In this document: one piece after another, positions 1 to 64,000 of the stretch | Layout: every line of letters starts with the position of its first letter | How positions within the stretch are numbered: position 1 is the first letter of the stretch | NCBI GenBank assembly: GCA_037442505.1 | Contig: JBBIPZ010000013.1 | Location: forward strand, 1 to 64,000 | Length of the DNA stretch: 64,000 bases | Direction of reading: 5' to 3' | Source: JBBIPZ01 sp037442505 [NCBI: Deltaproteobacteria bacterium] | GTDB lineage: Bacteria > CALINM01 | The notes under the pieces: generated by a model | Database searches by the model: none | What the model was told of the DNA's origin: nothing | Seen by the model: the letters and a program-made list of their open reading frames with translations, nothing else | Position numbers and translations under genes: made by a program

Positions 1-59
1 TGAAGAAGATTATTGACCTGTCCCCTTTTTTTGAAATTGTCTATGAGTCTTTAAGTTTT

Positions 60-3000
60 TTAGTATTCATTGAAATTTTTTCTGTTTTCTATGGCGATGA
101 TAATCTCTTTCTTTAACCTCGAAATCCTTTCTTTTTCTTTTGTAAGATAATCATCTCCAAGTTTTTCTCGAAGTTTTTTTATATTTCTTATAACTTCATC
201 GGTACTTTCCCCGGCAAGTCTTCTTATTGTGTATTTTGAAAGGGTGCCGTAATCAAACAAGTCTTCAAGCAAGTTTTTTATGAAAGGTTTTAGTTCAGTA
301 ACGCACACGTTATCATCTCTTTTCAACAAGCTCTTTAGGTTGTTTATCGCTTTATTTTCTGTGCTTTGTTGGTTATTTCTTAATATATGTCGTTCTTCGT
401 ATCTTTTGACTTCTTCATAAGCATCCCAGAACTTATCTGATAAGGGCAAAGGGGCTTCTGTTTCTTCTGCCTTTATTTTGTCAATGACTTCATCTAAACT
501 AACTATTTGATGGTTATCTTCTTCTTTGTCGTAGGTTTTTTGGTGGATGAATATCCTGCCTTTTTTTATAACAACAAACAGCTCGTCTTCCGTTCCTTTT
601 TTGGCTACTTTTATCCTTTTGGGGAAGTCTTCTAATTTTTTTATAAGTTCAGGATTTTTGTTTTTTATCTCTTCAAACTCTTTTACTATCTTTGTGATAA
701 AGCTTTCTCCTTCCATCTCCTCAGGATTTTGTTGAATTTTCGAATATAATCCTGCTGGCGTCGGCTCTTCATCTATGTCGAATATTTTTGCATCTTCACC
801 TAAAGTGTTATGGATTAAAAACATCTTGTTCTGCGCAATTTCTCTCGATCTTACAAGGTCTGCACCCTTTTCTGTGGGAAAAAAGTTTACTATGTAAAGG
901 CTGTCGAAAACCTTTCTGCTTATACGGTTGATCCTTCCTACCCTCTGGATTACTCGAACAGGATTCCAGGGGATATCGTAGTTTATAACCATGCCTGCCC
1001 TGTTCAGGTTGAAGCCTTCTGAGATTTTATCTGTTGTAAGCAGGATGTCATATTTATTTTCCTGTTTGCTGTAGCTTGCATCAAAGTTTTCGTAAATTTC
1101 ATTTGTCTTTTGTTGAGTTAAATCTCCTGCTACTGTTAGAACCCTGTTGTTGAAGACAGCTTCTAATTTGGGCCGTAAGTGTAGTACAGTATCTTTGTAC
1201 TCTGAAAAGATGATAACCTTTCTTTCAGGCTCGTTTTGTAAACTTTCTTTTATCTTGATTATCAATTTTTCAGCCTTGGGGTCGTTATCCACAAGTTTTA
1301 AAGAATCTACTTCTTTTAAGATGAAGTCAAATAGTTCAATGTCGCCTTTTATATCTTTTAAAAATCCTTCTCTGTCCCGGAACCTGTTTAGTTCATAAAC
1401 CTTGTGATTTTTTTGATAATTTTTTTCCTTTAACCTATCTGCATATTCTTTTAGTTCTTGTTCGATTATTTCGTCTGGCTCATTTTTTATACTTTCTAAA
1501 AGTTGTCTATCGAGAATGTATTTATTTGTCTTTTCAACGAACTCTAAAACTATCTGGGTAATATTTTTAAAGTTTTCAAGACTTTGCTTAAAGGCACCAA
1601 AGGAGCTTTCAAACCTTTTTACAAGCAATCTTCTCATTAAATCATAAAGGTTAAACTGCGATATGTATTCAAAGTAGTCTTTACCCTCTTCTTCTACTTC
1701 GCCCTTCTCATAACTGAAGGGCTGGTAAATTGCACCTTTAAATTTTCCACCATCTGATGGCATTGCAAAGTATTTGTTTATTATATTGTCATAAAATGTT
1801 GATTGACTGATATCTAACTCGTAGAACCACTCGATAGGGTCTTCTACCTTTGAAAGGTCGTTTATTTCGTCTCTATAGTAGGGATTTTCTTTTAAATCCA
1901 GACGGTTTCTCCTTATCACAACAGGCTCTATTACGTCCCGGATTTCTCTGGCAAGATGGTGTGCCCTTTTTTTTACCTTTCTCAAATCAATGGATTTGGT
2001 ACCGAAGATGGCTTCATATTTGTTTTCTGCCTTTCTTTTTTCATCGTCTTTTGAATATGCATTTTTTGTGATGTAGGCAAGTTCTTCAAACATGTCACCA
2101 AAGACTTTAAATTTATATTCCAGATTGTCTGACAGAGTAATGTTTGACTTTCTGGGGATTACAAAAAGTTTGAGCATTGAAAAAATATCTTCTGGTTTAT
2201 TATTGAAGGGCGTTGCAGTAAGAAGTATTACCTTTTTACCCCTACAAATCTCTTTTAAGGCTTCATAGCTTTTTGTATCTTCATTTCTAAACCTGTGGGC
2301 TTCATCTACTATCACTATCTTTATGTCATTAGCTCTACTTATAGCCTCTAAAGCTGTCTCAAGGTTTCCAGAAGAATAAACATCCCAGCCAAGTGAATAA
2401 AGTTTGAAATCTTCCAGATACTTTTTCCAGCCAGATGTCCTTTTATTGTCTCCAATGAGTGATGGTGGAGCAATAACTACACCTCTCTCTTTTAATTGAT
2501 AGGCAATAGCACAAGCAATAATTGTTTTACCAAGTCCTACAACATCAGCAATAATAACGCCGTTGTTACGAGTTATTATGGATACTCCTTGTTTTACAGC
2601 ATCAAGCTGGTATTTGTATCTTCTGTAGCCATTTTTTTCTAACAAATCTTCGAGACTTTTGCTTAGTTCCATACCTTTAAATGTATCAAGGTAGGATTTT
2701 ATAACGTAAGCATAAGCTTCAAAGGGAGAAACTTCTCTGATCAGTGTTTCGTCTTTTAGGATATTTATAAGCTTTGTTTTTGTCTGATCATGTTCAGTAA
2801 GCTTTATAGCGCTATCCCACAATATGTCGAAATACTCTTCAGCTTCCTCTATCCCGTAATCGGATATCTCAACATTAAATTCGTTCTGCAGGTTTAATCC
2901 TGCTCTTGTTAAGTTGCTGCTACCAGTGATGAAAAGGGAGTTTCTTGCTATCTGGTCGTCTTCAAGTTTGAAGATGTAGAGTTTTGAATGGTTTGGCTCT

Positions 3001-3383
3001 AAAGTCTTTCTTATGATCAGCCTGTCTTTTTTTATTAATTCTATAAAAAATTTGGACTGTTTGTAAAACTCTCTGTTATCAAAAATATCTGTATTAATTG
3101 ATTTTTTTAATGAACCAAGAAAATTTGCCGTTCTTTCATTGTCCGTTAAGCTGTCTTCGTTTTGGGCATACTCCCAGATGTCATAGATGTTACTGTCAAC
3201 ATTTAATCCTACAAGAACTTTTATAAGAAGGTCAGGTTTATCTTTTATTGCATTGTAAAGCTCAGTAAGCCCGGAAAAATAAAAGAAGCCTACAAGGAAC
3301 TTAAACTCTTTGCTCTTACTGATGAGTTCCTGTATGCGTTTATTTAAGTTTTTTGTACCTGAATTTGTGATAAAGCCGGTCAT
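60..3383 (-). CDS. PLD-like domain / SNF2-type DEAH helicase fusion protein
   Basis: Protein of 1107 residues joining an N-terminal phospholipase-D-like domain to a superfamily 2 helicase. The PLD half shows one HxK motif (H132, K134) followed by GSSNLT (about 154-159), the pattern of PLD-family nucleases. The helicase half has a Q-like segment near 257, Walker A VGLGKT (282-287), DEAH (360-363), an LLTATPFNN motif III region and a C-terminal helicase domain ending in QRVGRINR. Related fusions are known as stand-alone helicases and in defence or restriction loci (DISARM uses separate PLD and SNF2 proteins), so DNA translocation with nucleolytic or DNA-binding activity is likely. No methylase or other defence partner lies downstream of the promoter side in this window; the other side is the window edge. 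The start has no Shine-Dalgarno sequence but lies just after a promoter. Family assignment is firm; biological role is inferred. Confidence 0.85.
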   Translation of the reverse strand: MTGFITNSGTKNLNKRIQELISKSKEFKFLVGFFYFSGLTELYNAIKDKPDLLIKVLVGLNVDSNIYDIWEYAQNEDSLTDNERTANFLGSLKKSINTDIFDNREFYKQSKFFIELIKKDRLIIRKTLEPNHSKLYIFKLEDDQIARNSLFITGSSNLTRAGLNLQNEFNVEISDYGIEEAEEYFDILWDSAIKLTEHDQTKTKLINILKDETLIREVSPFEAYAYVIKSYLDTFKGMELSKSLEDLLEKNGYRRYKYQLDAVKQGVSIITRNNGVIIADVVGLGKTIIACAIAYQLKERGVVIAPPSLIGDNKRTSGWKKYLEDFKLYSLGWDVYSSGNLETALEAISRANDIKIVIVDEAHRFRNEDTKSYEALKEICRGKKVILLTATPFNNKPEDIFSMLKLFVIPRKSNITLSDNLEYKFKVFGDMFEELAYITKNAYSKDDEKRKAENKYEAIFGTKSIDLRKVKKRAHHLAREIRDVIEPVVIRRNRLDLKENPYYRDEINDLSKVEDPIEWFYELDISQSTFYDNIINKYFAMPSDGGKFKGAIYQPFSYEKGEVEEEGKDYFEYISQFNLYDLMRRLLVKRFESSFGAFKQSLENFKNITQIVLEFVEKTNKYILDRQLLESIKNEPDEIIEQELKEYADRLKEKNYQKNHKVYELNRFRDREGFLKDIKGDIELFDFILKEVDSLKLVDNDPKAEKLIIKIKESLQNEPERKVIIFSEYKDTVLHLRPKLEAVFNNRVLTVAGDLTQQKTNEIYENFDASYSKQENKYDILLTTDKISEGFNLNRAGMVINYDIPWNPVRVIQRVGRINRISRKVFDSLYIVNFFPTEKGADLVRSREIAQNKMFLIHNTLGEDAKIFDIDEEPTPAGLYSKIQQNPEEMEGESFITKIVKEFEEIKNKNPELIKKLEDFPKRIKVAKKGTEDELFVVIKKGRIFIHQKTYDKEEDNHQIVSLDEVIDKIKAEETEAPLPLSDKFWDAYEEVKRYEERHILRNNQQSTENKAINNLKSLLKRDDNVCVTELKPFIKNLLEDLFDYGTLSKYTIRRLAGESTDEVIRNIKKLREKLGDDYLTKEKERISRLKKEIIIAIENRKNFNEY

Positions 3384-3393
3384 ATTTTACGAT

Positions 3394-3423
3394 AAAATAA
3401 CTTAATGAAATAGAAAATGTCAA
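3394..3423 (-). promoter_or_regulatory. Sigma-70 promoter of the PLD-helicase gene, near-leaderless
   Basis: On the minus strand TTGACA (3423-3418) is followed after 18 bases by TATTTT (3399-3394). The predicted transcription start is only a few bases from the ATG at 3383-3381, and no ribosome binding site is visible. Seen directly; start site inferred. Confidence 0.45.
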
Positions 3424-3452
3424 CAATAAAGGCAGTCTTTAAAGTTGGTGTA

Positions 3453-3487
3453 AGATTCTTCGTGGCTAAAAGCCCCTCAGAATGACA
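3453..3487 (+). repeat. Dispersed repeat copy (AGATTCTTCG ... CTCAGAATGACA)
   Basis: A 35-base element with ends AGATTCTTCG and CTCAGAATGACA lies in the 260-base intergenic space between the helicase gene and leuC. The same ends recur in inverted orientation at 10235-10269 and as an inverted pair at 10551-10623, so it belongs to a small family of intergenic repeats. No coding potential. Confidence 0.55.
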
Positions 3488-3592
3488 TAATAAAAGGGTT
3501 GAGATTGAATTTCAAAGTAGTAACTCTGGGAGGTTAAAAAGCTTTGAGTTAGTCAGGTTAGAAGTTTTTTATCGTTAAAAATACAAAAAATT

Positions 3593-3601
3593 TGCTATAC
3601 T
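3593..3601 (+). promoter_or_regulatory. Extended -10 promoter of leuCD operon
   Basis: TGCTATACT is an extended -10 element (TGnTATACT) about 43 bases before the leuC start; the -35 region is poor, as is common with extended -10 promoters. The leader contains the Shine-Dalgarno AAGGAG at 3634-3639. No leader peptide or attenuator hairpin was recognised. Confidence 0.5.
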
Positions 3602-3644
3602 ATTTTAATTACATAACTACATTCACACAAAATAAGGAGTTTTT

Positions 3645-4925
3645 ATGGGAATGACGATTACTGAAAAGATTCTCGCAGCACATTGTGGGAAAAAGGAAGT
3701 TGTGCCGGGCGAACTGATAATGGCAGATATTGATCTGGCATTGGCTAATGACGTAACTGCACCACTTGCTATTAAAGAGTTTGAAAAGTCTGGAGCTCAG
3801 ACGGTTTTTGATAAGGATAAAATTGCGCTTGTTCCCGACCATTTCACACCAAACAAAGACATTAATTCAGCTGAACAGGCGAAGATATTGAGAGATTTTG
3901 CAAAAAAACACAACATTACTCACTATTTTGAAATAGGCGAGATGGGTGTTGAACATGCCCTTTTGCCAGAAAAAGGCATTGTGCTACCCGGAGATTTAGT
4001 AATTGGTGCTGATAGTCATACGTGTACTTACGGTGCACTGGGTGCCTTTGCTACGGGGGTAGGAAGCACTGATATTGCTGCATGTTACCTGACCGGTAAG
4101 GCATGGTTTAAAGTGCCAGAAAGCATGAAATTTATCGTTAATGGCAAGAAAAAGCCGTTTGTTTATGGAAAAGATATTATTCTTTACATCATTGGGAAGA
4201 TTGGGGTTGATGGTGCTTTGTACCGGGCGATGGAGTTTTGTGGAGATACAATAAGATCACTTTCGATGGATAGCCGTTTTTCTATCTGTAATATGGCGAT
4301 AGAAGCTGGCGGGAAAAACGGTATTATTGAACCTGATGAAACTACTTTAAATTATGTAAAACAGCGTGCAAAAAGGGATTTTAAAATATACAAAAGCGAT
4401 TCAGATGCAAAATATGTTGATATTATTGAGATTGATATGTCATCTGTAGAGCCGCAAGTGGCGTTTCCACACCTTCCAGAAAACACGAAACCCGTTTCTG
4501 AAGCTACTCATATCACTATAGATCAGGTAGTTATTGGGTCGTGTACAAATGGACGTATAGAAGACATGCGTATTGCAGCAAAGGTTTTAAAAGGCAAAAA
4601 GGTTGCACCATATGTTAGATTGATTGTAATTCCTGCAACACAGGAAGTATATAAGCAGTGTTTAAACGAAGGTCTGGCAGAGGTGTTTATAGAAGCAGGA
4701 GCGGCTCTTTCAACGCCTACGTGTGGACCGTGTTTAGGCGGGCATATGGGCATTCTTGCAAAAGGAGAACGTGCATTGGCTACAACTAACAGAAATTTTG
4801 TCGGTAGAATGGGACATCCAGAAAGTGAGGTTTATCTTTGCAACCCAGCCGTTGCAGCTGCATCTGCTGTGTTGGGAAGGATTGGTAGTCCACAAGAAAT
4901 TGGTGTAAAAGAGGAGGTTTTATGA
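3645..4925 (+). CDS. leuC: 3-isopropylmalate dehydratase large subunit
   Basis: Catalytic, 4Fe-4S-binding subunit of isopropylmalate isomerase, converting 2-isopropylmalate to 3-isopropylmalate in leucine synthesis. The 426-residue length fits the short LeuC/homoaconitase-type group found in archaea and many anaerobes rather than the longer enterobacterial form. The three cluster cysteines are visible: C300 in GSCTNGR and C360/C363 in [10 protein letters not shown]. The start ATG has AAGGAG six bases upstream. It overlaps leuD by four bases (ATGA), so the two subunits are translationally coupled. Close relatives act on homoaconitate or dimethylmalate; with leuD but no leuA or leuB here, leucine synthesis is the best but not the only reading. 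Confidence 0.9.
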
Positions 4926-5413
4926 TTTTAACTGGTAAGGCATGGAAGTATGGTGACGATATAAATACTGATCTTATTATTCCCGCAAGATATTTAAACA
5001 CGTCAGACCCTGTGGAGTTAGCTAAGCACTGTATGGAAGACGAAGACCCTGACTTTACAAAAAAGATATCAAAAGGCGATTTTATTGTTGCGGGCAAAAA
5101 TTTTGGTTGTGGCAGTAGTAGAGAACATGCACCTATATCGATAAAGTATGCTGGTGTATCTGCTGTGATAGCCAAAAGCTTTGCAAGGATTTTTTACAGA
5201 AACGCGTTTAATATGGGGTTGCTAATTCTTGAGTGTAACGAAGCTGATGAGATAAAAACGGGTGACGAGATTTATGTTGATACTGAAAAAGGCGAAATCA
5301 AAAATATCACTCAAAACAAAATATATAAAATACTTCCAGTGCCTGACTTTATGGAACAACTGCTTTCTAAAGGTGGGCTGATGGAGTATATGAAAGATTT
5401 AAAAAAAGCTTAA
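4922..5413 (+). CDS. leuD: 3-isopropylmalate dehydratase small subunit
   Basis: Small (swivel-domain) subunit partnering LeuC. The 163-residue protein begins with the typical segment [13 protein letters not shown] and carries the substrate-recognition loop with [10 protein letters not shown] near residues 61-70, which is characteristic of this subunit in the short LeuCD family. The start overlaps the leuC stop by four bases and is preceded by GAGGAGG within the end of leuC. It is followed by only 11 bases before the next gene, a GalT-like protein, so all may be on one transcript. Confidence 0.9.
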
Positions 5414-5424
5414 AGGATGTTTTT

Positions 5425-6465
5425 TTGATTACGTTAAAGAAGCAGATTTATTCTACTTCGTATCTTCATCCACGCAAAGATTTTCAGCTATCTGATGTGC
5501 AAGCTGAGATGCGTTTTGACCCTCTTACCGGCCATAGAGTGCGTGTTTTTGAGATTGATTGGCAGACAAAAAAGGTTGATTTTTACGAGCTTGGAGAAAA
5601 AAACAAACATCGCTGTCCATTCTGTGAGGGGGTGCTTGAGAATAAAGCTGCCCGTTTTAATCCAAAACTCTGTGAAAATGGACATTTTAAGAAAGGTACG
5701 GTTACTCTGATACCAAATATTTTACCTTATGCTGAAAATGCCGCTGTTGCGGTTTTAACAAAAGAACACGTCGTGCCAATGGGAAGCATGCCTGAAGAGA
5801 CGATTTTTAACGGGCTAACTTTAATGGCTGAGTATGCTAAAACAGTTTCTTCATTTGATCAAATCGATTACCAGTTTGCATTAATTCACTGGAACTATAT
5901 GCCCACATCTGGTGGGTCTCTCATACATCCTCATATGCAGGTGTATGTCACAAATACACCGCTTAACTATCATGCCCGTGTTTTAGAGAAGGCTCTGGAC
6001 TTCACTAAAAGGATTGGGGTGGAGTTTTTTCAAATCTACCTTGAAAAAGAAGTTGAGGAAAATGAACGATTTATAACAAAAAGGGGAAGAGTAAATCTAA
6101 TTTCTCCATTCGCCTCACGCGGAATGTTAGGAGAGTTTTTGCTTATCATTGAGAACAGCTACAACTATTGCGAAATAACCACGGAAGATTTTGCTAATAT
6201 TGCTTCGATACTAAGAGACTTAAGTCTTTTTTTTGATTCACGAAATATACCCGGCTTTAATATGGCACTTTTTTCGTCTCCGCTTGATTCAAAGATTATG
6301 CTCAATCATATCAGAGTGTATCCTCGAGTTTATCGTGATATATATGTGTTTGCTACAGATATCGAAACTCCAACTCTGCTTTATGGCGAATCTTTCTCGC
6401 TGGTGTCTCCCGAAAGAAACGCAAAGCTTATGAAAGAGTTTTTGTCAAATAAAGGAAAATTATGA
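5425..6465 (+). CDS. GalT-like / HIT-superfamily nucleotidyltransferase of unknown substrate
   Basis: A 346-residue protein related to galactose-1-phosphate uridylyltransferase. It has a CPFC pair (C64, C67) resembling the GalT zinc site and the nucleotidylation motif HPHMQ (H168, H170, Q172), where the second His would carry the nucleotide. The C-terminal half is also GalT-like but its HIRVYPR stretch differs from the usual metal-binding HxH segment. It starts with TTG behind AAAGGA and overlaps cbiL by four bases, placing it in the leu/cobalamin transcript rather than with sugar genes. A second, more typical GalT is encoded at 53100-54092. A true GalT role is therefore doubtful; a different phosphate-ester or nucleotide substrate is likely but not identifiable here. 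Confidence 0.7.
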   Translation: MITLKKQIYSTSYLHPRKDFQLSDVQAEMRFDPLTGHRVRVFEIDWQTKKVDFYELGEKNKHRCPFCEGVLENKAARFNPKLCENGHFKKGTVTLIPNILPYAENAAVAVLTKEHVVPMGSMPEETIFNGLTLMAEYAKTVSSFDQIDYQFALIHWNYMPTSGGSLIHPHMQVYVTNTPLNYHARVLEKALDFTKRIGVEFFQIYLEKEVEENERFITKRGRVNLISPFASRGMLGEFLLIIENSYNYCEITTEDFANIASILRDLSLFFDSRNIPGFNMALFSSPLDSKIMLNHIRVYPRVYRDIYVFATDIETPTLLYGESFSLVSPERNAKLMKEFLSNKGKL

Positions 6466-7169
6466 AATCAAAAACAAAAAAAGGTGGTTTTTTTGGCGTT
6501 TCTCTGGGTGTGGGCGATCCGATGAATATAACTGTTTACGCATTGAGGGTGTTAAATGGGGTTCCTGTTATCGCTGTGCCACAATCAAAAAAAGACGAGC
6601 AAAGTGTAGCCCTTGAAAGGATTAAAAAAATGCCCGTTCATCTTGATGATAAAACTGTGTTGGAACTATATATGCCAATGAAAAAAGGAGACATTTCTAT
6701 CTATTGGCAGAGTGCCGCAAAATCTGTAATTGAATTCCTTTCTCAGGGGACAGATGTTGCTTTTGCTGGTATTGGAGATTTGCTCCATTACGGCACATTT
6801 TATTATATCGAAAGATATGTTAAGGATGCTGGCTTTGAAACATTATATGTTCCGGGTATTACTTCGTATCAAGTGCTTGCGTCAAATTTAAATTTTCCAC
6901 TTGTCCAGGGTAACGAAAAGCTGCTAATTTCACCAGATGATAATTTAGATATTTGTGAAGTTGCGGATTTTGACACGATTGTTTTTTTAAAAAAACCATC
7001 AAATGAAGAGTTTTTTAAAAAACTCTCAGAAGACTACACGCTTTATTTAGGCAAGAATTTGGGATTAAAAGGTGAGAGATTTGGAATAATCGAAAACGTA
7101 AAAAAAGATATGACTAAGCTGCCATATTTTTCGTTAATTATAGCTAAAAAAAGGCATAAGAATGTTTGA
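6462..7169 (+). CDS. cbiL: Precorrin-2/cobalt-factor II C20-methyltransferase
   Basis: SAM-dependent methyltransferase adding the C20 methyl group during corrin ring formation. The N-terminus has the tetrapyrrole-methylase loop GVSLGVGDP (about 12-20), and AGIGDLLHYGTF near residue 100 and VPGITSYQ near 130 correspond to the SAM and substrate loops. At 235 residues the length fits the family. It overlaps the GalT-like gene upstream and cbiF downstream (eight bases), so it is part of a tight cluster with cbiF, cbiG and cbiH. The third loop lacks the usual P in GDP (GDLL), a mild divergence. CobI (aerobic) and CbiL (anaerobic) names are used for the same family; CbiG next door favours the anaerobic route. 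Confidence 0.8.
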   Translation: MKSKTKKGGFFGVSLGVGDPMNITVYALRVLNGVPVIAVPQSKKDEQSVALERIKKMPVHLDDKTVLELYMPMKKGDISIYWQSAAKSVIEFLSQGTDVAFAGIGDLLHYGTFYYIERYVKDAGFETLYVPGITSYQVLASNLNFPLVQGNEKLLISPDDNLDICEVADFDTIVFLKKPSNEEFFKKLSEDYTLYLGKNLGLKGERFGIIENVKKDMTKLPYFSLIIAKKRHKNV

Positions 7170-7926
7170 TAAAAAAACAGTTTATTTTGTGGGTGCTGGT
7201 GCTGGTGATGTTAAATTAATCACTATCAAAGGCAAAGAGTTGCTTGAGACTGCAGATGTTGTTATATATGCTGGTTCGTTAGTTAACAGGGAAATACTTA
7301 ATTACTGTAAGCCTTCATGCGAAATTTACGATTCAAAGACAATGCATCTTGGTGAAATCGTTAGTATTATTGAAAAATCAGTTATGTCTGACAAACTTGT
7401 AGTGAGGCTTCACACAGGTGATCCTTCTCTTTATGGTGCAATTTTTGAGCAGTTTATTGAGCTTGACAAAAGAGGGATTGCATACGAAGTTGTTCCGGGG
7501 GTCAGCTCAGCTTTTGCAGCTGCTGCAGCTTTAAAGAAAGAGTTTACTGTCCCAAACATATCCCAGACTGTCATTTTTACCAGGTTTTCTGGCAGAACAT
7601 CTGTACCAGAAAAGGAAAATTTAGAAAACATTGCCAAATTGCGGGCATCGCTTGTGATATTTCTTTCTATATCTTACATTGATGATGTTGTCAGAGCGCT
7701 TAAAGCTGGTTATTCTGTTGATACTCCATGCTCAGTTGTTTATAAAGCATCGTGGCAAAATCAAAAAATTATTTCCGGCACCCTATCTAATATTGCAGAA
7801 CTTGTTAAAGAGGCTGGAATAAAAAAGACTGCTTTAATTTTGGTGGGAGAGTTTTTGCGCCCCGACCACTATGCTTATTCAAAGCTTTACGAAAAAGATT
7901 TCGAACATGAATTCAGAAAAAAATAA
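7162..7926 (+). CDS. cbiF: Cobalt-precorrin-4 C11-methyltransferase
   Basis: SAM-dependent methyltransferase of the anaerobic cobalamin pathway. The sequence begins with VYFVGAGAGDVKLIT, followed by ADVVIYAGSLVN (about 31-42), which is diagnostic for the CbiF/CobM group, then HTGDPSLYGA and VPGVSSAFAAAAAL. The 254-residue length is usual. It begins inside the last codons of cbiL and its 3' end overlaps cbiG by 20 bases. It acts just before the ring-contraction step that CbiG completes, matching its position next to cbiG. Confidence 0.9.
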   Translation: MFDKKTVYFVGAGAGDVKLITIKGKELLETADVVIYAGSLVNREILNYCKPSCEIYDSKTMHLGEIVSIIEKSVMSDKLVVRLHTGDPSLYGAIFEQFIELDKRGIAYEVVPGVSSAFAAAAALKKEFTVPNISQTVIFTRFSGRTSVPEKENLENIAKLRASLVIFLSISYIDDVVRALKAGYSVDTPCSVVYKASWQNQKIISGTLSNIAELVKEAGIKKTALILVGEFLRPDHYAYSKLYEKDFEHEFRKK

Positions 7927-8926
7927 TCTTCGTGTTCTTGGAATGTACATAACTACAAGTGCACATAAGTTATGTACTCAACTTGCAAATAAGCTGTCTT
8001 TTTCTGTCGAAGTAAAAAAATTACCCAAAGACAACTTTCGTAACTTTTTTAAAGAGGCTTTTAAATATGATGTAATAATAGCTGTTATGGCAACGGGAAT
8101 TGTAGTAAGAGGGCTTGCCCCTTTCATAAAATCTAAACAAACTGATCCTGCCGTTATTGTTATTGATGAAAAAGGAAAATTTGTTATCAGTTTACTTTCC
8201 GGGCATATTGGCGGGGCAAATATGCTTGCACGAGAAATTGCGAATTTAATTAACGCCACACCCGTCATTACTACAAGTTCTGATATAAATAATCTGCCTG
8301 CTGTAGATGTTTATGCTAAAGAAATGAACTATACAATAAGCGATTTTAAAATTTGCAAAGACGTTGCAATGGCTTTGATTAAAGGCAAGAAAATTCCTGT
8401 TTATGTAGAAACTGGTGAACCAAAACATTTTTTTCGTCAGCCATGTTTCCAATTACTTGATAAAAAAAGCTTTTTAAAGATTGATGGATTAAAGATAGCG
8501 GTTTCAGAAAAACTCATTTGCTCAAATGATACACTTTATCTGATACCAAAAAGACTGGTGCTTGGAATGGGATTTCATAGAGGACTTGATTTTGAAGCTA
8601 TGATGGCATTTGTAAAGTCGCAATTTAAAATAAGAAAATTATTCCTTGATGCGGTAAAAATAATAGCAACTATCGACAAGCGAAACAATGAAAAAGGTTT
8701 TTTTACTCTTTGTGATACGATAAAAGCAACTCCCATCTTTTTTTCAGAGAATGAGCTTGCTGCCGTTAGCGCTGTAACGCAGAGTGAAGTTGTAAAAAAA
8801 TATCATTTTTCCGGAAATGTCTCTGAAGCCGCTGCATTGCTTGCAAGTAATCATGGGAAGATTATTGTTTCAAAAATAAAGGGGGGGAATATCACCTTAT
8901 GCATAGCAAAGGAAAAATATTTGTAG
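7907..8926 (+). CDS. cbiG: Cobalt-precorrin-5A hydrolase
   Basis: CbiG opens the delta-lactone of cobalt-precorrin-5A and releases acetaldehyde; it is specific to the oxygen-independent pathway. The N-terminal part contains VIAVMATGIVVRGLAPF and SLLSGHIGGANMLAREIA, the hallmark of the family, and the C-terminal domain carries LGMGFHRG and AAAL/SKIKGGNITLCIA type segments. I prefer the ATG at 7907 (339 residues); an upstream in-frame ATG at 7871 would add 12 residues lying wholly within cbiF and unlike the family N-terminus. It overlaps cbiF by 20 bases and cbiH by 28 bases. Confidence 0.88.
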   Translation: MNSEKNNLRVLGMYITTSAHKLCTQLANKLSFSVEVKKLPKDNFRNFFKEAFKYDVIIAVMATGIVVRGLAPFIKSKQTDPAVIVIDEKGKFVISLLSGHIGGANMLAREIANLINATPVITTSSDINNLPAVDVYAKEMNYTISDFKICKDVAMALIKGKKIPVYVETGEPKHFFRQPCFQLLDKKSFLKIDGLKIAVSEKLICSNDTLYLIPKRLVLGMGFHRGLDFEAMMAFVKSQFKIRKLFLDAVKIIATIDKRNNEKGFFTLCDTIKATPIFFSENELAAVSAVTQSEVVKKYHFSGNVSEAAALLASNHGKIIVSKIKGGNITLCIAKEKYL

Positions 8927-9633
8927 TTGGTTTGGGAGCAATAACAAAAGGCTCTTTAACTTTTGATGCATTTGATGTTTTGACACATTCTGATTATATT
9001 GTTGGTTACACTTCTTATGTGAATCAATTGCAAGCCATAATGCCAGACTTAAAATACATCAAAACTGGAATGAAAAAAGAAGTTGAGCGCATTTATAAAG
9101 CTATTGAATTGGCAAAATCTGGCAGCACAGTCTCCGTTATATGCTCAGGAGATGCAGGGATTTACGCTATGGCGGGACTATTATTTGAAATTTTAGAAAA
9201 GGAGCAGTTACCGATAGAGGCTGAAGTCATCCCCGGTATGCCAGCACTTGCAATTTGTTCTGCGGTTTTAGGTGCACCATTGATGAATGATTTTGCGGTT
9301 ATAAGTTTTTCTAACCTTCTTACCCCAGAAGAAGTTATAGTTAAAAGATTAAAGGCGTTTCTTGACGCAGATGTTGTTATAGTAATATACAATCCTGTTA
9401 GTAAAGGAAGACGGGGGGTGTTTAATAGTTTATGGAATATAATTCTGGAAAATAGGGGAGATTTTTATGCAGGTTATGTCAAAAATGGCGGACGCGACAA
9501 CGAATATTTTATAGGCAAAGTTTCTGAAATGCCGGTTGCCAATATTGATATGAATTCACTAATTGTCATAGGAAATACAGCTACAAAAATTATTTCTGGA
9601 AGGCTTGTTACAACAAGGGGTTACAGGATATAA
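8899..9633 (+). CDS. cbiH: Precorrin-3B / cobalt-factor III C17-methyltransferase
   Basis: SAM-dependent methyltransferase that contracts the corrin ring while methylating C17. The 244-residue protein begins KIFVVGLGAITKGSLT, then has DYIVGYTSYVNQL, typical of CbiH/CobJ, CSGDAGIYAMAGLLFE for the SAM loop, and VIPGMPALAICSAVLGAPL. It overlaps cbiG by 28 bases and is the last gene of the cluster; a bidirectional terminator follows immediately. The window lacks the remaining cbi genes (cbiD, cbiE/T, cbiC, cbiA), so they must be elsewhere if the pathway is complete. Confidence 0.9.
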   Translation: MHSKGKIFVVGLGAITKGSLTFDAFDVLTHSDYIVGYTSYVNQLQAIMPDLKYIKTGMKKEVERIYKAIELAKSGSTVSVICSGDAGIYAMAGLLFEILEKEQLPIEAEVIPGMPALAICSAVLGAPLMNDFAVISFSNLLTPEEVIVKRLKAFLDADVVIVIYNPVSKGRRGVFNSLWNIILENRGDFYAGYVKNGGRDNEYFIGKVSEMPVANIDMNSLIVIGNTATKIISGRLVTTRGYRI

Positions 9634-9663
9634 AAAAGCCCATCACAATCGATGGGCTTTTTT
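9633..9663 (+). terminator. Bidirectional intrinsic terminator
   Basis: AAAAAGCCCATC is followed by ACAATC and GATGGGCTTTTTT, a perfect GC-rich hairpin with a T tract on one side and the complementary A tract on the other. It sits between the convergent cbiH and rhodanese genes and should end transcripts from both. Confidence 0.9.
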
Positions 9664-9678
9664 CTGGTATTCGGGAAA

Positions 9679-10146
9679 CTACTTCTCGAGCGGCATTGTT
9701 TTTGGTGTCACAGCTGCTGCAAGTGCAGAAATACCACCTTTTAACATTACCGCATTATCAAAACCAACCATTCTTAAAGCAAGTGTTGTAGGTGCAGCCC
9801 TTGTCCCGGAGTGACATACAACAACGATTTTCTTGTTTTTGGGTAGTTTGTCAAGGTTTTCTTTCTTAAATACCTGATTCATAGGGATGTGGAGCCCATT
9901 TTTAAATGTGATACCAACGAAATTCTGCTCGGCTGGTGTTCTTATGTCAAGTACATAAAAATCTTCGTTTTTGTTAAGCATTTCCAGAACTTTTTCGGGT
10001 GTAATCTGGCATGGGGCGATAGCAAGCACTTCCTGTGTCATTTTAGAAAAAATAGAATCAAACTTGACAGCGAGTTCTTTGTCATAAGCGAACAAGGAAC
10101 CAGAAAGAGCAAAAACCATTAAAACTGCTAAAAATATCTTTTTCAT
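9679..10146 (-). CDS. Exported single-domain rhodanese-like protein
   Basis: A small protein (155 residues from the preferred start) with a Sec signal peptide (MKKIFLAVLMVFALSGSLFA) followed by one rhodanese domain. The domain shows YVLDIRTPAE and an active-site loop with a catalytic cysteine in VVCHSGTRA, so it is probably an active sulfurtransferase or thiol-handling protein in the periplasm. The ATG at 10146 is better placed than the one at 10152 because the strong GGAGGAGG lies 5-9 bases from it and directly abuts the other. It is a monocistronic gene converging on the cobalamin cluster. Substrate is unknown; periplasmic rhodaneses often serve sulfur-oxidation or cyanide detoxification but no such genes are near. 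Confidence 0.8.
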   Translation of the reverse strand: MKKIFLAVLMVFALSGSLFAYDKELAVKFDSIFSKMTQEVLAIAPCQITPEKVLEMLNKNEDFYVLDIRTPAEQNFVGITFKNGLHIPMNQVFKKENLDKLPKNKKIVVVCHSGTRAAPTTLALRMVGFDNAVMLKGGISALAAAVTPKTMPLEK

Positions 10147-10234
10147 ACCCATCCTCCTCCTTTAATATTTTATTATTTGAATATATTATTTTAAGAATAT
10201 ATTTTTGTCAAGTATTTTTCTGTCTACCACACTG

Positions 10235-10310
10235 TCATTCTGAGGGAACGTAGTGAACAAAGAATCTAAAGAATGCTATTCTTCGTCTAAGGCTAAGAAT
10301 GATAGAATGA
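10235..10310 (-). repeat. Dispersed repeat copy with degenerate partner
   Basis: TGTCATTCTGAGGG ... AGAATCT (10235-10269) is the reverse complement of the ends seen at 3453-3487. A degraded forward-oriented half (ATTCTTCG ... AGAATGAT) follows to about 10310, so the pair could fold into an imperfect hairpin. Non-coding spacer between the rhodanese gene and the tRNA promoter; nothing else is seen in this stretch. Confidence 0.5.
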
Positions 10311-10370
10311 GTTGTTGATGGTAGAAAAATTCTTGAAATGTTTAAATAGCATTTTCATTGAAAAAAATCT

Positions 10371-10399
10371 TTGAGAAAAAACTCCAATTTAAATATAAT
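10371..10399 (+). promoter_or_regulatory. Sigma-70 promoter of tRNA-Gly
   Basis: TTGAGA (10371-10376), a 17-base spacer and a perfect TATAAT (10394-10399) lie 12 bases before the mature 5' end of the tRNA. This is close to consensus, as expected for a stable RNA gene. Confidence 0.75.
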
Positions 10400-10411
10400 A
10401 TATACATCAAT

Positions 10412-10483
10412 GCGGGTGTAGCTCAGGGGTAGAGTTCAAGCTTCCCAAGCTTGCTGTCGCGGGTTCGAATCCCGTCGCCCGCT
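10412..10483 (+). tRNA. tRNA-Gly, anticodon CCC
   Basis: The 72-base sequence folds into a complete cloverleaf. The acceptor stem is GCGGGTG paired with CGCCCGC, with one T-G wobble. The D arm contains GCTCAGGGGTAGAG. The anticodon stem CAAGC/GCTTG has loop TTCCCAA, so the anticodon is CCC at 10444-10446, reading GGG. The T arm is GCGGG-TTCGAAT-CCCGT. The discriminator base is T and CCA is not encoded. Six Ts follow directly and may act with the T arm or acceptor stem as the transcript end. It is a single tRNA with its own promoter. Confidence 0.95.
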
Positions 10484-10550
10484 TTTTTAACCTTCTATTT
10501 ATTACTTTTTCTATTTCTGATTAAGAAAACTCTCAATTAATAATAATGGA

Positions 10551-10623
10551 ATTCTTCGATTACTTTCAGAATGACACGCCCATTTACTGTCATTTTGAAG
10601 GGGCGAAAGAGACTGAAGAATCC
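10551..10623. repeat. Inverted pair of the dispersed repeat
   Basis: A forward copy (ATTCTTCG ... CAGAATGACA, 10551-10576) faces a reverse copy (TGTCATTTTGAA ... GAAGAATCC, 10588-10623), so the region can form a long imperfect hairpin. It sits just upstream of the tetR promoter. Apart from this and the tRNA, the space from 10153 to 10645 holds nothing recognisable. Confidence 0.5.
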
Positions 10624-10645
10624 AACACATGTACCTATTTTTCTA

Positions 10646-10674
10646 TTGACTATATACCGACCAGTCGGTATAAT
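10646..10674 (+). promoter_or_regulatory. Promoter of the tetR-tolC-emrAB operon
   Basis: TTGACT (10646-10651), 17 bases, and perfect TATAAT (10669-10674) form a near-consensus promoter. The expected transcription start (about 10681) coincides with the ATG at 10682, so the mRNA should be leaderless or nearly so; no Shine-Dalgarno sequence is present. Confidence 0.8.
10653..10672. promoter_or_regulatory. TetR-family operator overlapping the promoter
   Basis: TATACCGACCAGTCGGTATA is a palindrome with two perfect 9-base arms and a 2-base centre, filling the spacer and overlapping the -10 box. Position and symmetry are those of an autoregulatory TetR-family operator; binding by the adjacent repressor would block RNA polymerase. 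The palindrome is seen directly; the regulator assignment is inferred from adjacency. Confidence 0.8.
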
Positions 10675-10681
10675 TAAAGTC

Positions 10682-11221
10682 ATGGATACAAGGCTAAAAC
10701 TGATTAAAACAGGTGCTTCGTTGTTTGCTAAAAAATCTTTTACTGAAGTTACCATTGAAGAAGTGGTTCGTAAAGCTAATTTTAGCAAAGGGGCGTTTTA
10801 TCATTACTTTAGTTCGAAAGAGAATTTCTATATCGAAATAATTAAGGAAGCAGGAAAGCTTTTTAATCAAATTTTCATAGAGAAGATTAAGACTGTAGAT
10901 TCGTCATATGAGAAGCTGCGTGCGTTTATCGAGTCTGCTCTTGAGTTTTTTCAGGTAGAAAAAAATCTGTATCTTGTTATTCAAAACGAGATAAACAAAA
11001 TTGTTGCTGGCAAAGATACACCATTCAGCCAATTCCAAAAAGAGACGTTGTTAAATATTAAGAGCCTGGTGCCAGACAATAATGATCCTTACTTTCCATA
11101 TTTTGTTATGGGGGTATTAAGAAGTGCAATTGTTTTTAAGGTGCAAAATAATGTGTCTGCTAATGAACTGCTCAATAAGATATGGGGCTATGTTTCAAAA
11201 TCTATGGAGGTTCAAAAGTGA
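10682..11221 (+). CDS. TetR/AcrR-family transcriptional repressor of the efflux operon
   Basis: A 179-residue DNA-binding regulator. The N-terminal helix-turn-helix lies at about residues 24-43 (TIEEVVRKANFSKGAFYHYF), the typical TetR signature, and the C-terminal part is a variable ligand-binding domain. The start at 10682 is chosen because the reading frame upstream runs through the promoter and operator, and TetR proteins begin with a short TRxxLI-type helix as here. It overlaps the next gene by four bases and is first in the operon with tolC-, emrA- and emrB-like genes, so it very likely represses its own operon until a toxic ligand binds. The ligand is unknown. Confidence 0.9.
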   Translation: MDTRLKLIKTGASLFAKKSFTEVTIEEVVRKANFSKGAFYHYFSSKENFYIEIIKEAGKLFNQIFIEKIKTVDSSYEKLRAFIESALEFFQVEKNLYLVIQNEINKIVAGKDTPFSQFQKETLLNIKSLVPDNNDPYFPYFVMGVLRSAIVFKVQNNVSANELLNKIWGYVSKSMEVQK

Positions 11222-12507
11222 AAAAGGAATTGTTAGTATTAATTGCTGTATTGTTCACATTTAATAAAATTTACGCTGCACAATTGCATATTGATGTGCT
11301 TGATGCTGTTCGTTTGTTTAAACAAAACAGTAGAATTAACAGGATTTATCAAAATGAGAGAGAGGCAAAGGCGCATCTGATTGATAAAGCAAAATCTACG
11401 CGTCTTCCATCATTGGAACTGGATATTAGCTACAATCTACTGAACGAAGAGCCTAAATCTAAAACACCTTTTGGCAACTTGCCTATTGAACAAAGTAAAT
11501 TTCTTAAAGGACAGCTTGTTTTATCACATCTAATTTATGATTTTGGTATTAGAGAATCCTATATAGAGCGTGCATTACTTGACACTGAATTAACAGGACT
11601 TTTCTTAAATAAAGAATTAAATGATGGCGCATTAGGTGTAACAATGGTTTTTAATCAACTGGTGCTTGCCAAAAAGGTTTTAGCTGTTTACGAAGAAGAG
11701 TTAAAGCTTTTAACTGAACAAAAAAAACGTATTGATGGATTTTTCGAGGAAGGACTGGTCACCAGGAATGATGTTTTGCAAGTAAACGTTGAGATAAGTA
11801 ATACTAAGCAAAAGATACTTTCTATACAGAACGACATAGACAATCTGAAAGAAAAATTAAAGACAATGCTTAATGTTACAGACGATATTGAGGTTAAAGA
11901 TACTGAATTAGACGATTCATTGCTTGTTAAAGATAAAGCGATTTATGAAAAAAGGCCAGAAATATTGATAGCACAAAAGTTGGTTACCCTAAAAGAGCTT
12001 GAATTGAAGGCAGTTGAGGCTGACAATTACCCAAAGTTTTACGCGTTAGCAGGGGTGAATTATGAGGAAAACGAGTATCGTACTAGTAATCAATACCTGT
12101 TTATGTCAGTTGGATTAAAAGTTAATCTTTTTGATGGCAAAAAGAATGTTTCAGAAAAGCTGTCATTGTTAAAGTCAAAACAGGAATACGAAGAAAAAGT
12201 TCGTCAGGCAAAGGATTTAGTTAAGCTTGATGTTATTCAGGCAATGAATGATGTAAAGACGGCCATTAATAAAGTTGATGTTGCTAAAGAAGCCATTTTG
12301 GAGGCAAAAGAAAATCTATCGATAGAAGAAGGAAGATATGCAGAACAATTAATAACAGCAACAGATTTAATTGCTGCAACACTAAGAGTTTCCCGAGCAA
12401 ATCTTAATTACTATGAAGCCGTAACTGGTTATAAAAATGCATACTTTAGACTTCTTTGGTCAAAAGGTGAACTTTATAAACTTGGAAAGGGGTTAAAAGA
12501 TGAGTGA
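11218..12507 (+). CDS. TolC-family outer-membrane efflux protein
   Basis: Outer-membrane channel component of a tripartite pump. A signal peptide (about residues 1-20, ending IYA) is followed by two related halves with long amphipathic helices, as in the OEP fold; length 429 residues is typical. I choose GTG at 11218, which has TATGGAGG seven bases upstream and overlaps the tetR stop; an upstream ATG at 11182 would start inside tetR and spoil the signal peptide. It overlaps the HlyD-family gene by eight bases. Together with the two downstream genes it forms a complete EmrAB-TolC type pump. Confidence 0.88.
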   Translation: MKKELLVLIAVLFTFNKIYAAQLHIDVLDAVRLFKQNSRINRIYQNEREAKAHLIDKAKSTRLPSLELDISYNLLNEEPKSKTPFGNLPIEQSKFLKGQLVLSHLIYDFGIRESYIERALLDTELTGLFLNKELNDGALGVTMVFNQLVLAKKVLAVYEEELKLLTEQKKRIDGFFEEGLVTRNDVLQVNVEISNTKQKILSIQNDIDNLKEKLKTMLNVTDDIEVKDTELDDSLLVKDKAIYEKRPEILIAQKLVTLKELELKAVEADNYPKFYALAGVNYEENEYRTSNQYLFMSVGLKVNLFDGKKNVSEKLSLLKSKQEYEEKVRQAKDLVKLDVIQAMNDVKTAINKVDVAKEAILEAKENLSIEEGRYAEQLITATDLIAATLRVSRANLNYYEAVTGYKNAYFRLLWSKGELYKLGKGLKDE

Positions 12508-13510
12508 AAGCAGCAAGAAAACCATCAACAGAAAGCTGATTTTCGTATTGGCTTTTATCTTAGTAGCTGGCGGGCTTATAACTGGTTACTATCTGTATCA
12601 GCATCACAAAAGTTATGTGTCAACAGATAATGCTTATGTAAAAGAGGACTTCACAATAATTGCACCAAGGGTTGGAGGTACGATTATCAACGTTTATGTT
12701 AAAGAGAACGAATTTGTAAAAAAAGGCACGCTTTTGGTGGAAATTGATCCAAAAGATTTCGAAGTGAAGGTTGCACAAGCAGAGATGGCGTTAATTATGG
12801 CAAAAAATAACAGAGATAGTTTATACCAGAAAATAAAGGAAGCTGACGCAGGATTAGATGCAAAAAAGGCAGAACTTGATAAGGCTAAAATTGATTACGA
12901 AAGGGCAAAAAGGCTTTATGAAAAGCAACTGATACCTAAAGAACAATACGAAAGGGCGGAAACTTATTTAAAGGTGTCTCAGGCAAAATATGAGGCATCG
13001 TTAAGAGAAAAAGAACAGATAAAATCATCTCTGGGTGTAAGAATTGGTGGAGAAGAAGCAATTGTCAAACATAACGAAGCGATACTTAAAGAGGCGAAAC
13101 AGTATTTAGGTTACACAAAGATTTATGCACCGCAGGATGGCTATATAGCAAGAAAAACGGTTGAAATAGGCAATGTAGTTTCAGCGGGGCAACCCTTGAT
13201 GGCGTTAGTTCCTTTGAGAGAGCCTTATATAGAGGCAAACTTTAAAGAAACAGAAGTGGGAAAAATTAAGGTGGGCGACAAAGTTATAATAAAGATAGAT
13301 ATTTACCCCGATTATACATTTGAGGGTACTGTGGACAGCATAGCAACAGGAACAGGTGTTGTGTTTTCACTTTTGCCACCAGAAAACGCTACAGGAAACT
13401 GGATTAAAGTAGTCCAGCGTGTGCCAGTAAAAATAAAATTTGACAAAATCCCTGAAGACAAGAAATTAAGATTGGGGCTTTCTTGCGAAGTTAAAGTAAA
13501 GGTCAAATAA
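12500..13510 (+). CDS. HlyD/EmrA-family periplasmic adaptor
   Basis: Membrane fusion protein of 336 residues. One N-terminal membrane anchor (about 14-31) is followed by a barrel-lipoyl segment with YVSTDNAYVKEDFTIIAPRVGG, a long helical hairpin (about 90-170, Lys/Glu/Ala-rich) and a second lipoyl half with GYTKIYAPQDGYIARKT and a beta barrel. This order is characteristic of EmrA/VceA proteins. It links the MFS transporter to the TolC-like channel across the periplasm. It lies six bases before the emrB-like gene. Confidence 0.9.
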   Translation: MSESSKKTINRKLIFVLAFILVAGGLITGYYLYQHHKSYVSTDNAYVKEDFTIIAPRVGGTIINVYVKENEFVKKGTLLVEIDPKDFEVKVAQAEMALIMAKNNRDSLYQKIKEADAGLDAKKAELDKAKIDYERAKRLYEKQLIPKEQYERAETYLKVSQAKYEASLREKEQIKSSLGVRIGGEEAIVKHNEAILKEAKQYLGYTKIYAPQDGYIARKTVEIGNVVSAGQPLMALVPLREPYIEANFKETEVGKIKVGDKVIIKIDIYPDYTFEGTVDSIATGTGVVFSLLPPENATGNWIKVVQRVPVKIKFDKIPEDKKLRLGLSCEVKVKVK

Positions 13511-13516
13511 AAGATA

Positions 13517-15055
13517 ATGAACTGGGTAAGGCTTGCTTTCATTACGCTTGCTGCAATGTTGGGCACTTTCATGGAGGTGCTCGACACTACAATTACAAAC
13601 GTTGCACTTCCTCATATCTCGGGAAATCTTTCAGTCTCAACCGATGAAAGCACTTGGGTCATCACGTCGTATCTGGTTGCGAATGCAGTTGTCTTGCCAA
13701 TAACGCCATGGCTTGCGGGTATTTTTGGCAGAAGAAGACTTTTTTTAGCATGCGTATTTACGTTTACAGTAAGCTCATTTTTATGCGGTGTTGCGCCAAA
13801 CTTAGAAACACTTATAATAGCCAGAATTCTTCAGGGATTAGGAGGTGGAGGATTACAGCCAATAGAACAGGCAATATTATTGGAGGCATATCCACCAGAA
13901 AAAAGGGGATTAGCAATGGCTTTTTATGGCCTTGTTGTTGTTATTGCACCAGTCCTTGGGCCAATTATTGGTGGATGGATTACAGATAACTATAGCTGGA
14001 GATGGGTATTTTTTATAAATTTGCCAATTGGTGTTCTATCTTTTACATTAATTTACCTGTTTATATTTGACCCACCCTATTTAAAACGAATTAAATCTTA
14101 CTTTGACTATATTGGGCTTGGTTTTCTTGCACTGTTTCTTGGCACTCTCCAGTATGTACTTGATAAAGGAGAAAGGGAAGATTGGTTTAATTCAGACTTA
14201 ATTATTTATTTTTCGATAATTTGTGTAGTATCTGGCATTTTTTTCTTTCTCTGGGAACGTAAGGAAAAAGAACCAGTTGTAGATTTATCGCTGTTTAAAA
14301 ATTGGAACTTTAGCCTTTCTGTGCTTTTTATTACCTTGCTTGGTGTTGTGCTATACGGCAGTGTAGTGTTATTGCCTGTTATGTTACAAACGCTTTATGG
14401 CTATGATGCGTTTACTTCGGGGCTTGCATTAGGGTGGGGCGGTATTGGTGGTTTTATCAGTATGTTTATAACGGCACGGTTGATAACTAAGTTAGGTGAG
14501 AAAAAGTTGATACTTGCAGGCACAGTCATACATTTTATTTCGATGTATATGCTATTTAATATCAATCTGCAAGCGGACTTTTTTTATGTCTCGTTGTCGA
14601 GATTTGTACAGGGGTTATCACTGGGTATGCTTTTTATTCCAATATCTGTAGCGTCGGTTTCTTACCTGCCAAAAGAAAAGATCGGCAGCGCTACCGGAAT
14701 TTACAACTTGTTGAGAAATATTGGGGGAAGTATTGGTATTGCTATTGTAATGACATTGTTAAATAGACGAGCACAATTCCACCAAACTATGCTTGTAGAT
14801 AGACTTTTTGAAATGAATATAACGTTGTATAACAGCATTCAGAACATAAAACACTTTATATTTTCCAGATTCATACCGGTAAAAGGAGAGGAACTTGAGG
14901 TATCGTATAAGCTTGTTACCGGAGAGGTTATGAAACAGGCATATATGAACGCATTTATCGATAACTTCTATTTACTTGCAATAATAACTGTTTTTATTGG
15001 GCTTGCGGTATTTTTGAGACCATCACCAAAAGGAAAAGAAGTTAGTTTCCATTAG
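13517..15055 (+). CDS. DHA2-family MFS drug:proton antiporter (EmrB-like)
   Basis: Inner-membrane transporter of 512 residues with about 14 membrane segments, the DHA2 topology. Motif A-like GIFGRRRLFL follows the second helix, and GPIIGGWITDNYSWRWVFFINLP is the family-specific motif C plus following loop. A D in motif MEVLDTTITNVALP in helix 1 is the conserved DHA2 D1 motif. It is the last gene of the operon and would export hydrophobic drugs, bile-like compounds or uncouplers through the EmrA-TolC partners. Substrate cannot be told from sequence. Confidence 0.9.
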   Translation: MNWVRLAFITLAAMLGTFMEVLDTTITNVALPHISGNLSVSTDESTWVITSYLVANAVVLPITPWLAGIFGRRRLFLACVFTFTVSSFLCGVAPNLETLIIARILQGLGGGGLQPIEQAILLEAYPPEKRGLAMAFYGLVVVIAPVLGPIIGGWITDNYSWRWVFFINLPIGVLSFTLIYLFIFDPPYLKRIKSYFDYIGLGFLALFLGTLQYVLDKGEREDWFNSDLIIYFSIICVVSGIFFFLWERKEKEPVVDLSLFKNWNFSLSVLFITLLGVVLYGSVVLLPVMLQTLYGYDAFTSGLALGWGGIGGFISMFITARLITKLGEKKLILAGTVIHFISMYMLFNINLQADFFYVSLSRFVQGLSLGMLFIPISVASVSYLPKEKIGSATGIYNLLRNIGGSIGIAIVMTLLNRRAQFHQTMLVDRLFEMNITLYNSIQNIKHFIFSRFIPVKGEELEVSYKLVTGEVMKQAYMNAFIDNFYLLAIITVFIGLAVFLRPSPKGKEVSFH

Positions 15056-15127
15056 CAGATGAGTTTCTTCGCTTCGTTGTGCCCGAAAATCTCCCAATAA
15101 GTGAGCTTTTTCAAAGCACTCATATTG

Positions 15128-15156
15128 TTCATTTTTATTTCTTGATATGATAAAAT
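15128..15156 (+). promoter_or_regulatory. Possible promoter of the Nudix gene
   Basis: TTCATT (15128-15133), 17 bases, TAAAAT (15151-15156). The -35 box is weak. The predicted transcription start falls on the GTG at 15163, and no Shine-Dalgarno sequence is visible, suggesting another leaderless transcript. Confidence 0.3.
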
Positions 15157-15162
15157 ATCTTT

Positions 15163-15744
15163 GTGGATTATAAACAACTTGAAAATTATCTGAAAAACAG
15201 GGAACGCAAAGTTATTCCTATTAATGGTTATAAACCTGCTGCATCGTTAGTGCCTCTTGTTTTTAATGAAAAAATACATTTACTAATAACTAAACGAGCA
15301 CCACATCTAAAAAATCATCCCGGAGAATACTCTTTTCCCGGTGGGCATATAGAAGATGGTGATAACACTGGAATTGAGACTGCACTTAGAGAGACAGAAG
15401 AGGAAATCGGTATACCTCGTGAGCAGATAAAAGTTATTGGTGTGCTTGATGACGTGGTCAGCGTTACAAACTTTCATTTAGTTCCTTATGTTGGCATAGT
15501 GCCATATTTGGAAAGTTATCCTTTTGATAAAAACGAAGTGGCAAGTGTCCACTTGATTCCACTGAAGATATTTTTACACCAACCAAAAATTGTAACATAT
15601 TATTGGAAAGGAGAAGAAAAGCCAAGTGTAGTTTATGACTACCATGATATCAGGATTTTTGGCGTTACGGCTTTTGTAATTAAGAGATTTGTTGAGATAC
15701 TTGACAGGTCGGAATTTTTGAAAATGAATAATAACTTGCTTTAG
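15163..15744 (+). CDS. Nudix hydrolase, CoA pyrophosphatase-like
   Basis: A 193-residue Nudix protein. The Nudix box is visible as GGHIEDGDN ... ETALRETEEEIGI (about 63-88), with the preceding HPGEYSFPGG segment typical of the NudL/CoA pyrophosphatase (UPF0035) group that cuts CoA to phosphopantetheine and adenosine 3',5'-bisphosphate. Function by family; activity on CoA is plausible because the following genes concern acyl-CoA metabolism. Start is GTG without a recognisable ribosome binding site. The following MBL-fold gene begins 11 bases after its stop. Confidence 0.82.
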   Translation: MDYKQLENYLKNRERKVIPINGYKPAASLVPLVFNEKIHLLITKRAPHLKNHPGEYSFPGGHIEDGDNTGIETALRETEEEIGIPREQIKVIGVLDDVVSVTNFHLVPYVGIVPYLESYPFDKNEVASVHLIPLKIFLHQPKIVTYYWKGEEKPSVVYDYHDIRIFGVTAFVIKRFVEILDRSEFLKMNNNLL

Positions 15745-15755
15745 AGGAGATTGTT

Positions 15756-16607
15756 ATGGTTAACAGTTTTATGTTAGGAGATTTTGAATTGGTATGGCTT
15801 AATGGCGGCAGGTTTGAACTGGACGGTGGGGCTATGTTTGGTGTTGTCCCTAAGATTCTCTGGTCTAAAAAGTTCCCTTGTAATGAGGAAAACTACATCC
15901 CAATGGTAGCTTTTCCAATTTTAGTTAAAACACAGAAAGAAATTGCTATAATCGAAACAGGGCTTGGAAATAAGCTTACCGATAAACAGAAACAAATATA
16001 CAGGGTGAAAGAGGATTGGGACATACCCTATGAGCTTCAAAAATCAGGTATCTCCCGTGAAGATGTTAATTATGTGATTTTAACGCACTTTGATTTTGAC
16101 CATGCAGGCGGAGTGGTTATGCAGAAGCAGGATAAAAGCCTTGAACTTACATTTCCGAATGCAAAACATATTCTACAGAAAAAGGAGTGGCACGACGTTA
16201 CACACCCAAACAGACGTTCTATAAATACGTTCTGGACTGTTAATTATGAAGTTTTACTAAATAGTGGTAAGTTGGAGCTTGTGGATGGAGAGGTGGAGAT
16301 TTTTACTGGGGTAAAAGTGTCATTAACAGCTGGACATAATGGTGGTCATCAGGTTGTTTATGTCGAATCAAATGGGGAAAAGGCTCTGCACATGGGCGAT
16401 CTGATGCCAACTCACGCACATTACAATCCTTTGTGGGTGATGGCTTACGATAATTACCCGTTAGATTCGATTGCAAAAAAGGAAGAGTTAGAAAACTGGG
16501 CAAGAAAAGAAAACGCCTGGTTAACCTTTTATCATGATCCATTTGTTTTGGCTGCCAAGTTTGATGATAACGGCAACATTGTAAAAAAGATCTCTTTAGA
16601 AGCGTAG
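15756..16607 (+). CDS. Metallo-beta-lactamase-fold hydrolase, lactonase-like
   Basis: A 283-residue MBL-fold protein with the zinc-binding motif THFDFDHAGG (about 107-116) and downstream ligands in TAGHNGGHQVV and HMGDLMPTH. The overall pattern (GxxFxLDGGAMFGVVPK at the N-terminus and WxxNxR-like motifs) resembles the quorum-quenching lactonase/YtnP group, which hydrolyses cyclic esters. GAGGAG lies upstream of the ATG. It is sandwiched between a Nudix hydrolase and HMG-CoA lyase; a role on a thioester or lactone of acyl-CoA breakdown is possible but not shown. Variant first metal ligand (HFDFDH rather than HxHxDH) is normal for this subfamily. Confidence 0.8.
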   Translation: MVNSFMLGDFELVWLNGGRFELDGGAMFGVVPKILWSKKFPCNEENYIPMVAFPILVKTQKEIAIIETGLGNKLTDKQKQIYRVKEDWDIPYELQKSGISREDVNYVILTHFDFDHAGGVVMQKQDKSLELTFPNAKHILQKKEWHDVTHPNRRSINTFWTVNYEVLLNSGKLELVDGEVEIFTGVKVSLTAGHNGGHQVVYVESNGEKALHMGDLMPTHAHYNPLWVMAYDNYPLDSIAKKEELENWARKENAWLTFYHDPFVLAAKFDDNGNIVKKISLEA

Positions 16608-16620
16608 ATAGTGTAAATAT

Positions 16621-17526
16621 ATGGTGAATGAAGTAGTAAAAATTATTGAGGTTGGCCCTCGCGATGGGCTACAAAATGAAACCTCTTTTGTCTCGACTGA
16701 GGCGAAGATAGAGTTTATCAATTTGCTTTCCGAAGCGGGCTTTTATGAGATAGAAACCACATCCTTTGTTAATCCAAAGAACATCCCCCAGCTGGCTGAT
16801 GCAGTTGATGTTTTAAATGGCGTAAATAAAAATAAAGGGACAGTTTATTCTTGTTTGGTACCAAATCTTACCGGACTGAAAAGCGCCTTTAAAGTTCCGT
16901 TTCAGAAGGCGGTTTTTTTTGTTGCAGCATCGGAGTCTTTTAACAAAAAAAATGTGAATATGAGTGTTGATGAATCGTTGCAAAAATTTAAAGATATGGC
17001 TAAGATATGTAAAGAAAATGACTGGTCAATAAGAGGTAGTATATCTACAGCATTTGTATGTCCTTTTGAAGGCGCAGTTTCTCCAGAACAAGTTGCTAAA
17101 ATTATTGATGTTTTTTTAAATTTAGGCATTAAAGAGATTTCCCTGTGCGATACGTTTGGTGTTATTACGCCCAAACAAGTTGAAAAGTTGCTTATTTTTT
17201 TGTCAAAACTTTATCCGCTTTCTTATTTTTCCCTGCATCTGCATAATACAATGGGGATCGCTATTGCATCAATATATAAAGGTTTTGAAATGGGAATAAG
17301 GTGTTTTGAGGCATCAGTGGGTGGTTTGGGTGGCTGTCCAAATGCTCCCGGGGCTGCTGGTAATCTTGCTACAGAAGAATTGGTTTATTTGTTTGAAAAA
17401 ATGGGCATTAAAACTAATCTAAATTTTAACAAAATTATTCAGGCTGCCTTTTTTATAGAATCGATGCTGGGAAGGCAGCTATCTGCACCACTTATTAACT
17501 ACTACAGATGTTCCAATAAAAAATAA
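16621..17526 (+). CDS. Hydroxymethylglutaryl-CoA lyase
   Basis: TIM-barrel lyase that splits HMG-CoA into acetyl-CoA and acetoacetate, the last step of leucine breakdown. The 301-residue protein begins with IIEVGPRDGLQNE (R/D catalytic pair) and carries the loop cysteine C239 in GGLGGCPNAPGAAGN, the family signature. Metal-binding His residues lie in SLHLHNTMG. It shares the region with an acyl-CoA dehydrogenase (18217-19359) that could act earlier in the same route, but methylcrotonyl-CoA carboxylase and hydratase genes are not in the window. Ribosome binding site is weak. Confidence 0.88.
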   Translation: MVNEVVKIIEVGPRDGLQNETSFVSTEAKIEFINLLSEAGFYEIETTSFVNPKNIPQLADAVDVLNGVNKNKGTVYSCLVPNLTGLKSAFKVPFQKAVFFVAASESFNKKNVNMSVDESLQKFKDMAKICKENDWSIRGSISTAFVCPFEGAVSPEQVAKIIDVFLNLGIKEISLCDTFGVITPKQVEKLLIFLSKLYPLSYFSLHLHNTMGIAIASIYKGFEMGIRCFEASVGGLGGCPNAPGAAGNLATEELVYLFEKMGIKTNLNFNKIIQAAFFIESMLGRQLSAPLINYYRCSNKK

Positions 17527-17607
17527 AATTTTCTCAAATTAAACTTTTTGGCTTTTAAAATCTTGATTTTTATATTTATAAGGTTATGCCCATGATGTTT
17601 TTTTAAC

Positions 17608-17635
17608 TTGATTTATTTTTTTTATCTCATAAAAT
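17608..17635 (+). promoter_or_regulatory. Possible promoter upstream of the DUF2231/acyl-CoA dehydrogenase genes
   Basis: TTGATT (17608-17613), 16 bases, TAAAAT (17630-17635), about 36 bases before the ATG at 17671, which has GAGGAAGG as Shine-Dalgarno. Composition is AT-rich so chance matches are likely. Confidence 0.35.
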
Positions 17636-17670
17636 AACCTTTTGTCAAAATTAGAGGAAGGCAGAAATAG

Positions 17671-18216
17671 ATGAATTATAAGAACAGACATTTTCACTCA
17701 ATCATTGTACATGTAACAATTGCTTTTTCTGTTGTAGCTGCATTTTCTCATTTTTGTGAGACGAATGGCATATCGTTTTTTATGATGAATTCTGCAGAAT
17801 GGCAGCTTTTGACCAGACTTTCTCTGTTTATTTTGTTTTTGTCGTCTTTACCTGCATCAGTTAGTGGGGTATTTGAAACTAACAAGATGTATCCAAGATG
17901 GCACAATACACACAAAATTAAGTTGTTTTTGTCAGTTTTGATTTGTATTTTCTCTATAGTTGAGATAGTAGCGATAGCTAACGACTGTCATGGTTTTCTG
18001 TTAAAGTTCGGCTTATATTTTGTAAACAATCTTATTATCTTTTTGCTTTCGTTTTACGGTCTAAAAATAACACTCGGCAGACAGTCAATTGCAAAAACGT
18101 CTTATGTGCCAGATTTTTTTAATGAAGAAAATCCCGTAGATATTCTGAACGAAGTTAAAGAATATGTTAAAGAAAAACCCAAAAGGGTAGATTTTTTTGA
18201 TTTTGGAGAGGATTAA
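17671..18216 (+). CDS. Four-helix membrane protein related to DUF2231
   Basis: A 181-residue integral membrane protein with about four hydrophobic segments and a short charged C-terminal tail (residues 150-181). A His pair at the first helix (HFHSIIVHVTIAFSV) and a second His pair in RWHNTHKIKL preceding the third helix resemble the DUF2231 pattern (HPxxVHFPIAL ... H), a family suspected to bind haem like small cytochromes b. It ends one base before the acyl-CoA dehydrogenase, so they are co-translated. A related protein (19356-20075) follows that enzyme. A membrane electron-carrier role is inference. Confidence 0.6.
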   Translation: MNYKNRHFHSIIVHVTIAFSVVAAFSHFCETNGISFFMMNSAEWQLLTRLSLFILFLSSLPASVSGVFETNKMYPRWHNTHKIKLFLSVLICIFSIVEIVAIANDCHGFLLKFGLYFVNNLIIFLLSFYGLKITLGRQSIAKTSYVPDFFNEENPVDILNEVKEYVKEKPKRVDFFDFGED

Positions 18217-19359
18217 ATGATTAATTTTGGCTTAAGTGATGAACAAAAAAAACTTGTAGAAAAGGCAAGAGATTTTTCTAAGAATTTTGTTGCCCCAAAT
18301 GCATTAAAGTATGATAGAAGCGGGGAGTTTCCAGAGGAGATTTGTAAAGAGGCTTTTCGTCAAGGCTTGATGAACACAAGCATACCCAAGGAGTATGGTG
18401 GGCCTGGACTTTCTGTTTTGGACCACGTGTTGATTACAGAAGAAATTGCCACAGGTTGTACGGGTATTGGAACTGCAATAGACTCCAATGGCTTATCGCA
18501 GTTTCCAGTAATTCTTGCGGGAACCGATGAGCAAAAACGGGAGTTTCTTACTCCAATGACCAGAGAGTTAATGTTTTCTGCATATGCTGTTACTGAACCT
18601 GCAGCTGGCTCTGATGTTAACAGGATAGAAACTATCGCTAAACGCTATAATGATGAGTATGTTATAAATGGCGTGAAATGGTGGATTACCAATGGTTCCG
18701 TAGCAAGCTGGTATTTTGTCCTTGCAAAGGTAGACGGCAAACTTACAGGATTTATTGTCCCTGCAGATACCCCCGGTATTATTAGAGGTCCTAAAGAGTA
18801 TAACTTGGGTCAACATGCGTCAAACACTGTTCGAGTGACTTTTGAAGATGTAAAAGTGCCATCAAAATACCGCCTTGGTTCTGAGGGTGATGGATTTAAT
18901 ATTGTTATGAAGACATTTGATCACACAAGACCGGGTGTTGCAAGTGGTGCCAATGGTATTACACGTGCAGCCTTAAATCTGGCACTCGAGTATGCTAAAA
19001 GAAGGCGAACATTTGATAAGAAACTTATATCCAATCAGGGGATCTCCTTTCCTCTTGCAGAGATACTTACAAAGCTTGATGCTGCAAGGTTTCTTGCGTG
19101 GAAGGCGGCGTGGCTTATTGACAACGGTTTTGATAATAGCAGAGAAGCATCACAAGCGAAATGGTTTGCTGCAGATGTAGCAATGGAGGCAGCCATAAAG
19201 GCTGCTCAAGTTTTAGGTGGCTATGGTTACACTAACGAAATGCCTGTTGAGAAGTTAATAAGGGATGCAAAAATTTATCAGATTTATGAAGGTGCCACAG
19301 AGATTCAAAAAATGGTAATAGTAGCAAAGATGATGAGAATGAGGGAAATAGCTTTATGA
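18217..19359 (+). CDS. Acyl-CoA dehydrogenase
   Basis: FAD-dependent enzyme oxidising an acyl-CoA to the 2-enoyl-CoA. The 380-residue protein has the family signatures YAVTEPAAGSDV (about 127-138) and QVLGGYGYTNEMPVE near residue 330, and the likely catalytic base Glu358 in YEGATEIQ. The GQHASNTVRVTFEDVKVP segment matches short/medium-chain enzymes. It lies between two DUF2231-like membrane proteins with one-base and four-base junctions, and no etfAB genes are near; the substrate may be isovaleryl- or another branched/short acyl-CoA given the HMG-CoA lyase upstream, but this cannot be fixed from sequence. Confidence 0.9.
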   Translation: MINFGLSDEQKKLVEKARDFSKNFVAPNALKYDRSGEFPEEICKEAFRQGLMNTSIPKEYGGPGLSVLDHVLITEEIATGCTGIGTAIDSNGLSQFPVILAGTDEQKREFLTPMTRELMFSAYAVTEPAAGSDVNRIETIAKRYNDEYVINGVKWWITNGSVASWYFVLAKVDGKLTGFIVPADTPGIIRGPKEYNLGQHASNTVRVTFEDVKVPSKYRLGSEGDGFNIVMKTFDHTRPGVASGANGITRAALNLALEYAKRRRTFDKKLISNQGISFPLAEILTKLDAARFLAWKAAWLIDNGFDNSREASQAKWFAADVAMEAAIKAAQVLGGYGYTNEMPVEKLIRDAKIYQIYEGATEIQKMVIVAKMMRMREIAL

Positions 19360-20075
19360 TTGATGGCTTTGAAAAGGCAGTAGATAAATTGATCGATCGC
19401 ATAAAAACGAGAATCTATGGCAAAACATTTCGTTGTCCCGTTTGCCATTTAGAGCTCTCTTTTCACGATATTAATGAAAATGGGCTTGTTGTTTGTCCTT
19501 TGTGCGGAATTGTTATAGAGGTTGCGGATGTGTTTGGTCATGCTCTACCAGTTGTTCACAATGTGGAAATAAAAAGGTATCAGCCAAAATTGAGAATTCA
19601 TCCTGTTTCTACACACCTGCCTATCGGACTATTTCCGTTTTCACTTTTGTTATCTTTGTTACTTGCTTTTGCATCGTTTCTGTTACCAGCATTTGACAAT
19701 CATTGTGTTACTGGTGTTTTTATGTCATATCTTTCAAAAATAAACAATATTTCTCAATTTTTTCTTATAATTGCCGTGATATTTTCTGTTCCTGCATTTC
19801 TTTCGGGGCTGTATGATTGGCATTACCGTTATGAGAAAAGACGCTACAAAACTATAACTGTTAAGATTATCCTTTCGATAGTTTTTTTTGTTTTGGGACT
19901 ATTGGCATTTTGTTTACATCATTATGGTTTGGTGTTTTCTCCAGAAACAGGCTTGTTAACCTTTTCTATGAGTAACATCCTTTGCGCGATATTGTATTTT
20001 ATTCTGATGTTAGCCAATATGATTTGTTTAGCAACGATAGGGCATCTTGGTGGTTTATTGGTTTTTGGAAAATAA
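19356..20075 (+). CDS. Zinc-ribbon/rubredoxin-like domain fused to DUF2231-like membrane protein
   Basis: A 239-residue protein with an N-terminal CPVCHLE ... CPLCGIV tetracysteine module (about 23-50) followed by a membrane domain of about four helices. The membrane part starts IHPVSTHLPIGLFPF, the DUF2231 signature, and has GLYDWHYRYEKRR before the third helix. The cysteine module resembles a zinc ribbon or rubredoxin, so it may bind Zn or a single Fe. It overlaps the acyl-CoA dehydrogenase stop by four bases. Its cytoplasmic metal domain plus His-rich membrane domain would suit electron transfer to quinone; this is inference. Confidence 0.6.
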   Translation: MIDGFEKAVDKLIDRIKTRIYGKTFRCPVCHLELSFHDINENGLVVCPLCGIVIEVADVFGHALPVVHNVEIKRYQPKLRIHPVSTHLPIGLFPFSLLLSLLLAFASFLLPAFDNHCVTGVFMSYLSKINNISQFFLIIAVIFSVPAFLSGLYDWHYRYEKRRYKTITVKIILSIVFFVLGLLAFCLHHYGLVFSPETGLLTFSMSNILCAILYFILMLANMICLATIGHLGGLLVFGK

Positions 20076-20076
20076 A

Positions 20077-20097
20077 AAGGGGCTTTTTAAGCCCCTT
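20077..20097. terminator. Terminator hairpin between convergent genes
   Basis: AAGGGGCTT - TTT - AAGCCCCTT is a perfect 9-base stem between the DUF2231-like gene and the convergent HMGL-family gene. A T-rich run follows on the minus strand (positions 20076 down to 20068); on the plus strand a T run appears slightly later (20102-20108). Confidence 0.8.
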
Positions 20098-20099
20098 GA

Positions 20100-21137
20100 T
20101 TATTTTTTCAGACTTTCATCTAAAAACTCTGTTGGTTCTTTAGGAATTCTTCCAGACTTGATTGTTTCAGACCTTAATCGTCTGCCCACAATTCTTTCAA
20201 CCATTCTACCAATTTCGAGAACATGGTCAACGTTTACTCCAGTATCAATGCCCATCTCGTCCATCATAACAACCATATCTTCTGTTGAAACAAGTCCAGT
20301 AATATTTGGATCCCTGTAATAATACTTTCCTGTGCCGGGAACAGGAACGCCATCTACAAAGTTTGCTGGTTGTCCGCCAATACCACCCATTGTTGACTCA
20401 TAATGGGTTATACCGGCCTGAAGTGCAGCCAATACATTTGCGAGCCCCCAACCTCTTGTTACGTGAAAATGTGCAATATGTTTGCTTGAGTCTGGAATTG
20501 CATCAAGAATCATGGAAAAGTATTCGTAAACCTTGTTTGGTGGTGCAGAACCGTCGTGATCCGCATGTTCAATATCGTCTGCGCCTAAATCTAAATAACG
20601 TTTTGTAAACTCGACAGCCTTTTTAAGCTCTGTTGGTCCCTCGATTGGGCAACCCCAGATAGTACTGACAGTTCCATTAAACTTTAACCCAACCTCTTTT
20701 GCATCTTTAATACATTTTTCAGTCATTGCCCAGTACTCTTTGTGTGTCAACCCTGAATTTTTAATCTGATGAGATTCGCTTGTTGATACCATCTGCAAAA
20801 TTCTATCAGGTCCCCAGCCCTCTTTTTTTGCCTGAATAGCACGTTCAACAGCCTTTTCTCTGATTGTTACGACTGTGATTGTTACATCTTTAAGCAAATG
20901 TGCTATACGTTTACTTTTCCTTATAGCCTTAAGCAGGTCGTCTGCGTCCTTAAACTGAGGCATACCTTTTGGATTTCCTAAATTTGTAACCTCGATGTTT
21001 CTAAAGCCTGCAAGGATAAGCTCTTCGGCAACCCATAATTTTGCTTCTGTCGGAATAAAATGCTCTTCGTGTTGGAAACCATCTCTTACAGTGATGTCAC
21101 CAATTGTAACTTTTTTTGGGTATTTCATTTCTGCCAT
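20100..21137 (-). CDS. HMGL-family (pyruvate carboxyltransferase-like) lyase with Gln in place of the loop Cys
   Basis: A 345-residue TIM-barrel protein of the HMG-CoA lyase/isopropylmalate synthase superfamily. It shows GDITVRDGFQHE with the conserved R-D pair, a metal-type HFH motif (AHFHVTRGWG) and a C-terminal ESTMGGIGGQPANFVDG loop. In HMG-CoA lyases this loop reads GGCP with an essential cysteine; here the position is Gln256. It is longer than HMG-CoA lyase and has extra segments after the loop. It is therefore probably an aldol-type lyase or condensing enzyme acting on another acyl-CoA. ATG has a run of eight G as ribosome binding site. Monocistronic, convergent to the acyl-CoA dehydrogenase cluster. 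Confidence 0.75.
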   Translation of the reverse strand: MAEMKYPKKVTIGDITVRDGFQHEEHFIPTEAKLWVAEELILAGFRNIEVTNLGNPKGMPQFKDADDLLKAIRKSKRIAHLLKDVTITVVTIREKAVERAIQAKKEGWGPDRILQMVSTSESHQIKNSGLTHKEYWAMTEKCIKDAKEVGLKFNGTVSTIWGCPIEGPTELKKAVEFTKRYLDLGADDIEHADHDGSAPPNKVYEYFSMILDAIPDSSKHIAHFHVTRGWGLANVLAALQAGITHYESTMGGIGGQPANFVDGVPVPGTGKYYYRDPNITGLVSTEDMVVMMDEMGIDTGVNVDHVLEIGRMVERIVGRRLRSETIKSGRIPKEPTEFLDESLKK

Positions 21138-21314
21138 ACTCCCCCCCCTTTTTTGGTTTACTATCTTTGCCAGTTTACGTTAAAGTAAACAGAATGTCAA
21201 GAAAAAAACAAAACATCTTTTTAAAAATGATTTTGCATATTTTTTATACAACAAATCTTTTACTGCTAAATGTTTGTGCAGTTATATTAAAAAGGCAATT
21301 TAAAAATCAGGAAA

Positions 21315-21983
21315 ATGTTGGAACAGTTTTTGCAATATTATGGTATGTTTTATTTGATACAGCATGTTCCGGAGGAGGGTGCGGGCGTTTTTGAACAGCT
21401 ATTGCCTTTACCCTATAAAACTATTTTAACAATTAAAGACAGTTTTCCTGATAATTTTGAAAATATTTCAGGCGTCCTCATTATGGGAGGACCGATGGGT
21501 GTGTATGAAAGAAGTATTTATCCTTTTATTGAGAAGGAGCTTGCATTTATAAAAAAATGTTATGAAAAAAACGTTAAGGTTTTAGGCGTCTGCTTAGGTG
21601 CCCAGATGATTGCAGAAGCTTTAGGGGGAAAGGTTTATAAAGGACACATTCAGGAAGTTGGATGGTGTAAAATTACACATACAAAAGCTGCAAAAGAAGA
21701 CGCTCTGTTTTCAATATTTTCAGAAGAGTTAGATGTTTTTCAATGGCATGGCGACACATTTGATTTGCCGCCAGATGCCATCAGGCTTGCTATTTCAAAA
21801 GAGTATGAAAATCAAGCATTTCGAGTAGGCAAAAATATCTATGGATTGCAATATCATATAGAAGTGACCGATAAAATAATTAAAGAATGGTTCCCGCAAG
21901 ACTATCAAAAGTTTGTGTATCCAGAAATAAATCGTTTAAATAGTCTTGCCTTGGAAGCTTTTAGAAGATTTTTGAGGTTGTAA
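21315..21983 (+). CDS. Class I glutamine amidotransferase-like protein
   Basis: A 222-residue stand-alone class I (GMP-synthase-type) glutamine amidotransferase domain. The triad is visible: Cys in VLGVCLGAQ (about residue 96), His in LQYHIEV and the following Glu. FQWHGDTFDLP is a feature of this free-standing group, which resembles proteins annotated as GMP synthase-like but lacking the synthetase domain. Its partner or acceptor is unknown; no amidotransferase-dependent synthase lies next to it. The ATG has only a weak CAGG upstream. A perfect hairpin follows the stop. Confidence 0.82.
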   Translation: MLEQFLQYYGMFYLIQHVPEEGAGVFEQLLPLPYKTILTIKDSFPDNFENISGVLIMGGPMGVYERSIYPFIEKELAFIKKCYEKNVKVLGVCLGAQMIAEALGGKVYKGHIQEVGWCKITHTKAAKEDALFSIFSEELDVFQWHGDTFDLPPDAIRLAISKEYENQAFRVGKNIYGLQYHIEVTDKIIKEWFPQDYQKFVYPEINRLNSLALEAFRRFLRL

Positions 21984-21986
21984 GAA

Positions 21987-22009
21987 GAGACGCTCGGAAA
22001 GAGCGTCTC
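21987..22009. terminator. Hairpin between convergent genes, probable terminator
   Basis: GAGACGCTC - GGAAA - GAGCGTCTC is a perfect 9-base GC-rich stem with a short loop between the amidotransferase gene and the convergent OFA transporter gene. No good T tract follows on either strand, so termination efficiency is uncertain. Confidence 0.6.
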
Positions 22010-22018
22010 CGTAAGTAT

Positions 22019-23278
22019 TTACGCAACTTCTGTTTCTTCTGTGAATGATGTTTCTTCAATTCTCACAGGAGCCTTTGTTACAAAAGTAAGTGTAGCAGCA
22101 ACAAGCATTAGTCCGGATGCTATTAAATAAGCCATTGCGTAAGAGCCGTTTAAATCAGCAATCTTGCCAGCTAAGAGTGGTCCAAAAACGCCACCAACAC
22201 CCCATGCTGTGAACATAATGCCATAATTTAGTCCTAAGTTTTTTGTACCCCAGTAGTCGGCTGTCGTAGATGGGAAAAGTGATAGACACGCCCCATAGCT
22301 AAAACCAACTACGGCTGAGCCAATTGTGAATTGTAAAATAGTTGAGAATTTAGAGAAGAAAAACATTACAACAGCCTGTGTAACACATACGAGGAATATC
22401 GTTTTTATTCTGCCAATTTTATCTGAAACAAGGCCAGCTAAGAGTCTTCCTGCAGCATTAAAAACAGCAAGCAAGGCAACGAACATAAAACCAATCTTTA
22501 TCGTGTTGTTAGACTGCAAAGCTACAATCTTTGCAAGATGGCCAATAATCATAAGACCTGCCGTAGCCGCACATGCATACTCTAACCATAAGAGATAAAA
22601 TGAAGGTGTTTTTAACATCTCGTCCCAGCCAAAATCCTTTCTTGTAAGTATTGAAGTGGTGTTGTTTTTAGATGCTACTTTTGGAAGCATTGGGTTTGTG
22701 ATAAACTGAGCCACAAAAATAGTCACAAATGCAAAACCAATTCCAAGCATACGGAAAGCAGTATTTATTCCGTAATTTGCTAATAGATATTTGCTCAATG
22801 GGGCAATATAAACAGGCGCCAATCCGAAACCACTTACTACTATTCCGGTAATTAATCCTTTTTTTTCTGCGGGAAACCATTTAATTGCGGCAGGTGTTGC
22901 GGCTGCATAACCAAGCCCAAAACCAGTCCCGGCTAATGCCCCAAAACCAACGAGAGCTGGTATAATATTGTCCGGAGATGCAAAACTTGTTACGATCAAA
23001 CCTGCTGCGGTTAAAATAGCACCTGCTGTTGCTACAATCTTAGGTCCAATTTTGTCCTGCAATCTACCTGCTGGCACCATCATTAATGCGAAACATGCTA
23101 TCGCAATTGTGTAAGGAAGTGCAGCCTCAGTCTTTGTCCAACCAAAACCACCCTTATCAACCGCTTCAGTAAACTGTTTCCCAAAAATACTCCAGGCATA
23201 CAAGACGCCCAATGCCAGATTAAGACACATACCTGAAAATACTACAATCCAACCTTTTTTTTCACTTAAACTACTCAT
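22019..23278 (-). CDS. OFA-family (oxalate/formate antiporter) MFS transporter
   Basis: A 419-residue MFS protein with 12 hydrophobic segments. The N-terminus contains the OFA signature NLALGVLYAWSIFGKQF, and motif A appears as GRLQDKIGPK, with a second GLVSDKIGRIK after helix 8. OFA members carry small carboxylates such as oxalate, formate, lactate or pyruvate. It lies 12 bases after a 63-residue Cys-rich gene on the same strand, behind a sigma-54 promoter, and beside a Cache-domain two-component system; a small organic acid is therefore the likely substrate and inducer. A G-rich Shine-Dalgarno directly precedes the ATG. Confidence 0.85.
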   Translation of the reverse strand: MSSLSEKKGWIVVFSGMCLNLALGVLYAWSIFGKQFTEAVDKGGFGWTKTEAALPYTIAIACFALMMVPAGRLQDKIGPKIVATAGAILTAAGLIVTSFASPDNIIPALVGFGALAGTGFGLGYAAATPAAIKWFPAEKKGLITGIVVSGFGLAPVYIAPLSKYLLANYGINTAFRMLGIGFAFVTIFVAQFITNPMLPKVASKNNTTSILTRKDFGWDEMLKTPSFYLLWLEYACAATAGLMIIGHLAKIVALQSNNTIKIGFMFVALLAVFNAAGRLLAGLVSDKIGRIKTIFLVCVTQAVVMFFFSKFSTILQFTIGSAVVGFSYGACLSLFPSTTADYWGTKNLGLNYGIMFTAWGVGGVFGPLLAGKIADLNGSYAMAYLIASGLMLVAATLTFVTKAPVRIEETSFTEETEVA

Positions 23279-23290
23279 ACTCCCCCCTTT

Positions 23291-23482
23291 TTAAGATATT
23301 TTTTTTGAATCATAAAAATGAGTTTTTTGTTTCTGGTTAAGTAAAATAAAGTTCTGGCAAATTTTGAAGTTAGTTAAACACACGTTAATTATTTCTTTAG
23401 CGTCTTTTAAGTTTATGTAATCGCTTCCAGCATTACAGCATTTTTGCTTGCTAAAATAGGGACATAAAAAATTTGCTGCCAT
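23291..23482 (-). CDS. Small cysteine-rich protein, 63 residues
   Basis: I do not recognise a named family with certainty. The protein has five cysteines: C7 in CPYF, C15-C16, C35 and C42 in KICQNF, spaced like small metal-binding proteins, and no signal peptide or membrane segment. The start ATG at 23482 has an excellent Shine-Dalgarno (GAGGAGGT, 23494-23487); a GTG at 23488 overlaps it and is rejected. It lies behind a sigma-54 promoter and 12 bases before the OFA transporter gene, so they form one operon. That genetic setting makes it a real gene. It could bind Zn or an Fe-S cluster and sense or assist the transporter. Confidence 0.7.
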   Translation of the reverse strand: MAANFLCPYFSKQKCCNAGSDYINLKDAKEIINVCLTNFKICQNFILLNQKQKTHFYDSKKIS

Positions 23483-23511
23483 AAGCACCTCCTCAGGTTT
23501 TAAGGATATTT

Positions 23512-23527
23512 TGCAGTATCTATGCCA
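23512..23527 (-). promoter_or_regulatory. Sigma-54 (-24/-12) promoter
   Basis: On the minus strand TGGCATAGATACTGCA matches the consensus TGGCAYR-N4-TTGCW at 15 of its defined positions save one, with exact GG-to-GC spacing. The predicted start (about 23501) leaves a leader of about 19 bases containing the Shine-Dalgarno of the Cys-rich gene. It is 170 bases from the end of an NtrC-type activator gene. Confidence 0.8.
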
Positions 23528-23615
23528 TTAAGAGCCAATTTAGAAAAAAATAAATAAGATCAATAATATGTTGTTTTTAGCTGGCATAGTTGACAGCTTT
23601 ATTAAGATTAAGAAT

Positions 23616-23629
23616 TTGCAATTTTGCAA
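23616..23629. promoter_or_regulatory. Candidate enhancer site 1 for the NtrC-type regulator
   Basis: TTGCA-N4-TGCAA palindrome, part of a longer TTTGCAA-TT-TTGCAAA symmetry, about 122 bases upstream of the predicted sigma-54 start. Same motif as site 2. Confidence 0.6.
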
Positions 23630-23680
23630 AAGGATTTGAATAAATTACAGAATAAGCATTGTTTATGAATGAAAATAGTT

Positions 23681-23694
23681 TTGCAAATATGCAA
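23681..23694. promoter_or_regulatory. Candidate enhancer site 2 for the NtrC-type regulator
   Basis: TTGCA-N4-TGCAA palindrome, centre 65 bases (about six helical turns) from site 1 and about 187 bases upstream of the predicted sigma-54 start, ending three bases before the regulator gene's stop codon. Confidence 0.6.
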
Positions 23695-23696
23695 GC

Positions 23697-25061
23697 CTAT
23701 TCACGTTTTAGATCCAATTTTTTTATTTTCCTGTAAAGTGTAGCTATATTTACACCTGCTTCTTTTGCAGCAGTGTCAACATTCCAATGGTGTTTCTTTA
23801 GAAGTTTGGAAAAATACTCTTTTTCAAAGTTAGCAAGTGCGATAGAATAGTCTCCATCTGTTACAATATTTGTCTCAATTAGTTCTTCTTCGAGTGGTAA
23901 AAATTGCTTTATAGTATCTAATGTTATAAAGTTTTGAGTTTCCAATGCCATCACAGCAGAAACTACATTTTTTAGCTCTCTTATATTTCCTGGCCAATCG
24001 TAGTTTATTAAAGCGTTCATCGCCTCTTTTGTAAATCCGGCAAAGTTTGTGTTAAATGTTTTATTTAAAGAGGCAACAAAATGTGTTGCAAGTAGAGGAA
24101 TATCTTCTTTTCTCTCCCTGAGTGAAGGAATATGAAATGTGATACCGTTTAATCTGTAAAAAAGGTCTTCTCTAAAAGTTCCATCTTTGATAGCTTTTTG
24201 CAAATCGGTATTTGTTGCAGAAACAACTCTTACGTCAAGTTTTATGACATTTGTATCGCCAATACGGCGTATCTCTTTTTCCTGTAAAAATCTTAATAAA
24301 CCCTTTTGTGCTTCTAAGGAGAGATTGCCAACCTCATCTAAAAAAAGCGTTCCATTGTTAGCCTGTTCAAACAATCCTATTTTGTTATCCATAGCTCCAG
24401 TGAAGCTACCTTTTTTATGTCCAAAAAGCTCGCTTTCCAGAAGGTTTTGTGGTAGCGCACCACAGTTTAAGGCAATGAATGGTTGATCTTTCCTGTTTGA
24501 ATTATAATGAATTGCCTGTGCAATAAGTTCCTTTCCTGTGCCAGACTCTCCTGTGATGAGCACAGGAATATCGCGAGGGGCAATTTTTCTGATTTTGTCT
24601 ATAAGCTCTTTTATGTATTTTGATATGCCAATAATGTTTTCAAAGCTGCCTTTAGCCTGAAGCTGTTCCCTTAACTGTATGTTTTCTTTCAGCAAATCGT
24701 TGTGTTTAAAAGCATTTTTTACCCTCATTATCAGCTCGGGGGATTCAAAAGGTTTGGTAATCATATCGTCAGCGCCTTTCCTTAGCGCTTGAATAGATAT
24801 ATCTACCGTTGCATGGGCAGTGATTATAATAACGGGCGTTGTAGGACTAAAACGTTTAATTTGTTCAAGTACCTCAATGCCATCCATGCCGGGCATCTTT
24901 ATATCAGTTATAACTAACGAGTGCATGTCGTTTTTAAATGTAGCAACTCCTTCATAAGGGTCATAGCAGGTGGTAACTTTATAGCCGTTGTCAGTTAGTA
25001 CTGCTTCAACAAGCTTACAAAGTGCTATATCGTTATCGATAACAAGAATGCTTTTATCCAT
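23697..25061 (-). CDS. NtrC-family sigma-54-dependent response regulator
   Basis: A 454-residue activator in three parts: receiver domain (1-125, phospho-acceptor D53), AAA+ domain with Walker A GESGTGKE (171-178) and sigma-54 contact loop GSFTGA (218-223, a variant of GAFTGA), and a Fis-type HTH at the C-terminus (about 418-450). It is the partner of the histidine kinase gene ending four bases upstream. It presumably drives the sigma-54 promoter at 23512-23527 through the TTGCA-N4-TGCAA sites. The Ser in the loop is seen in functional members, so the protein is probably active. Confidence 0.92.
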   Translation of the reverse strand: MDKSILVIDNDIALCKLVEAVLTDNGYKVTTCYDPYEGVATFKNDMHSLVITDIKMPGMDGIEVLEQIKRFSPTTPVIIITAHATVDISIQALRKGADDMITKPFESPELIMRVKNAFKHNDLLKENIQLREQLQAKGSFENIIGISKYIKELIDKIRKIAPRDIPVLITGESGTGKELIAQAIHYNSNRKDQPFIALNCGALPQNLLESELFGHKKGSFTGAMDNKIGLFEQANNGTLFLDEVGNLSLEAQKGLLRFLQEKEIRRIGDTNVIKLDVRVVSATNTDLQKAIKDGTFREDLFYRLNGITFHIPSLRERKEDIPLLATHFVASLNKTFNTNFAGFTKEAMNALINYDWPGNIRELKNVVSAVMALETQNFITLDTIKQFLPLEEELIETNIVTDGDYSIALANFEKEYFSKLLKKHHWNVDTAAKEAGVNIATLYRKIKKLDLKRE

Positions 25062-25065
25062 CTTC

Positions 25066-26559
25066 TCACCAATTCCTATCTATGGGCAAAGACACTACAA
25101 CCAGAGTGCCTTTCCCAAGCTCACTTTGAATACTAATGTTTCCCAGATGTTGTTTAACAATCTGCCTTGCGATAGCCAGACCCAATCCTGTGCCTTTTGG
25201 TTTTGTCGTAAAAAATGGTTCAAATATCCTTTCTAAATGTTCTTTTGGAATACCTTTCCCTGTATCTTTGAAAAGGATGTTAACAAAGCCTTCTAACCCC
25301 CTTTCTGTTGAGATTGTAATTTTCCCAGAACCTTCTATGGCTGAAGCAGCATTAAAAATAAGGTTAATTGCTACTTGTTTTATCTGGTCTTCATCTGCCA
25401 TTATTAACGGCAGATCCTTGTCAAAATGCTTTTCAATATCAATATCTTGGATATCAGGATGATTGGATGCAAAAGATATAATCTCATCAAGTACGGCGTT
25501 TAAGTTTATCACTTTTAAAACAGGATTGGGGATTCTTGCATAGTTCAAAAAATTTTCTACAATTTTTTTGCATCGCTGACTTTCTCTTTTTATCTCAATG
25601 ACGTAGTTTTTAATCTTTTCGTCATCGGCAAGTTTTGACTCGAGGAATGACGAGTAGCCAAGTATCACACCAATAGGATTGTTAATTTCATGAGCGACTT
25701 CAGAAGCTAAAACGCCTAAAGAAGCCATCTTTGATTGTTGATTTATTGATTTTTCAAGCTCTTTTTGTTTTGAAATTAAATCAAACATCCTGTTGAAGTT
25801 ATCTGCCAATTCACCTATTTCGTCGTTGTTTGTTATATAAATTCTTTCGTTTATTTTGCCTTTCTTAATCTTTCTTATCACTTCAATGATAGTTTTTATT
25901 GGGTCAGTAAGTTTATCAGACAGTTTAAAAACAAAAAAAACGGAGAGAATGATAGACAGAATGACAACAATGATTGTGTTTAGAAGGATTTTGTCCTTAA
26001 TTTTATTAGCCTCTTTATAAAACTCATTTTCGTATGAACCAACGGCAACAATCCACTGCCATGGAGCAAAATAGAGATATCTTACTATTTTCATACGTGC
26101 ATAATTTTCACCGGGATTTCTCCATGGGTAACGTATCCAACCATTTTTGTTTTTTATCATCTCCCTTATGAAAAAAGAGCCATTGTAATCTTTTGCATCA
26201 ATGATGCTATCACCTTCACGTGCAGGATGAACAGTTAATGTCCCTTGCATATCAATACAATAAATGTAACCTGTATCTCCTACTTTTTTTTGTTTTAAAA
26301 TCTCTTTTAGTAACGTTAGTTTTTCAGGGTTTTTTGTAGGAGAACCATAAGTTTCGTTGTGAAGTGTCAAAAGGCCAACAGAAAATTGAGCCATGTGGTC
26401 TAAATCAGCCATACTGGTCTCTGTGATGCCAAGATATGCCTGCATATTTGCAACGTATCCTACAATAGAGGCAACCAGTATGATTGGGATAACTACCAAT
26501 GGCAAAACCAGAGCCAGAATCTTCCATCTAATTTTTAAGTTACTGAAAAATTTTAGCAC
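25066..26559 (-). CDS. Membrane sensor histidine kinase with Cache domain
   Basis: A 497-residue kinase: membrane helix about 13-37, a periplasmic single-Cache-type domain (about 40-185, with GYIYCID, KNGWIRYPW and APWQWIVAVGSY), second helix about 191-212, HAMP (about 213-265), HisKA with phospho-His H290 in AHEINNPIG, and an ATP-binding domain with DTGKGIP and GTGLGLAI. Cache domains of this sort bind small carboxylates or amino acids. It starts with GTG right after a G-rich ribosome binding site and is followed four bases later by its NtrC-type partner. The sensed ligand is probably what the OFA transporter carries. Confidence 0.9.
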   Translation of the reverse strand: MLKFFSNLKIRWKILALVLPLVVIPIILVASIVGYVANMQAYLGITETSMADLDHMAQFSVGLLTLHNETYGSPTKNPEKLTLLKEILKQKKVGDTGYIYCIDMQGTLTVHPAREGDSIIDAKDYNGSFFIREMIKNKNGWIRYPWRNPGENYARMKIVRYLYFAPWQWIVAVGSYENEFYKEANKIKDKILLNTIIVVILSIILSVFFVFKLSDKLTDPIKTIIEVIRKIKKGKINERIYITNNDEIGELADNFNRMFDLISKQKELEKSINQQSKMASLGVLASEVAHEINNPIGVILGYSSFLESKLADDEKIKNYVIEIKRESQRCKKIVENFLNYARIPNPVLKVINLNAVLDEIISFASNHPDIQDIDIEKHFDKDLPLIMADEDQIKQVAINLIFNAASAIEGSGKITISTERGLEGFVNILFKDTGKGIPKEHLERIFEPFFTTKPKGTGLGLAIARQIVKQHLGNISIQSELGKGTLVVVSLPIDRNW

Positions 26560-26682
26560 TCTCCCCCCAAAAAACTAACTTTATATTATAACAATCTAAT
26601 TTTAAGTTTCGATAAAAAAGTGAAAATTGTTTTGACAATTTTAAAATGTCAAGTTGAATGTTGGAACGGCAAATTTCTAATA

Positions 26683-26711
26683 TTGACAACAAAGCGTTTT
26701 TTCTATATAGT
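26683..26711 (+). promoter_or_regulatory. Promoter of the aminotransferase-serA run
   Basis: TTGACA (26683-26688), 17 bases, TATAGT (26706-26711), about 32 bases before the ATG at 26744, which has AAAGGAGC as Shine-Dalgarno. Good match. It probably initiates the long co-directional transcript. Confidence 0.65.
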
Positions 26712-26743
26712 TTTTCTATCAACAATTTATAAAGGAGCATTTT

Positions 26744-27880
26744 ATGAAACGTTACCTTTTAACGCCAGGTCCAACTATGATTGCTTCGGAAACATTACTT
26801 GAGATGGCAAAACCGATAATTCATCATAGAGCACCTGAGTTTATTCCGCTGATGGAAGAAGTGAGGGAAAACTTAAAATGGCTTTTCGGTACTAAAAATG
26901 AGGTGTTAATTTTTGCCGCATCCGGGACAGGTGCGATGGAAGGTAGTGTTACTAATACGCTTTCCCCTGGTGATAAAGCACTCGTTGTTAATGGTGGGAA
27001 GTTTGGGGAACGTTGGGCGAACATCTGTAAGGCTTATGGGGTCGATGCTAAGGTTATTAAGGTTGAGTGGGGGCAGGCTGTTGATCCAGCTGAGATAGAA
27101 AAGGCTCTTAAGGAAGATAGCGAGATAAAGGCGGTATTCATTCAGGCAAGTGAGACTTCTACTGGTGTGATGCATCCAACCAAGCAGATCGCAGATATCG
27201 TAAAACAGTATGAAAATACCATTCTTGTTGTTGATGGTATCACTGGCGTGGGTGTATTCCCCCTTCCTATGGATGAGTGGGGAATCGACATTCTCGTTAC
27301 AGGCTCACAGAAGGCACTTATGTTGCCACCGGGTCTTGCTTTTGCAGGGGTGTCTGATAAGGCTTGGAAGATGATAGAAAGTTCCAGGTTGCCAAAGTTT
27401 TATTTTGATTTTAAAAAAGAACTAAAAAATATTAAGGATAATCAGACAGCTTATACACCGGCCGTTTCGTTGATAGTCGGACTTAATCAGGTCTTAAGAG
27501 AAATGAAAAAGGAAGGCTTGGAAAATATTTACAAACGTCATGAACAGCTTGCAAAGGCAACAAGGGAAGGTTTAAAGGCGATGGGTTTAAAACTCTTTGC
27601 GCCTGATTCACCAAGCAATGCAGTCACGGCGGTTTATGCTCCTGAAGGTATGGATGCTGGCAAGATTGTAAAATTCTGTAGAGACAGGCTTGGTGTAACT
27701 ATCACTGGTGGGCAGGATCATGTAAAGGGTAAAATATTCAGGGTTGCACATTTAGGCTACTACGATCGCTTTGATGTTATTGTTGGACTTTCTGCGATTG
27801 AGTTTGCGTTGAAATCCTTAGGACACCAGTTTAGTTTTGGGGCAGGAGTGGCAAAAGCTTTAGAAGTTCTCGCTGAATAA
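26744..27880 (+). CDS. Class V aminotransferase (serine-pyruvate / alanine-glyoxylate / phosphoserine type)
   Basis: A 378-residue PLP enzyme. N-terminal LLTPGPT, HHRAPEF and FAASGTGAMEG are class V signatures; the PLP lysine is in TGSQKALMLPPG (about residue 194). It lies 16 bases before serA, the enzyme that makes phosphohydroxypyruvate. In many anaerobes lacking SerC a class V enzyme of this sort makes phosphoserine or serine, so its likely role is the transamination of serine synthesis. Specificity cannot be seen from sequence; alanine-glyoxylate activity is an alternative. Confidence 0.85.
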   Translation: MKRYLLTPGPTMIASETLLEMAKPIIHHRAPEFIPLMEEVRENLKWLFGTKNEVLIFAASGTGAMEGSVTNTLSPGDKALVVNGGKFGERWANICKAYGVDAKVIKVEWGQAVDPAEIEKALKEDSEIKAVFIQASETSTGVMHPTKQIADIVKQYENTILVVDGITGVGVFPLPMDEWGIDILVTGSQKALMLPPGLAFAGVSDKAWKMIESSRLPKFYFDFKKELKNIKDNQTAYTPAVSLIVGLNQVLREMKKEGLENIYKRHEQLAKATREGLKAMGLKLFAPDSPSNAVTAVYAPEGMDAGKIVKFCRDRLGVTITGGQDHVKGKIFRVAHLGYYDRFDVIVGLSAIEFALKSLGHQFSFGAGVAKALEVLAE

Positions 27881-27896
27881 TATTGGGGAGGTAAAT

Positions 27897-29483
27897 ATGT
27901 ATAAAGTGCTTGTTTGTGATGGAATCACAGAGGAAGGTGCGAAGATTCTGAAATCATCTAAAAATATCGAAGCTGTTATTTATGATAAACTTCCTAAAGA
28001 CGAGTTGATGAAGATAGTCGCAGATTTTGATGCGTTAGCTGTTAGAAGCGCAACAAAAGTTACTGCTGAGGTGATGGATGCCGCAAAAAGATTAAAGATT
28101 GTTGGAAGGGCTGGAATTGGAGTTGATAATATTGATGTCCCTGCTGCCACTAAAAGGGGAATTGTTGTTATGAACACACCAGGTGGCAATACAGTTACTA
28201 CAGCAGAGCACACAATCGCGATGATGATGTCTCTCACGAGAAAGATCCCTGCTGCAACAATGTCGATGAAAGCTGGTAAGTGGGAAAAAAATAAGTTCAT
28301 GGGAAGGGAATTATTTAATAAAACTCTTGGGGTTATTGGATTAGGCAACATAGGTTCTATCGTTGCAGACAGGGCGAAAGGATTGAAAATGAATGTTATC
28401 GCTTATGATCCGTTTATAACACCAGAGGCTGCCGCAAAAAGAGGCATTGAGTTAGTTCCTCTGGAGGAACTTTATAAAAGGTCTCACTATATTACTGTTC
28501 ATGTGCCACTTCTTGAAGAGACAAAAAATATGATTAATAAAGACACCATTGCCAGGATGAGAAATGGTGTCTTTATTATCAACTGTGCACGTGGTGGAAT
28601 TGTTAACGAAAAGGATCTTTACGATGCGATGGTTTCAGGTAAGGTTGCGGGAGCTGCATTTGACGTTTTCGAACAGGAACCAACACCAGCAGATAACCCG
28701 TTGTTGACATTAGATAATTTTGTTTGCACACCACACTTGGGTGCATCCACAGAAGAGGCTCAGATTAATGTCTCGATTGCAGTGGCAGAGCAGATAGTTG
28801 ATTTTTTAGAAAGGGGTATTATCGTCAATGCCGTTAACGTTCCTTCTTTAACAAACGAGGAAATGAACTATCTCAGTTCTTTTATTATGCTCACAGAACG
28901 TTTGGGCGCTTTTTCTGCACAACTTGTAAAGGAGGCTGTTAAAGAGATTGTAATTGAGTATGATGGCGAAGTGGCAGAAAAGAAGGTAAATGTTCTTACA
29001 ACGTCTTTTCTTAAAGGCTTTTTTTCAAAACAATTAGAGGTTGGAGAGGTCAACTTTGTAAATGCACCGATAATTGCAAAAGACAGAGGAATTAAAATAA
29101 CAGAAGTTAAACAAGAGACTAGAAAGGATTATAGCAATCTTATAAGTGTCACATTAAAGGGCGAAAAAGAGCAAATTTTTATTGCGGGAACACTTTTTGG
29201 AATTGAACCAAGAATCGTTAATATCAATCATTTTCCTGTAGAGGGTGTGCCCGAAGGTCATATGTTGATGATTTACAACTATGATAAGCCTGGCGTTATA
29301 GGCAACATAGGGACAACTTTAGGTAAGATGAATATTAATATAGGAAGCATGAGGTTTGGCAGAGAAAAGTCTGGCGGAATGGCAATATCACTTTTGCATA
29401 TAGATGCTGTAGTGACGAAGGAAGTTGTTTCAGAATTACTTAAACTACCTAATATTGTTTCGGTGATACCTATAGAGATATAA
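27897..29483 (+). CDS. serA: D-3-phosphoglycerate dehydrogenase
   Basis: NAD-dependent first enzyme of serine synthesis. The 528-residue length is that of the long SerA type: substrate and NAD domains (GLGNIGSIVADRAKG about 146-160), catalytic His in PHLGASTEEAQ, the allosteric substrate-binding domain (about 320-450) and a C-terminal ACT domain (about 455-528) that usually binds serine for feedback control. GGGGAGG precedes the ATG. It follows the class V aminotransferase and precedes hisZ by two bases. Serine made here also feeds the tryptophan synthase step downstream. Confidence 0.95.
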   Translation: MYKVLVCDGITEEGAKILKSSKNIEAVIYDKLPKDELMKIVADFDALAVRSATKVTAEVMDAAKRLKIVGRAGIGVDNIDVPAATKRGIVVMNTPGGNTVTTAEHTIAMMMSLTRKIPAATMSMKAGKWEKNKFMGRELFNKTLGVIGLGNIGSIVADRAKGLKMNVIAYDPFITPEAAAKRGIELVPLEELYKRSHYITVHVPLLEETKNMINKDTIARMRNGVFIINCARGGIVNEKDLYDAMVSGKVAGAAFDVFEQEPTPADNPLLTLDNFVCTPHLGASTEEAQINVSIAVAEQIVDFLERGIIVNAVNVPSLTNEEMNYLSSFIMLTERLGAFSAQLVKEAVKEIVIEYDGEVAEKKVNVLTTSFLKGFFSKQLEVGEVNFVNAPIIAKDRGIKITEVKQETRKDYSNLISVTLKGEKEQIFIAGTLFGIEPRIVNINHFPVEGVPEGHMLMIYNYDKPGVIGNIGTTLGKMNINIGSMRFGREKSGGMAISLLHIDAVVTKEVVSELLKLPNIVSVIPIEI

Positions 29484-29485
29484 AG

Positions 29486-32037
<2,552 letters not shown>

Positions 32038-32059
32038 AAAACTACATAGGGGAAAACAT

Positions 32060-33478
32060 TTGAAGTCGCAAAATATCACCCCTGTTTTTAAAACTGTACT
32101 TGCAGATTTAGATACTCCAGTTTCGTGTTTATTAAAGCTAAGAAAGGCGTATCCAGAAACTCCCGCATTTTTACTTGAAAGTGTTGAAGCAAAAGAAAAG
32201 CACGGCAGGTTTTCTTTTATCGGTTTTGACCCATTTTTAACGTTTAGAACAAAAGGGAAAAAGGTCAAGCTTTCGGGTATAATCAACGAAGAATTTGATG
32301 CTGAACAACCTTTTGATGTTCTTAAAAATCTTGTTAAGTCATTTTGCCTGCAGCCCTTTTCAGACTCTTTGCGTTTTTCTGGAGGGGCAGTTGGTTTTGT
32401 TGGTTATGATATGATAAGGTTTTTCGAGAAAATACCTGATGTTAAGGCTCAATCCCTCAAAATTGATGATATGTATTTTATTTTACCTCGGCAGATGGTC
32501 ATTTTTGATAACTTTACGAATAAGATGACCCTTGTTGTGTTTAACATTAACAACGATGTAGATGCGAATAGCATGTTGGACCAACTCTACAAAATCGTAA
32601 GAACACCACTCAAGATAAACAGGCATTCTCGTTTTGTTTTAGGGGAGATGAAAAGCAACACAAAAAAAGAAGAGTTTGAATCTATGGTATGCAGGGCTAA
32701 GGAGTATATATGCGCCGGGGATATATTTCAAGTGGTGCTATCACAACGTTTTACTGCGCAGGTTGATTGTGATGATATTGACCTTTATAGGGCTTTAAGG
32801 GTAGTAAATCCGTCACCCTATATGTTTTTTTTAGATTTTGTCGAGTATAGCCTTATTGGCTCTTCACCAGAAATACTTGTTCGTTTAGAGAATAGCCAGA
32901 TAGAGGTTAGACCTATTGCCGGAACAAGAAAAAGAGGAGAAACCGAAAAAGAAGATCTATTGTTAGAAGAAAGTCTACTCTCAGACGAAAAAGAGTTGGC
33001 AGAACACGTTATGTTAGTGGATTTAGGTAGAAACGATATAGGAAGGGTTGCAAAAATTGGAACGGTAAAAGTGCCAGAGTTTAAGATAATCGAACGGTAT
33101 TCACATGTTATGCATATTGTATCTTCTGTGACGGGAGAACTTAAAGATGGCTTAGACGGTTTTGATGTGTTTAAAGCCACATTCCCGGCAGGCACGGTAA
33201 GTGGAGCACCAAAGATACGCGCTATGGAGATTATAGAAGAGTTAGAAAAAGAAAAAAGGGAGTTTTACGCTGGTGGAGTGGGCTACTTTGGATATAACGG
33301 CAATATTGACTTTTGCATTACAATAAGAACTATGCTAAAAAAGGGTAAAAAGGTGTTTATTCAGGCAGGTGCCGGAATTGTAGCGGATTCTGTGCCAGAA
33401 AACGAGTATTTAGAAACTATAAACAAGGCAAAAGCTCTGATGCAGTCGATAACAAATCTTAAGGAGATTATAGAGTAA
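32060..33478 (+). CDS. trpE: Anthranilate synthase component I
   Basis: Chorismate-to-anthranilate subunit. From the preferred TTG start at 32060 (behind TAGGGGA) it is 472 residues; an ATG at 32021 would begin inside purA. The N-terminal part has the feedback-inhibition motif PAFLLESVE (LLES), which in characterised enzymes binds tryptophan, so allosteric control is expected. Catalytic segments include [22 protein letters not shown] and the C-terminal [24 protein letters not shown]. No attenuator or leader peptide lies in the 22-base gap upstream, so transcription must come through from purA or farther. Confidence 0.94.
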
Positions 33479-33480
33479 AG

Positions 33481-34074
33481 ATGCTACTAATGATTGATAA
33501 CTATGACTCTTTCACGTATAACCTTGTTCAGTATTTAGGTGAGCTGGGGGAGGAAATAGTAGTTTTCAGGAATGATGAGATAACTGTAAAAGATGTTTTA
33601 CAGTTGAAACCAGCGAAGATTGTTATATCGCCGGGTCCATGTAGTCCTAAAGAGGCAGGGAGCTCTGTCGAAATCATAAAACATTTCGCAGGAAAGATAC
33701 CGCTTTTCGGTGTGTGTCTGGGGCATCAGGCGATAGGATACGCTTTTGGAGGAGAAATTGTAAGAGCAAAATGCCTTATGCACGGCAAGGTTTCATTGAT
33801 TTTTCACGATGGGAAGACAATCTTTAAAAATATCGAAAATCCTTTTGAAGCAACACGTTACCACTCACTATCCATTAAAAAAGAGACATTAAGTAACGAG
33901 TTTGAAATATCTGCATGGACACAGGATGGCGAGATTATGGGGATTAGACATAAAAAGTTTCTTGTGGAGGGGGTTCAGTTTCATCCCGAATCCATTCTAA
34001 CAAAAGAAGGTAAAAGGATTTTAAAAAATTTTTTAGAGCTTTCACAACGCTTTTGGGAGGATAAAGGTGATTAA
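33481..34074 (+). CDS. trpG: Anthranilate synthase component II (glutamine amidotransferase)
   Basis: Class I amidotransferase of 197 residues supplying ammonia to TrpE. The N-terminus [19 protein letters not shown] is diagnostic, with [12 protein letters not shown], nucleophile Cys in [16 protein letters not shown] (about residue 80) and the terminal His-Glu in QFHPESILT. It begins two bases after trpE and overlaps trpD by eight bases. As a separate gene it may also serve p-aminobenzoate synthesis, as TrpG/PabA often do. Confidence 0.93.
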
Positions 34075-35122
34075 AGAGGCTATCAATAAGGTAGTAGATA
34101 GAATAGACCTTGATGAAGAAGAAATGATAATTGTTATGGAAGAAATAATGACTGGAGAGGCTACCCCAGCTCAGATTGGGGCATTTATTACTGCGTTAAG
34201 AATGAAAGGAGAAACAGTTGACGAAATAACTGGAGCTGTAAAGGTAATGAGAAGAAAGGCTACAAAAATCCCTGTTGAAGGTGTTGACGTTGATTTAGAT
34301 AGAGATGATATCAATATAGACAGAGAGACGATTATTGATACATGTGGGACTGGTGGTGACGGAACAATGACCTTTAATGTATCTACTGCGACAGCGTTTG
34401 TTGTTGCTGGTGGAGGCATTAAGGTTGCTAAACACGGCAACAGGTCTGTATCAAGCCTTTGTGGTAGTGCTGATGTGTTGCAAGAGTTGGGGGTAAATAT
34501 AGAGGCTACGCCAGACATAGTCGCACGTTGTATAAAAAAGGCAGGGATTGGATTTTTATTCGCCCCCATGCTTCATGGGGCTATGAAGTATGCGATTGGA
34601 CCAAGAAGAGAGATTGGTATCAGGACAATATTCAATATACTTGGCCCACTCACAAATCCTGCATCTGCCAGGCACCAGTTATTAGGCGTTTACAAAGAAT
34701 CACTGTGTGAGACACTTGCACAGGTACTTTTGCGCTTAGGAACAAAAAGGGCAATGGTAGTTCATGGCATGGATGGGATAGATGAAATATCTATAACGAA
34801 GGACACTAAAGTTGCAGAAATTAAAGATGGCAAAATAAAGGTTTACGAAATTAATCCGGTTCATTTTGGATTAAAGATTCACGAATTTAAGGACTTGAGA
34901 GGTGGTTCTGCATCGGACAACGCAAGGATAATAAGAGACATCCTTACAGGAAAAGAAAAAGGTGCTAAACGTGCTATTGTGGTTCTTAATGCAGCCGCAG
35001 CATTTTACGTGGCAGATAAGACAAAAAGCATTAAAGATGGTGTAAAATTGGCAGAAGAAGTGATTGATTCTGGCAAAGCTTTAAAAAAATTAGAGATGCT
35101 TATAGATATCAGCAAAGGATGA
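34067..35122 (+). CDS. trpD: Anthranilate phosphoribosyltransferase
   Basis: Transfers PRPP ribose to anthranilate. The 351-residue protein has [21 protein letters not shown] (PRPP loop, around residue 88), [18 protein letters not shown], and [17 protein letters not shown], typical of TrpD. A short Asp-rich insertion ([15 protein letters not shown], about 69-83) before the glycine loop is slightly unusual. Its start is in the end of trpG, and it overlaps trpC by four bases (ATGA), so translation is coupled across the operon. Confidence 0.94.
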
Positions 35123-35913
35123 AAATGTTTTTAGAAACTGTGCTAAAAGAAAAAAAAGCAAAGGTTAAGGAATGGAAAACCTCTGTTTCTGTTTCAGAAC
35201 TAAAAGAAAGCATGCAAGATGTAGAAAAACGACCATTCTATAATGTTTTTGCAGAAAGGTGTGCGAATGCAGTTAAGATAATAGCAGAGGTGAAGAAGGC
35301 ATCCCCATCTATGGGTATATTAAAAGAAGATTTCAATTTAGAGCAGCTTGTTTCAGCTTACAACGAAGGTGGAGCTGCTGCCATTTCTGTAATAACGGAA
35401 GAAAAGTTTTTTTCAGGTAATATTCAGTTGTTGAAAGAGGTTAAGAAGCTAACATCTCTACCTATACTCAGGAAAGACTTTATTGTTGATGATTATGAGA
35501 TATATCAGGCAAAGGCTTTTGGTGCTGATAGTATATTATTGATAGCAGAGGCATTAGAAAAATCGCAGTTATATGATTTTACTGCTTTGGCAAAGGAAAT
35601 AGATTTAGATGTGCTGATAGAGCTTCACAGTTTAAAATCTTATGAAGATAAATTGTTAGATATAAAGGATTTTCTGCTGGGAATAAACAATAGGGACTTA
35701 TATAGCCTTAAAGTAGATCTTTCTACATCAGAAGAAATTTTGAAACATATACCTGAAGACCAGAAGGTGGTTATAGAAAGCGGTATCAAAGACAGAAAAG
35801 ATATAGAAAGATTTATTCAGTTAGGGGTGTCAAACTTCTTGATAGGAACAAATCTTGTCCTTTCTGAAAATCCTGCTATGATGCTTAAGATGCTAAATGG
35901 TTTAAATCAATGA
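35119..35913 (+). CDS. trpC: Indole-3-glycerol phosphate synthase
   Basis: TIM-barrel enzyme that closes the indole ring. The 264-residue protein has [15 protein letters not shown] (catalytic Lys), [41 protein letters not shown] and [10 protein letters not shown], in correct order. It is a single-function TrpC, not fused to TrpF, which is the following gene. It overlaps both trpD and trpF by four bases. Confidence 0.95.
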
Positions 35914-36518
35914 TAAGGGTAAAAATTTGCGGAATTACCAGACTTGAAGATGCTCTTTACGCTTCGTATTTAGGGGCGTATGCCTTAGGTTTTGTGTTTT
36001 ACGAAGGTAGCAAGCGTTTCATATCAGCAGATGACGCAAAAAATATAATTGAAGCGTTGCCACCTTTTCTGGTTAAGGTTGGTGTGTTTGTTGATGAAAA
36101 GCCTGAGAAAATGTTTAAGCTTAGCGAATATGTTGGTTTAGACAGGATTCAGATTCACACTAACAATCCTGATGTTTATAACAATATCTCACCTGACAGG
36201 ATAATAATGGCATACAGAATAAAGGATAAAAACGATGTTGAGCTGGCTAATAACTCTAAATTTTTTCCCTTACTTGATAGATTTGATCAAAAAGAGTATG
36301 GGGGAACAGGCAAGAGTTTTGATTGGAAATTGTTAGATGAAATAAAGAGAGAGTATATTCTTGCAGGTGGCATCAATATCAAAAATATTAACGAAGCTAT
36401 CGCATTAAATCCTTATGCAATTGATATCTCTTCTGGTGTTGAGGCAGAACCAGGCAAAAAAGACCACAAAAAGATGTTTGAAATTTTTAAAAAATTAAGA
36501 GAAAATCAAAAGGTATGA
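35910..36518 (+). CDS. trpF: Phosphoribosylanthranilate isomerase
   Basis: Amadori isomerase of 202 residues, TIM barrel. The N-terminal [27 protein letters not shown] contains the catalytic Cys (residue 7) and the characteristic gate; [28 protein letters not shown] and [14 protein letters not shown] follow, with [14 protein letters not shown] at the phosphate site. Overlaps of four bases on both sides place it firmly inside the trp operon between trpC and trpB. Confidence 0.94.
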
Positions 36519-37714
36519 ATTTTAAGGAATTTCCGGACCAAACAGGTTATTTTGGCAGTTATGGAGGAGTGTTTATTCCAGAAACGCTTATGCCAGCAAT
36601 CCTCGAGTTGCAGGGAGCATTTACTAAATACTCCAGGGAGCGTCGCTTTCAGAAAGAGCTACGTTACTACCTGTCTCATTATATTGGTAGACCCACGCCA
36701 TTATATTTCGCGAAAAACATCTCAAAAAAGTATGGTTTTAAGTTGTATCTCAAAAGAGAAGACCTCTGTCATACTGGTGCGCACAAAATAAATAATGCGA
36801 TAGGACAGGTGCTTCTTGCAAAAAAGATGGGAAAGGGAAGGATTATAGCCGAAACGGGTGCAGGACAACATGGAGTAGCTACAGCAACTGCATCCGCTTT
36901 ATTAGGGTTAAGATGCCGTATTTATATGGGGACAGAGGATATGAGAAGACAATCTCTAAACGTCTTCAGAATGAAATTGTTGGGCGCTGAAGTGGTTGGT
37001 GTAGATAACGGAAGTAAAACATTAAAGGATGCTATAAACGAGGCGTTGAGAGACTGGGTTACAAACGTTAAAGATACACATTATGTCATTGGGACTGTGT
37101 TTGGCCCTCATCCTTATCCTTTGATGGTCAGAACGTTTCAATCTGTGATTGGTGAAGAGGTGCTTAGACAGATTAAGAAAAAAGAGGGGAAGTTGCCAGA
37201 TGTTATTGTTGCCTGTGTTGGTGGTGGTAGTAACGCAATGGGGATATTTTACCCATTTCTTGAGAACAAGAGTGTTGAACTGATTGGTGTTGAAGCTGGA
37301 GGATTGGGAATTGAAACAGGCAAACATGCTGCAAGATTTGCAACAGGTAAGACTGGCATCTTTCAGGGCACGAAAAGCTATGTTTTGCAAAACGAAGATG
37401 GACAGATACTAACCACACACTCGGTCTCTGCTGGTCTGGATTATGCGAGTGTTGGTCCTGAACACTGTTTTTTAAGAGACGTAAAAAGGGCAAGATATAC
37501 CTATGCTACTGATGAGGAAGCTCTTTTTGGCTTTTATGAGCTTTCAAAGGAAGAGGGAATTATACCTGCTTTAGAAAGCAGTCATGCGATAGCATATGTC
37601 TTAAAAAACAGCAAATTTTTTAAAGACAAGCTTGTTATTATCAACCTCTCTGGTAGAGGCGATAAAGATGTGATGCACGTGAAAGATATCAAGGGTGAAA
37701 ATGAACAAAATTGA
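36515..37714 (+). CDS. trpB: Tryptophan synthase beta subunit
   Basis: PLP enzyme condensing indole and serine. The 399-residue protein is the standard TrpB1 type, with [13 protein letters not shown], the PLP lysine in [44 protein letters not shown] (phosphate loop) and [11 protein letters not shown]. It partners the TrpA encoded next. The serA pathway upstream can supply its serine. Starts in the trpF stop codon (ATGA overlap). Confidence 0.96.
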
Positions 37715-38510
37715 TAAAGTTTTTGAAAAGCTAAATAGTTCTAAAAACAAGGCGATAATTCCTTATTTAACCGGAGGAGATCCAGATATTGACAGGACGC
37801 TAAAACTGATGCAGTTTTATGCAGAGAATGGAGCAGATATTATCGAGATAGGCGTGCCATTTTCTGACCCAATGGCTGATGGTCCAGTAATTCAGGCAGC
37901 AATGGAAAGGGCTTTGAAGGCTGGAACAACTCTCAAATCTATACTAAATTTAGTTAAGCGTTTCCGTAGAAACTACGATACCCCTTTGGTCTTGATGGGA
38001 TATATGAACCCTTTTTACGCTTATGGACTGGAGAGATTTTGTAAAGATGCTAAGGAGGCAGGTGTAGATGGCATTCTAACTGTTGATATGCCACCTGAAG
38101 AGGCAGAAGAGTTTGTTTCGTATCAGAGAAAATATGATTTAACTCCTGTATTTCTTGTTACACCTGTTACAAATGAAGATAGGATTTTAAAAATAAAAAA
38201 ATATGCTACAAGTTTTGTTTACTTTGTTTCTGTTACTGGGGTTACTGGTGAGAGAGTATCACTTCCTGCTGATACAGAAAAAAAACTCATTGAGATAAAA
38301 AAACTAATAAATATGCCAACAGTTATAGGTTTTGGTATCTCTTCGCCTGAAATTATAATCAGTTTTTATGACATTGCAGATGGTTTTGTTATAGGAAGTG
38401 CCCTCGTTAAAAGAGCTGAGAGGATCTGGTCAAGCACAGAAAATGCCCGTGATTTTGAAAACTTTTTTAAATCCCTTGCATTTGCCTGTCATAAAGGTAG
38501 AATTGCATAA
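37701..38510 (+). CDS. trpA: Tryptophan synthase alpha subunit
   Basis: Cleaves indole-3-glycerol phosphate to indole. The 269-residue protein has the signature [12 protein letters not shown] and [20 protein letters not shown] with the catalytic Glu, [24 protein letters not shown] (catalytic Asp) and [11 protein letters not shown] prefer ATG at 37701, with AAGGG five bases upstream, over an in-frame GTG at 37695; either overlaps trpB. It is the last trp gene; the next gene starts 10 bases after its stop and could be co-transcribed. Confidence 0.94.
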
Positions 38511-38520
38511 GGTGATAAAT

Positions 38521-39651
38521 ATGGAAGATACTGATATCAACAAAGAGTATGAGAGATTAAAAAGTCTTCTTCATATTACTACATTATTAAACTCGTCTCT
38601 TGATGTGAAGTACGTTAAACAAAAGACTATAGAAGGCATAACGGAACTTGTTAACGCAGAAGTTGGTTCTCTTTTGCTTTTTGATGAAAAGACAAACGAA
38701 CTTTTTTTTGAGGTGGCATTAGGGGAAAAAGGTGAAAAAATTAAGGAAATCAGGCTAAAGCTTGGAGAAGGGATAGCAGGCGCTGTTGCAAAAGAACGGA
38801 AAAGTTGTATTATTGACGATGTGAGTAAGGACAAGCGTTTTTTTAGAAAGGCAGATGAAAAGTCGGGATTTATTACAAGAAGTATCATGTGCAGTCCTTT
38901 AGAATATAAGGGAAAGTTGTTGGGTGTGATTCAGGCAGTAAACAAAAAGGATAACTCCCAATTTACAACGGATGATTTGCGTTTATTTGAGTCTTTTGCT
39001 CACATTGTCTCGATATCTATTGAAAACGCCAATCTATTCCAAAAATTGAAAGAGACATTTTTTGATACATCTTTCGCATTAGCAGAGGCAGTTGAAAAAA
39101 GAGATCCATATACTGGTGGACACGTCAAACGTGTTACTGAGTTTTGCCTTGCTGTTGGCAAAGAATTGAATTTGAGCCCAGAAGAGTTAGATAGGTTATA
39201 TCTTTCAGCTGTATTACACGACATCGGAAAGATAGGAATTGAAGATGCAATTTTAAGAAAGCCTGCACCCCTTACTCCTGAAGAAATAGCTCAAATGAAA
39301 AAACATCCCGCAATAGGTATAGAAATACTTAGCAAGGTCAAACATCTTTCAGATATTATAGCGGGGACTTTTTCCCATCACGAAACTTATGATGGTAGGG
39401 GCTATCCTATGGGGTTAAAAGGTGATGAAATACCGCTTTTAGGTCGGATTATTGCTGTCTGCGATACTTTTGATGCGATGACATCTGATAGACCTTATCG
39501 TCGTGGACTGGGTGATGATGTTGCGATATCTGAACTTATTAAGTTTTCTGGAAAACAGTTTGATCCGGTTGTTGTAGACGCATTTGTTAAAGCATACAAA
39601 AAAGGCGAAATAATTTCTCAGCACCATAGGGAGGCAAAAGATGCAAATTGA
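38521..39651 (+). CDS. GAF-HD-GYP cyclic-di-GMP phosphodiesterase
   Basis: A 376-residue cytoplasmic signalling protein. An N-terminal GAF domain (about 15-170) precedes an HD-GYP domain with HD at 233-234 in LHDIGKIGIED and the signature HHETYDGRGYPMGLKGDEIP (286-305), so all metal and GYP residues for hydrolysing c-di-GMP are present. The ATG at 38521 follows AAGGTGAT; upstream in-frame starts lie inside trpA. It overlaps the next gene, a class II cyclic nucleotide phosphodiesterase-like protein, by 11 bases, so the two probably act together or are co-regulated. GAF ligand unknown. Confidence 0.88.
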   Translation: MEDTDINKEYERLKSLLHITTLLNSSLDVKYVKQKTIEGITELVNAEVGSLLLFDEKTNELFFEVALGEKGEKIKEIRLKLGEGIAGAVAKERKSCIIDDVSKDKRFFRKADEKSGFITRSIMCSPLEYKGKLLGVIQAVNKKDNSQFTTDDLRLFESFAHIVSISIENANLFQKLKETFFDTSFALAEAVEKRDPYTGGHVKRVTEFCLAVGKELNLSPEELDRLYLSAVLHDIGKIGIEDAILRKPAPLTPEEIAQMKKHPAIGIEILSKVKHLSDIIAGTFSHHETYDGRGYPMGLKGDEIPLLGRIIAVCDTFDAMTSDRPYRRGLGDDVAISELIKFSGKQFDPVVVDAFVKAYKKGEIISQHHREAKDAN

Positions 39652-40414
39652 AGTGTTGGGATGTTTTGGAGGCGTTGATATAAAACATAATCCGGTTACA
39701 TTTTTAGTTGATGGCAGGTATCTTTTGGATGGCGGTTCTATTGTTAAAGAACTTCCCCTCGAGAGACAACAGAAATTACAGGGCGTTTTTATCACCCATT
39801 GCCATCTTGACCATATTAAAGATTTGTGTTTTTTGGCTGATAATTTGATTCTTATGGGGAAAGGTCCTGTAAACGTGTATGGTTTGAGCGACGTTCTTGA
39901 TATGTTAAAAAGGTATGTAATGAACAACAAAATTTGGCCAGACTTTTTTGAAATAAAGAGCAAAAAAGGTGATAGTATTTTGAATCTGATGCCAATTGCT
40001 GCAGGGCTCAAAGTCTCTTTGAACAAAACATATTCTGTTGAACTGGTTAAAACCAATCACTCCTGTGAATCAGCTGCATATATTCTCGGCAAAAACGATA
40101 AATATATCGCATACTCTGGCGATACAGGACCGACAGATAGGTTATGGCAAAGGATAAATGAGATACCTAATATGAAGGCTGTTTTTATAGAAGTCTCTTT
40201 TCCAAACAGAATGAATGATTTAGCAATAACAACAGGACATTTAACACCGCAGCTATTCTTAAAAGAAATTGAAAAACTTAAAAACCCAGAAAAAATTAAG
40301 TTTTACATCTTTCATATGAAGCCACCTCTCCTTGATGAGATTACTAAAGAGATAAATGCATTAAATATGGACAACGTTACGATACTTGATGATGGTGATA
40401 TACTTCATATTTAA
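39641..40414 (+). CDS. Class II 3',5'-cyclic-nucleotide phosphodiesterase-like MBL-fold protein
   Basis: A 257-residue metallo-beta-lactamase-fold protein. It carries the class II cAMP phosphodiesterase pattern THCHLDHIKD (about 47-56), a later NHSCESAAYIL and YSGDTGPTDRLW metal-binding segments, and a C-terminal IFHMKP. Class II PDEs (yeast PDE1, bacterial homologues) hydrolyse cAMP or cGMP. It overlaps the HD-GYP gene by 11 bases, suggesting a cyclic-nucleotide degrading unit. Related MBL enzymes include arylsulfatases and RNase Z-like proteins, so a different phosphodiester is possible. Confidence 0.7.
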   Translation: MQIEVLGCFGGVDIKHNPVTFLVDGRYLLDGGSIVKELPLERQQKLQGVFITHCHLDHIKDLCFLADNLILMGKGPVNVYGLSDVLDMLKRYVMNNKIWPDFFEIKSKKGDSILNLMPIAAGLKVSLNKTYSVELVKTNHSCESAAYILGKNDKYIAYSGDTGPTDRLWQRINEIPNMKAVFIEVSFPNRMNDLAITTGHLTPQLFLKEIEKLKNPEKIKFYIFHMKPPLLDEITKEINALNMDNVTILDDGDILHI

Positions 40415-40440
40415 CCTTTAAAATTGCGAGTAAAACTAAA

Positions 40441-41736
40441 ATGAATAAAGAAAAAGAGCTATATAGCTATCTTTATGGCTTAGAAAAATACGGGATTATT
40501 TTAGGGCTTGATAATATAAAAATTATCCTATCCATGCTTGGTAATCCTGAAAAAAAGTTTCCATCTGTTCACGTGGTTGGAACTAACGGCAAAGGTTCTA
40601 CAACAGCATTTTTAACCTCCATTTTATCCAGGGCTGGTTATCGTGTGGGCAGATATACATCACCTCATCTTATTAAGTTTTCCGAAAGAATAACCATAGG
40701 CAATAGAGAGATTGCAGAAAAGGATATATCAAGAATTGCGTTTATGATAAGAGATAAGATAGCCAACTCAGCAGAACGCAAGAGACCCTACACCTTTTTT
40801 GAGGTTACAACTGCGCTTGCATTTCAGTATTTTGCAGAAAAAAACGTTGACATCGCTATAATCGAAGCCGGTTTAGGGGGAAGATTGGATGCTACAAACG
40901 TTTTAACGCCTTTAGTTACAGTAATTACTAACGTTGGGCTCGAACATAAAGAGTTTCTTGGAAATACAATAGAGGCTATAGCATACGAAAAGGCGTCTGT
41001 TATAAAACCTGGTACGCCAGTTGTAACCGCTGCTGAAGATGAAGCATTGGCAGTTATAGATAAATTTGGAAAAGACGCTAAAAGCCGGGTGTTTGCGCTA
41101 AACAGAGATTTTCGTTATAACAGTACGAAGGTTACAGAATTTGATTATTTCGGAATTGCTCGAAAGTTTGAAAAACTTAAATTAAAAAAACTTGTTGGAT
41201 TAAATCAGTTCGAAAATGCCTCTGTTGCACTGGCTGTTATAGAAAATCTTATACAAAAGGGTTATTGTGTTACAGAAGCAGATATTAAGACTGGCATAAA
41301 AGATGCAAAATGGGAAGGACGCTTTGAGTATGTTAGAAAAGCGCCGCCATTTATAATTGATGGTGCACACAATCCGCATGGTGTTCAATCTTTAGTAAAA
41401 AATCTTTCTACCTTTCATCCAGATGAAAGGTTCGTTATAATCTTGAACGTTCTGAAGGACAAGGATATTTGCGAGATGGTAAACTCTTTGAAGCCTTTTG
41501 CTGAACTTTTTGCTTTTGTTCCTAACAAGAATGAGCGTTCTCATACTGTGGATGACTACAAAAGAATATTTTCAGGAAAGGATAAATTTTTGTATTTTAG
41601 TGATATACAAAAATCAATTGAATATATGCTTACTTCTAAAAAATACTCAAAAAAGCCCATTCTTTTTACAGGATCACTTTATGGCGTAGGAGAGGCTAAA
41701 GAGTATTTAAAAAAAATCAATAAAAAGTTGTGTTGA
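40441..41736 (+). CDS. folC: Folylpolyglutamate synthase / dihydrofolate synthase
   Basis: Mur-ligase-family ATP enzyme adding glutamate to dihydropteroate and folates. The 431-residue protein shows VVGTNGKGSTTAFL (P-loop, about 42-55), YTSPHLIKFSERI, FFEVTTALAFQYF, EAGLGGRLDATNV and IIDGAHNPHGVQSL, all FolC features. The stop overlaps the lptD start (TGATG), so the two are translationally coupled although functionally unrelated; folC-lptD pairs are not informative about function. Confidence 0.92.
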   Translation: MNKEKELYSYLYGLEKYGIILGLDNIKIILSMLGNPEKKFPSVHVVGTNGKGSTTAFLTSILSRAGYRVGRYTSPHLIKFSERITIGNREIAEKDISRIAFMIRDKIANSAERKRPYTFFEVTTALAFQYFAEKNVDIAIIEAGLGGRLDATNVLTPLVTVITNVGLEHKEFLGNTIEAIAYEKASVIKPGTPVVTAAEDEALAVIDKFGKDAKSRVFALNRDFRYNSTKVTEFDYFGIARKFEKLKLKKLVGLNQFENASVALAVIENLIQKGYCVTEADIKTGIKDAKWEGRFEYVRKAPPFIIDGAHNPHGVQSLVKNLSTFHPDERFVIILNVLKDKDICEMVNSLKPFAELFAFVPNKNERSHTVDDYKRIFSGKDKFLYFSDIQKSIEYMLTSKKYSKKPILFTGSLYGVGEAKEYLKKINKKLC

Positions 41737-43700
41737 TGTCGAGGCTTCTTGTTTTAGCAACAGTTTTTTTATTGGTTATATCTGTTTCAAAACCTTTGTT
41801 TGCAAAGGACGATAACGTCTATCTATATGCAGACAGCATAATTTCAGATATGTCGGAAAACTATGTATATGCAACCGGAAATGTTTATGTGACACTGGGA
41901 GAAAACAGTCTCTGGACGGATTCTCTGTTATTCGATAAAAAAACAGATACCATCTACGCCTTTAATAAAGCGGTTTTTTATGGCAATTTCATTGCGCATG
42001 GAGAGTATCTAAAATTTAATATCAAAACAAAAGAAGGTTATTTAAGTAAAGGCGAGGTAAGTTTTCTTTCTGATGACCCAAAGAAAAAAAGATTCATCTG
42101 GGGCAGTGATATAATTATTAAAGACAAAGAGAGCTTCTTTATATCTGAAGGTGGAATAAGCAGCTGCGATGGCACAAATAAGGCCTGGCATATACAGGGT
42201 GCGGATATTAATGTTGAGCTGGGAGAATATCTTACATCCCGAAACACGACACTTTACGCATCATCTATGCCGGTGTTATACACACCATATTTTTTAATAC
42301 CCATCAAAAAAGAAAGAGAATCGGGTTTTTTGATCCCTTCTATCGGCTTTTCCGGGAAAAATGGAGTTCTTTTTAATCTGCCTTACTATACTGTAATTAA
42401 CGATAGTCTCGATATTACCAATACACTGCTTATAAAATCGAAAACAAGCATAGGTATTGATAACCAGTTCAGGTATATGTTGTCTTCTGCGGAGAGTGGA
42501 GAGGTTAATTTAACGCTGATTGATAACTTCAGTATTAATAAAGGGTATGTTGAGGCAAAGCTGATACATTCAAAAGAAAATTCTACTGAAAATTTTAAAA
42601 TAGATCTGGATTATGTGAACAGAAAAGATTTCTTTACACAATATGCGACAAACAGTTTTGACAAAACCAAACCTTACACAAGAAGTTCCGGATTCTACGA
42701 ATTTGCCAGGAAAAGAGATTTATATAGTGGTAAACTGTTTTTTTCTCAGGACAACACAGGAGTGAATGATGATGTCAGGTCTTTTTCACTCTCTAAAGAA
42801 GGCTACTTAAAACAGCATGGAGACTTTGGATATAACTATAGTGCGATGTTATCAGCATTCTCGTATAGTAAAGAGAATACCGTAAAGAGAGTTGCCTTCG
42901 AACCGTTTGTAATGTATAGACTAACCGGTGAAGAGAAAGGTCTTTCAGCAAAATTAAAGCTCCATCTGGCAGACTATATAAATGCATATGAAGATCAGGA
43001 TAATCAGTTATCAGGAATGATTTATACCAATATTGAAGGTTACTTAGATAAAGTTTTGCTTGTTAACGATAAATACAAAGTAATTAACACCTTTAAAGTA
43101 GATACAGTTTTGCCTTACAAACTTGATGACGAAAAAATCAGGATGTTTGATTCCACTGATATCACTGATGATACTAAAAAGGTTAAGTATGCCTTCGAAC
43201 AAAAATGGTATGACATTGCTAAACTCAAACAACAATTTTATCTGACCCTATGGCAGGAATATATTTTAAGCGATATGATTTCGTCAAACAACAAATTTTC
43301 AGATCTGTTTTTTTTAATGAGATTCTCAAAAGATGTTGTTAATATTGATGCACAGGGTAGCTACGACCATAATAAAGGTGGTTTACGTGAGCTGAATCTG
43401 GCTTTGACTACAAATTTACAGGGATTTAAGGCTTCTGCAAACTATTTTGTTAGAGATGGACAGGATGAGTTTCTTAACCTGTATTTGTCTAAAAAGTTAG
43501 GGTACAATACAACAATTATTGCAGGAACACGATACGATATTAAGCTTGATCTTGCGAGAGAAGTATCCGTTGGTATTGACTACGAAAAGAGTTGTTATAG
43601 TGTGAAGATGTTGTTTACGCACAAAGATCTTCCTGAGGAAGATATTGTTATGTTGACGGTCAATTTGTTTGGGCTTGGTGAGTTTAAACAGGGCTATTAG
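41736..43700 (+). CDS. lptD: LPS-assembly protein LptD
   Basis: Outer-membrane beta-barrel that places lipopolysaccharide on the cell surface. The 654-residue protein (from ATG at 41736) has a signal peptide (about 1-23, ending LFA), an OstA-like beta-jellyroll domain (about 28-160) with DGTNKAWHIQGADINV near its end, then a large barrel with alternating aromatic strands and the segment STPVLYTPYFLIPIKKERESGFLIP-like at 170-200, hallmark of LptD. It is shorter than the enterobacterial protein. Only few cysteines are present (one in SSCDG), so the disulfide pairs known from E. coli are not conserved. LptE is not in the window. Confidence 0.85.
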   Translation: MSRLLVLATVFLLVISVSKPLFAKDDNVYLYADSIISDMSENYVYATGNVYVTLGENSLWTDSLLFDKKTDTIYAFNKAVFYGNFIAHGEYLKFNIKTKEGYLSKGEVSFLSDDPKKKRFIWGSDIIIKDKESFFISEGGISSCDGTNKAWHIQGADINVELGEYLTSRNTTLYASSMPVLYTPYFLIPIKKERESGFLIPSIGFSGKNGVLFNLPYYTVINDSLDITNTLLIKSKTSIGIDNQFRYMLSSAESGEVNLTLIDNFSINKGYVEAKLIHSKENSTENFKIDLDYVNRKDFFTQYATNSFDKTKPYTRSSGFYEFARKRDLYSGKLFFSQDNTGVNDDVRSFSLSKEGYLKQHGDFGYNYSAMLSAFSYSKENTVKRVAFEPFVMYRLTGEEKGLSAKLKLHLADYINAYEDQDNQLSGMIYTNIEGYLDKVLLVNDKYKVINTFKVDTVLPYKLDDEKIRMFDSTDITDDTKKVKYAFEQKWYDIAKLKQQFYLTLWQEYILSDMISSNNKFSDLFFLMRFSKDVVNIDAQGSYDHNKGGLRELNLALTTNLQGFKASANYFVRDGQDEFLNLYLSKKLGYNTTIIAGTRYDIKLDLAREVSVGIDYEKSCYSVKMLFTHKDLPEEDIVMLTVNLFGLGEFKQGY

Positions 43701-43734
43701 TTAATCGTTAACGCAAAAAAAAAAGGAGGACAAG

Positions 43735-44763
43735 ATGAAAAACATTCTCGTTACAGGTGGTGCTGGCTTTATTGGTTCCAATTTTATCAGGCATATACTA
43801 TCTACAAGGGAAGATGTCTTCATAATCAACATGGATAGTCTAACCTATGCTGGCAACTTAGAAAACTTAATTGGGCTTCACGATAATAGCCGTTACACAT
43901 TTTTCAAAGGCGATATTACCAGCGAACAGGATGTTAATTGTATCTTCGAGAAGTACAGTATCCAGATTGTTATTAACTTCGCAGCAGAGTCGCACGTCGA
44001 TAAAAGCATACTTAATCCACTAACATTTGCGCAAACAAACTATATTGGTGTGTGTAATCTTTTAAACATTTCGAGGAAAAAAGATGTACAGTTATTTATT
44101 CAGATTTCAACAGATGAGGTGTATGGCAGTTTGGGTGCAGACGGTTATTTTACTGAAACCAGTCCTATCCAGCCAAATAGTCCTTATGCTGCAAGCAAGG
44201 CTGCAGCGGATCTAATGGTCAGGGCTTACTACAAGACTTATGGTTTTCCTGCCATCATAACACGCTGTTGTAATAACTACGGTCCTTATCAGTTTCCCGA
44301 AAAGCTTATCCCCCTTATCATTACCAATGCGCTTGAAGACAAGGAGGTTCCTGTTTACGGTGATGGTATGAATGTAAGAGACTGGATCTATGTGCTCGAC
44401 CATGCAAGAGGTATAGAGCTGGTTATGGATAAAGGGAAAATTGGTGAAGTATATAACATTGGTTCTAATCACGAGATGGCTAATATTGAACTTGTGAAAA
44501 AAGTCCTTGATATACTTGGAAAACCTCACTCACTTATAAAGTATGTGGCGGATAGACCAGGGCATGATAGACGTTATGCTATTGACGCAGGCAAGATACA
44601 AAATGAATTAGGATATAAGCCTCTTTATACGTTTGAAGAAGCGCTTAGAAATACAGTAAAATGGTATGTTGAAAACAAGCAATGGTGGCAAAGGATAAAA
44701 GATGGAAGTTATATGCGTTACTATAGTGAATGGTACGAAAAACAACTGGGTTTAAAGAAGTAG
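43735..44763 (+). CDS. rfbB: dTDP-glucose 4,6-dehydratase
   Basis: Short-chain dehydrogenase family enzyme making dTDP-4-keto-6-deoxyglucose for rhamnose and related sugars. The 342-residue protein has the NAD loop TGGAGFIGSNF (7-17), AAESHVDKSI, STDEVYGSL and the catalytic YxxxK (YAASKAAADL, about 158-162), with NNYGPYQFPEKLIPL and VRDWIYVLDHARG. GGAGG precedes the ATG. Partners rfbA, C and D are not in the window; it follows lptD, fitting an envelope polysaccharide context. UDP-glucuronate decarboxylase-type paralogues differ in these motifs. Confidence 0.92.
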   Translation: MKNILVTGGAGFIGSNFIRHILSTREDVFIINMDSLTYAGNLENLIGLHDNSRYTFFKGDITSEQDVNCIFEKYSIQIVINFAAESHVDKSILNPLTFAQTNYIGVCNLLNISRKKDVQLFIQISTDEVYGSLGADGYFTETSPIQPNSPYAASKAAADLMVRAYYKTYGFPAIITRCCNNYGPYQFPEKLIPLIITNALEDKEVPVYGDGMNVRDWIYVLDHARGIELVMDKGKIGEVYNIGSNHEMANIELVKKVLDILGKPHSLIKYVADRPGHDRRYAIDAGKIQNELGYKPLYTFEEALRNTVKWYVENKQWWQRIKDGSYMRYYSEWYEKQLGLKK

Positions 44764-44783
44764 CAATATAAGGATGGTAAAAA

Positions 44784-46037
44784 ATGTCTAAAAAATATAA
44801 CGTTAAGCATTTTTATTTATTTTTTCTTGTTTTATTTTTTTGCGGGCTATTTTCTTCAACTTCACACGCAGTTAGTTTTGACACCTTTGTAAAAGACTTG
44901 CGTAAAATATTTTACTCTGTTCAGGGAAAGGCAACCTTATTTGGATACACAAAAGATTTTGTTTTTGCAGAGATTAAAGAAGGTAGTTTTAAGGCAGGAG
45001 ACCTTGTTGTCATCAATTATGATGCTTTGTCGGGTGACGAGTTGGCGTATGGTGAAGTAGAAGATGTAAAAGGCAAAATGGTAAGAATCTACATAACGAA
45101 TGCACAAAAACCTCTTAGAAAAGATGCCGTTGTAATGGGAGTAAAAAAGATTTATGCAAATATTAAAGTAGATAGTGATGAAGCTTACATTAAATCCCTG
45201 TTTTTAAAAGAAAAAGACATCAAGCTTCAGGATGTTCCTGATGAAAAGACTAACGTAACGATAGTCTTTGATAAAAAAGAAGATGCATCATATACGTACA
45301 AAGTTCTGGCTCCTTCAGGCAGAATTCTCGTTATTGGGAAATTAACATTACAAAATGGTGATGACACCAGAACATACAATCTGTCAACAAGGATAGCTTT
45401 CGATCAAAATACTGCAGAACACTGGCTATTAAAGGATAATGAACTTTTTTGTTTCACCTGTTCGATTTCAAAATCTACAAAGATAAACACAGATAGTAAG
45501 TTGTTAAATATGTTTTCCGAGGACAAAAAATTATATCTTCTTACTGAAAACGAGAAGACTTTTGTATATGATGGCGATAAAATTTACTCCTATGATGGGC
45601 TGGTTACACAGGACGAAAAATTCCTTTACGTACCAAAAGATGGGAAAATTTATGAGCTTGTTACTCGAAAAGTAGTTAAAGAGTTGCCGCAGAAGCTTGA
45701 TTACATTTATTACTGGGCTGACAACTCCTATCTGGCAAAAAAGGGAGAAAAGCTAATTTTAAGTAAAGTAGATAAAACTTTCGAATTATCGACACAAGAT
45801 GCACCCATAATACATGTTAAAAAAGAACGGCTTTATTTATACAGAGAGATAAAAGAAACGGTTCCCCTTTCAGGAGATTACTTAGCCCTTTATTTAGATA
45901 TTTATGACCTTAAAGACTTTTCGCTAATTAAAAGATTTGAGATAAAAGAAAGCCTGATTGACTTTGATGTTGATGAAAAAAATGGCGAAATTATTGCAGT
46001 AAAATACGATGGCACAGTAAAAAGGATAAAGTTTTGA
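44784..46037 (+). CDS. Exported protein of unknown function with propeller-like C-terminal half
   Basis: I do not recognise this 417-residue protein. It has a signal peptide (residues about 9-29, ending HAVS after an STSHA cleavage-like site), a small SH3-like segment (about 45-110, with KAGDLVVINYD and GEVEDVKGKMVRIYI), and a C-terminal half of repeated short beta strands (KLYLLTENEKTFVYDGDKIYSYDG and similar) that looks like a WD/kelch-type propeller. A pair of cysteines (CFTC) lies near 228-231. It overlaps engB by four bases and lies between rfbB and engB. An envelope location is likely; function unknown. Confidence 0.55.
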   Translation: MSKKYNVKHFYLFFLVLFFCGLFSSTSHAVSFDTFVKDLRKIFYSVQGKATLFGYTKDFVFAEIKEGSFKAGDLVVINYDALSGDELAYGEVEDVKGKMVRIYITNAQKPLRKDAVVMGVKKIYANIKVDSDEAYIKSLFLKEKDIKLQDVPDEKTNVTIVFDKKEDASYTYKVLAPSGRILVIGKLTLQNGDDTRTYNLSTRIAFDQNTAEHWLLKDNELFCFTCSISKSTKINTDSKLLNMFSEDKKLYLLTENEKTFVYDGDKIYSYDGLVTQDEKFLYVPKDGKIYELVTRKVVKELPQKLDYIYYWADNSYLAKKGEKLILSKVDKTFELSTQDAPIIHVKKERLYLYREIKETVPLSGDYLALYLDIYDLKDFSLIKRFEIKESLIDFDVDEKNGEIIAVKYDGTVKRIKF

Positions 46038-46588
46038 AGATAGAGTTTGTAAAAGGTGTTTATAGCCCAGGAGAATATAAAACGTTTAATCTGCCAGAAT
46101 TAGCGTTTTCTGGCAGGTCTAATGTGGGCAAGTCTTCACTTATTAACGCCTTGTTTCAATGCAAAATTGCTCATACAAGTAAAAAGCCTGGTAAAACTAG
46201 ATGTATAAACTTTTTTAAAATCGAAAACAGTTACATAATTGCGGACCTTCCGGGTTATGGCTATGCAGAAGTCTCTAAGAAGATGCAGGATGACTGGAAA
46301 GTGTTGATAGAACATTATATAACATCCTCGCAATGCCTAAAAAAGGTGTTTATACTTGTTGACGTTAAAAGGGGATTAGAACATGAGGAGTTACAGTTAA
46401 TAGACTGGCTTCAGTTTAACAAAAAGAAGTTCAAAATAGTTATGACCAAGATTGATAAAATCGGTAAAAACGAGCTTGCTTTAGCAAAAAAGCGATTTGC
46501 TGATTATTCTCCCATCTTTTTTTCTTCCGTTACGAAGGAGGGGAAAAAAGAACTTCAATCAGAGATAAGGGAGGCTTTATGTATTTAG
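46034..46588 (+). CDS. engB: Ribosome biogenesis GTPase EngB/YsxC
   Basis: Small essential GTPase helping 50S assembly. The 184-residue protein has G1 GRSNVGKSSLI (27-37), the G2 loop with KPGKTRCINFF, G3 DLPGYGYA, and G4 TKIDKI (about 137-142), typical of the TrmE-Era-EngA-YihA family. It starts with TTG, overlapping the preceding stop. It overlaps the creatininase gene by ten bases. Confidence is high from the diagnostic G2/G3 region. Confidence 0.93.
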   Translation: MKIEFVKGVYSPGEYKTFNLPELAFSGRSNVGKSSLINALFQCKIAHTSKKPGKTRCINFFKIENSYIIADLPGYGYAEVSKKMQDDWKVLIEHYITSSQCLKKVFILVDVKRGLEHEELQLIDWLQFNKKKFKIVMTKIDKIGKNELALAKKRFADYSPIFFSSVTKEGKKELQSEIREALCI

Positions 46589-47301
46589 AATCAATCACGA
46601 TGGACGAACTGAAAAATAACGTTAAAAAGAGTCCTATTGTGATACTTCCGTTTGGTTCAGTTGAGGAACATGGCAGCCATCTTCCTTTATCAACAGACAC
46701 TTATCAGATTTTAGAGGTGTTAAAGATTGTCGAAAAAGAAAGAAATGTCTTTATTGCCCCACCAATTCATTATGGTGTGTGCAGAAGCACAGAACAACAT
46801 ATAGGCACAGTTGGAATATCACCGGAGACGTTACGTTTGCTTGTTTTTGATTTACTAACAGCATTAAAAAGACAGGGTTTTAAGATAATACTTTTGATTT
46901 CGGGGCATGCAGGAAAACTTCATATGTTTGCCATACTCGAAGCATGCGAGAAGTTTCAAAAAGAGGTTGGTGGCGTTAGAGTATTTGTCTATTCTGAATT
47001 GGATTTGCTTTTCGATGTGGCATTGAAAATTATTGAAACATCTTACGACTCTCATGCCGGCGAGATAGAAACCTCAAGAATGTTAGCAATTGATGAGACT
47101 TTAGTTAAAAAACATTGGAAGACAGTAAAGAAAGACAAACCAAACTTTTTCTACGGTGAGGTAGTTAAAGACAAACTTAAACACTGGAAAAGTGGCGTTT
47201 GGGGAGATCCATCAAAGGCAGGCAAAGAAAAAGGCAGAAAACTACTCCAGCTTTCTGCCAGAAAAATAATAGAAATACTGGATAAAATTACTTCGAAGTA
47301 A
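46579..47301 (+). CDS. Creatininase-family amidohydrolase
   Basis: A 240-residue metal-dependent hydrolase. Motifs LPFGSVEEHGSHLPLSTDT (about 24-42), SGHAGKLHMF and SHAGEIETSRML are those of the creatininase/MftE-like fold, with the E-H-D-H-E metal ligands present. Members range from creatinine amidohydrolase to peptidase MftE and Fapy-deformylase ArfB (archaeal riboflavin route); creatinine use is improbable here. GGAGG precedes the ATG inside engB. It converges on the DUF1858 gene, overlapping its 3' end by 14 bases. Confidence 0.8.
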   Translation: MYLESITMDELKNNVKKSPIVILPFGSVEEHGSHLPLSTDTYQILEVLKIVEKERNVFIAPPIHYGVCRSTEQHIGTVGISPETLRLLVFDLLTALKRQGFKIILLISGHAGKLHMFAILEACEKFQKEVGGVRVFVYSELDLLFDVALKIIETSYDSHAGEIETSRMLAIDETLVKKHWKTVKKDKPNFFYGEVVKDKLKHWKSGVWGDPSKAGKEKGRKLLQLSARKIIEILDKITSK

Positions 47302-47491
47302 GTCCGGCTGCTTCGTTGAGCTCTTTAATAAGCTGGTCAACATTGATGCCGTGAACCATCGCACCCTGTTCAACATTTTCAAACTGGGCTGCATGGCAAC
47401 CTATACAGCCTAATCCATACTTAACAAAGACCTGTATTGTTTGCGGATACTTTCTAACAACATCCTGAAACGTCATATCTTTTGTAATCAT
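47288..47491 (-). CDS. DUF1858 small redox-type protein
   Basis: A 67-residue protein with the DUF1858 pattern: TKDMTFQDVVRKYPQ ... GLGCIGC (C29, C32) ... ENVEQGAMVHGINVDQLIKELN. The CxxC-type pair (CIGC) suggests a redox-active disulfide or metal site; the family often accompanies hybrid-cluster or ferredoxin genes in anaerobes, but none is near here. The ATG at 47491 follows AAGGGGG; earlier in-frame starts are unlikely. Its 3' end overlaps the convergent creatininase gene by 14 bases. Confidence 0.8.
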   Translation of the reverse strand: MITKDMTFQDVVRKYPQTIQVFVKYGLGCIGCHAAQFENVEQGAMVHGINVDQLIKELNEAAGLTSK

Positions 47492-47692
47492 AAAAACCCC
47501 CTTTTTGAAAGAAAACTTATCTATATTATACCAGCTTAACAAAAAAATGAACAAACAAATTTTTTGCAAAAGGAGTGGCGGGAGAATTAATTTATACCGG
47601 TATCCTCAGTCGTTTACGTTAGTTTTAGAATGCAAAACTCCCTTTTTTGAAATCTAAGCACCACATTTCTTCCCCCTTTGCAAAAGAAGGTC

Positions 47693-47742
47693 TGGGGTAG
47701 CTTCCACCCCACTCTTGACAAAAAACAACATATGATTATTAA
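47693..47742 (+). promoter_or_regulatory. Hsp20 upstream region: hairpin and possible promoter
   Basis: A small hairpin TGGGGT - AGCTTCC - ACCCCA (47693-47711) is followed by TTGACA (47715-47720), 16 bases and TATTAA (47737-47742). No CIRCE element is present. The heat-shock control of the hsp20 gene is therefore not evident. The rest of 47492-47783 holds nothing recognisable. Confidence 0.35.
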
Positions 47743-47783
47743 TTTTAATAGAGATAACCAGATGGCGAAAAAGGAGGTAAGAT

Positions 47784-48233
47784 ATGGCACTTATGAAATG
47801 GGAACCAACACCTTTTAAAGGTGTGCTTGATTTGAAAAAAGAGATGGACAGAATCTTCGAAAACTTCTTTGGTGAAAGGTTGCCTGTTTTCAAGGATGAG
47901 TTCGAGTTTACCCCTTTCATCGATTTAAGTGAGACAGACAACGAGGTTATCGTTAAGGCAACCGTTCCTGGCGTGGACAAGAAAGACATCAATATCACGG
48001 TTGCGGAAAACAGCATCACCATTAAGGGTGAAATTAAGAAGGAAAAGGAAGAAAAAAAGAAAAACTATTACAGACAGGAAATTTCTTATGGTGCTTTTTC
48101 AAGAACTATCCCACTCCCTGTAGAGGTGAAGACTGAAGAGGCGAAGGCAAGTCTGAAGGACGGTATCTTAGAGATCGTAATCCCCAAAAGCGAAAAGGCA
48201 AAAGTAAAAGAAATTAAAGTAAATGTTGAATAA
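47784..48233 (+). CDS. Small heat-shock protein Hsp20
   Basis: Chaperone of 149 residues with an alpha-crystallin domain (about 45-140). The domain contains DNEVIVKATVPGVDKKDINITV, RQEISYGAFSRTIPLP and ASLKDGILEIVIPK, the typical A-x-x-x-G-I/V-L motif, and a C-terminal short tail (KEIKVNVE) with an IxV motif for oligomerisation. AAAGGAGG lies before the ATG. Monocistronic. Function: ATP-independent holdase protecting unfolded proteins. Confidence 0.93.
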   Translation: MALMKWEPTPFKGVLDLKKEMDRIFENFFGERLPVFKDEFEFTPFIDLSETDNEVIVKATVPGVDKKDINITVAENSITIKGEIKKEKEEKKKNYYRQEISYGAFSRTIPLPVEVKTEEAKASLKDGILEIVIPKSEKAKVKEIKVNVE

Positions 48234-48257
48234 AATAAACAAAAATTACGCCATCGG

Positions 48258-49373
48258 TTATCTCAACCAATTTTCTGGATTTAATGGTTTTTCTCCTTCT
48301 CTAATTTCAAAGTAAAGTGTTGGAAAATCAAAAAAGCTTGCTTCACTTCCGACAGTCCCAATAATTTCTCCCTGTTTAACTTCGTCGCTTTTGGATTTCG
48401 TAATTGATGAGAGGCGACCATAGATGGTGTAAAAATGTTTTCCATGACTTATAATACAGATGTTGCCTAAATTTTTAATCCAGCCAGTATATACAACTTT
48501 ACCATTATCCACAGCACGAACTTTTGCCCCTTCTCTTGCCTGTATCTCGATACCTTTTCGAGCAAATACAGCCCCTTTTGTTACACCTTCTTCTTTACCA
48601 AAATGACCAACAATAGTGCCTGCAACTGGATAAGGTAAAATACCTTTTGCTAACCCTTTTCCAGTATATTCAGGTACCTGCTCGACCTTTTTTAACACCT
48701 TTTCCAGTTTTCGGAGTGCAGCTTCGGCATTTTTTAAATTTTTTGTATGTATAGCCTTTTCTTTTTTTGTTGCGGTTAAGCGTTCTTTTTGTAGCTTCTC
48801 AAAAGCTTCCTGCTCTTTTTTCTTCTGAATAAACTCTTTTTCAACCGCGGATATCTCAGACTGTTTGTTTTTGATATGTTGCAGGTTTTGTGTTAACTCC
48901 TCCTGATTTTGTTTAAGTGTGTCAAAAAGTGTCCTGTCGTAGTTGAAAATATAACGCATATAATTTTCGAATATCAGTGGATACTTTAGCTCTAATGTAA
49001 AAGAATAGGTTGGTTTTATCAGATACGTTTTATGCCATAATATCAATCGTTTTTCTATTTCAACCCTTTTTTTTGCAATTTCTTCGTTAAGCCTCTTGTT
49101 TTCAGCGTAAAGTTTATTTAAATCTGCTTGAAGTTTAATTTTATTGTTTTCTATTTCTTTAATACGTTTTTTTAACATCACTATCTTTTCGTTAATCTGT
49201 GCAAGAGTTAGAGTGATGCTCTTTTCTGTTTTTGAAAGGTCTTCTATCGCTGCCTTTTCTTGTTCTATCTTTTTTTTTAACTCCAATAATTTATCTTCTT
49301 GCTGACATAAAGCATTGTTTTGAAAAAAGAAAATAACCCCGGCGTATACCATTAAGATTAATAGACGAATCAT
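48258..49373 (-). CDS. EnvC-like murein hydrolase activator (M23 fold)
   Basis: A 371-residue exported protein: signal or membrane segment (about 1-22), a long coiled-coil (about 25-220, Lys/Glu/Leu-rich) and a C-terminal LytM/M23 domain (about 245-371) with AVDNGKVVYTGWIKNLGNICIISHGK and FPTLYFEIREG. The usual zinc-binding His residues (HxGxD, HxH) are replaced (KGIEI, YGRLS, LYFEI), as in E. coli EnvC, so it should activate amidases rather than cut peptidoglycan itself. It overlaps ftsX by four bases and follows ftsE, completing an FtsEX-EnvC module for cell separation. Confidence 0.85.
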   Translation of the reverse strand: MIRLLILMVYAGVIFFFQNNALCQQEDKLLELKKKIEQEKAAIEDLSKTEKSITLTLAQINEKIVMLKKRIKEIENNKIKLQADLNKLYAENKRLNEEIAKKRVEIEKRLILWHKTYLIKPTYSFTLELKYPLIFENYMRYIFNYDRTLFDTLKQNQEELTQNLQHIKNKQSEISAVEKEFIQKKKEQEAFEKLQKERLTATKKEKAIHTKNLKNAEAALRKLEKVLKKVEQVPEYTGKGLAKGILPYPVAGTIVGHFGKEEGVTKGAVFARKGIEIQAREGAKVRAVDNGKVVYTGWIKNLGNICIISHGKHFYTIYGRLSSITKSKSDEVKQGEIIGTVGSEASFFDFPTLYFEIREGEKPLNPENWLR

Positions 49374-50233
49374 AACTCTTTGTTATCTAATGATAGTCCA
49401 CCAACTGCCCCAATGATGGCAAACACAACGATAAAACAGATATAAAAAGTTAGTGGCAAAGTAGTAACATTTATGTTTAAAGCCGAAAGTTCTTGCTTAA
49501 TAATTAGTGTGAAATAGTATGAGAGTAATGAAGATAAGCTTGAGCTGAAAAGAAGTTCAACAAATCCTTCAAAGATAAGTGGAAAGACGATAAAACTCCT
49601 GCGTGCACCCAAAAGCTGTAAAAGCGAGAAGGCATTTTGGTATTTCAGGAAAAAAATCTTGTTGGTTGTTCTTAGCGTCAATAAAATTAAAAAAATTACT
49701 GTGACAGTGACTAAAGTGAATATCAATGAAGTGTATTTTTTTATTTGTAAAATAGGGCTGATAAATTTTTCTGTAGAATCAAACCAGTCAAAAAGGTCAT
49801 ATTTTTTAAGTTTTTCTCGAATTTGTGCTAAATACTCTTTTTCGGTAAATTCTGGCTTTATGTTTATTTCGAGCGTGTAAGGAAGCGGATTGGTTTCGAG
49901 GGTATTAAGTATTGTTCCTTCTTTGCCAAGTGATTTTTTCAGAAGTTCAAGACCTTCATTTTGCGATATGGTTTTTATGTTTTTTACTTCAGGCCAGTTA
50001 TTAATAGCCTTTTTTGTTGATGTAATAACTTCTGATGATATGTTTTTTTTAAAAAATGCATAAAATACAACGCTTGATGAGGTTTTTTCTAAGTAGTTAT
50101 TAAAGTTAAAAAATAAAAATGTGAATGTAAAAAAAATAGTAAAAAGAAAACACTGTAATAGAATATTTCCTGCCCTTTGCTTAAATCTCCCTTTAAAAAC
50201 GTTGTCAAAAACCTTAAGACTTGTCCTAATCAT
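49370..50233 (-). CDS. ftsX: Cell division protein FtsX
   Basis: Integral membrane partner of FtsE. The 287-residue protein has a cytoplasmic N-terminus, a first helix (about 24-42), a periplasmic domain (about 45-165, typically binding EnvC) and three further helices (about 172-195, 220-240, 260-285), the FtsX topology. Sequence KNAFSLLQLLGARRSFIVFPLIFEG is characteristic. I prefer ATG at 50233 because GGTGGGAG lies upstream; a GTG at 50251 would extend it by six residues inside ftsE. It overlaps ftsE by eight bases and envC by four. Confidence 0.85.
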   Translation of the reverse strand: MIRTSLKVFDNVFKGRFKQRAGNILLQCFLFTIFFTFTFLFFNFNNYLEKTSSSVVFYAFFKKNISSEVITSTKKAINNWPEVKNIKTISQNEGLELLKKSLGKEGTILNTLETNPLPYTLEINIKPEFTEKEYLAQIREKLKKYDLFDWFDSTEKFISPILQIKKYTSLIFTLVTVTVIFLILLTLRTTNKIFFLKYQNAFSLLQLLGARRSFIVFPLIFEGFVELLFSSSLSSLLSYYFTLIIKQELSALNINVTTLPLTFYICFIVVFAIIGAVGGLSLDNKEL

Positions 50234-50885
50234 TTTTATAAAGTCTCCCACCTTTCAGTGAGTAATGTTTAATGCTGGAAGACTCTTGAGTAGCTGCCAC
50301 CCCAGTTGTCATTATTATCGTAACACCTTTTCTTTGTTCCTCTTCAAAGAGATTCATAGTACATTCGATTTCGTCCCTGTGCAGGTGTTTAAATGGTTCA
50401 TCGGCAAGGATTATCAAAGGTTCACTAACAACAGCACGTAATATATTTAACAACTGCTTTTCACCCGTTGATAAACATGACACAACAACATCGTGCTTAA
50501 GGAAATGATTTTCTTTCAGCAGTTTGTCGATCTTTTCTTCAATATTGATGTTTTTCTTGTTGTTGGATTTTATCAAAAAGGCTAACTTTAAATTTTCTTT
50601 AACCGTAAGATTTTCAAAAAACAATTGATCGTGAAAAACGTATCCTATCTGTTTTCTGATTTCAGAGATTTTTCTTTTGTCATCTGGCAAAACGTAATCG
50701 AAAACATGAAGTTTGCCATTAATGGGTAGAAGTCTTCCGTATATAAGGTTTAAAAAGGTGGTTTTGTATTCAGCAGTGGACGCTGAGATGCAGACAAATT
50801 CGCCTTTGTTAATGGTGATGTTAATGTCTTTAAGTCCTGAAGTGCGTGGGGGATGAGAAAATGAAACATTTTCAAACCTGACCAT
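50226..50885 (-). CDS. ftsE: FtsE-type ABC protein with degenerate ATPase motifs
   Basis: A 219-residue ABC ATPase-fold protein with the FtsE order and location (FtsX and EnvC follow). Its nucleotide motifs are altered: the P-loop position reads ISASTAEYKTTF (33-44), without any of the Walker A glycines; the Q-loop is FHDQ (84-87), not FQD; the signature is LSTGE (138-142) rather than LSGGQ; the switch His after Walker B is absent (TTGVA, 193-197 against ATHD). Walker B LIILADEP (157-164) is intact, as are neighbouring FtsE-like segments. The reading frame is unbroken, so it is not a simple pseudogene. It may bind or signal without normal ATP hydrolysis. Confidence 0.8.
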   Translation of the reverse strand: MVRFENVSFSHPPRTSGLKDINITINKGEFVCISASTAEYKTTFLNLIYGRLLPINGKLHVFDYVLPDDKRKISEIRKQIGYVFHDQLFFENLTVKENLKLAFLIKSNNKKNINIEEKIDKLLKENHFLKHDVVVSCLSTGEKQLLNILRAVVSEPLIILADEPFKHLHRDEIECTMNLFEEEQRKGVTIIMTTGVAATQESSSIKHYSLKGGRLYKND

Positions 50886-51153
50886 TAATAATTTCCCTTA
50901 TTTTTTGGTCATACATCCCTTTACTTAATTCTATTAACATTCTTTTATGTTGTTTTTCTATTAATTCTTTAACAAGCTCGTTAAGTTCTGGAGAGCTTTT
51001 TGCATCACCGTAATAAGTTTTTTTAGAAGCGATAATGGAGCCCTTCAGGTAAAGATGCGTTACAACCTGATACCCTTTTGTGCCTGTATCCTCTGTCTGG
51101 ATGTGAAAGACCATATCTCTATACTTAAAGTTATTATTTAATCCAGGTACCAT
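50872..51153 (-). CDS. Conserved-type 93-residue protein of unknown function, first in the fts operon
   Basis: A small protein I cannot name. It contains KYRDMVFHIQTEDTGTKGYQ and VTHLYLKGSIIASKKTYYGD, a pattern I associate with uncharacterised small proteins in several anaerobic Gram-negatives. No signal peptide or membrane segment is visible. It overlaps ftsE by 14 bases and is the first gene of the operon, directly behind a near-consensus promoter with an almost absent leader. A role in FtsEX regulation is only inferred from position. Confidence 0.6.
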   Translation of the reverse strand: MVPGLNNNFKYRDMVFHIQTEDTGTKGYQVVTHLYLKGSIIASKKTYYGDAKSSPELNELVKELIEKQHKRMLIELSKGMYDQKIREIINGQV

Positions 51154-51161
51154 ATCACATA

Positions 51162-51189
51162 ATTATATACAATTTGCTGTTAATATCAA
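51162..51189 (-). promoter_or_regulatory. Promoter of the small protein-ftsE-ftsX-envC operon
   Basis: On the minus strand TTGATA (51189-51184), 16 bases and perfect TATAAT (51167-51162). Only eight bases separate the -10 box from the ATG at 51153, so the mRNA begins at or within two bases of the start codon. Confidence 0.65.
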
Positions 51190-51218
51190 ATATTCTTTTA
51201 ATTAAAAAAAAAATGAAA

Positions 51219-51224
51219 TATAAT
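51219..51224 (+). promoter_or_regulatory. Likely -10 box of the dksA-pyk operon
   Basis: TATAAT (51219-51224) with a weak -35 (TTTTAA) about 17 bases upstream; 36 bases before the dksA ATG, which has AAGGTGG as Shine-Dalgarno. Confidence 0.4.
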
Positions 51225-51260
51225 TTTGATAATTAATATAAATTTTTAAGGTGGATCGAT

Positions 51261-51620
51261 ATGAAAAAGGAAGAATTAGAAAAAATAAAAGAAATACTTT
51301 TAAACTGGAAAAAAGAAATTATAGAGTCTCAGGAAAAAGTGGTTAAAGAGATGGCACAGGAAGGTGCTGAGGCAAGCTTTTCTGATCCTGCTGATAGGGC
51401 AAGTTACGAAGAGGATAAGACTATTCAACTTAGAATTAAAGACAGAGAAGGTAAACTTTTGGCAAAAATTGACGAAACACTAAAACGCATAGAAAAGGGC
51501 GAGTATGGTAAATGTACTGAATGTGGCGAAGAAATACCTTTTGAAAGACTTTTAGCGAGACCTGTCACATCTCTTTGTATTGACTGTAAGACGGAACAGG
51601 AAGAAAAGGAACAGAAGTGA
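51261..51620 (+). CDS. dksA: DksA/TraR-family zinc-finger protein
   Basis: RNA-polymerase-binding regulator of 119 residues that helps the stringent response. A coiled-coil N-terminus (about 1-80) includes the tip-type DPADRASYEED segment with acidic residues, and a C4 zinc finger is formed by CTEC and CIDC (about 88-112). The overall pattern is DksA-like. It overlaps pyk by four bases, an unusual pairing but compatible with control of central metabolism. Several paralogues exist in most genomes, so the symbol is by family. Confidence 0.85.
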   Translation: MKKEELEKIKEILLNWKKEIIESQEKVVKEMAQEGAEASFSDPADRASYEEDKTIQLRIKDREGKLLAKIDETLKRIEKGEYGKCTECGEEIPFERLLARPVTSLCIDCKTEQEEKEQK

Positions 51621-53071
51621 GAAAGACAAAAATCATTGCGACGCTATCGGGAAGCAGTGGTTATGACAAGATTAAAGAAATGTCAGGTTTATTTGATTGT
51701 GTCAGGATAAATCTTTCTCATGGTAGTTTTGACGAATACAGGCAAATAGTTGATTCAGTTAGGGCTGTAGAAGCCGAAACAGGACGTTATATACCAATCC
51801 TTTTTGACCTTTCAGGACCTAAAATCAGAGCTAATGCTTTAGATGAAACTATAAAAGTCGATAAGGGCGAACAAGTTTTTTTTTCAAAAAAAATTGCTAA
51901 ATCTGATAAAAAAACTATAACTGTCAATTTTCCGGAAATACTGGACCATCTTAAAGTTGGCGATCGTGTTTATATTGATGATGGTAAGATAAAGTTTAAA
52001 GTGTTAGATTGTCTGCCTGAAGGCTGTAAGCTTGCTGTTGTTACAGATGGTGTTATCAAAAAAAACAAAGGTGTAAATTTCCCAGATACAGAGTTACCTC
52101 TCCCATCGCTTACCGAGAAGGATTTGAAAGATATAGAGACGGTTAAGGCATTGGGAGGAGATTATATAGCTCTTTCTTTTGTACGAAAAAAAGAAGATAT
52201 CATCAAGCTAAAAGAGATACTTTCTAAGAAGGGTTTTAACATACCTGTGATAGCAAAACTTGAAAGACCAGAGGCGCTAAAAAGGCTTGATGAGATATTT
52301 CAAGTGGCAGATGGTGTGATGGTAGCAAGAGGTGATTTAGGTGTAGAAGTTTCTCTGGAGAGGGTGCCTTTATATCAGAAAAGGATTATAGAAATGGGCA
52401 GAGAGAACGGTAAACCTGTCATAGTTGCCACTCAGATACTCGAAACAATGGTGGAGAAGCCAGAGCCTACGAGGGCAGAAGTTTCTGATATTGCAAATGC
52501 AATTATTGATGGTTGTGATGCGCTAATGCTTTCCGGTGAAACAGCTTATGGCAGATATCCTGTAGAATCATTGGCAACGCTTAACAGTGTTGCCAGAGAA
52601 ACAGAAAGATACATGCAACGATATGATAGGGACTTTTTGCCATCTGATTATAAATTTCTAAAAGGAGATATAACATCTGCGATAGCATATGCCGCTTTTA
52701 GTGCAGCTAAGAGTTTAAAAGCGAAGGCGATAGTATGTTTCACTGCCACAGGTCAGACTGCATCTGTGATGTCCAAATTCAGGGCTACCTCTCCTGTGAT
52801 AGCTGCTTCTTTTAGCAAAGAAACGTTACGCAGGGTGTCTTTATATTTTGGCGTAAAACCTTTGCTTATAAAGAAAGGTAAAAATACTGATGAGATGCTT
52901 TATGAAATTGAAAAGGCACTTTTGAATAACCAGTTTAAAGAGGGCGATCTGGTTGTTATTACCATAGGATTGCCAGTGGTAGGAAAAGGTAACACAAATA
53001 TGATGAAGGTTCATTTATTGGGTGGTTATCTTCCGTATAAAGAAGCAAAATTTGTCAAAAAAAAATCATAA
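51617..53071 (+). CDS. pyk: Pyruvate kinase
   Basis: Last enzyme of glycolysis (phosphoenolpyruvate to pyruvate, ATP). The 484-residue protein has RKTKIIATLS, RINLSHG, DLSGPKIR, the catalytic-lysine region IAKLERPEAL, the metal site DGVMVARGDLGVE and PVIVATQILETMV, followed by a C-terminal domain with ATGQTAS. It starts with GTG overlapping dksA. The domain order and length are standard. It lies with galT and glgA, which concern sugar nucleotides and glycogen; these may form one carbohydrate operon. Confidence 0.95.
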   Translation: MRKTKIIATLSGSSGYDKIKEMSGLFDCVRINLSHGSFDEYRQIVDSVRAVEAETGRYIPILFDLSGPKIRANALDETIKVDKGEQVFFSKKIAKSDKKTITVNFPEILDHLKVGDRVYIDDGKIKFKVLDCLPEGCKLAVVTDGVIKKNKGVNFPDTELPLPSLTEKDLKDIETVKALGGDYIALSFVRKKEDIIKLKEILSKKGFNIPVIAKLERPEALKRLDEIFQVADGVMVARGDLGVEVSLERVPLYQKRIIEMGRENGKPVIVATQILETMVEKPEPTRAEVSDIANAIIDGCDALMLSGETAYGRYPVESLATLNSVARETERYMQRYDRDFLPSDYKFLKGDITSAIAYAAFSAAKSLKAKAIVCFTATGQTASVMSKFRATSPVIAASFSKETLRRVSLYFGVKPLLIKKGKNTDEMLYEIEKALLNNQFKEGDLVVITIGLPVVGKGNTNMMKVHLLGGYLPYKEAKFVKKKS

Positions 53072-53099
53072 TGTATAATTGTGAGATAAGGAGAGAGTT

Positions 53100-54092
53100 A
53101 TGCCAGAGTTACGAAAAGATCCTGTAGCAAATAGGTGGGTAATTATATCTTCTGAAAGGGCACAAAGACCGCACAGCTTTGTATCACAAAAGGTGGAACG
53201 AAAAACATCTTTTTGTCCATTTGATTATGGCAACGAAAACATAACGCCTAAAGAGATTCTCGCTATAAGACCTTCGGGAACACCTGCAAACTCTCCCAAC
53301 TGGTCATTGAGAGTGGTTGCAAATAAGTTCCCAGCGTTGAGGATTGAGGGGGATCTAAATAGAGAAGGCGAAGGTGTATATGATAAAATGAATGGTATCG
53401 GTGCTCACGAAGTAATCATTGAAACGCCTGACCACGAACTCACACTTTCAAAATTAGAGCGGAGACACTTTAGAAATGTTCTATGGGCGTATCGTGAGAG
53501 AATTAGTGACTTAAAAAAGGATCTTAGATTTAAGTATGTGTTAGTGTTCAAAAATCAGGGTGAACAGGCTGGGGCATCTTTGCCACATTCTCACTCTCAG
53601 TTGATAGCGCTACCTATTGTCCCAAAACGTGTTCTCGAAGAACTTGATAACTGCAGTCGTTACTATAATTTTAAAGAACGATGTCTCATCTGCGATATAA
53701 TCAGACAGGAGATACAGCAGGGAGTAAGGATAGTTGCAGAAAATAATGATTATGTTGCATTTGCGCCATTTGCCCCACGTTTTCCTTTTGAAGTATGGCT
53801 TCTGCCAAAAAAACACGATAGCGCTTATGAATACATATCGGAAGAAAAGTTGGACTCACTTTCGTTGATATTTCAGTCTGTTTTACAAAAGCTCGATATT
53901 GTTCTTGAAGAGCCAGCATATAATTTTGTTTTGCACAGCACTCCTTTTACAGAAGTTCATAATAACTATTATCATTGGCATTTTGAGATTATTCCAAAAT
54001 TAACAAAAGTTGCTGGTTTCGAATGGGGGTCTGGTTTTTATATCAATCCTACACCTCCAGAAGAAGCTGCAAAATATTTAAGGGAGACGTAA
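53100..54092 (+). CDS. galT: Galactose-1-phosphate uridylyltransferase
   Basis: HIT-superfamily nucleotidyltransferase of 330 residues, exchanging UDP between glucose and galactose phosphates. The uridylylated motif HSHSQ (H163, H165, Q167) is present in LPHSHSQLIALP, and C-terminal HWHFEIIPK gives metal and substrate ligands. The first zinc cysteine pair is partly lost (CPFD). It is more typical than the GalT-like protein at 5425-6465. GGAGAGAG precedes the ATG. The neighbours pyk and glgA support a glycogen or sugar-nucleotide role. Confidence 0.85.
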   Translation: MPELRKDPVANRWVIISSERAQRPHSFVSQKVERKTSFCPFDYGNENITPKEILAIRPSGTPANSPNWSLRVVANKFPALRIEGDLNREGEGVYDKMNGIGAHEVIIETPDHELTLSKLERRHFRNVLWAYRERISDLKKDLRFKYVLVFKNQGEQAGASLPHSHSQLIALPIVPKRVLEELDNCSRYYNFKERCLICDIIRQEIQQGVRIVAENNDYVAFAPFAPRFPFEVWLLPKKHDSAYEYISEEKLDSLSLIFQSVLQKLDIVLEEPAYNFVLHSTPFTEVHNNYYHWHFEIIPKLTKVAGFEWGSGFYINPTPPEEAAKYLRET

Positions 54093-54095
54093 GCA

Positions 54096-55514
54096 ATGAA
54101 AGTGCTTTATGCATCTTCAGAAGTATTTCCATTCTCTAAAACAGGAGGGTTAGCTGATGTAGCAGGCGCTTTGCCTGTGGCTTTAAAGGATAAAGGTATT
54201 GATATCTCTGTAATCACACCACTTTATAGCGGAATTAAATCAAAATTTAGACTAAAGGACACAAACGAAAATTATTCTATTGTCATATCTTCTAACACAT
54301 CTCATGCAAAAATTTTCGAATCTAAACTTCAAAGAAAAGTGCCTGTTTATTTTGTAGATTGTGAAAAATATTATGACAGACAGGAGCTATACACCACAAA
54401 AGATGGAGACTATCCTGATAATGCGGAAAGATTCATCTTTTTTTCTCGTTTAATTGTTGAGTTCGCCATAAAAAATGGTTTTGATATTATTCATATCAAC
54501 GACTGGCAAACATCAATGGCAGCTGTATATGCCAAAGTATTTTATAGTTTTAATGGCAAAACTGTTTTGACTATTCACAATTTAGGTTATCAGGGGCTAT
54601 TCTGGCATTTTGATATGCATCTTACTAATCTTGATTGGAAATATTTTAACCACAGAGCCTTAGAGTTTTGGGGCAAGATAAATTTTTTGAAAGGTGGCAT
54701 TTACTTTTCTGATGCAGTAACTACTGTAAGCCCAACTTATGCAAAAGAAATACTTAGCGAAAAAGACGGTTTTGGTTTAAATGGTGTGCTAAATGATGTA
54801 AAAGACAAACTTTATGGCATACTAAACGGTATTGATTATAAAGAGTGGGCACCAAAAACTGATAAATATATTGTAGCCAATTATGATATAAAAACTATAA
54901 CGAAAGGGAAAAAGGCTAATAAAAAGGATGTGTTGAAACATTTTGGCTTAAATGACATTAAAAAGCCTGTTTTTGCAATGATATCAAGACTTACATATCA
55001 GAAAGGATTTGATTTGTTAATTAATGCTATTGAAGAATTGATGAAGCTTGATCTTTTATTAATCATTCTTGGCTCAGGCGATAAAAAATATGAAGATGCT
55101 GTTACAGATATCAAAAACCGCTTCCCGGATAAAGTTGGACTTTATTTAGGGTTTAGTAATGAGTTGGCTCACAAAATTGAAGCAGGGGCAGATTTCTTCT
55201 TGATGCCATCTTTGTATGAACCGTGTGGTTTAAATCAGATGATTAGCATGGCTTACGGGACTATCCCGATTGTCTCTTCTGTTGGTGGTTTAAACGATAC
55301 TGTCATTGACATAACCGATGAAAAAAATGGGTGTGGAATTAAATTTTCTCCCGATTCATCTGCAAATCTCGTTTTTGCTGTTGACAAGGCTGTTAAACTG
55401 TATTGCCAGCCATTGAAACTGATGAAGGTGAGAAAAAGGGTAATGGGGATGGATTTTTCGTGGAAAGTTTCTGCGGATAAGTATATAGAGCTTTATAAAT
55501 CATTAAACGGGTAA
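54096..55514 (+). CDS. glgA: Glycogen synthase (ADP-glucose type)
   Basis: Glycosyltransferase family 5 enzyme extending alpha-1,4-glucan. The 472-residue protein begins with SSEVFPFSKTGGLADVAGALP (KTGGL binds ADP-glucose), and has INDWQTSMA, TIHNLGYQG, PTYAKEI, SRLTYQKGFDLL and MPSLYEPCGLNQMISMAYGTIPIV, all in standard positions. It follows galT by three bases and the histidine-kinase gene by four bases. A typical complete enzyme. Confidence 0.93.
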   Translation: MKVLYASSEVFPFSKTGGLADVAGALPVALKDKGIDISVITPLYSGIKSKFRLKDTNENYSIVISSNTSHAKIFESKLQRKVPVYFVDCEKYYDRQELYTTKDGDYPDNAERFIFFSRLIVEFAIKNGFDIIHINDWQTSMAAVYAKVFYSFNGKTVLTIHNLGYQGLFWHFDMHLTNLDWKYFNHRALEFWGKINFLKGGIYFSDAVTTVSPTYAKEILSEKDGFGLNGVLNDVKDKLYGILNGIDYKEWAPKTDKYIVANYDIKTITKGKKANKKDVLKHFGLNDIKKPVFAMISRLTYQKGFDLLINAIEELMKLDLLLIILGSGDKKYEDAVTDIKNRFPDKVGLYLGFSNELAHKIEAGADFFLMPSLYEPCGLNQMISMAYGTIPIVSSVGGLNDTVIDITDEKNGCGIKFSPDSSANLVFAVDKAVKLYCQPLKLMKVRKRVMGMDFSWKVSADKYIELYKSLNG

Positions 55515-55518
55515 AAAA

Positions 55519-57810
55519 GTGGAGCTTTTAGCCAAACTTTCTGATTTTATAGTAAATTTTCATAATGTCGATGGGTTGGTTAACAAGCTGAAGGTATTGG
55601 GGGATTTTTTTTCTCGTCTTGGAATACAACAGGCGTTTTTTATTAGTACGGTTGAGGTTTGCAGGAAAAGGGTGCTACCTATTCTTTATACAGACGAGAA
55701 TGTGTTTACAGACACACTTGATGCTATGCTCGCAAAACAGGAAGATACCTCTTTTTGGAGCGAGGTTTTTTTTGACAGGGAATTTACTGTTTTCCCAATA
55801 AAAGATGCAGAAAAAATCTATGGTAAACTTTATTTTTATCCTTACTTCCATGAGCATGCAGACATTTTTCGCATTGTTAAGGAAGTTACAATATGTGGAA
55901 TAAAAGGGTGTGAGTTAAAAGAATTGTTTTTTAACAAGACAAAACAGTTCGAAATTTTTAGAAAACTTTCCAATCGGGTAAGCAGCTATTACAGTTTGAA
56001 CGATCTCTTAAAGATGTTAGTGGAGAGTGTAACTGATGCTTTGAATAGCAATGGTTCGGTTATAAGGCTTGTTAATAAAGAGAAAGAGCTACTCGAGGTT
56101 AAAGCTGAGTTTGGTTTACATGATGTTCATATAAGAAGACACGGAATACCAAAAGGTGATGGTGTTTCAGGAGAAGTCTGGTTGACAGGTAAATCAAAAC
56201 TTGTATTGCCTGACACACAGGAGTCAATTAATTTGCTTAAGTCGAAGTTAAATGTTAGTTCTCTAATATGTGTCCCGCTTACCTTTGAAAACCAGATTAT
56301 CGGCACTCTTAGTGTTTATGAAAAGTTGGGCGAGAGGCCATTTACAGAAGATGACAAAAATTTTCTCGAAGCTCTTGGAAGTCTATTGGCTCCTGTTATT
56401 GCTTACACAGCAACTATAGAAAGAGAAAAACAGTTACTTTCAAAGCTTGAGAAACACTTAAAAAACCTCTCATTGCTTACAGAAATAAACAAAATATTAA
56501 TGAAACCAAGAAATTTGGACAATCTACTATACATACTACTAACAACGCTCACGTTTGGCGAGGAAATCGGATTTAACAGAGCAGTGCTTTTTATGTACAA
56601 TTCAAAGACTGGAACACTTCAGGGAATGATGGCGGTTGGATGCGAGACTGTTGAAGAGGCTTATCAGGCATGGCAGAGCCTGCCCAAGGATCTATCAGCA
56701 ATCAAGTGGATAGAAAAACTGAGTGAGATGGAATCTTTTGTGGATAATTCTTTTTCTCAAAAGGTTAAGGCAATGAGATTTTTTCTGGATGAAGTAAACT
56801 CTTTTGCTACAGCATATAGGACTTCACAGGTTTGTTTGGAAGAGAATCCTGATGATATTTTAGCTAAAATTTTTGGCGTAAATGAATATGCCATCGTTCC
56901 GCTCATTGGTAGAGAAGAGTTGTTAGGTATGCTATATGTTGACAACAAATTTACTACGAGAAAGATAGATGAGGACTATATCAAGTTATTGGAGACGTTT
57001 GCTTCACAGGCTTCAATTGCTATCGAAAATACTAAAACTTTTAATGAGATTAAAGAGTCGAACGAGATGTTGAAGGCGGCAAAGCAGGAGCTATTGATAA
57101 AAGAAAAATTGGCTATTGTTGGAGAAATGTTAACTACTCTGGCGCATGAGGTTAGAAATCCTTTAACAGCGATGGGTGGTTTTGCGAAGATTATTAACAA
57201 GCGCTCGGAAGACAAAACTATAAAAGAACTTTCTCAAAAGATACTTTCTCAAGCAGAACGGGTTAACAATATGTTCAATGACTTTCTGTATTTAACAAAA
57301 ACAAATGAGTATCATGTAGCTACTTGTAACCTATTTCGGGTTATAAACAACAGTATTAACAATCTTTCTTTTCTTTTCACTGATAAGATAGCGTTAAAAA
57401 TTGATGTGGCCACAGATATCCCTTGTATTCCCATAGATGAAACAGTTCTGGGGGTTGTTATAGACAATCTGATTAAAAATGCGGTCCAGGCAATGCCAGA
57501 TGGTGGAACGATAATTATAAAAGGTTATAAAGATGATGAGTCGGTATATATTGTTGTAGAGGATGAAGGTCATGGGATAGCTCCTAATGTATTGCCCCAC
57601 ATTTTTGATCCATTTTATACAACTAAATTTAATGGAGTTGGTGTTGGGCTTTCTGTTAGCTATAAAATTATAAAGCAGTATAGTGGAAATATTTATGCTG
57701 AGAACAGAAATAATGGAAAGGGAGCAAGATTTGTTATTAAGTTCCCGTGCAAATATGCTGATATTGATGAAAAGAGTAACAAAAAGGGGGTGTCTCATGA
57801 AAAAATATAA
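55519..57810 (+). CDS. GAF-domain cytoplasmic histidine kinase
   Basis: A 763-residue kinase without membrane segments. N-terminal region of unknown fold (1-150), two GAF-like domains (about 150-300 with GLHDVHIRRHGIPKGDGVSG and PLTFENQIIGTLSVYEK; about 310-510 with PLIGREELLGMLYVDN), a helical linker, HisKA with H543 in LAHEVRNPLTAMGGF, and an ATPase domain with NLIKNAVQAMP, EDEGHGI and GVGVGLSVSYKII. It starts with GTG and overlaps the receiver gene by 14 bases, its likely partner. Signal unknown; glgA upstream may be incidental. Confidence 0.88.
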   Translation: MELLAKLSDFIVNFHNVDGLVNKLKVLGDFFSRLGIQQAFFISTVEVCRKRVLPILYTDENVFTDTLDAMLAKQEDTSFWSEVFFDREFTVFPIKDAEKIYGKLYFYPYFHEHADIFRIVKEVTICGIKGCELKELFFNKTKQFEIFRKLSNRVSSYYSLNDLLKMLVESVTDALNSNGSVIRLVNKEKELLEVKAEFGLHDVHIRRHGIPKGDGVSGEVWLTGKSKLVLPDTQESINLLKSKLNVSSLICVPLTFENQIIGTLSVYEKLGERPFTEDDKNFLEALGSLLAPVIAYTATIEREKQLLSKLEKHLKNLSLLTEINKILMKPRNLDNLLYILLTTLTFGEEIGFNRAVLFMYNSKTGTLQGMMAVGCETVEEAYQAWQSLPKDLSAIKWIEKLSEMESFVDNSFSQKVKAMRFFLDEVNSFATAYRTSQVCLEENPDDILAKIFGVNEYAIVPLIGREELLGMLYVDNKFTTRKIDEDYIKLLETFASQASIAIENTKTFNEIKESNEMLKAAKQELLIKEKLAIVGEMLTTLAHEVRNPLTAMGGFAKIINKRSEDKTIKELSQKILSQAERVNNMFNDFLYLTKTNEYHVATCNLFRVINNSINNLSFLFTDKIALKIDVATDIPCIPIDETVLGVVIDNLIKNAVQAMPDGGTIIIKGYKDDESVYIVVEDEGHGIAPNVLPHIFDPFYTTKFNGVGVGLSVSYKIIKQYSGNIYAENRNNGKGARFVIKFPCKYADIDEKSNKKGVSHEKI

Positions 57811-58162
57811 AATACTTGTGGTTGATGATGAAGAAAATATTCGCTTGCTTTATAAACTTGATTTAGAGGATGAAGGCTATGAAGTTGAAGTAGCGGGTAG
57901 TGGCGAAGAGGCTCTGGAAAAGTTAAAAACTTTTGATGCAGATTTAATCACACTTGATATCAAGATGCCGGGAATGGGCGGGATCGAAACTCTACATGAA
58001 ATTAAAACACGTTTCGCTCATAGAAAGATCCCTGTAATACTTTGCACAGCTTTTGAAGAGTACAAGCAGGATTTTTCAACATGGGCGTCGGAGGCATATA
58101 TTACTAAAAGCCATGATTTGACAGAATTGAAAGATACTATAAAAAATCTGCTCAATGGATGA
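57797..58162 (+). CDS. Single-domain response regulator
   Basis: A 121-residue receiver domain without an output domain. The acidic pair is DDEE (11-14), phospho-acceptor Asp is in LITLDIKMPGM (about residue 54), and the lysine is in YITKSHD near 104. It overlaps the histidine-kinase gene by 14 bases, so is its probable substrate, and by four bases the CaiB-family gene. Such stand-alone receivers pass phosphate on or bind a partner protein such as the RR-GGDEF protein encoded downstream. Confidence 0.9.
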   Translation: MKKYKILVVDDEENIRLLYKLDLEDEGYEVEVAGSGEEALEKLKTFDADLITLDIKMPGMGGIETLHEIKTRFAHRKIPVILCTAFEEYKQDFSTWASEAYITKSHDLTELKDTIKNLLNG

Positions 58163-59145
58163 TACTGATGTTTGAAAATTTAAAAGTTATAGAGCTTGGA
58201 ATGTATTTACCTTTACCTTATGCGGGTGGTTTTTTATCTCGATTAGGTGCGAAAGTGATAAAGATAGAGCAACCAGTCGCAGGCGATCCTTTGAAAGATT
58301 TTGACTCGTCTGCTTATGTTTACTTAAACAGAGGCAAAGAAATCCTGTATCTTGATTTAAAAAGCGAAGATGATAGAAAAAAAATTTACGAAATTTTAGT
58401 TTCTGCGGATGTGGTTTTAAATGGTTTTAGAAGAGGTTTCTTAAAAAAAGCTGGATTAGATTATGATGCTGTAAAAGAAAAAAATCCATCTTGCATATAC
58501 ATATCACTTGCTGGTTATGAAAAGGGTTTTAAAGATGCTGACAAGGCTGGGCATGATTTGAATTTTGTTGCAGTTTCAGGTATAATACACAATTTTATAG
58601 AGCAAGGCAAACTGCTTCCTTTTCAGTTAGCAGATTTAGCTGGTGCGCTGTGGGCAATTATTGGCGTATTTTATATGCTCGAAAAAAGAAGGCAGACCCG
58701 CGAAGGTGGAGAGTTAGATTTATCGCTGTTTCGTTCCTTGCTATCGATTTTTCCTTTTTTCTATGCTGCGGGTAAAGGAGGTTATATAGAAAAAGGCATT
58801 TTTACAGGCAAGTTTGCCTGTTATAATATTTATACAACAAAGGATGGAAAGAAGATCGCTTTTGGTTGTATAGAAAAAAAGTTTTTCAAACGTGCCCTTG
58901 ACCTATTGAAATTAAGTTACGATGAAAAAACACTTTACGAACTTAAGATCCAACAATCTCTCATCGAAGCGATAGCCAAAGTGATAAAGGAGCAGGATTT
59001 TACTTACTGGAAAAACTTTTTTGAAAATGAAGATATTTGTGTTACACCTGTGTATACCAAGCAAGAGTTTTATGAGTATTTAAAGTTACAGGGTATGGAC
59101 GAAAATTATTTTGAAAACTTTTTGTTTTCACCTATAAGTGGCTAA
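58159..59145 (+). CDS. Family III CoA-transferase (CaiB/BaiF)
   Basis: A 328-residue CoA-transferase or racemase of the CaiB/BaiF/alpha-methylacyl-CoA racemase group. N-terminal VIELGMYLPLPYAGGFLSRLGAKVIKIEQP is the family start, and AGHDLNF (about 133-139) holds the catalytic Asp that forms the acyl-aspartyl intermediate. It is shorter than typical members (380-410) and resembles racemase-type forms. It lies between a receiver protein and a receiver-GGDEF protein, which is an odd context. Substrate unknown. Confidence 0.8.
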   Translation: MILMFENLKVIELGMYLPLPYAGGFLSRLGAKVIKIEQPVAGDPLKDFDSSAYVYLNRGKEILYLDLKSEDDRKKIYEILVSADVVLNGFRRGFLKKAGLDYDAVKEKNPSCIYISLAGYEKGFKDADKAGHDLNFVAVSGIIHNFIEQGKLLPFQLADLAGALWAIIGVFYMLEKRRQTREGGELDLSLFRSLLSIFPFFYAAGKGGYIEKGIFTGKFACYNIYTTKDGKKIAFGCIEKKFFKRALDLLKLSYDEKTLYELKIQQSLIEAIAKVIKEQDFTYWKNFFENEDICVTPVYTKQEFYEYLKLQGMDENYFENFLFSPISG

Positions 59146-59155
59146 TGAGGGGCTC

Positions 59156-60562
59156 ATGAAGCTGTCAATTCTGATAGTTGATGATGATAAGCTGATGTTA
59201 GAACAGTGCGTCGATATGCTTGTAGATCTGGACGTGGATATCTTTCTTGCTACTTCCGGGAAGGAGGCTTTAGAAATTGTCAGCAACAGAAAGATTGATG
59301 TGATTGCCCTTGATTTAGTTTTGCCTGATCTGACTGGTGATATAGTAATGGAAAACGTTAAAATGAGGAGCCCCAATACTGATGTTATTATAATGAGTGC
59401 GTTTGCTACAGTTGAATCTGTTATAAAAATGATGAGAAAAGGGATTTTTGATTACATAAAAAAACCTATTGTCGCAGAGGAGTTTCGCTTTATAATTCTT
59501 AAATGCCTTAGAGAACGGCAAATTATAGAGGAAAACAAAAAACTTAAAGAATATGTCACTATCTACGAACTGGGCAAGATGCTTACAAGTACACTCGAAC
59601 TGTCAAAGGTTTACGACAACATACTGGTGCTTTTTGACAATTTTCTAAAAGATGCCCTGGTGGTCGTTTTAAACAGAGATGTTGAAGTGGAACTTGAAGT
59701 CAAGGCATTTAAAGGCTTTGAAAGAAACGAGATTATTGAAATTAAAGATAGCTTGTTTAATTTAGCAGAACAACCCGACAAAACCGCTTGCGAAGAAGTT
59801 TTTCCTAACAACATCTTTGTTTACGATCTTGCAAGACTGAATAAACTTAAAAACGTAAATAAAAAGAAACTTATTGCGATTCCAATTGAGAAAGGTTTAG
59901 AAGTAAATGGTTATGTATATGTTTTTGCGGACGAAATCTTGCCAGAAAAGGCGGAGATACTTGGTTTCATAAAGGAACAAATAAATCTTGCTATTGAAAA
60001 CTCTTTAAGATATCTAAACGCACAGGAAATGGCCTATATAGATGAGTTGACAAAGGTTTATAATATTCGTTATCTTTATGTGGCTCTTGATAATGAAATT
60101 AAAAGGGCAGAACGTTTTGGGACATTTTTGTCGATTTTGTTTATTGATCTTGATTATTTCAAAAAAGTAAATGATACCTATGGACATCTTGTAGGTAGTA
60201 GGTTGCTTATAGAGATAGCTTCTGAGATAAAAAAGAGTGTTAGAGGCATTGATTTTGTTGTGCGTTATGGTGGTGATGAGTTTGTTGTTATATGCACTGA
60301 AACTGGTGTAGATCTTGCTACTAAAGTGGCAGAAAGGATAAGAAGACGGATAGAAGAAAGGATATTTTTTAAAGAAGAAGGTTTAAACATAAAAATTACA
60401 GCTTCAATAGGGGTGGCTACTTATCCTGTCCATAGTTCTCACAAGACTGAACTTATTGACTTAGCTGATAAAGCAATGTATAAAGGCAAAGAAACCTCAA
60501 GAAATATTGTGGTAGTCTCAGAAAGGAAGGTTAAAGGTGATACAGGCAGTAAGGGGCTTTAA
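59156..60562 (+). CDS. Response regulator diguanylate cyclase (PleD-like)
   Basis: A 468-residue protein with a receiver domain (1-120; phospho-acceptor D53 in ALDLVLPD), a GAF-like middle region (about 140-285) and a GGDEF domain (about 290-455). GGDEF is intact at 372-376 and the product-inhibition I-site RGID (363-366) is five residues before it. It should make c-di-GMP when phosphorylated. The ATG at 59156 follows GAGGGG; an upstream GTG at 59138 overlaps the preceding gene and is less likely. It overlaps hisS by 26 bases. Confidence 0.92.
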   Translation: MKLSILIVDDDKLMLEQCVDMLVDLDVDIFLATSGKEALEIVSNRKIDVIALDLVLPDLTGDIVMENVKMRSPNTDVIIMSAFATVESVIKMMRKGIFDYIKKPIVAEEFRFIILKCLRERQIIEENKKLKEYVTIYELGKMLTSTLELSKVYDNILVLFDNFLKDALVVVLNRDVEVELEVKAFKGFERNEIIEIKDSLFNLAEQPDKTACEEVFPNNIFVYDLARLNKLKNVNKKKLIAIPIEKGLEVNGYVYVFADEILPEKAEILGFIKEQINLAIENSLRYLNAQEMAYIDELTKVYNIRYLYVALDNEIKRAERFGTFLSILFIDLDYFKKVNDTYGHLVGSRLLIEIASEIKKSVRGIDFVVRYGGDEFVVICTETGVDLATKVAERIRRRIEERIFFKEEGLNIKITASIGVATYPVHSSHKTELIDLADKAMYKGKETSRNIVVVSERKVKGDTGSKGL

Positions 60563-61781
60563 AGATTTATACGGCGCAGAGGTGCGTTGCTGGCAAAAGA
60601 TAGAAAATATTATTAAAAACTGCTTTAATCTTTGGGGATTTGAAGAAGTGAGGTTACCATTGCTTGAAAAAACTGAGCTTTTTCAGAGAGGCATAGGTGA
60701 CGATACGGATATTGTTGAAAAGGAGATGTACACGTTTCAAGACAAAGGCGGTGAACTTGTTACGTTAAGACCGGAAGGGACTGCTTCTGTTATAAGGTTT
60801 TTTAATGAGCATAAGCTTTACGGGACAGAAAAGTTTTTCAAATTTTTTTATATGGGACCGATGTTCAGGTATGAAAGACCTCAAAAAGGCAGGTTGAGGC
60901 AGTTTCATCAGGCTGGGGTTGAAGTTTTAGGAGACTCGTCACCTCTGGCAGAGTTAGAGGTAATAACTCTTATCATGCATCTCGTTGAAAAGATTGGTAT
61001 AAGAAATGTAGAACTTAAAATTAACTCTTTAGGGTGCTGTAATTGTCGGAAGGCTTTTAGAGAAGAGCTTGTAAAATACTATCAGACTAAACAGGAACAT
61101 CTTTGTAACGATTGTAAAAGGCGACTTAAGGTTAATCCTTTAAGGCTTATTGATTGTAAAAGTGAAGTATGTAAAAGTTTAGCAATAGACGCCCCTGTAA
61201 TAACAGCATTTCTTTGCGGTGATTGTGAGCAACATTTTACGCAGTTAAAACTGCTTTTATCTCAACACGCTATAGCTTTTACAGAGTCTCCACAGATTGT
61301 GCGAGGACTTGATTATTATAATCGTACAGTTTTTGAGTTACATTCTAAGGATCTGGGATCACAAAGCGCTATTCTTGCCGGAGGAAGATACGATAGTTTA
61401 TCATCAAATTTAGGTGGCATTAATATACCTGCGGTGGGATGGGCTATGGGTATGGAAAGAGTTGTTACTGTTGCTAATCCTGAAATGTTTAACGATACAG
61501 AAAAATTAGTGTTTGTGGCTTTTGTAGGTGACGATGTTGAAAAAGAGGCATTGTCGCTTGTATATCAGCTGCGTAAAGCTGGTTTAAAGGTAGAGTTTGA
61601 CATATTTAAAGGCAGTTTAAAAAGCCAGTTTAGACGGGCTGACAAGTTGTCAGCAAAATGGGTAGTAATCATTGGTGAAAACGAAATAAAAACAGGGCTC
61701 TTTCAGCTCAAAGACATGAAAACGGGAGTCCAAAAAAGTTTAACAAAAACTGAGTTAATTTCTGAACTAACAACTAATTGA
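60537..61781 (+). CDS. hisS: Histidyl-tRNA synthetase
   Basis: Class II synthetase of 414 residues. Motif 2 lies in FYMGPMFRYERPQKGRLRQFHQAGVE, histidine motifs are RGLDYYNRTVFE and AGGRYDSL, and motif 3 GWAMGMERV is present, then an anticodon domain (about 325-410). This distinguishes it from the HisZ paralogue at 29486-30724. A cysteine-rich insert (CCNCRK ... CNDCKRR ... CGDC) between motifs is common in bacterial HisRS. It starts with GTG behind AAGGAAGG. Confidence 0.95.
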   Translation: MIQAVRGFKDLYGAEVRCWQKIENIIKNCFNLWGFEEVRLPLLEKTELFQRGIGDDTDIVEKEMYTFQDKGGELVTLRPEGTASVIRFFNEHKLYGTEKFFKFFYMGPMFRYERPQKGRLRQFHQAGVEVLGDSSPLAELEVITLIMHLVEKIGIRNVELKINSLGCCNCRKAFREELVKYYQTKQEHLCNDCKRRLKVNPLRLIDCKSEVCKSLAIDAPVITAFLCGDCEQHFTQLKLLLSQHAIAFTESPQIVRGLDYYNRTVFELHSKDLGSQSAILAGGRYDSLSSNLGGINIPAVGWAMGMERVVTVANPEMFNDTEKLVFVAFVGDDVEKEALSLVYQLRKAGLKVEFDIFKGSLKSQFRRADKLSAKWVVIIGENEIKTGLFQLKDMKTGVQKSLTKTELISELTTN

Positions 61782-61812
61782 AACTAAAATAAAAGAATGA
61801 AAGGAGTTTTAG

Positions 61813-63600
61813 ATGGAGTTTTTGAGTCCGTGGAAGAGGAGCGACTATTGTGGGAACTTTGCAGAGCAAGACATCGGCAAAGAAGTTATAGTTGCAGGAT
61901 GGGTTTTTCGCAGAAGAGATCATGGAGGAGTTATATTTGTTGATCTGCGTGACAGAGAAGGTATTATTCAGGTGGTTTTTGATCCAAAAATCAGTGACGC
62001 TGTTCATAAGAAGGCAGAAGGCATTCGCCTTGAGTATGTGATAGCTGTAAAAGGTAAGATAAGGAAGCGTCCTGAAGGTACTGAAAATCTTAACATAAAA
62101 ACAGGCAAGATTGAACTGGAGGCTACAGAATTAAAGATTTTGAGCGAATCTCAACCATTACCTTTTTCTCTTGAAGATATGGAGTTAGAAAAGGTTTCGG
62201 AGAACGTTAGATTAAAATATCGTTATTTAGATATCCGTAGCGAAAGATTAAAAAACAATATAATTTTCAGGCATAAGGTAACCAAACTAATCAGGGATTA
62301 TCTTAACACAGAAGGTTTTATTGATGTAGAGACCCCATTTTTAACAAAAAGCACACCAGAAGGCGCAAGAGACTTTTTGGTCCCAAGCAGACTTAATCCG
62401 GGATGTTTTTATGCACTACCCCAGTCGCCACAACTTTTTAAGCAGATGTTAATGATTAGCGGAATTGACCGTTACTACCAAATAGCTCGCTGTTTCAGAG
62501 ACGAAGACTTAAGGGCGGATAGACAGCCTGAATTTACTCAAGTTGACATTGAGATGTCTTTTATAAATGAGGAAGATATTATAGTTCTTATCGAAAACAT
62601 GATGAAAATCTTGTTTAAGGAGCTTTTAGGCATAGAGCTAAACACCCCTTTTCCACGTTTGGCCTATGATTTTGCAATGGAAAACTACGGCACTGACGCC
62701 CCTGACACAAGATTTGGATTAAATATTATTGATATAACTGATTGCTTAAAAAGTTCTGAGTTTAAAGTGTTTTCAGAAGTCGTCAAAAAAGGTGGGGTCA
62801 TAAAGGGAATAAACTTACAAAAAATGGTGTTGACAAGAAAAGACCTTGATGAGCTTGTTGAAATGTCAAAGACACTGGGTGCAAAAGGACTTTTATGGGT
62901 AAAAGTACAGGAAGATGGCTGGCAGTCTCCTGCTGCTAAGTTTATTAGTGAAAATGAAAAACTTGCCATAGAAACTGCATTGAAGGCAGAAAAGGGAGAC
63001 ACCTTAATTTTTGTTGCTGACAGTAAGAAAATCGCTTTATTCGTGCTTGGGAAAATCAGACTTTTTCTTGCGAAGAAGTTTAATCTATATGATGAAAATG
63101 CATTAAACTTTTTATGGGTTTACGATTTCCCTTTGCTCGAGTATGATGAGAACGAAAACAGACTTGTTGCTGTTCACCATCCTTTCACCATGCCAAAAGA
63201 CGAAGATATCGCCTTACTTGACAAAGAACCAGAAAAGGTGAAGGCAAAAGCTTACGACATTGTTTTGAATGGTAGCGAGATTGGTGGCGGCAGCCTGAGA
63301 ATTTATTCAATGTCTTTGCAACAGAAGATTTTTGAAGTGATTGGTCTTAACCCGGATGATGCTAATAAAAAGTTTGGTTTTTTTCTGGAAGCACTTAATT
63401 TTGGAGCACCTCCACATGGTGGTATAGCCTTAGGGCTTGACAGATTGGTGATGTTGATGTTGGGGGCGGAATCTATTAGGGATGTGATAGCATTTCCAAA
63501 GACTCAGAAAGGCACCTGTCCTCTTACAGATGCCCCTTCATTAGTTGAAGATGAACAATTGCGAGAGCTTTTTATTAGAAGGGCTTTAGCTAAGCAATGA
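61813..63600 (+). CDS. aspS: Aspartyl-tRNA synthetase, probably non-discriminating
   Basis: Class II synthetase of 595 residues, the bacterial-type form with an anticodon OB domain (about 1-110), catalytic core (motif 2 [16 protein letters not shown], motif 3 GLDRLVM) and a GAD insertion (about 290-410). In the OB domain the sequence is RRRDHGG and, later, RPEGTEN. Enzymes with His and Gly at these places (against Leu and Lys in E. coli-type RRRDLGS) charge both tRNA-Asp and tRNA-Asn and need GatCAB. This is an inference by motif. It ends four bases into the next gene. Confidence 0.93.
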
Positions 63601-64000
63601 AATTTTTTTTAGTGTTTTTAGTGTTTTTAGTGTTTTTTTCATGCTCAAGGTTTCCTGAGGAAGAAATAAAAAGGGCTAAATTAGAGATAGAAGCTATGTA
63701 TTATGCAGAAGTCCCTAAGTATCTACCAGAGGAATGGGGCCTTATAAAGGATGTATGGCAAAAGATTGATGAAGCAGAAAGGAAAAGAGATGGAGAAGCT
63801 GCATTACTTTGGTATAACTATATAATGCAAAAAACCTTACTATATGAAGATATGTTGGCAGAAAAAAAGAAAGAAGAGGAGCTTTTAAAAAGGCAAAAAG
63901 AAGAGGAAAGAAGAAGGCTTTTAGAGCTTGAAAGACAAAAAATGTTAGAACAGAAAGAAACTACTCCACAGAAAATAGTCACTCTACCTGAAGAAAAGAA
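63597..64000 (+). CDS. Lipoprotein with coiled-coil region, truncated by window end
   Basis: The visible 134 codons start with ATG overlapping the aspS stop. Residues 1-15 form a hydrophobic signal made of three LVF units, followed by the lipobox Cys16 (FFSC). Residues about 85-120 are very rich in Lys, Glu, Leu and Arg, suggesting a coiled coil. No further domain is visible before the window end. The leader is encoded by three perfect 9-base tandem repeats at 63609-63635. Confidence 0.7.
63609..63635 (+). repeat. 9-base tandem repeat (TTAGTGTTT x3) in a signal peptide
   Basis: Three perfect copies of TTAGTGTTT, in frame, encode LVF-LVF-LVF in the h-region of the lipoprotein signal peptide. 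Copy-number change would alter the hydrophobic core length by three residues without a frameshift. Confidence 0.8.

What the first reader, a model, noticed from the sequence alone, without database searches (positions are those of the whole stretch)
50226..50885. FtsE with degenerate Walker A, Q-loop, signature and switch-His
All glycines of the P-loop are lost (ISASTAEYKTTF), LSGGQ reads LSTGE, the Q-loop Gln is shifted and the switch His is absent, while Walker B, reading frame, ftsX and envC remain intact. FtsE normally hydrolyses ATP to drive EnvC-controlled amidases; this may be an ATPase-independent FtsEX, or another ABC protein supplies ATP.
Basis: partly seen in the sequence, partly recalled or inferred. 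Interest (0 to 1): 0.7.

Follow-up and report, generated by a model that had tools for sequence, protein, structure and literature searches.

The report
Division protein FtsE without ATP-binding loop
In a little-known group of bacteria the motor subunit of the cell-separation complex FtsEX-EnvC has lost the parts needed to grip and burn ATP, yet it is kept under selection beside its usual partners, so this complex may work there without its fuel.

Summary
Walker Lys, Thr, Asp and Glu remain. It is not a sequencing error: the one orthologous locus found (L001, 47% identical, same gene order) has the same rebuilt motif, 17 of 20 residues identical despite 11 silent codon changes. Two other draft genomes of that small phylum lack RomY, FtsE, FtsX and EnvC. 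AlphaFold2 predicts an FtsE fold with the phosphate loop collapsed into helix, unlike a canonical control. Of 125 sampled genomes with FtsE beside FtsX, 107 keep all four motifs scored; GK[S/T] is lost in two, L001 and G230. All nine genomes of G230's class have weakened FtsE. Most likely this is a pseudo-ATPase FtsE, kept as clamp and docking subunit of an FtsEX-EnvC complex that no longer runs on ATP hydrolysis. No function was tested.

The parts
50226..50885 (-). ftsE, degenerate (219 aa): Walker A ASTAEYKTT, Q-loop FHDQ, signature LSTGEK, Walker B LADEP, D-loop FKHLH, no switch His
   Evidence: fold:
50757..50783 (-). codons of the rebuilt P-loop, residues 35-43 (ASTAEYKTT)
   Evidence: position computed from the ORF; silent-change count
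49370..50251 (-). ftsX with extracellular domain, overlapping ftsE
   Evidence: PF18075 50.4 bits, PF02687 29.6 bits; TIGR00439 113.3 bits, under its cut-off of 255
48258..49373 (-). envC-like protein with M23/LytM domain whose zinc motifs are mostly lost (RKGIEI, YGRL), so probably an activator like EnvC, not an enzyme
   Evidence: PF01551 86.8 bits, EnvC model NF008644 70.1 bits, under its cut-off of 270; compared with three M23 proteins of G001-G003
50872..51153 (-). RomY N-terminal-domain protein (93 aa), overlapping the start of ftsE by 14 bases
   Evidence: NF053858 100.9 bits, cut-off 50

Best explanation
This is a genuine FtsE that has become a pseudo-ATPase. It keeps the ABC nucleotide-binding-domain fold and its place in a RomY-ftsE-ftsX-envC gene set. 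It should not form a normal phosphate-binding loop or a catalytic composite site, so it very probably does not hydrolyse ATP and may not bind it in the usual way. Shown here: motif losses, conservation of the rebuilt motif between two genomes, intact partner genes, predicted fold and loop collapse. Inferred: FtsE serves as the cytoplasmic clamp that holds the FtsX dimer and docks it at the divisome, while EnvC is released by protein-protein contacts (the Z-ring, or possibly RomY encoded just upstream) or is constitutively permissive, with the AmiC-type amidase controlled by other means.
For: Orthologue L001 with the same rebuilt motif and gene order. Block 35-54 identical at 17 of 20 residues, 11 of them through silently changed codons, against 44 of 133 outside the motif blocks, Fisher p = 1.3e-5. 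FtsE fold kept, best match 8hd0_A, FtsE of E. coli FtsEX-EnvC, Z 28.9, rmsd 1.7 over 215 residues. Helix 1 begins three residues before the Walker Lys in the model but at the Lys in a canonical control. Separate GK[S/T] loss in G230. E. coli K41A and E163Q FtsE still bind FtsX in two-hybrid (PMC7668044, passages). An FtsE D162N ATPase mutant rescues ftsEX phenotypes when it cannot block division and a second separation system is present (PMC7343993, abstract and passages).
Against: Lys41, Thr42, Asp162 and Glu163 are all retained, which a pure scaffold would not need. In E. coli K41A and E163Q fail to complement and mimic loss of FtsEX (PMC7668044; PMC12505981). Two of the three held genomes of the phylum lack the whole set, so it may be nearly dispensable. 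The conservation rests on two genomes, and the motif blocks as a group are conserved, not the P-loop alone. No activity was measured.
Confidence: 0.6

Rival explanations
1. A hydrolysis-dead ATP switch: FtsE still binds nucleotide through Lys41, Thr42, Asp162 and Glu163 in an altered pocket, and binding or exchange rather than hydrolysis toggles FtsX.
For: These four residues are retained in window and L001, and the rebuilt loop is under purifying selection. In other survey genomes the switch His, and in two the catalytic Glu too, is lost while the P-loop stays intact, which suggests that binding without efficient hydrolysis can suffice.
Against: Gly-to-Tyr directly before the Walker Lys and loss of the other P-loop Gly residues; the model forms no loop. 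The signature is weakened (LSSSE in L001), and D-loop Asp, Q and His are lost in both.
Confidence: 0.22
2. A fading gene: FtsEX became dispensable in this phylum, the operon is on its way out and FtsE is losing function first.
For: Two of three held genomes lack RomY, FtsE, FtsX and EnvC. FtsE is only 47.4% identical where FtsX is 46.3%; canonical pairs with FtsX at 45-50% (n = 2) have FtsE at 58% or more, those at 40-45% (n = 7) average 54% with a lowest of 47.9%.
Against: Intact overlapping frames, codon-position differences typical of selected genes (0.40/0.28/0.66), a conserved altered P-loop, and FtsX and EnvC under similar constraint.
Confidence: 0.12
3. Another ABC ATPase pairs with this FtsE or with FtsX and supplies ATP hydrolysis.
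For: G001 encodes other ABC ATPases with canonical motifs.
Against: Five of the six best FtsE-like ATPases of G001 have a longer MacB/LolC-type permease on their contig, and G001 has one FtsX_ECD protein. No second FtsE-like gene lies beside the operon.
Confidence: 0.04
4. Sequencing or assembly error, or not an FtsE at all.
For: Score below the TIGR02673 cut-off; but nothing in G001 reached that cut-off either.
Against: Independent genome with the same motif; FtsE is the best family and fold; FtsX adjacent.
Confidence: 0.02

Closest known systems
Canonical FtsEX-EnvC (E. coli, PDB 8hd0; P. aeruginosa, PDB 8i6o)
   Same: Gene order ftsE-ftsX-envC, NBD fold, FtsX extracellular domain, EnvC-like protein with a LytM domain lacking most zinc residues, an Amidase_3 enzyme in the related genome G001
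   Different: P-loop, Q, switch His and D-loop Asp lost; signature altered; RomY-type gene upstream and overlapping
Laboratory FtsE ATPase mutants (K41A, D162N, E163Q)
   Same: K41A and E163Q keep FtsE-FtsX contact; D162N supports cell separation in one setting
   Different: Here the loss is natural and conserved in two genomes; in E. coli K41A and E163Q behave as nulls
Degenerate FtsE of the G230 class and partial cases (G012, G042)
   Same: FtsX-adjacent FtsE with catalytic motifs lost; G230 also lost GK[S/T]
   Different: In the G230 class the Glu is Asp in 7 of 9 and GK[S/T] is kept in 8 of 9; in the window lineage Glu is kept and the P-loop is rebuilt
ABC proteins with one degenerate site (such as TAP, CFTR; recalled, no call)
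   Same: Loss of catalytic motifs in an NBD
   Different: Those keep one working site in a heterodimer; a homodimer of this FtsE would have none

Membership tests
FtsE (TIGR02673) | Best match among curated ABC ATPase families | tested here: met
   TIGR02673 first of 153 families, 9.3e-39
FtsE (TIGR02673) | Score over the curated equivalog cut-off | tested here: not met
   133.3 against 264.85 bits
FtsE (TIGR02673) | FtsE fold | tested here: met
   AF2 pLDDT 89.7; 8hd0_A Z 28.9; other ABC ATPases follow closely (Z 27), so the fold alone does not single out FtsE
FtsE (TIGR02673) | Gene next to an FtsX with extracellular domain | tested here: met
Functional ABC ATPase | Walker A GxxGxGK[ST] | tested here: not met
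   ASTAEYKTT; L001 GSTSEYKTT
Functional ABC ATPase | Walker B Asp and catalytic Glu | tested here: met
   LADEP
Functional ABC ATPase | Q-loop Gln, switch His, D-loop Asp | tested here: not met
Functional ABC ATPase | Signature LSGGQ/E | tested here: inconclusive
   LSTGE keeps Ser and second Gly; L001 LSSSE keeps only Ser; 96 of 125 survey FtsEs have SGG
Functional ABC ATPase | ATP binding and hydrolysis | not testable with these tools
   needs biochemistry
FtsEX-EnvC-amidase system | EnvC-like activator encoded with ftsX | tested here: met
   M23 domain after a long N-terminal region, zinc motifs mostly lost; coiled coil judged by eye
FtsEX-EnvC-amidase system | Amidase_3 enzyme in the genome | tested here: inconclusive
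   one copy in the relative G001; the window's own genome is not held
FtsEX-EnvC-amidase system | Amidase activation controlled by FtsE ATP state | not testable with these tools
   needs reconstitution

The most novel reading that the evidence does not exclude
An FtsEX-EnvC complex that transmits a signal across the membrane with no ATP cycle at all, its FtsE being turned into a protein-sensing adaptor (the RomY-type protein encoded upstream being a candidate input). FtsE would have lost its catalytic machinery repeatedly in evolution, stepwise: switch His and Glu first, P-loop last.
Probability: 0.3. Interest if true: 0.8.

Novelty: new variant of a known kind. Interest (0 to 1): 0.6.

Why it matters
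FtsEX is a leading example of an ABC complex that sends a mechanical signal instead of moving a substrate, and ATP binding and hydrolysis are taken to be its engine. A natural FtsE that keeps FtsX and EnvC but not the phosphate loop separates the holding and recruiting role from the ATP role, which is hard to do with mutants. The G230 class, where decay is graded between relatives, offers a natural series. In the held library, searches for FtsE and FtsX with degenerate and Walker A, with pseudoenzyme, with 'lacks ATPase', and for FtsE with degenerate, nucleotide-binding, inactive and EnvC returned 5, 0, 0 and 2 papers. By their titles and abstract starts, and the passages seen of one of them, none announces a natural FtsE without a P-loop. 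The others were not read, and most subscription journals are absent from the library.

Tried and rejected
A second canonical ftsE elsewhere: the window's genome is not held. In G001 (completeness not stated) 39 hits to the FtsE model were listed; none is over the cut-off and only one FtsX_ECD protein exists.

One ancient origin of all degenerate FtsEs: a quick FtsE tree joined window, L001, L141 and the G230 class (support 0.95); a quick FtsX tree did not. On a 50-row FtsX tree the AU test rejected neither of two groupings tried (p 0.49 for eight rows with L141; 0.78 for seven rows without it, where the held tree even scored better). Long branches are present, so single or multiple origin of the early decay is unresolved. 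Loss of GK[S/T] itself is taken as separate in G230, because the eight other genomes of its class keep it.

RomY as exclusive partner: RomY-type genes also lie upstream of canonical ftsE, and all 13 genomes tested (G001-G003 and ten with RomY beside ftsE) have Roadblock/MglB-like proteins, so RomY may act in polarity instead.

Naming the phylum: not resolved. L001's record is titled Proteobacteria bacterium SKW176, but only three genomes of its phylum are held. AspRS of the window is 72-74% identical to those three; the listed matches in the other genomes of the 52 searched reach at most 57%. A plasmid search found nothing.

Survey limits: of 386 genomes (groups not told), 219 had FtsX_ECD; the table of places was cut. 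FtsE beside FtsX was read in 125 genomes: 123 of the 219, plus two (L137/G047, L143/G017) without an FtsX_ECD match. Of the 130 FtsX places held as loci (30, 100), 21 had no FtsE within reach and are not in the 125. Not fetched: six listed places, three at contig edges, one (G022) where ftsE is not beside ftsX, and the unlisted weaker matches except four covered by earlier loci. L215 is masked at the switch. L299 scores as lacking GxxGxGK only through one Gly-to-Ser change. The 107 'canonical' rows were chosen by four motifs, so their uniformity there is by construction; the D-loop and A-loop were not used for choosing. The FtsE/FtsX identity comparison rests on few pairs: a 42-54% band that I chose gives n = 6, FtsE 58.3% or more; the 40-45% band (n = 7) reaches down to 47.9%.

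Full report
What is there. The minus-strand ORF 50226-50885 encodes 219 aa. TIGR02673 (FtsE) is its best NCBIfam match, 133.3 bits against a cut-off of 264.85, and Pfam gives ABC_tran. It lies between a 93-aa RomY N-terminal-domain protein (50872-51153, 14-base overlap) and ftsX (49370-50251), followed by an EnvC-like M23 protein (48258-49373), all on the minus strand and overlapping. The EnvC-like LytM domain reads RKGIEI and YGRL where three other M23 proteins, one each of G001, G002 and G003, read HEGIDI and YAHL, so it is probably an activator rather than an enzyme, as reviewed for E. coli EnvC (PMC11627006, passages).

Motifs. Walker A is ASTAEYKTT, the Q-loop GYVFHDQ, the signature LSTGEK, Walker B LADEP, the D-loop FKHLH, and the switch has no His. 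Lys41, Thr42, Asp162 and Glu163 remain.

Relatives. A pattern scan of the genome collection (one genome for each of 84,980 species) with the window FtsE gave 104 confirmed matches, of which the best 80 were kept. Only L001 is close (E 1e-62, 48%); the next by E-value is 2e-26, 33%. L001 has the same order galT-pyk-dksA-RomY-ftsE-ftsX-envC-hsp20 and FtsE motifs GSTSEYKTT, FHPLS, LSSSEK, LADEP, FKYLH, no His. Its genome, G001, belongs to a phylum of which three genomes are held. AspRS identity of the window is 73, 72 and 74% to G001, G002 and G003, and at most 57% in the listed matches of the other genomes (52 searched), so the window belongs with them. G002 and G003 have no match to the FtsX profile, to FtsX_ECD or to RomY, and only partial M23-domain hits to the EnvC profile. 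In G003 the 1,255 bases that the contig holds upstream of dksA, where RomY and the start of ftsE would lie, hold other ORFs. The four genes are thus present together in two genomes and not found in two; G001-G003 are of unstated completeness.

Selection. Between window and L001, FtsE residues 35-54 match at 17 of 20, 11 of them through silently changed codons; outside five motif blocks 44 of 133 match (Fisher p = 1.3e-5). Differences by codon position for ftsE are 0.40, 0.28 and 0.66. The altered loop is therefore maintained. Yet FtsE (47.4%) is no more conserved than FtsX (46.3%). In canonical pairs FtsE averages 54% where FtsX is 40-45% (n = 7, lowest 47.9%) and 62% where FtsX is 45-50% (n = 2). 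With so few pairs this only suggests that the constraint has relaxed or changed, not vanished.

Fold. AlphaFold2 (35-row alignment) gives pLDDT 89.7. The best PDB match is 8hd0_A, FtsE of FtsEX-EnvC, which shares its sequence with the E. coli entry 8w6j: Z 28.9, rmsd 1.7 over 215 residues. In the model the loop between strand and helix is residues 36-37 and the helix starts at 38, three residues before Lys41. In the canonical FtsE of L002, which lies beside an ftsX and was modelled with the same 35 rows, the loop is 33-39 and the helix starts at Lys40. The phosphate cradle is predicted to be missing. Coordinates were not examined further.

How unusual. Among 386 genomes, 219 have an FtsX extracellular domain. 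FtsE beside FtsX was read in 125 genomes (limits under Tried and rejected). 107 keep GxxGxGK[ST], Q, Glu and His. GK[ST] is lost in two, L001 and L296 (G230: SENVLAATA, FSD, LTDGE, ADDP, no His; 243-aa frame intact, ftsX beside it). The switch His is lost in 15 of 124 (one masked), Glu in three (L141, L159, L296), Q in five (L001, L260, L283, L296, L304). In the class of G230, all nine held genomes have an FtsE that lacks the switch His and the second P-loop Gly; Glu is replaced in seven of nine, Q in eight of nine, and GK[ST] is lost only in G230. L296 FtsE is 45-52% identical to seven classmates whose FtsX is 56-63% identical to its own, while those seven among themselves have FtsE about as conserved as FtsX. 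So decay of FtsE catalysis recurs, and loss of GK[ST] is rare and, as the classmates of G230 keep it, probably arose at least twice.

Mechanism. In E. coli, ATP binding moves FtsX and EnvC and hydrolysis resets them; K41A and E163Q block amidase activation (PMC12505981, passages). The same variants still bind FtsX but fail to complement (PMC7668044, passages). A D162N mutant blocks division, yet under conditions where it cannot do so it rescues ftsEX phenotypes if the second separation system is present (PMC7343993, abstract and passages). I infer that in this lineage FtsE is kept as the clamp and docking part. Whether EnvC is then switched by protein contacts or left permissive is unknown. 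G001 has one Amidase_3 protein, as have G002 and G003, in which no FtsX was found, so the amidase is probably run without FtsEX in those two.

RomY. A RomY_Nterm-like match lies upstream of ftsE on the same strand in L001 and in 11 other survey loci (12 of 125; 122 have at least 300 bases upstream). 10 of those 11 were checked and are RomY_Nterm; all 11 have canonical FtsE by the four motifs. In the main text of the RomY paper (PMC9481161; word search and two passages) FtsE and FtsX do not occur. This makes RomY a candidate cytoplasmic partner of FtsEX, no more.

Verdict. A real, conserved, unusual variant of FtsE; very probably no ATP hydrolysis; function untested.

Noticed in passing
window 50872-51153; L266, L234, L135, L286, L278, L240, L236, L138, L275, L273, L228: RomY N-terminal-domain genes sit just upstream of ftsE in 12 of 125 survey genomes (L001 included), the other 11 beside canonical ftsE; the main text of the RomY paper searched does not mention FtsE or FtsX. 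L228 is a partial match that was not checked further.
   Followed up: partly
L340-L347, L296: A whole class (9 of 9 held genomes) with weakened FtsE: mostly GESRTGKST-type P-loop and FPD Q-loop, Glu to Asp in 7 of 9, no switch His; a natural decay series.
   Followed up: partly
L141 (G012), L159 (G042): FtsX-adjacent FtsE with intact P-loop but the catalytic Glu replaced (ADDP, ADQP) and no switch His.
   Followed up: no
L258, L265, L272, L290, L292, L252, L262, L269, L259, L260, L283: FtsE with P-loop and Glu intact but switch His replaced by Asn, Gln, Lys or Thr, in 11 survey genomes; L260 and L283 also lack the Q-loop Gln.
   Followed up: no
L193:1-1255 (G003): In G003 the bases upstream of dksA, where RomY and ftsE would lie, hold other ORFs (by eye, a pilin-like one at 90-542).
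   Followed up: partly
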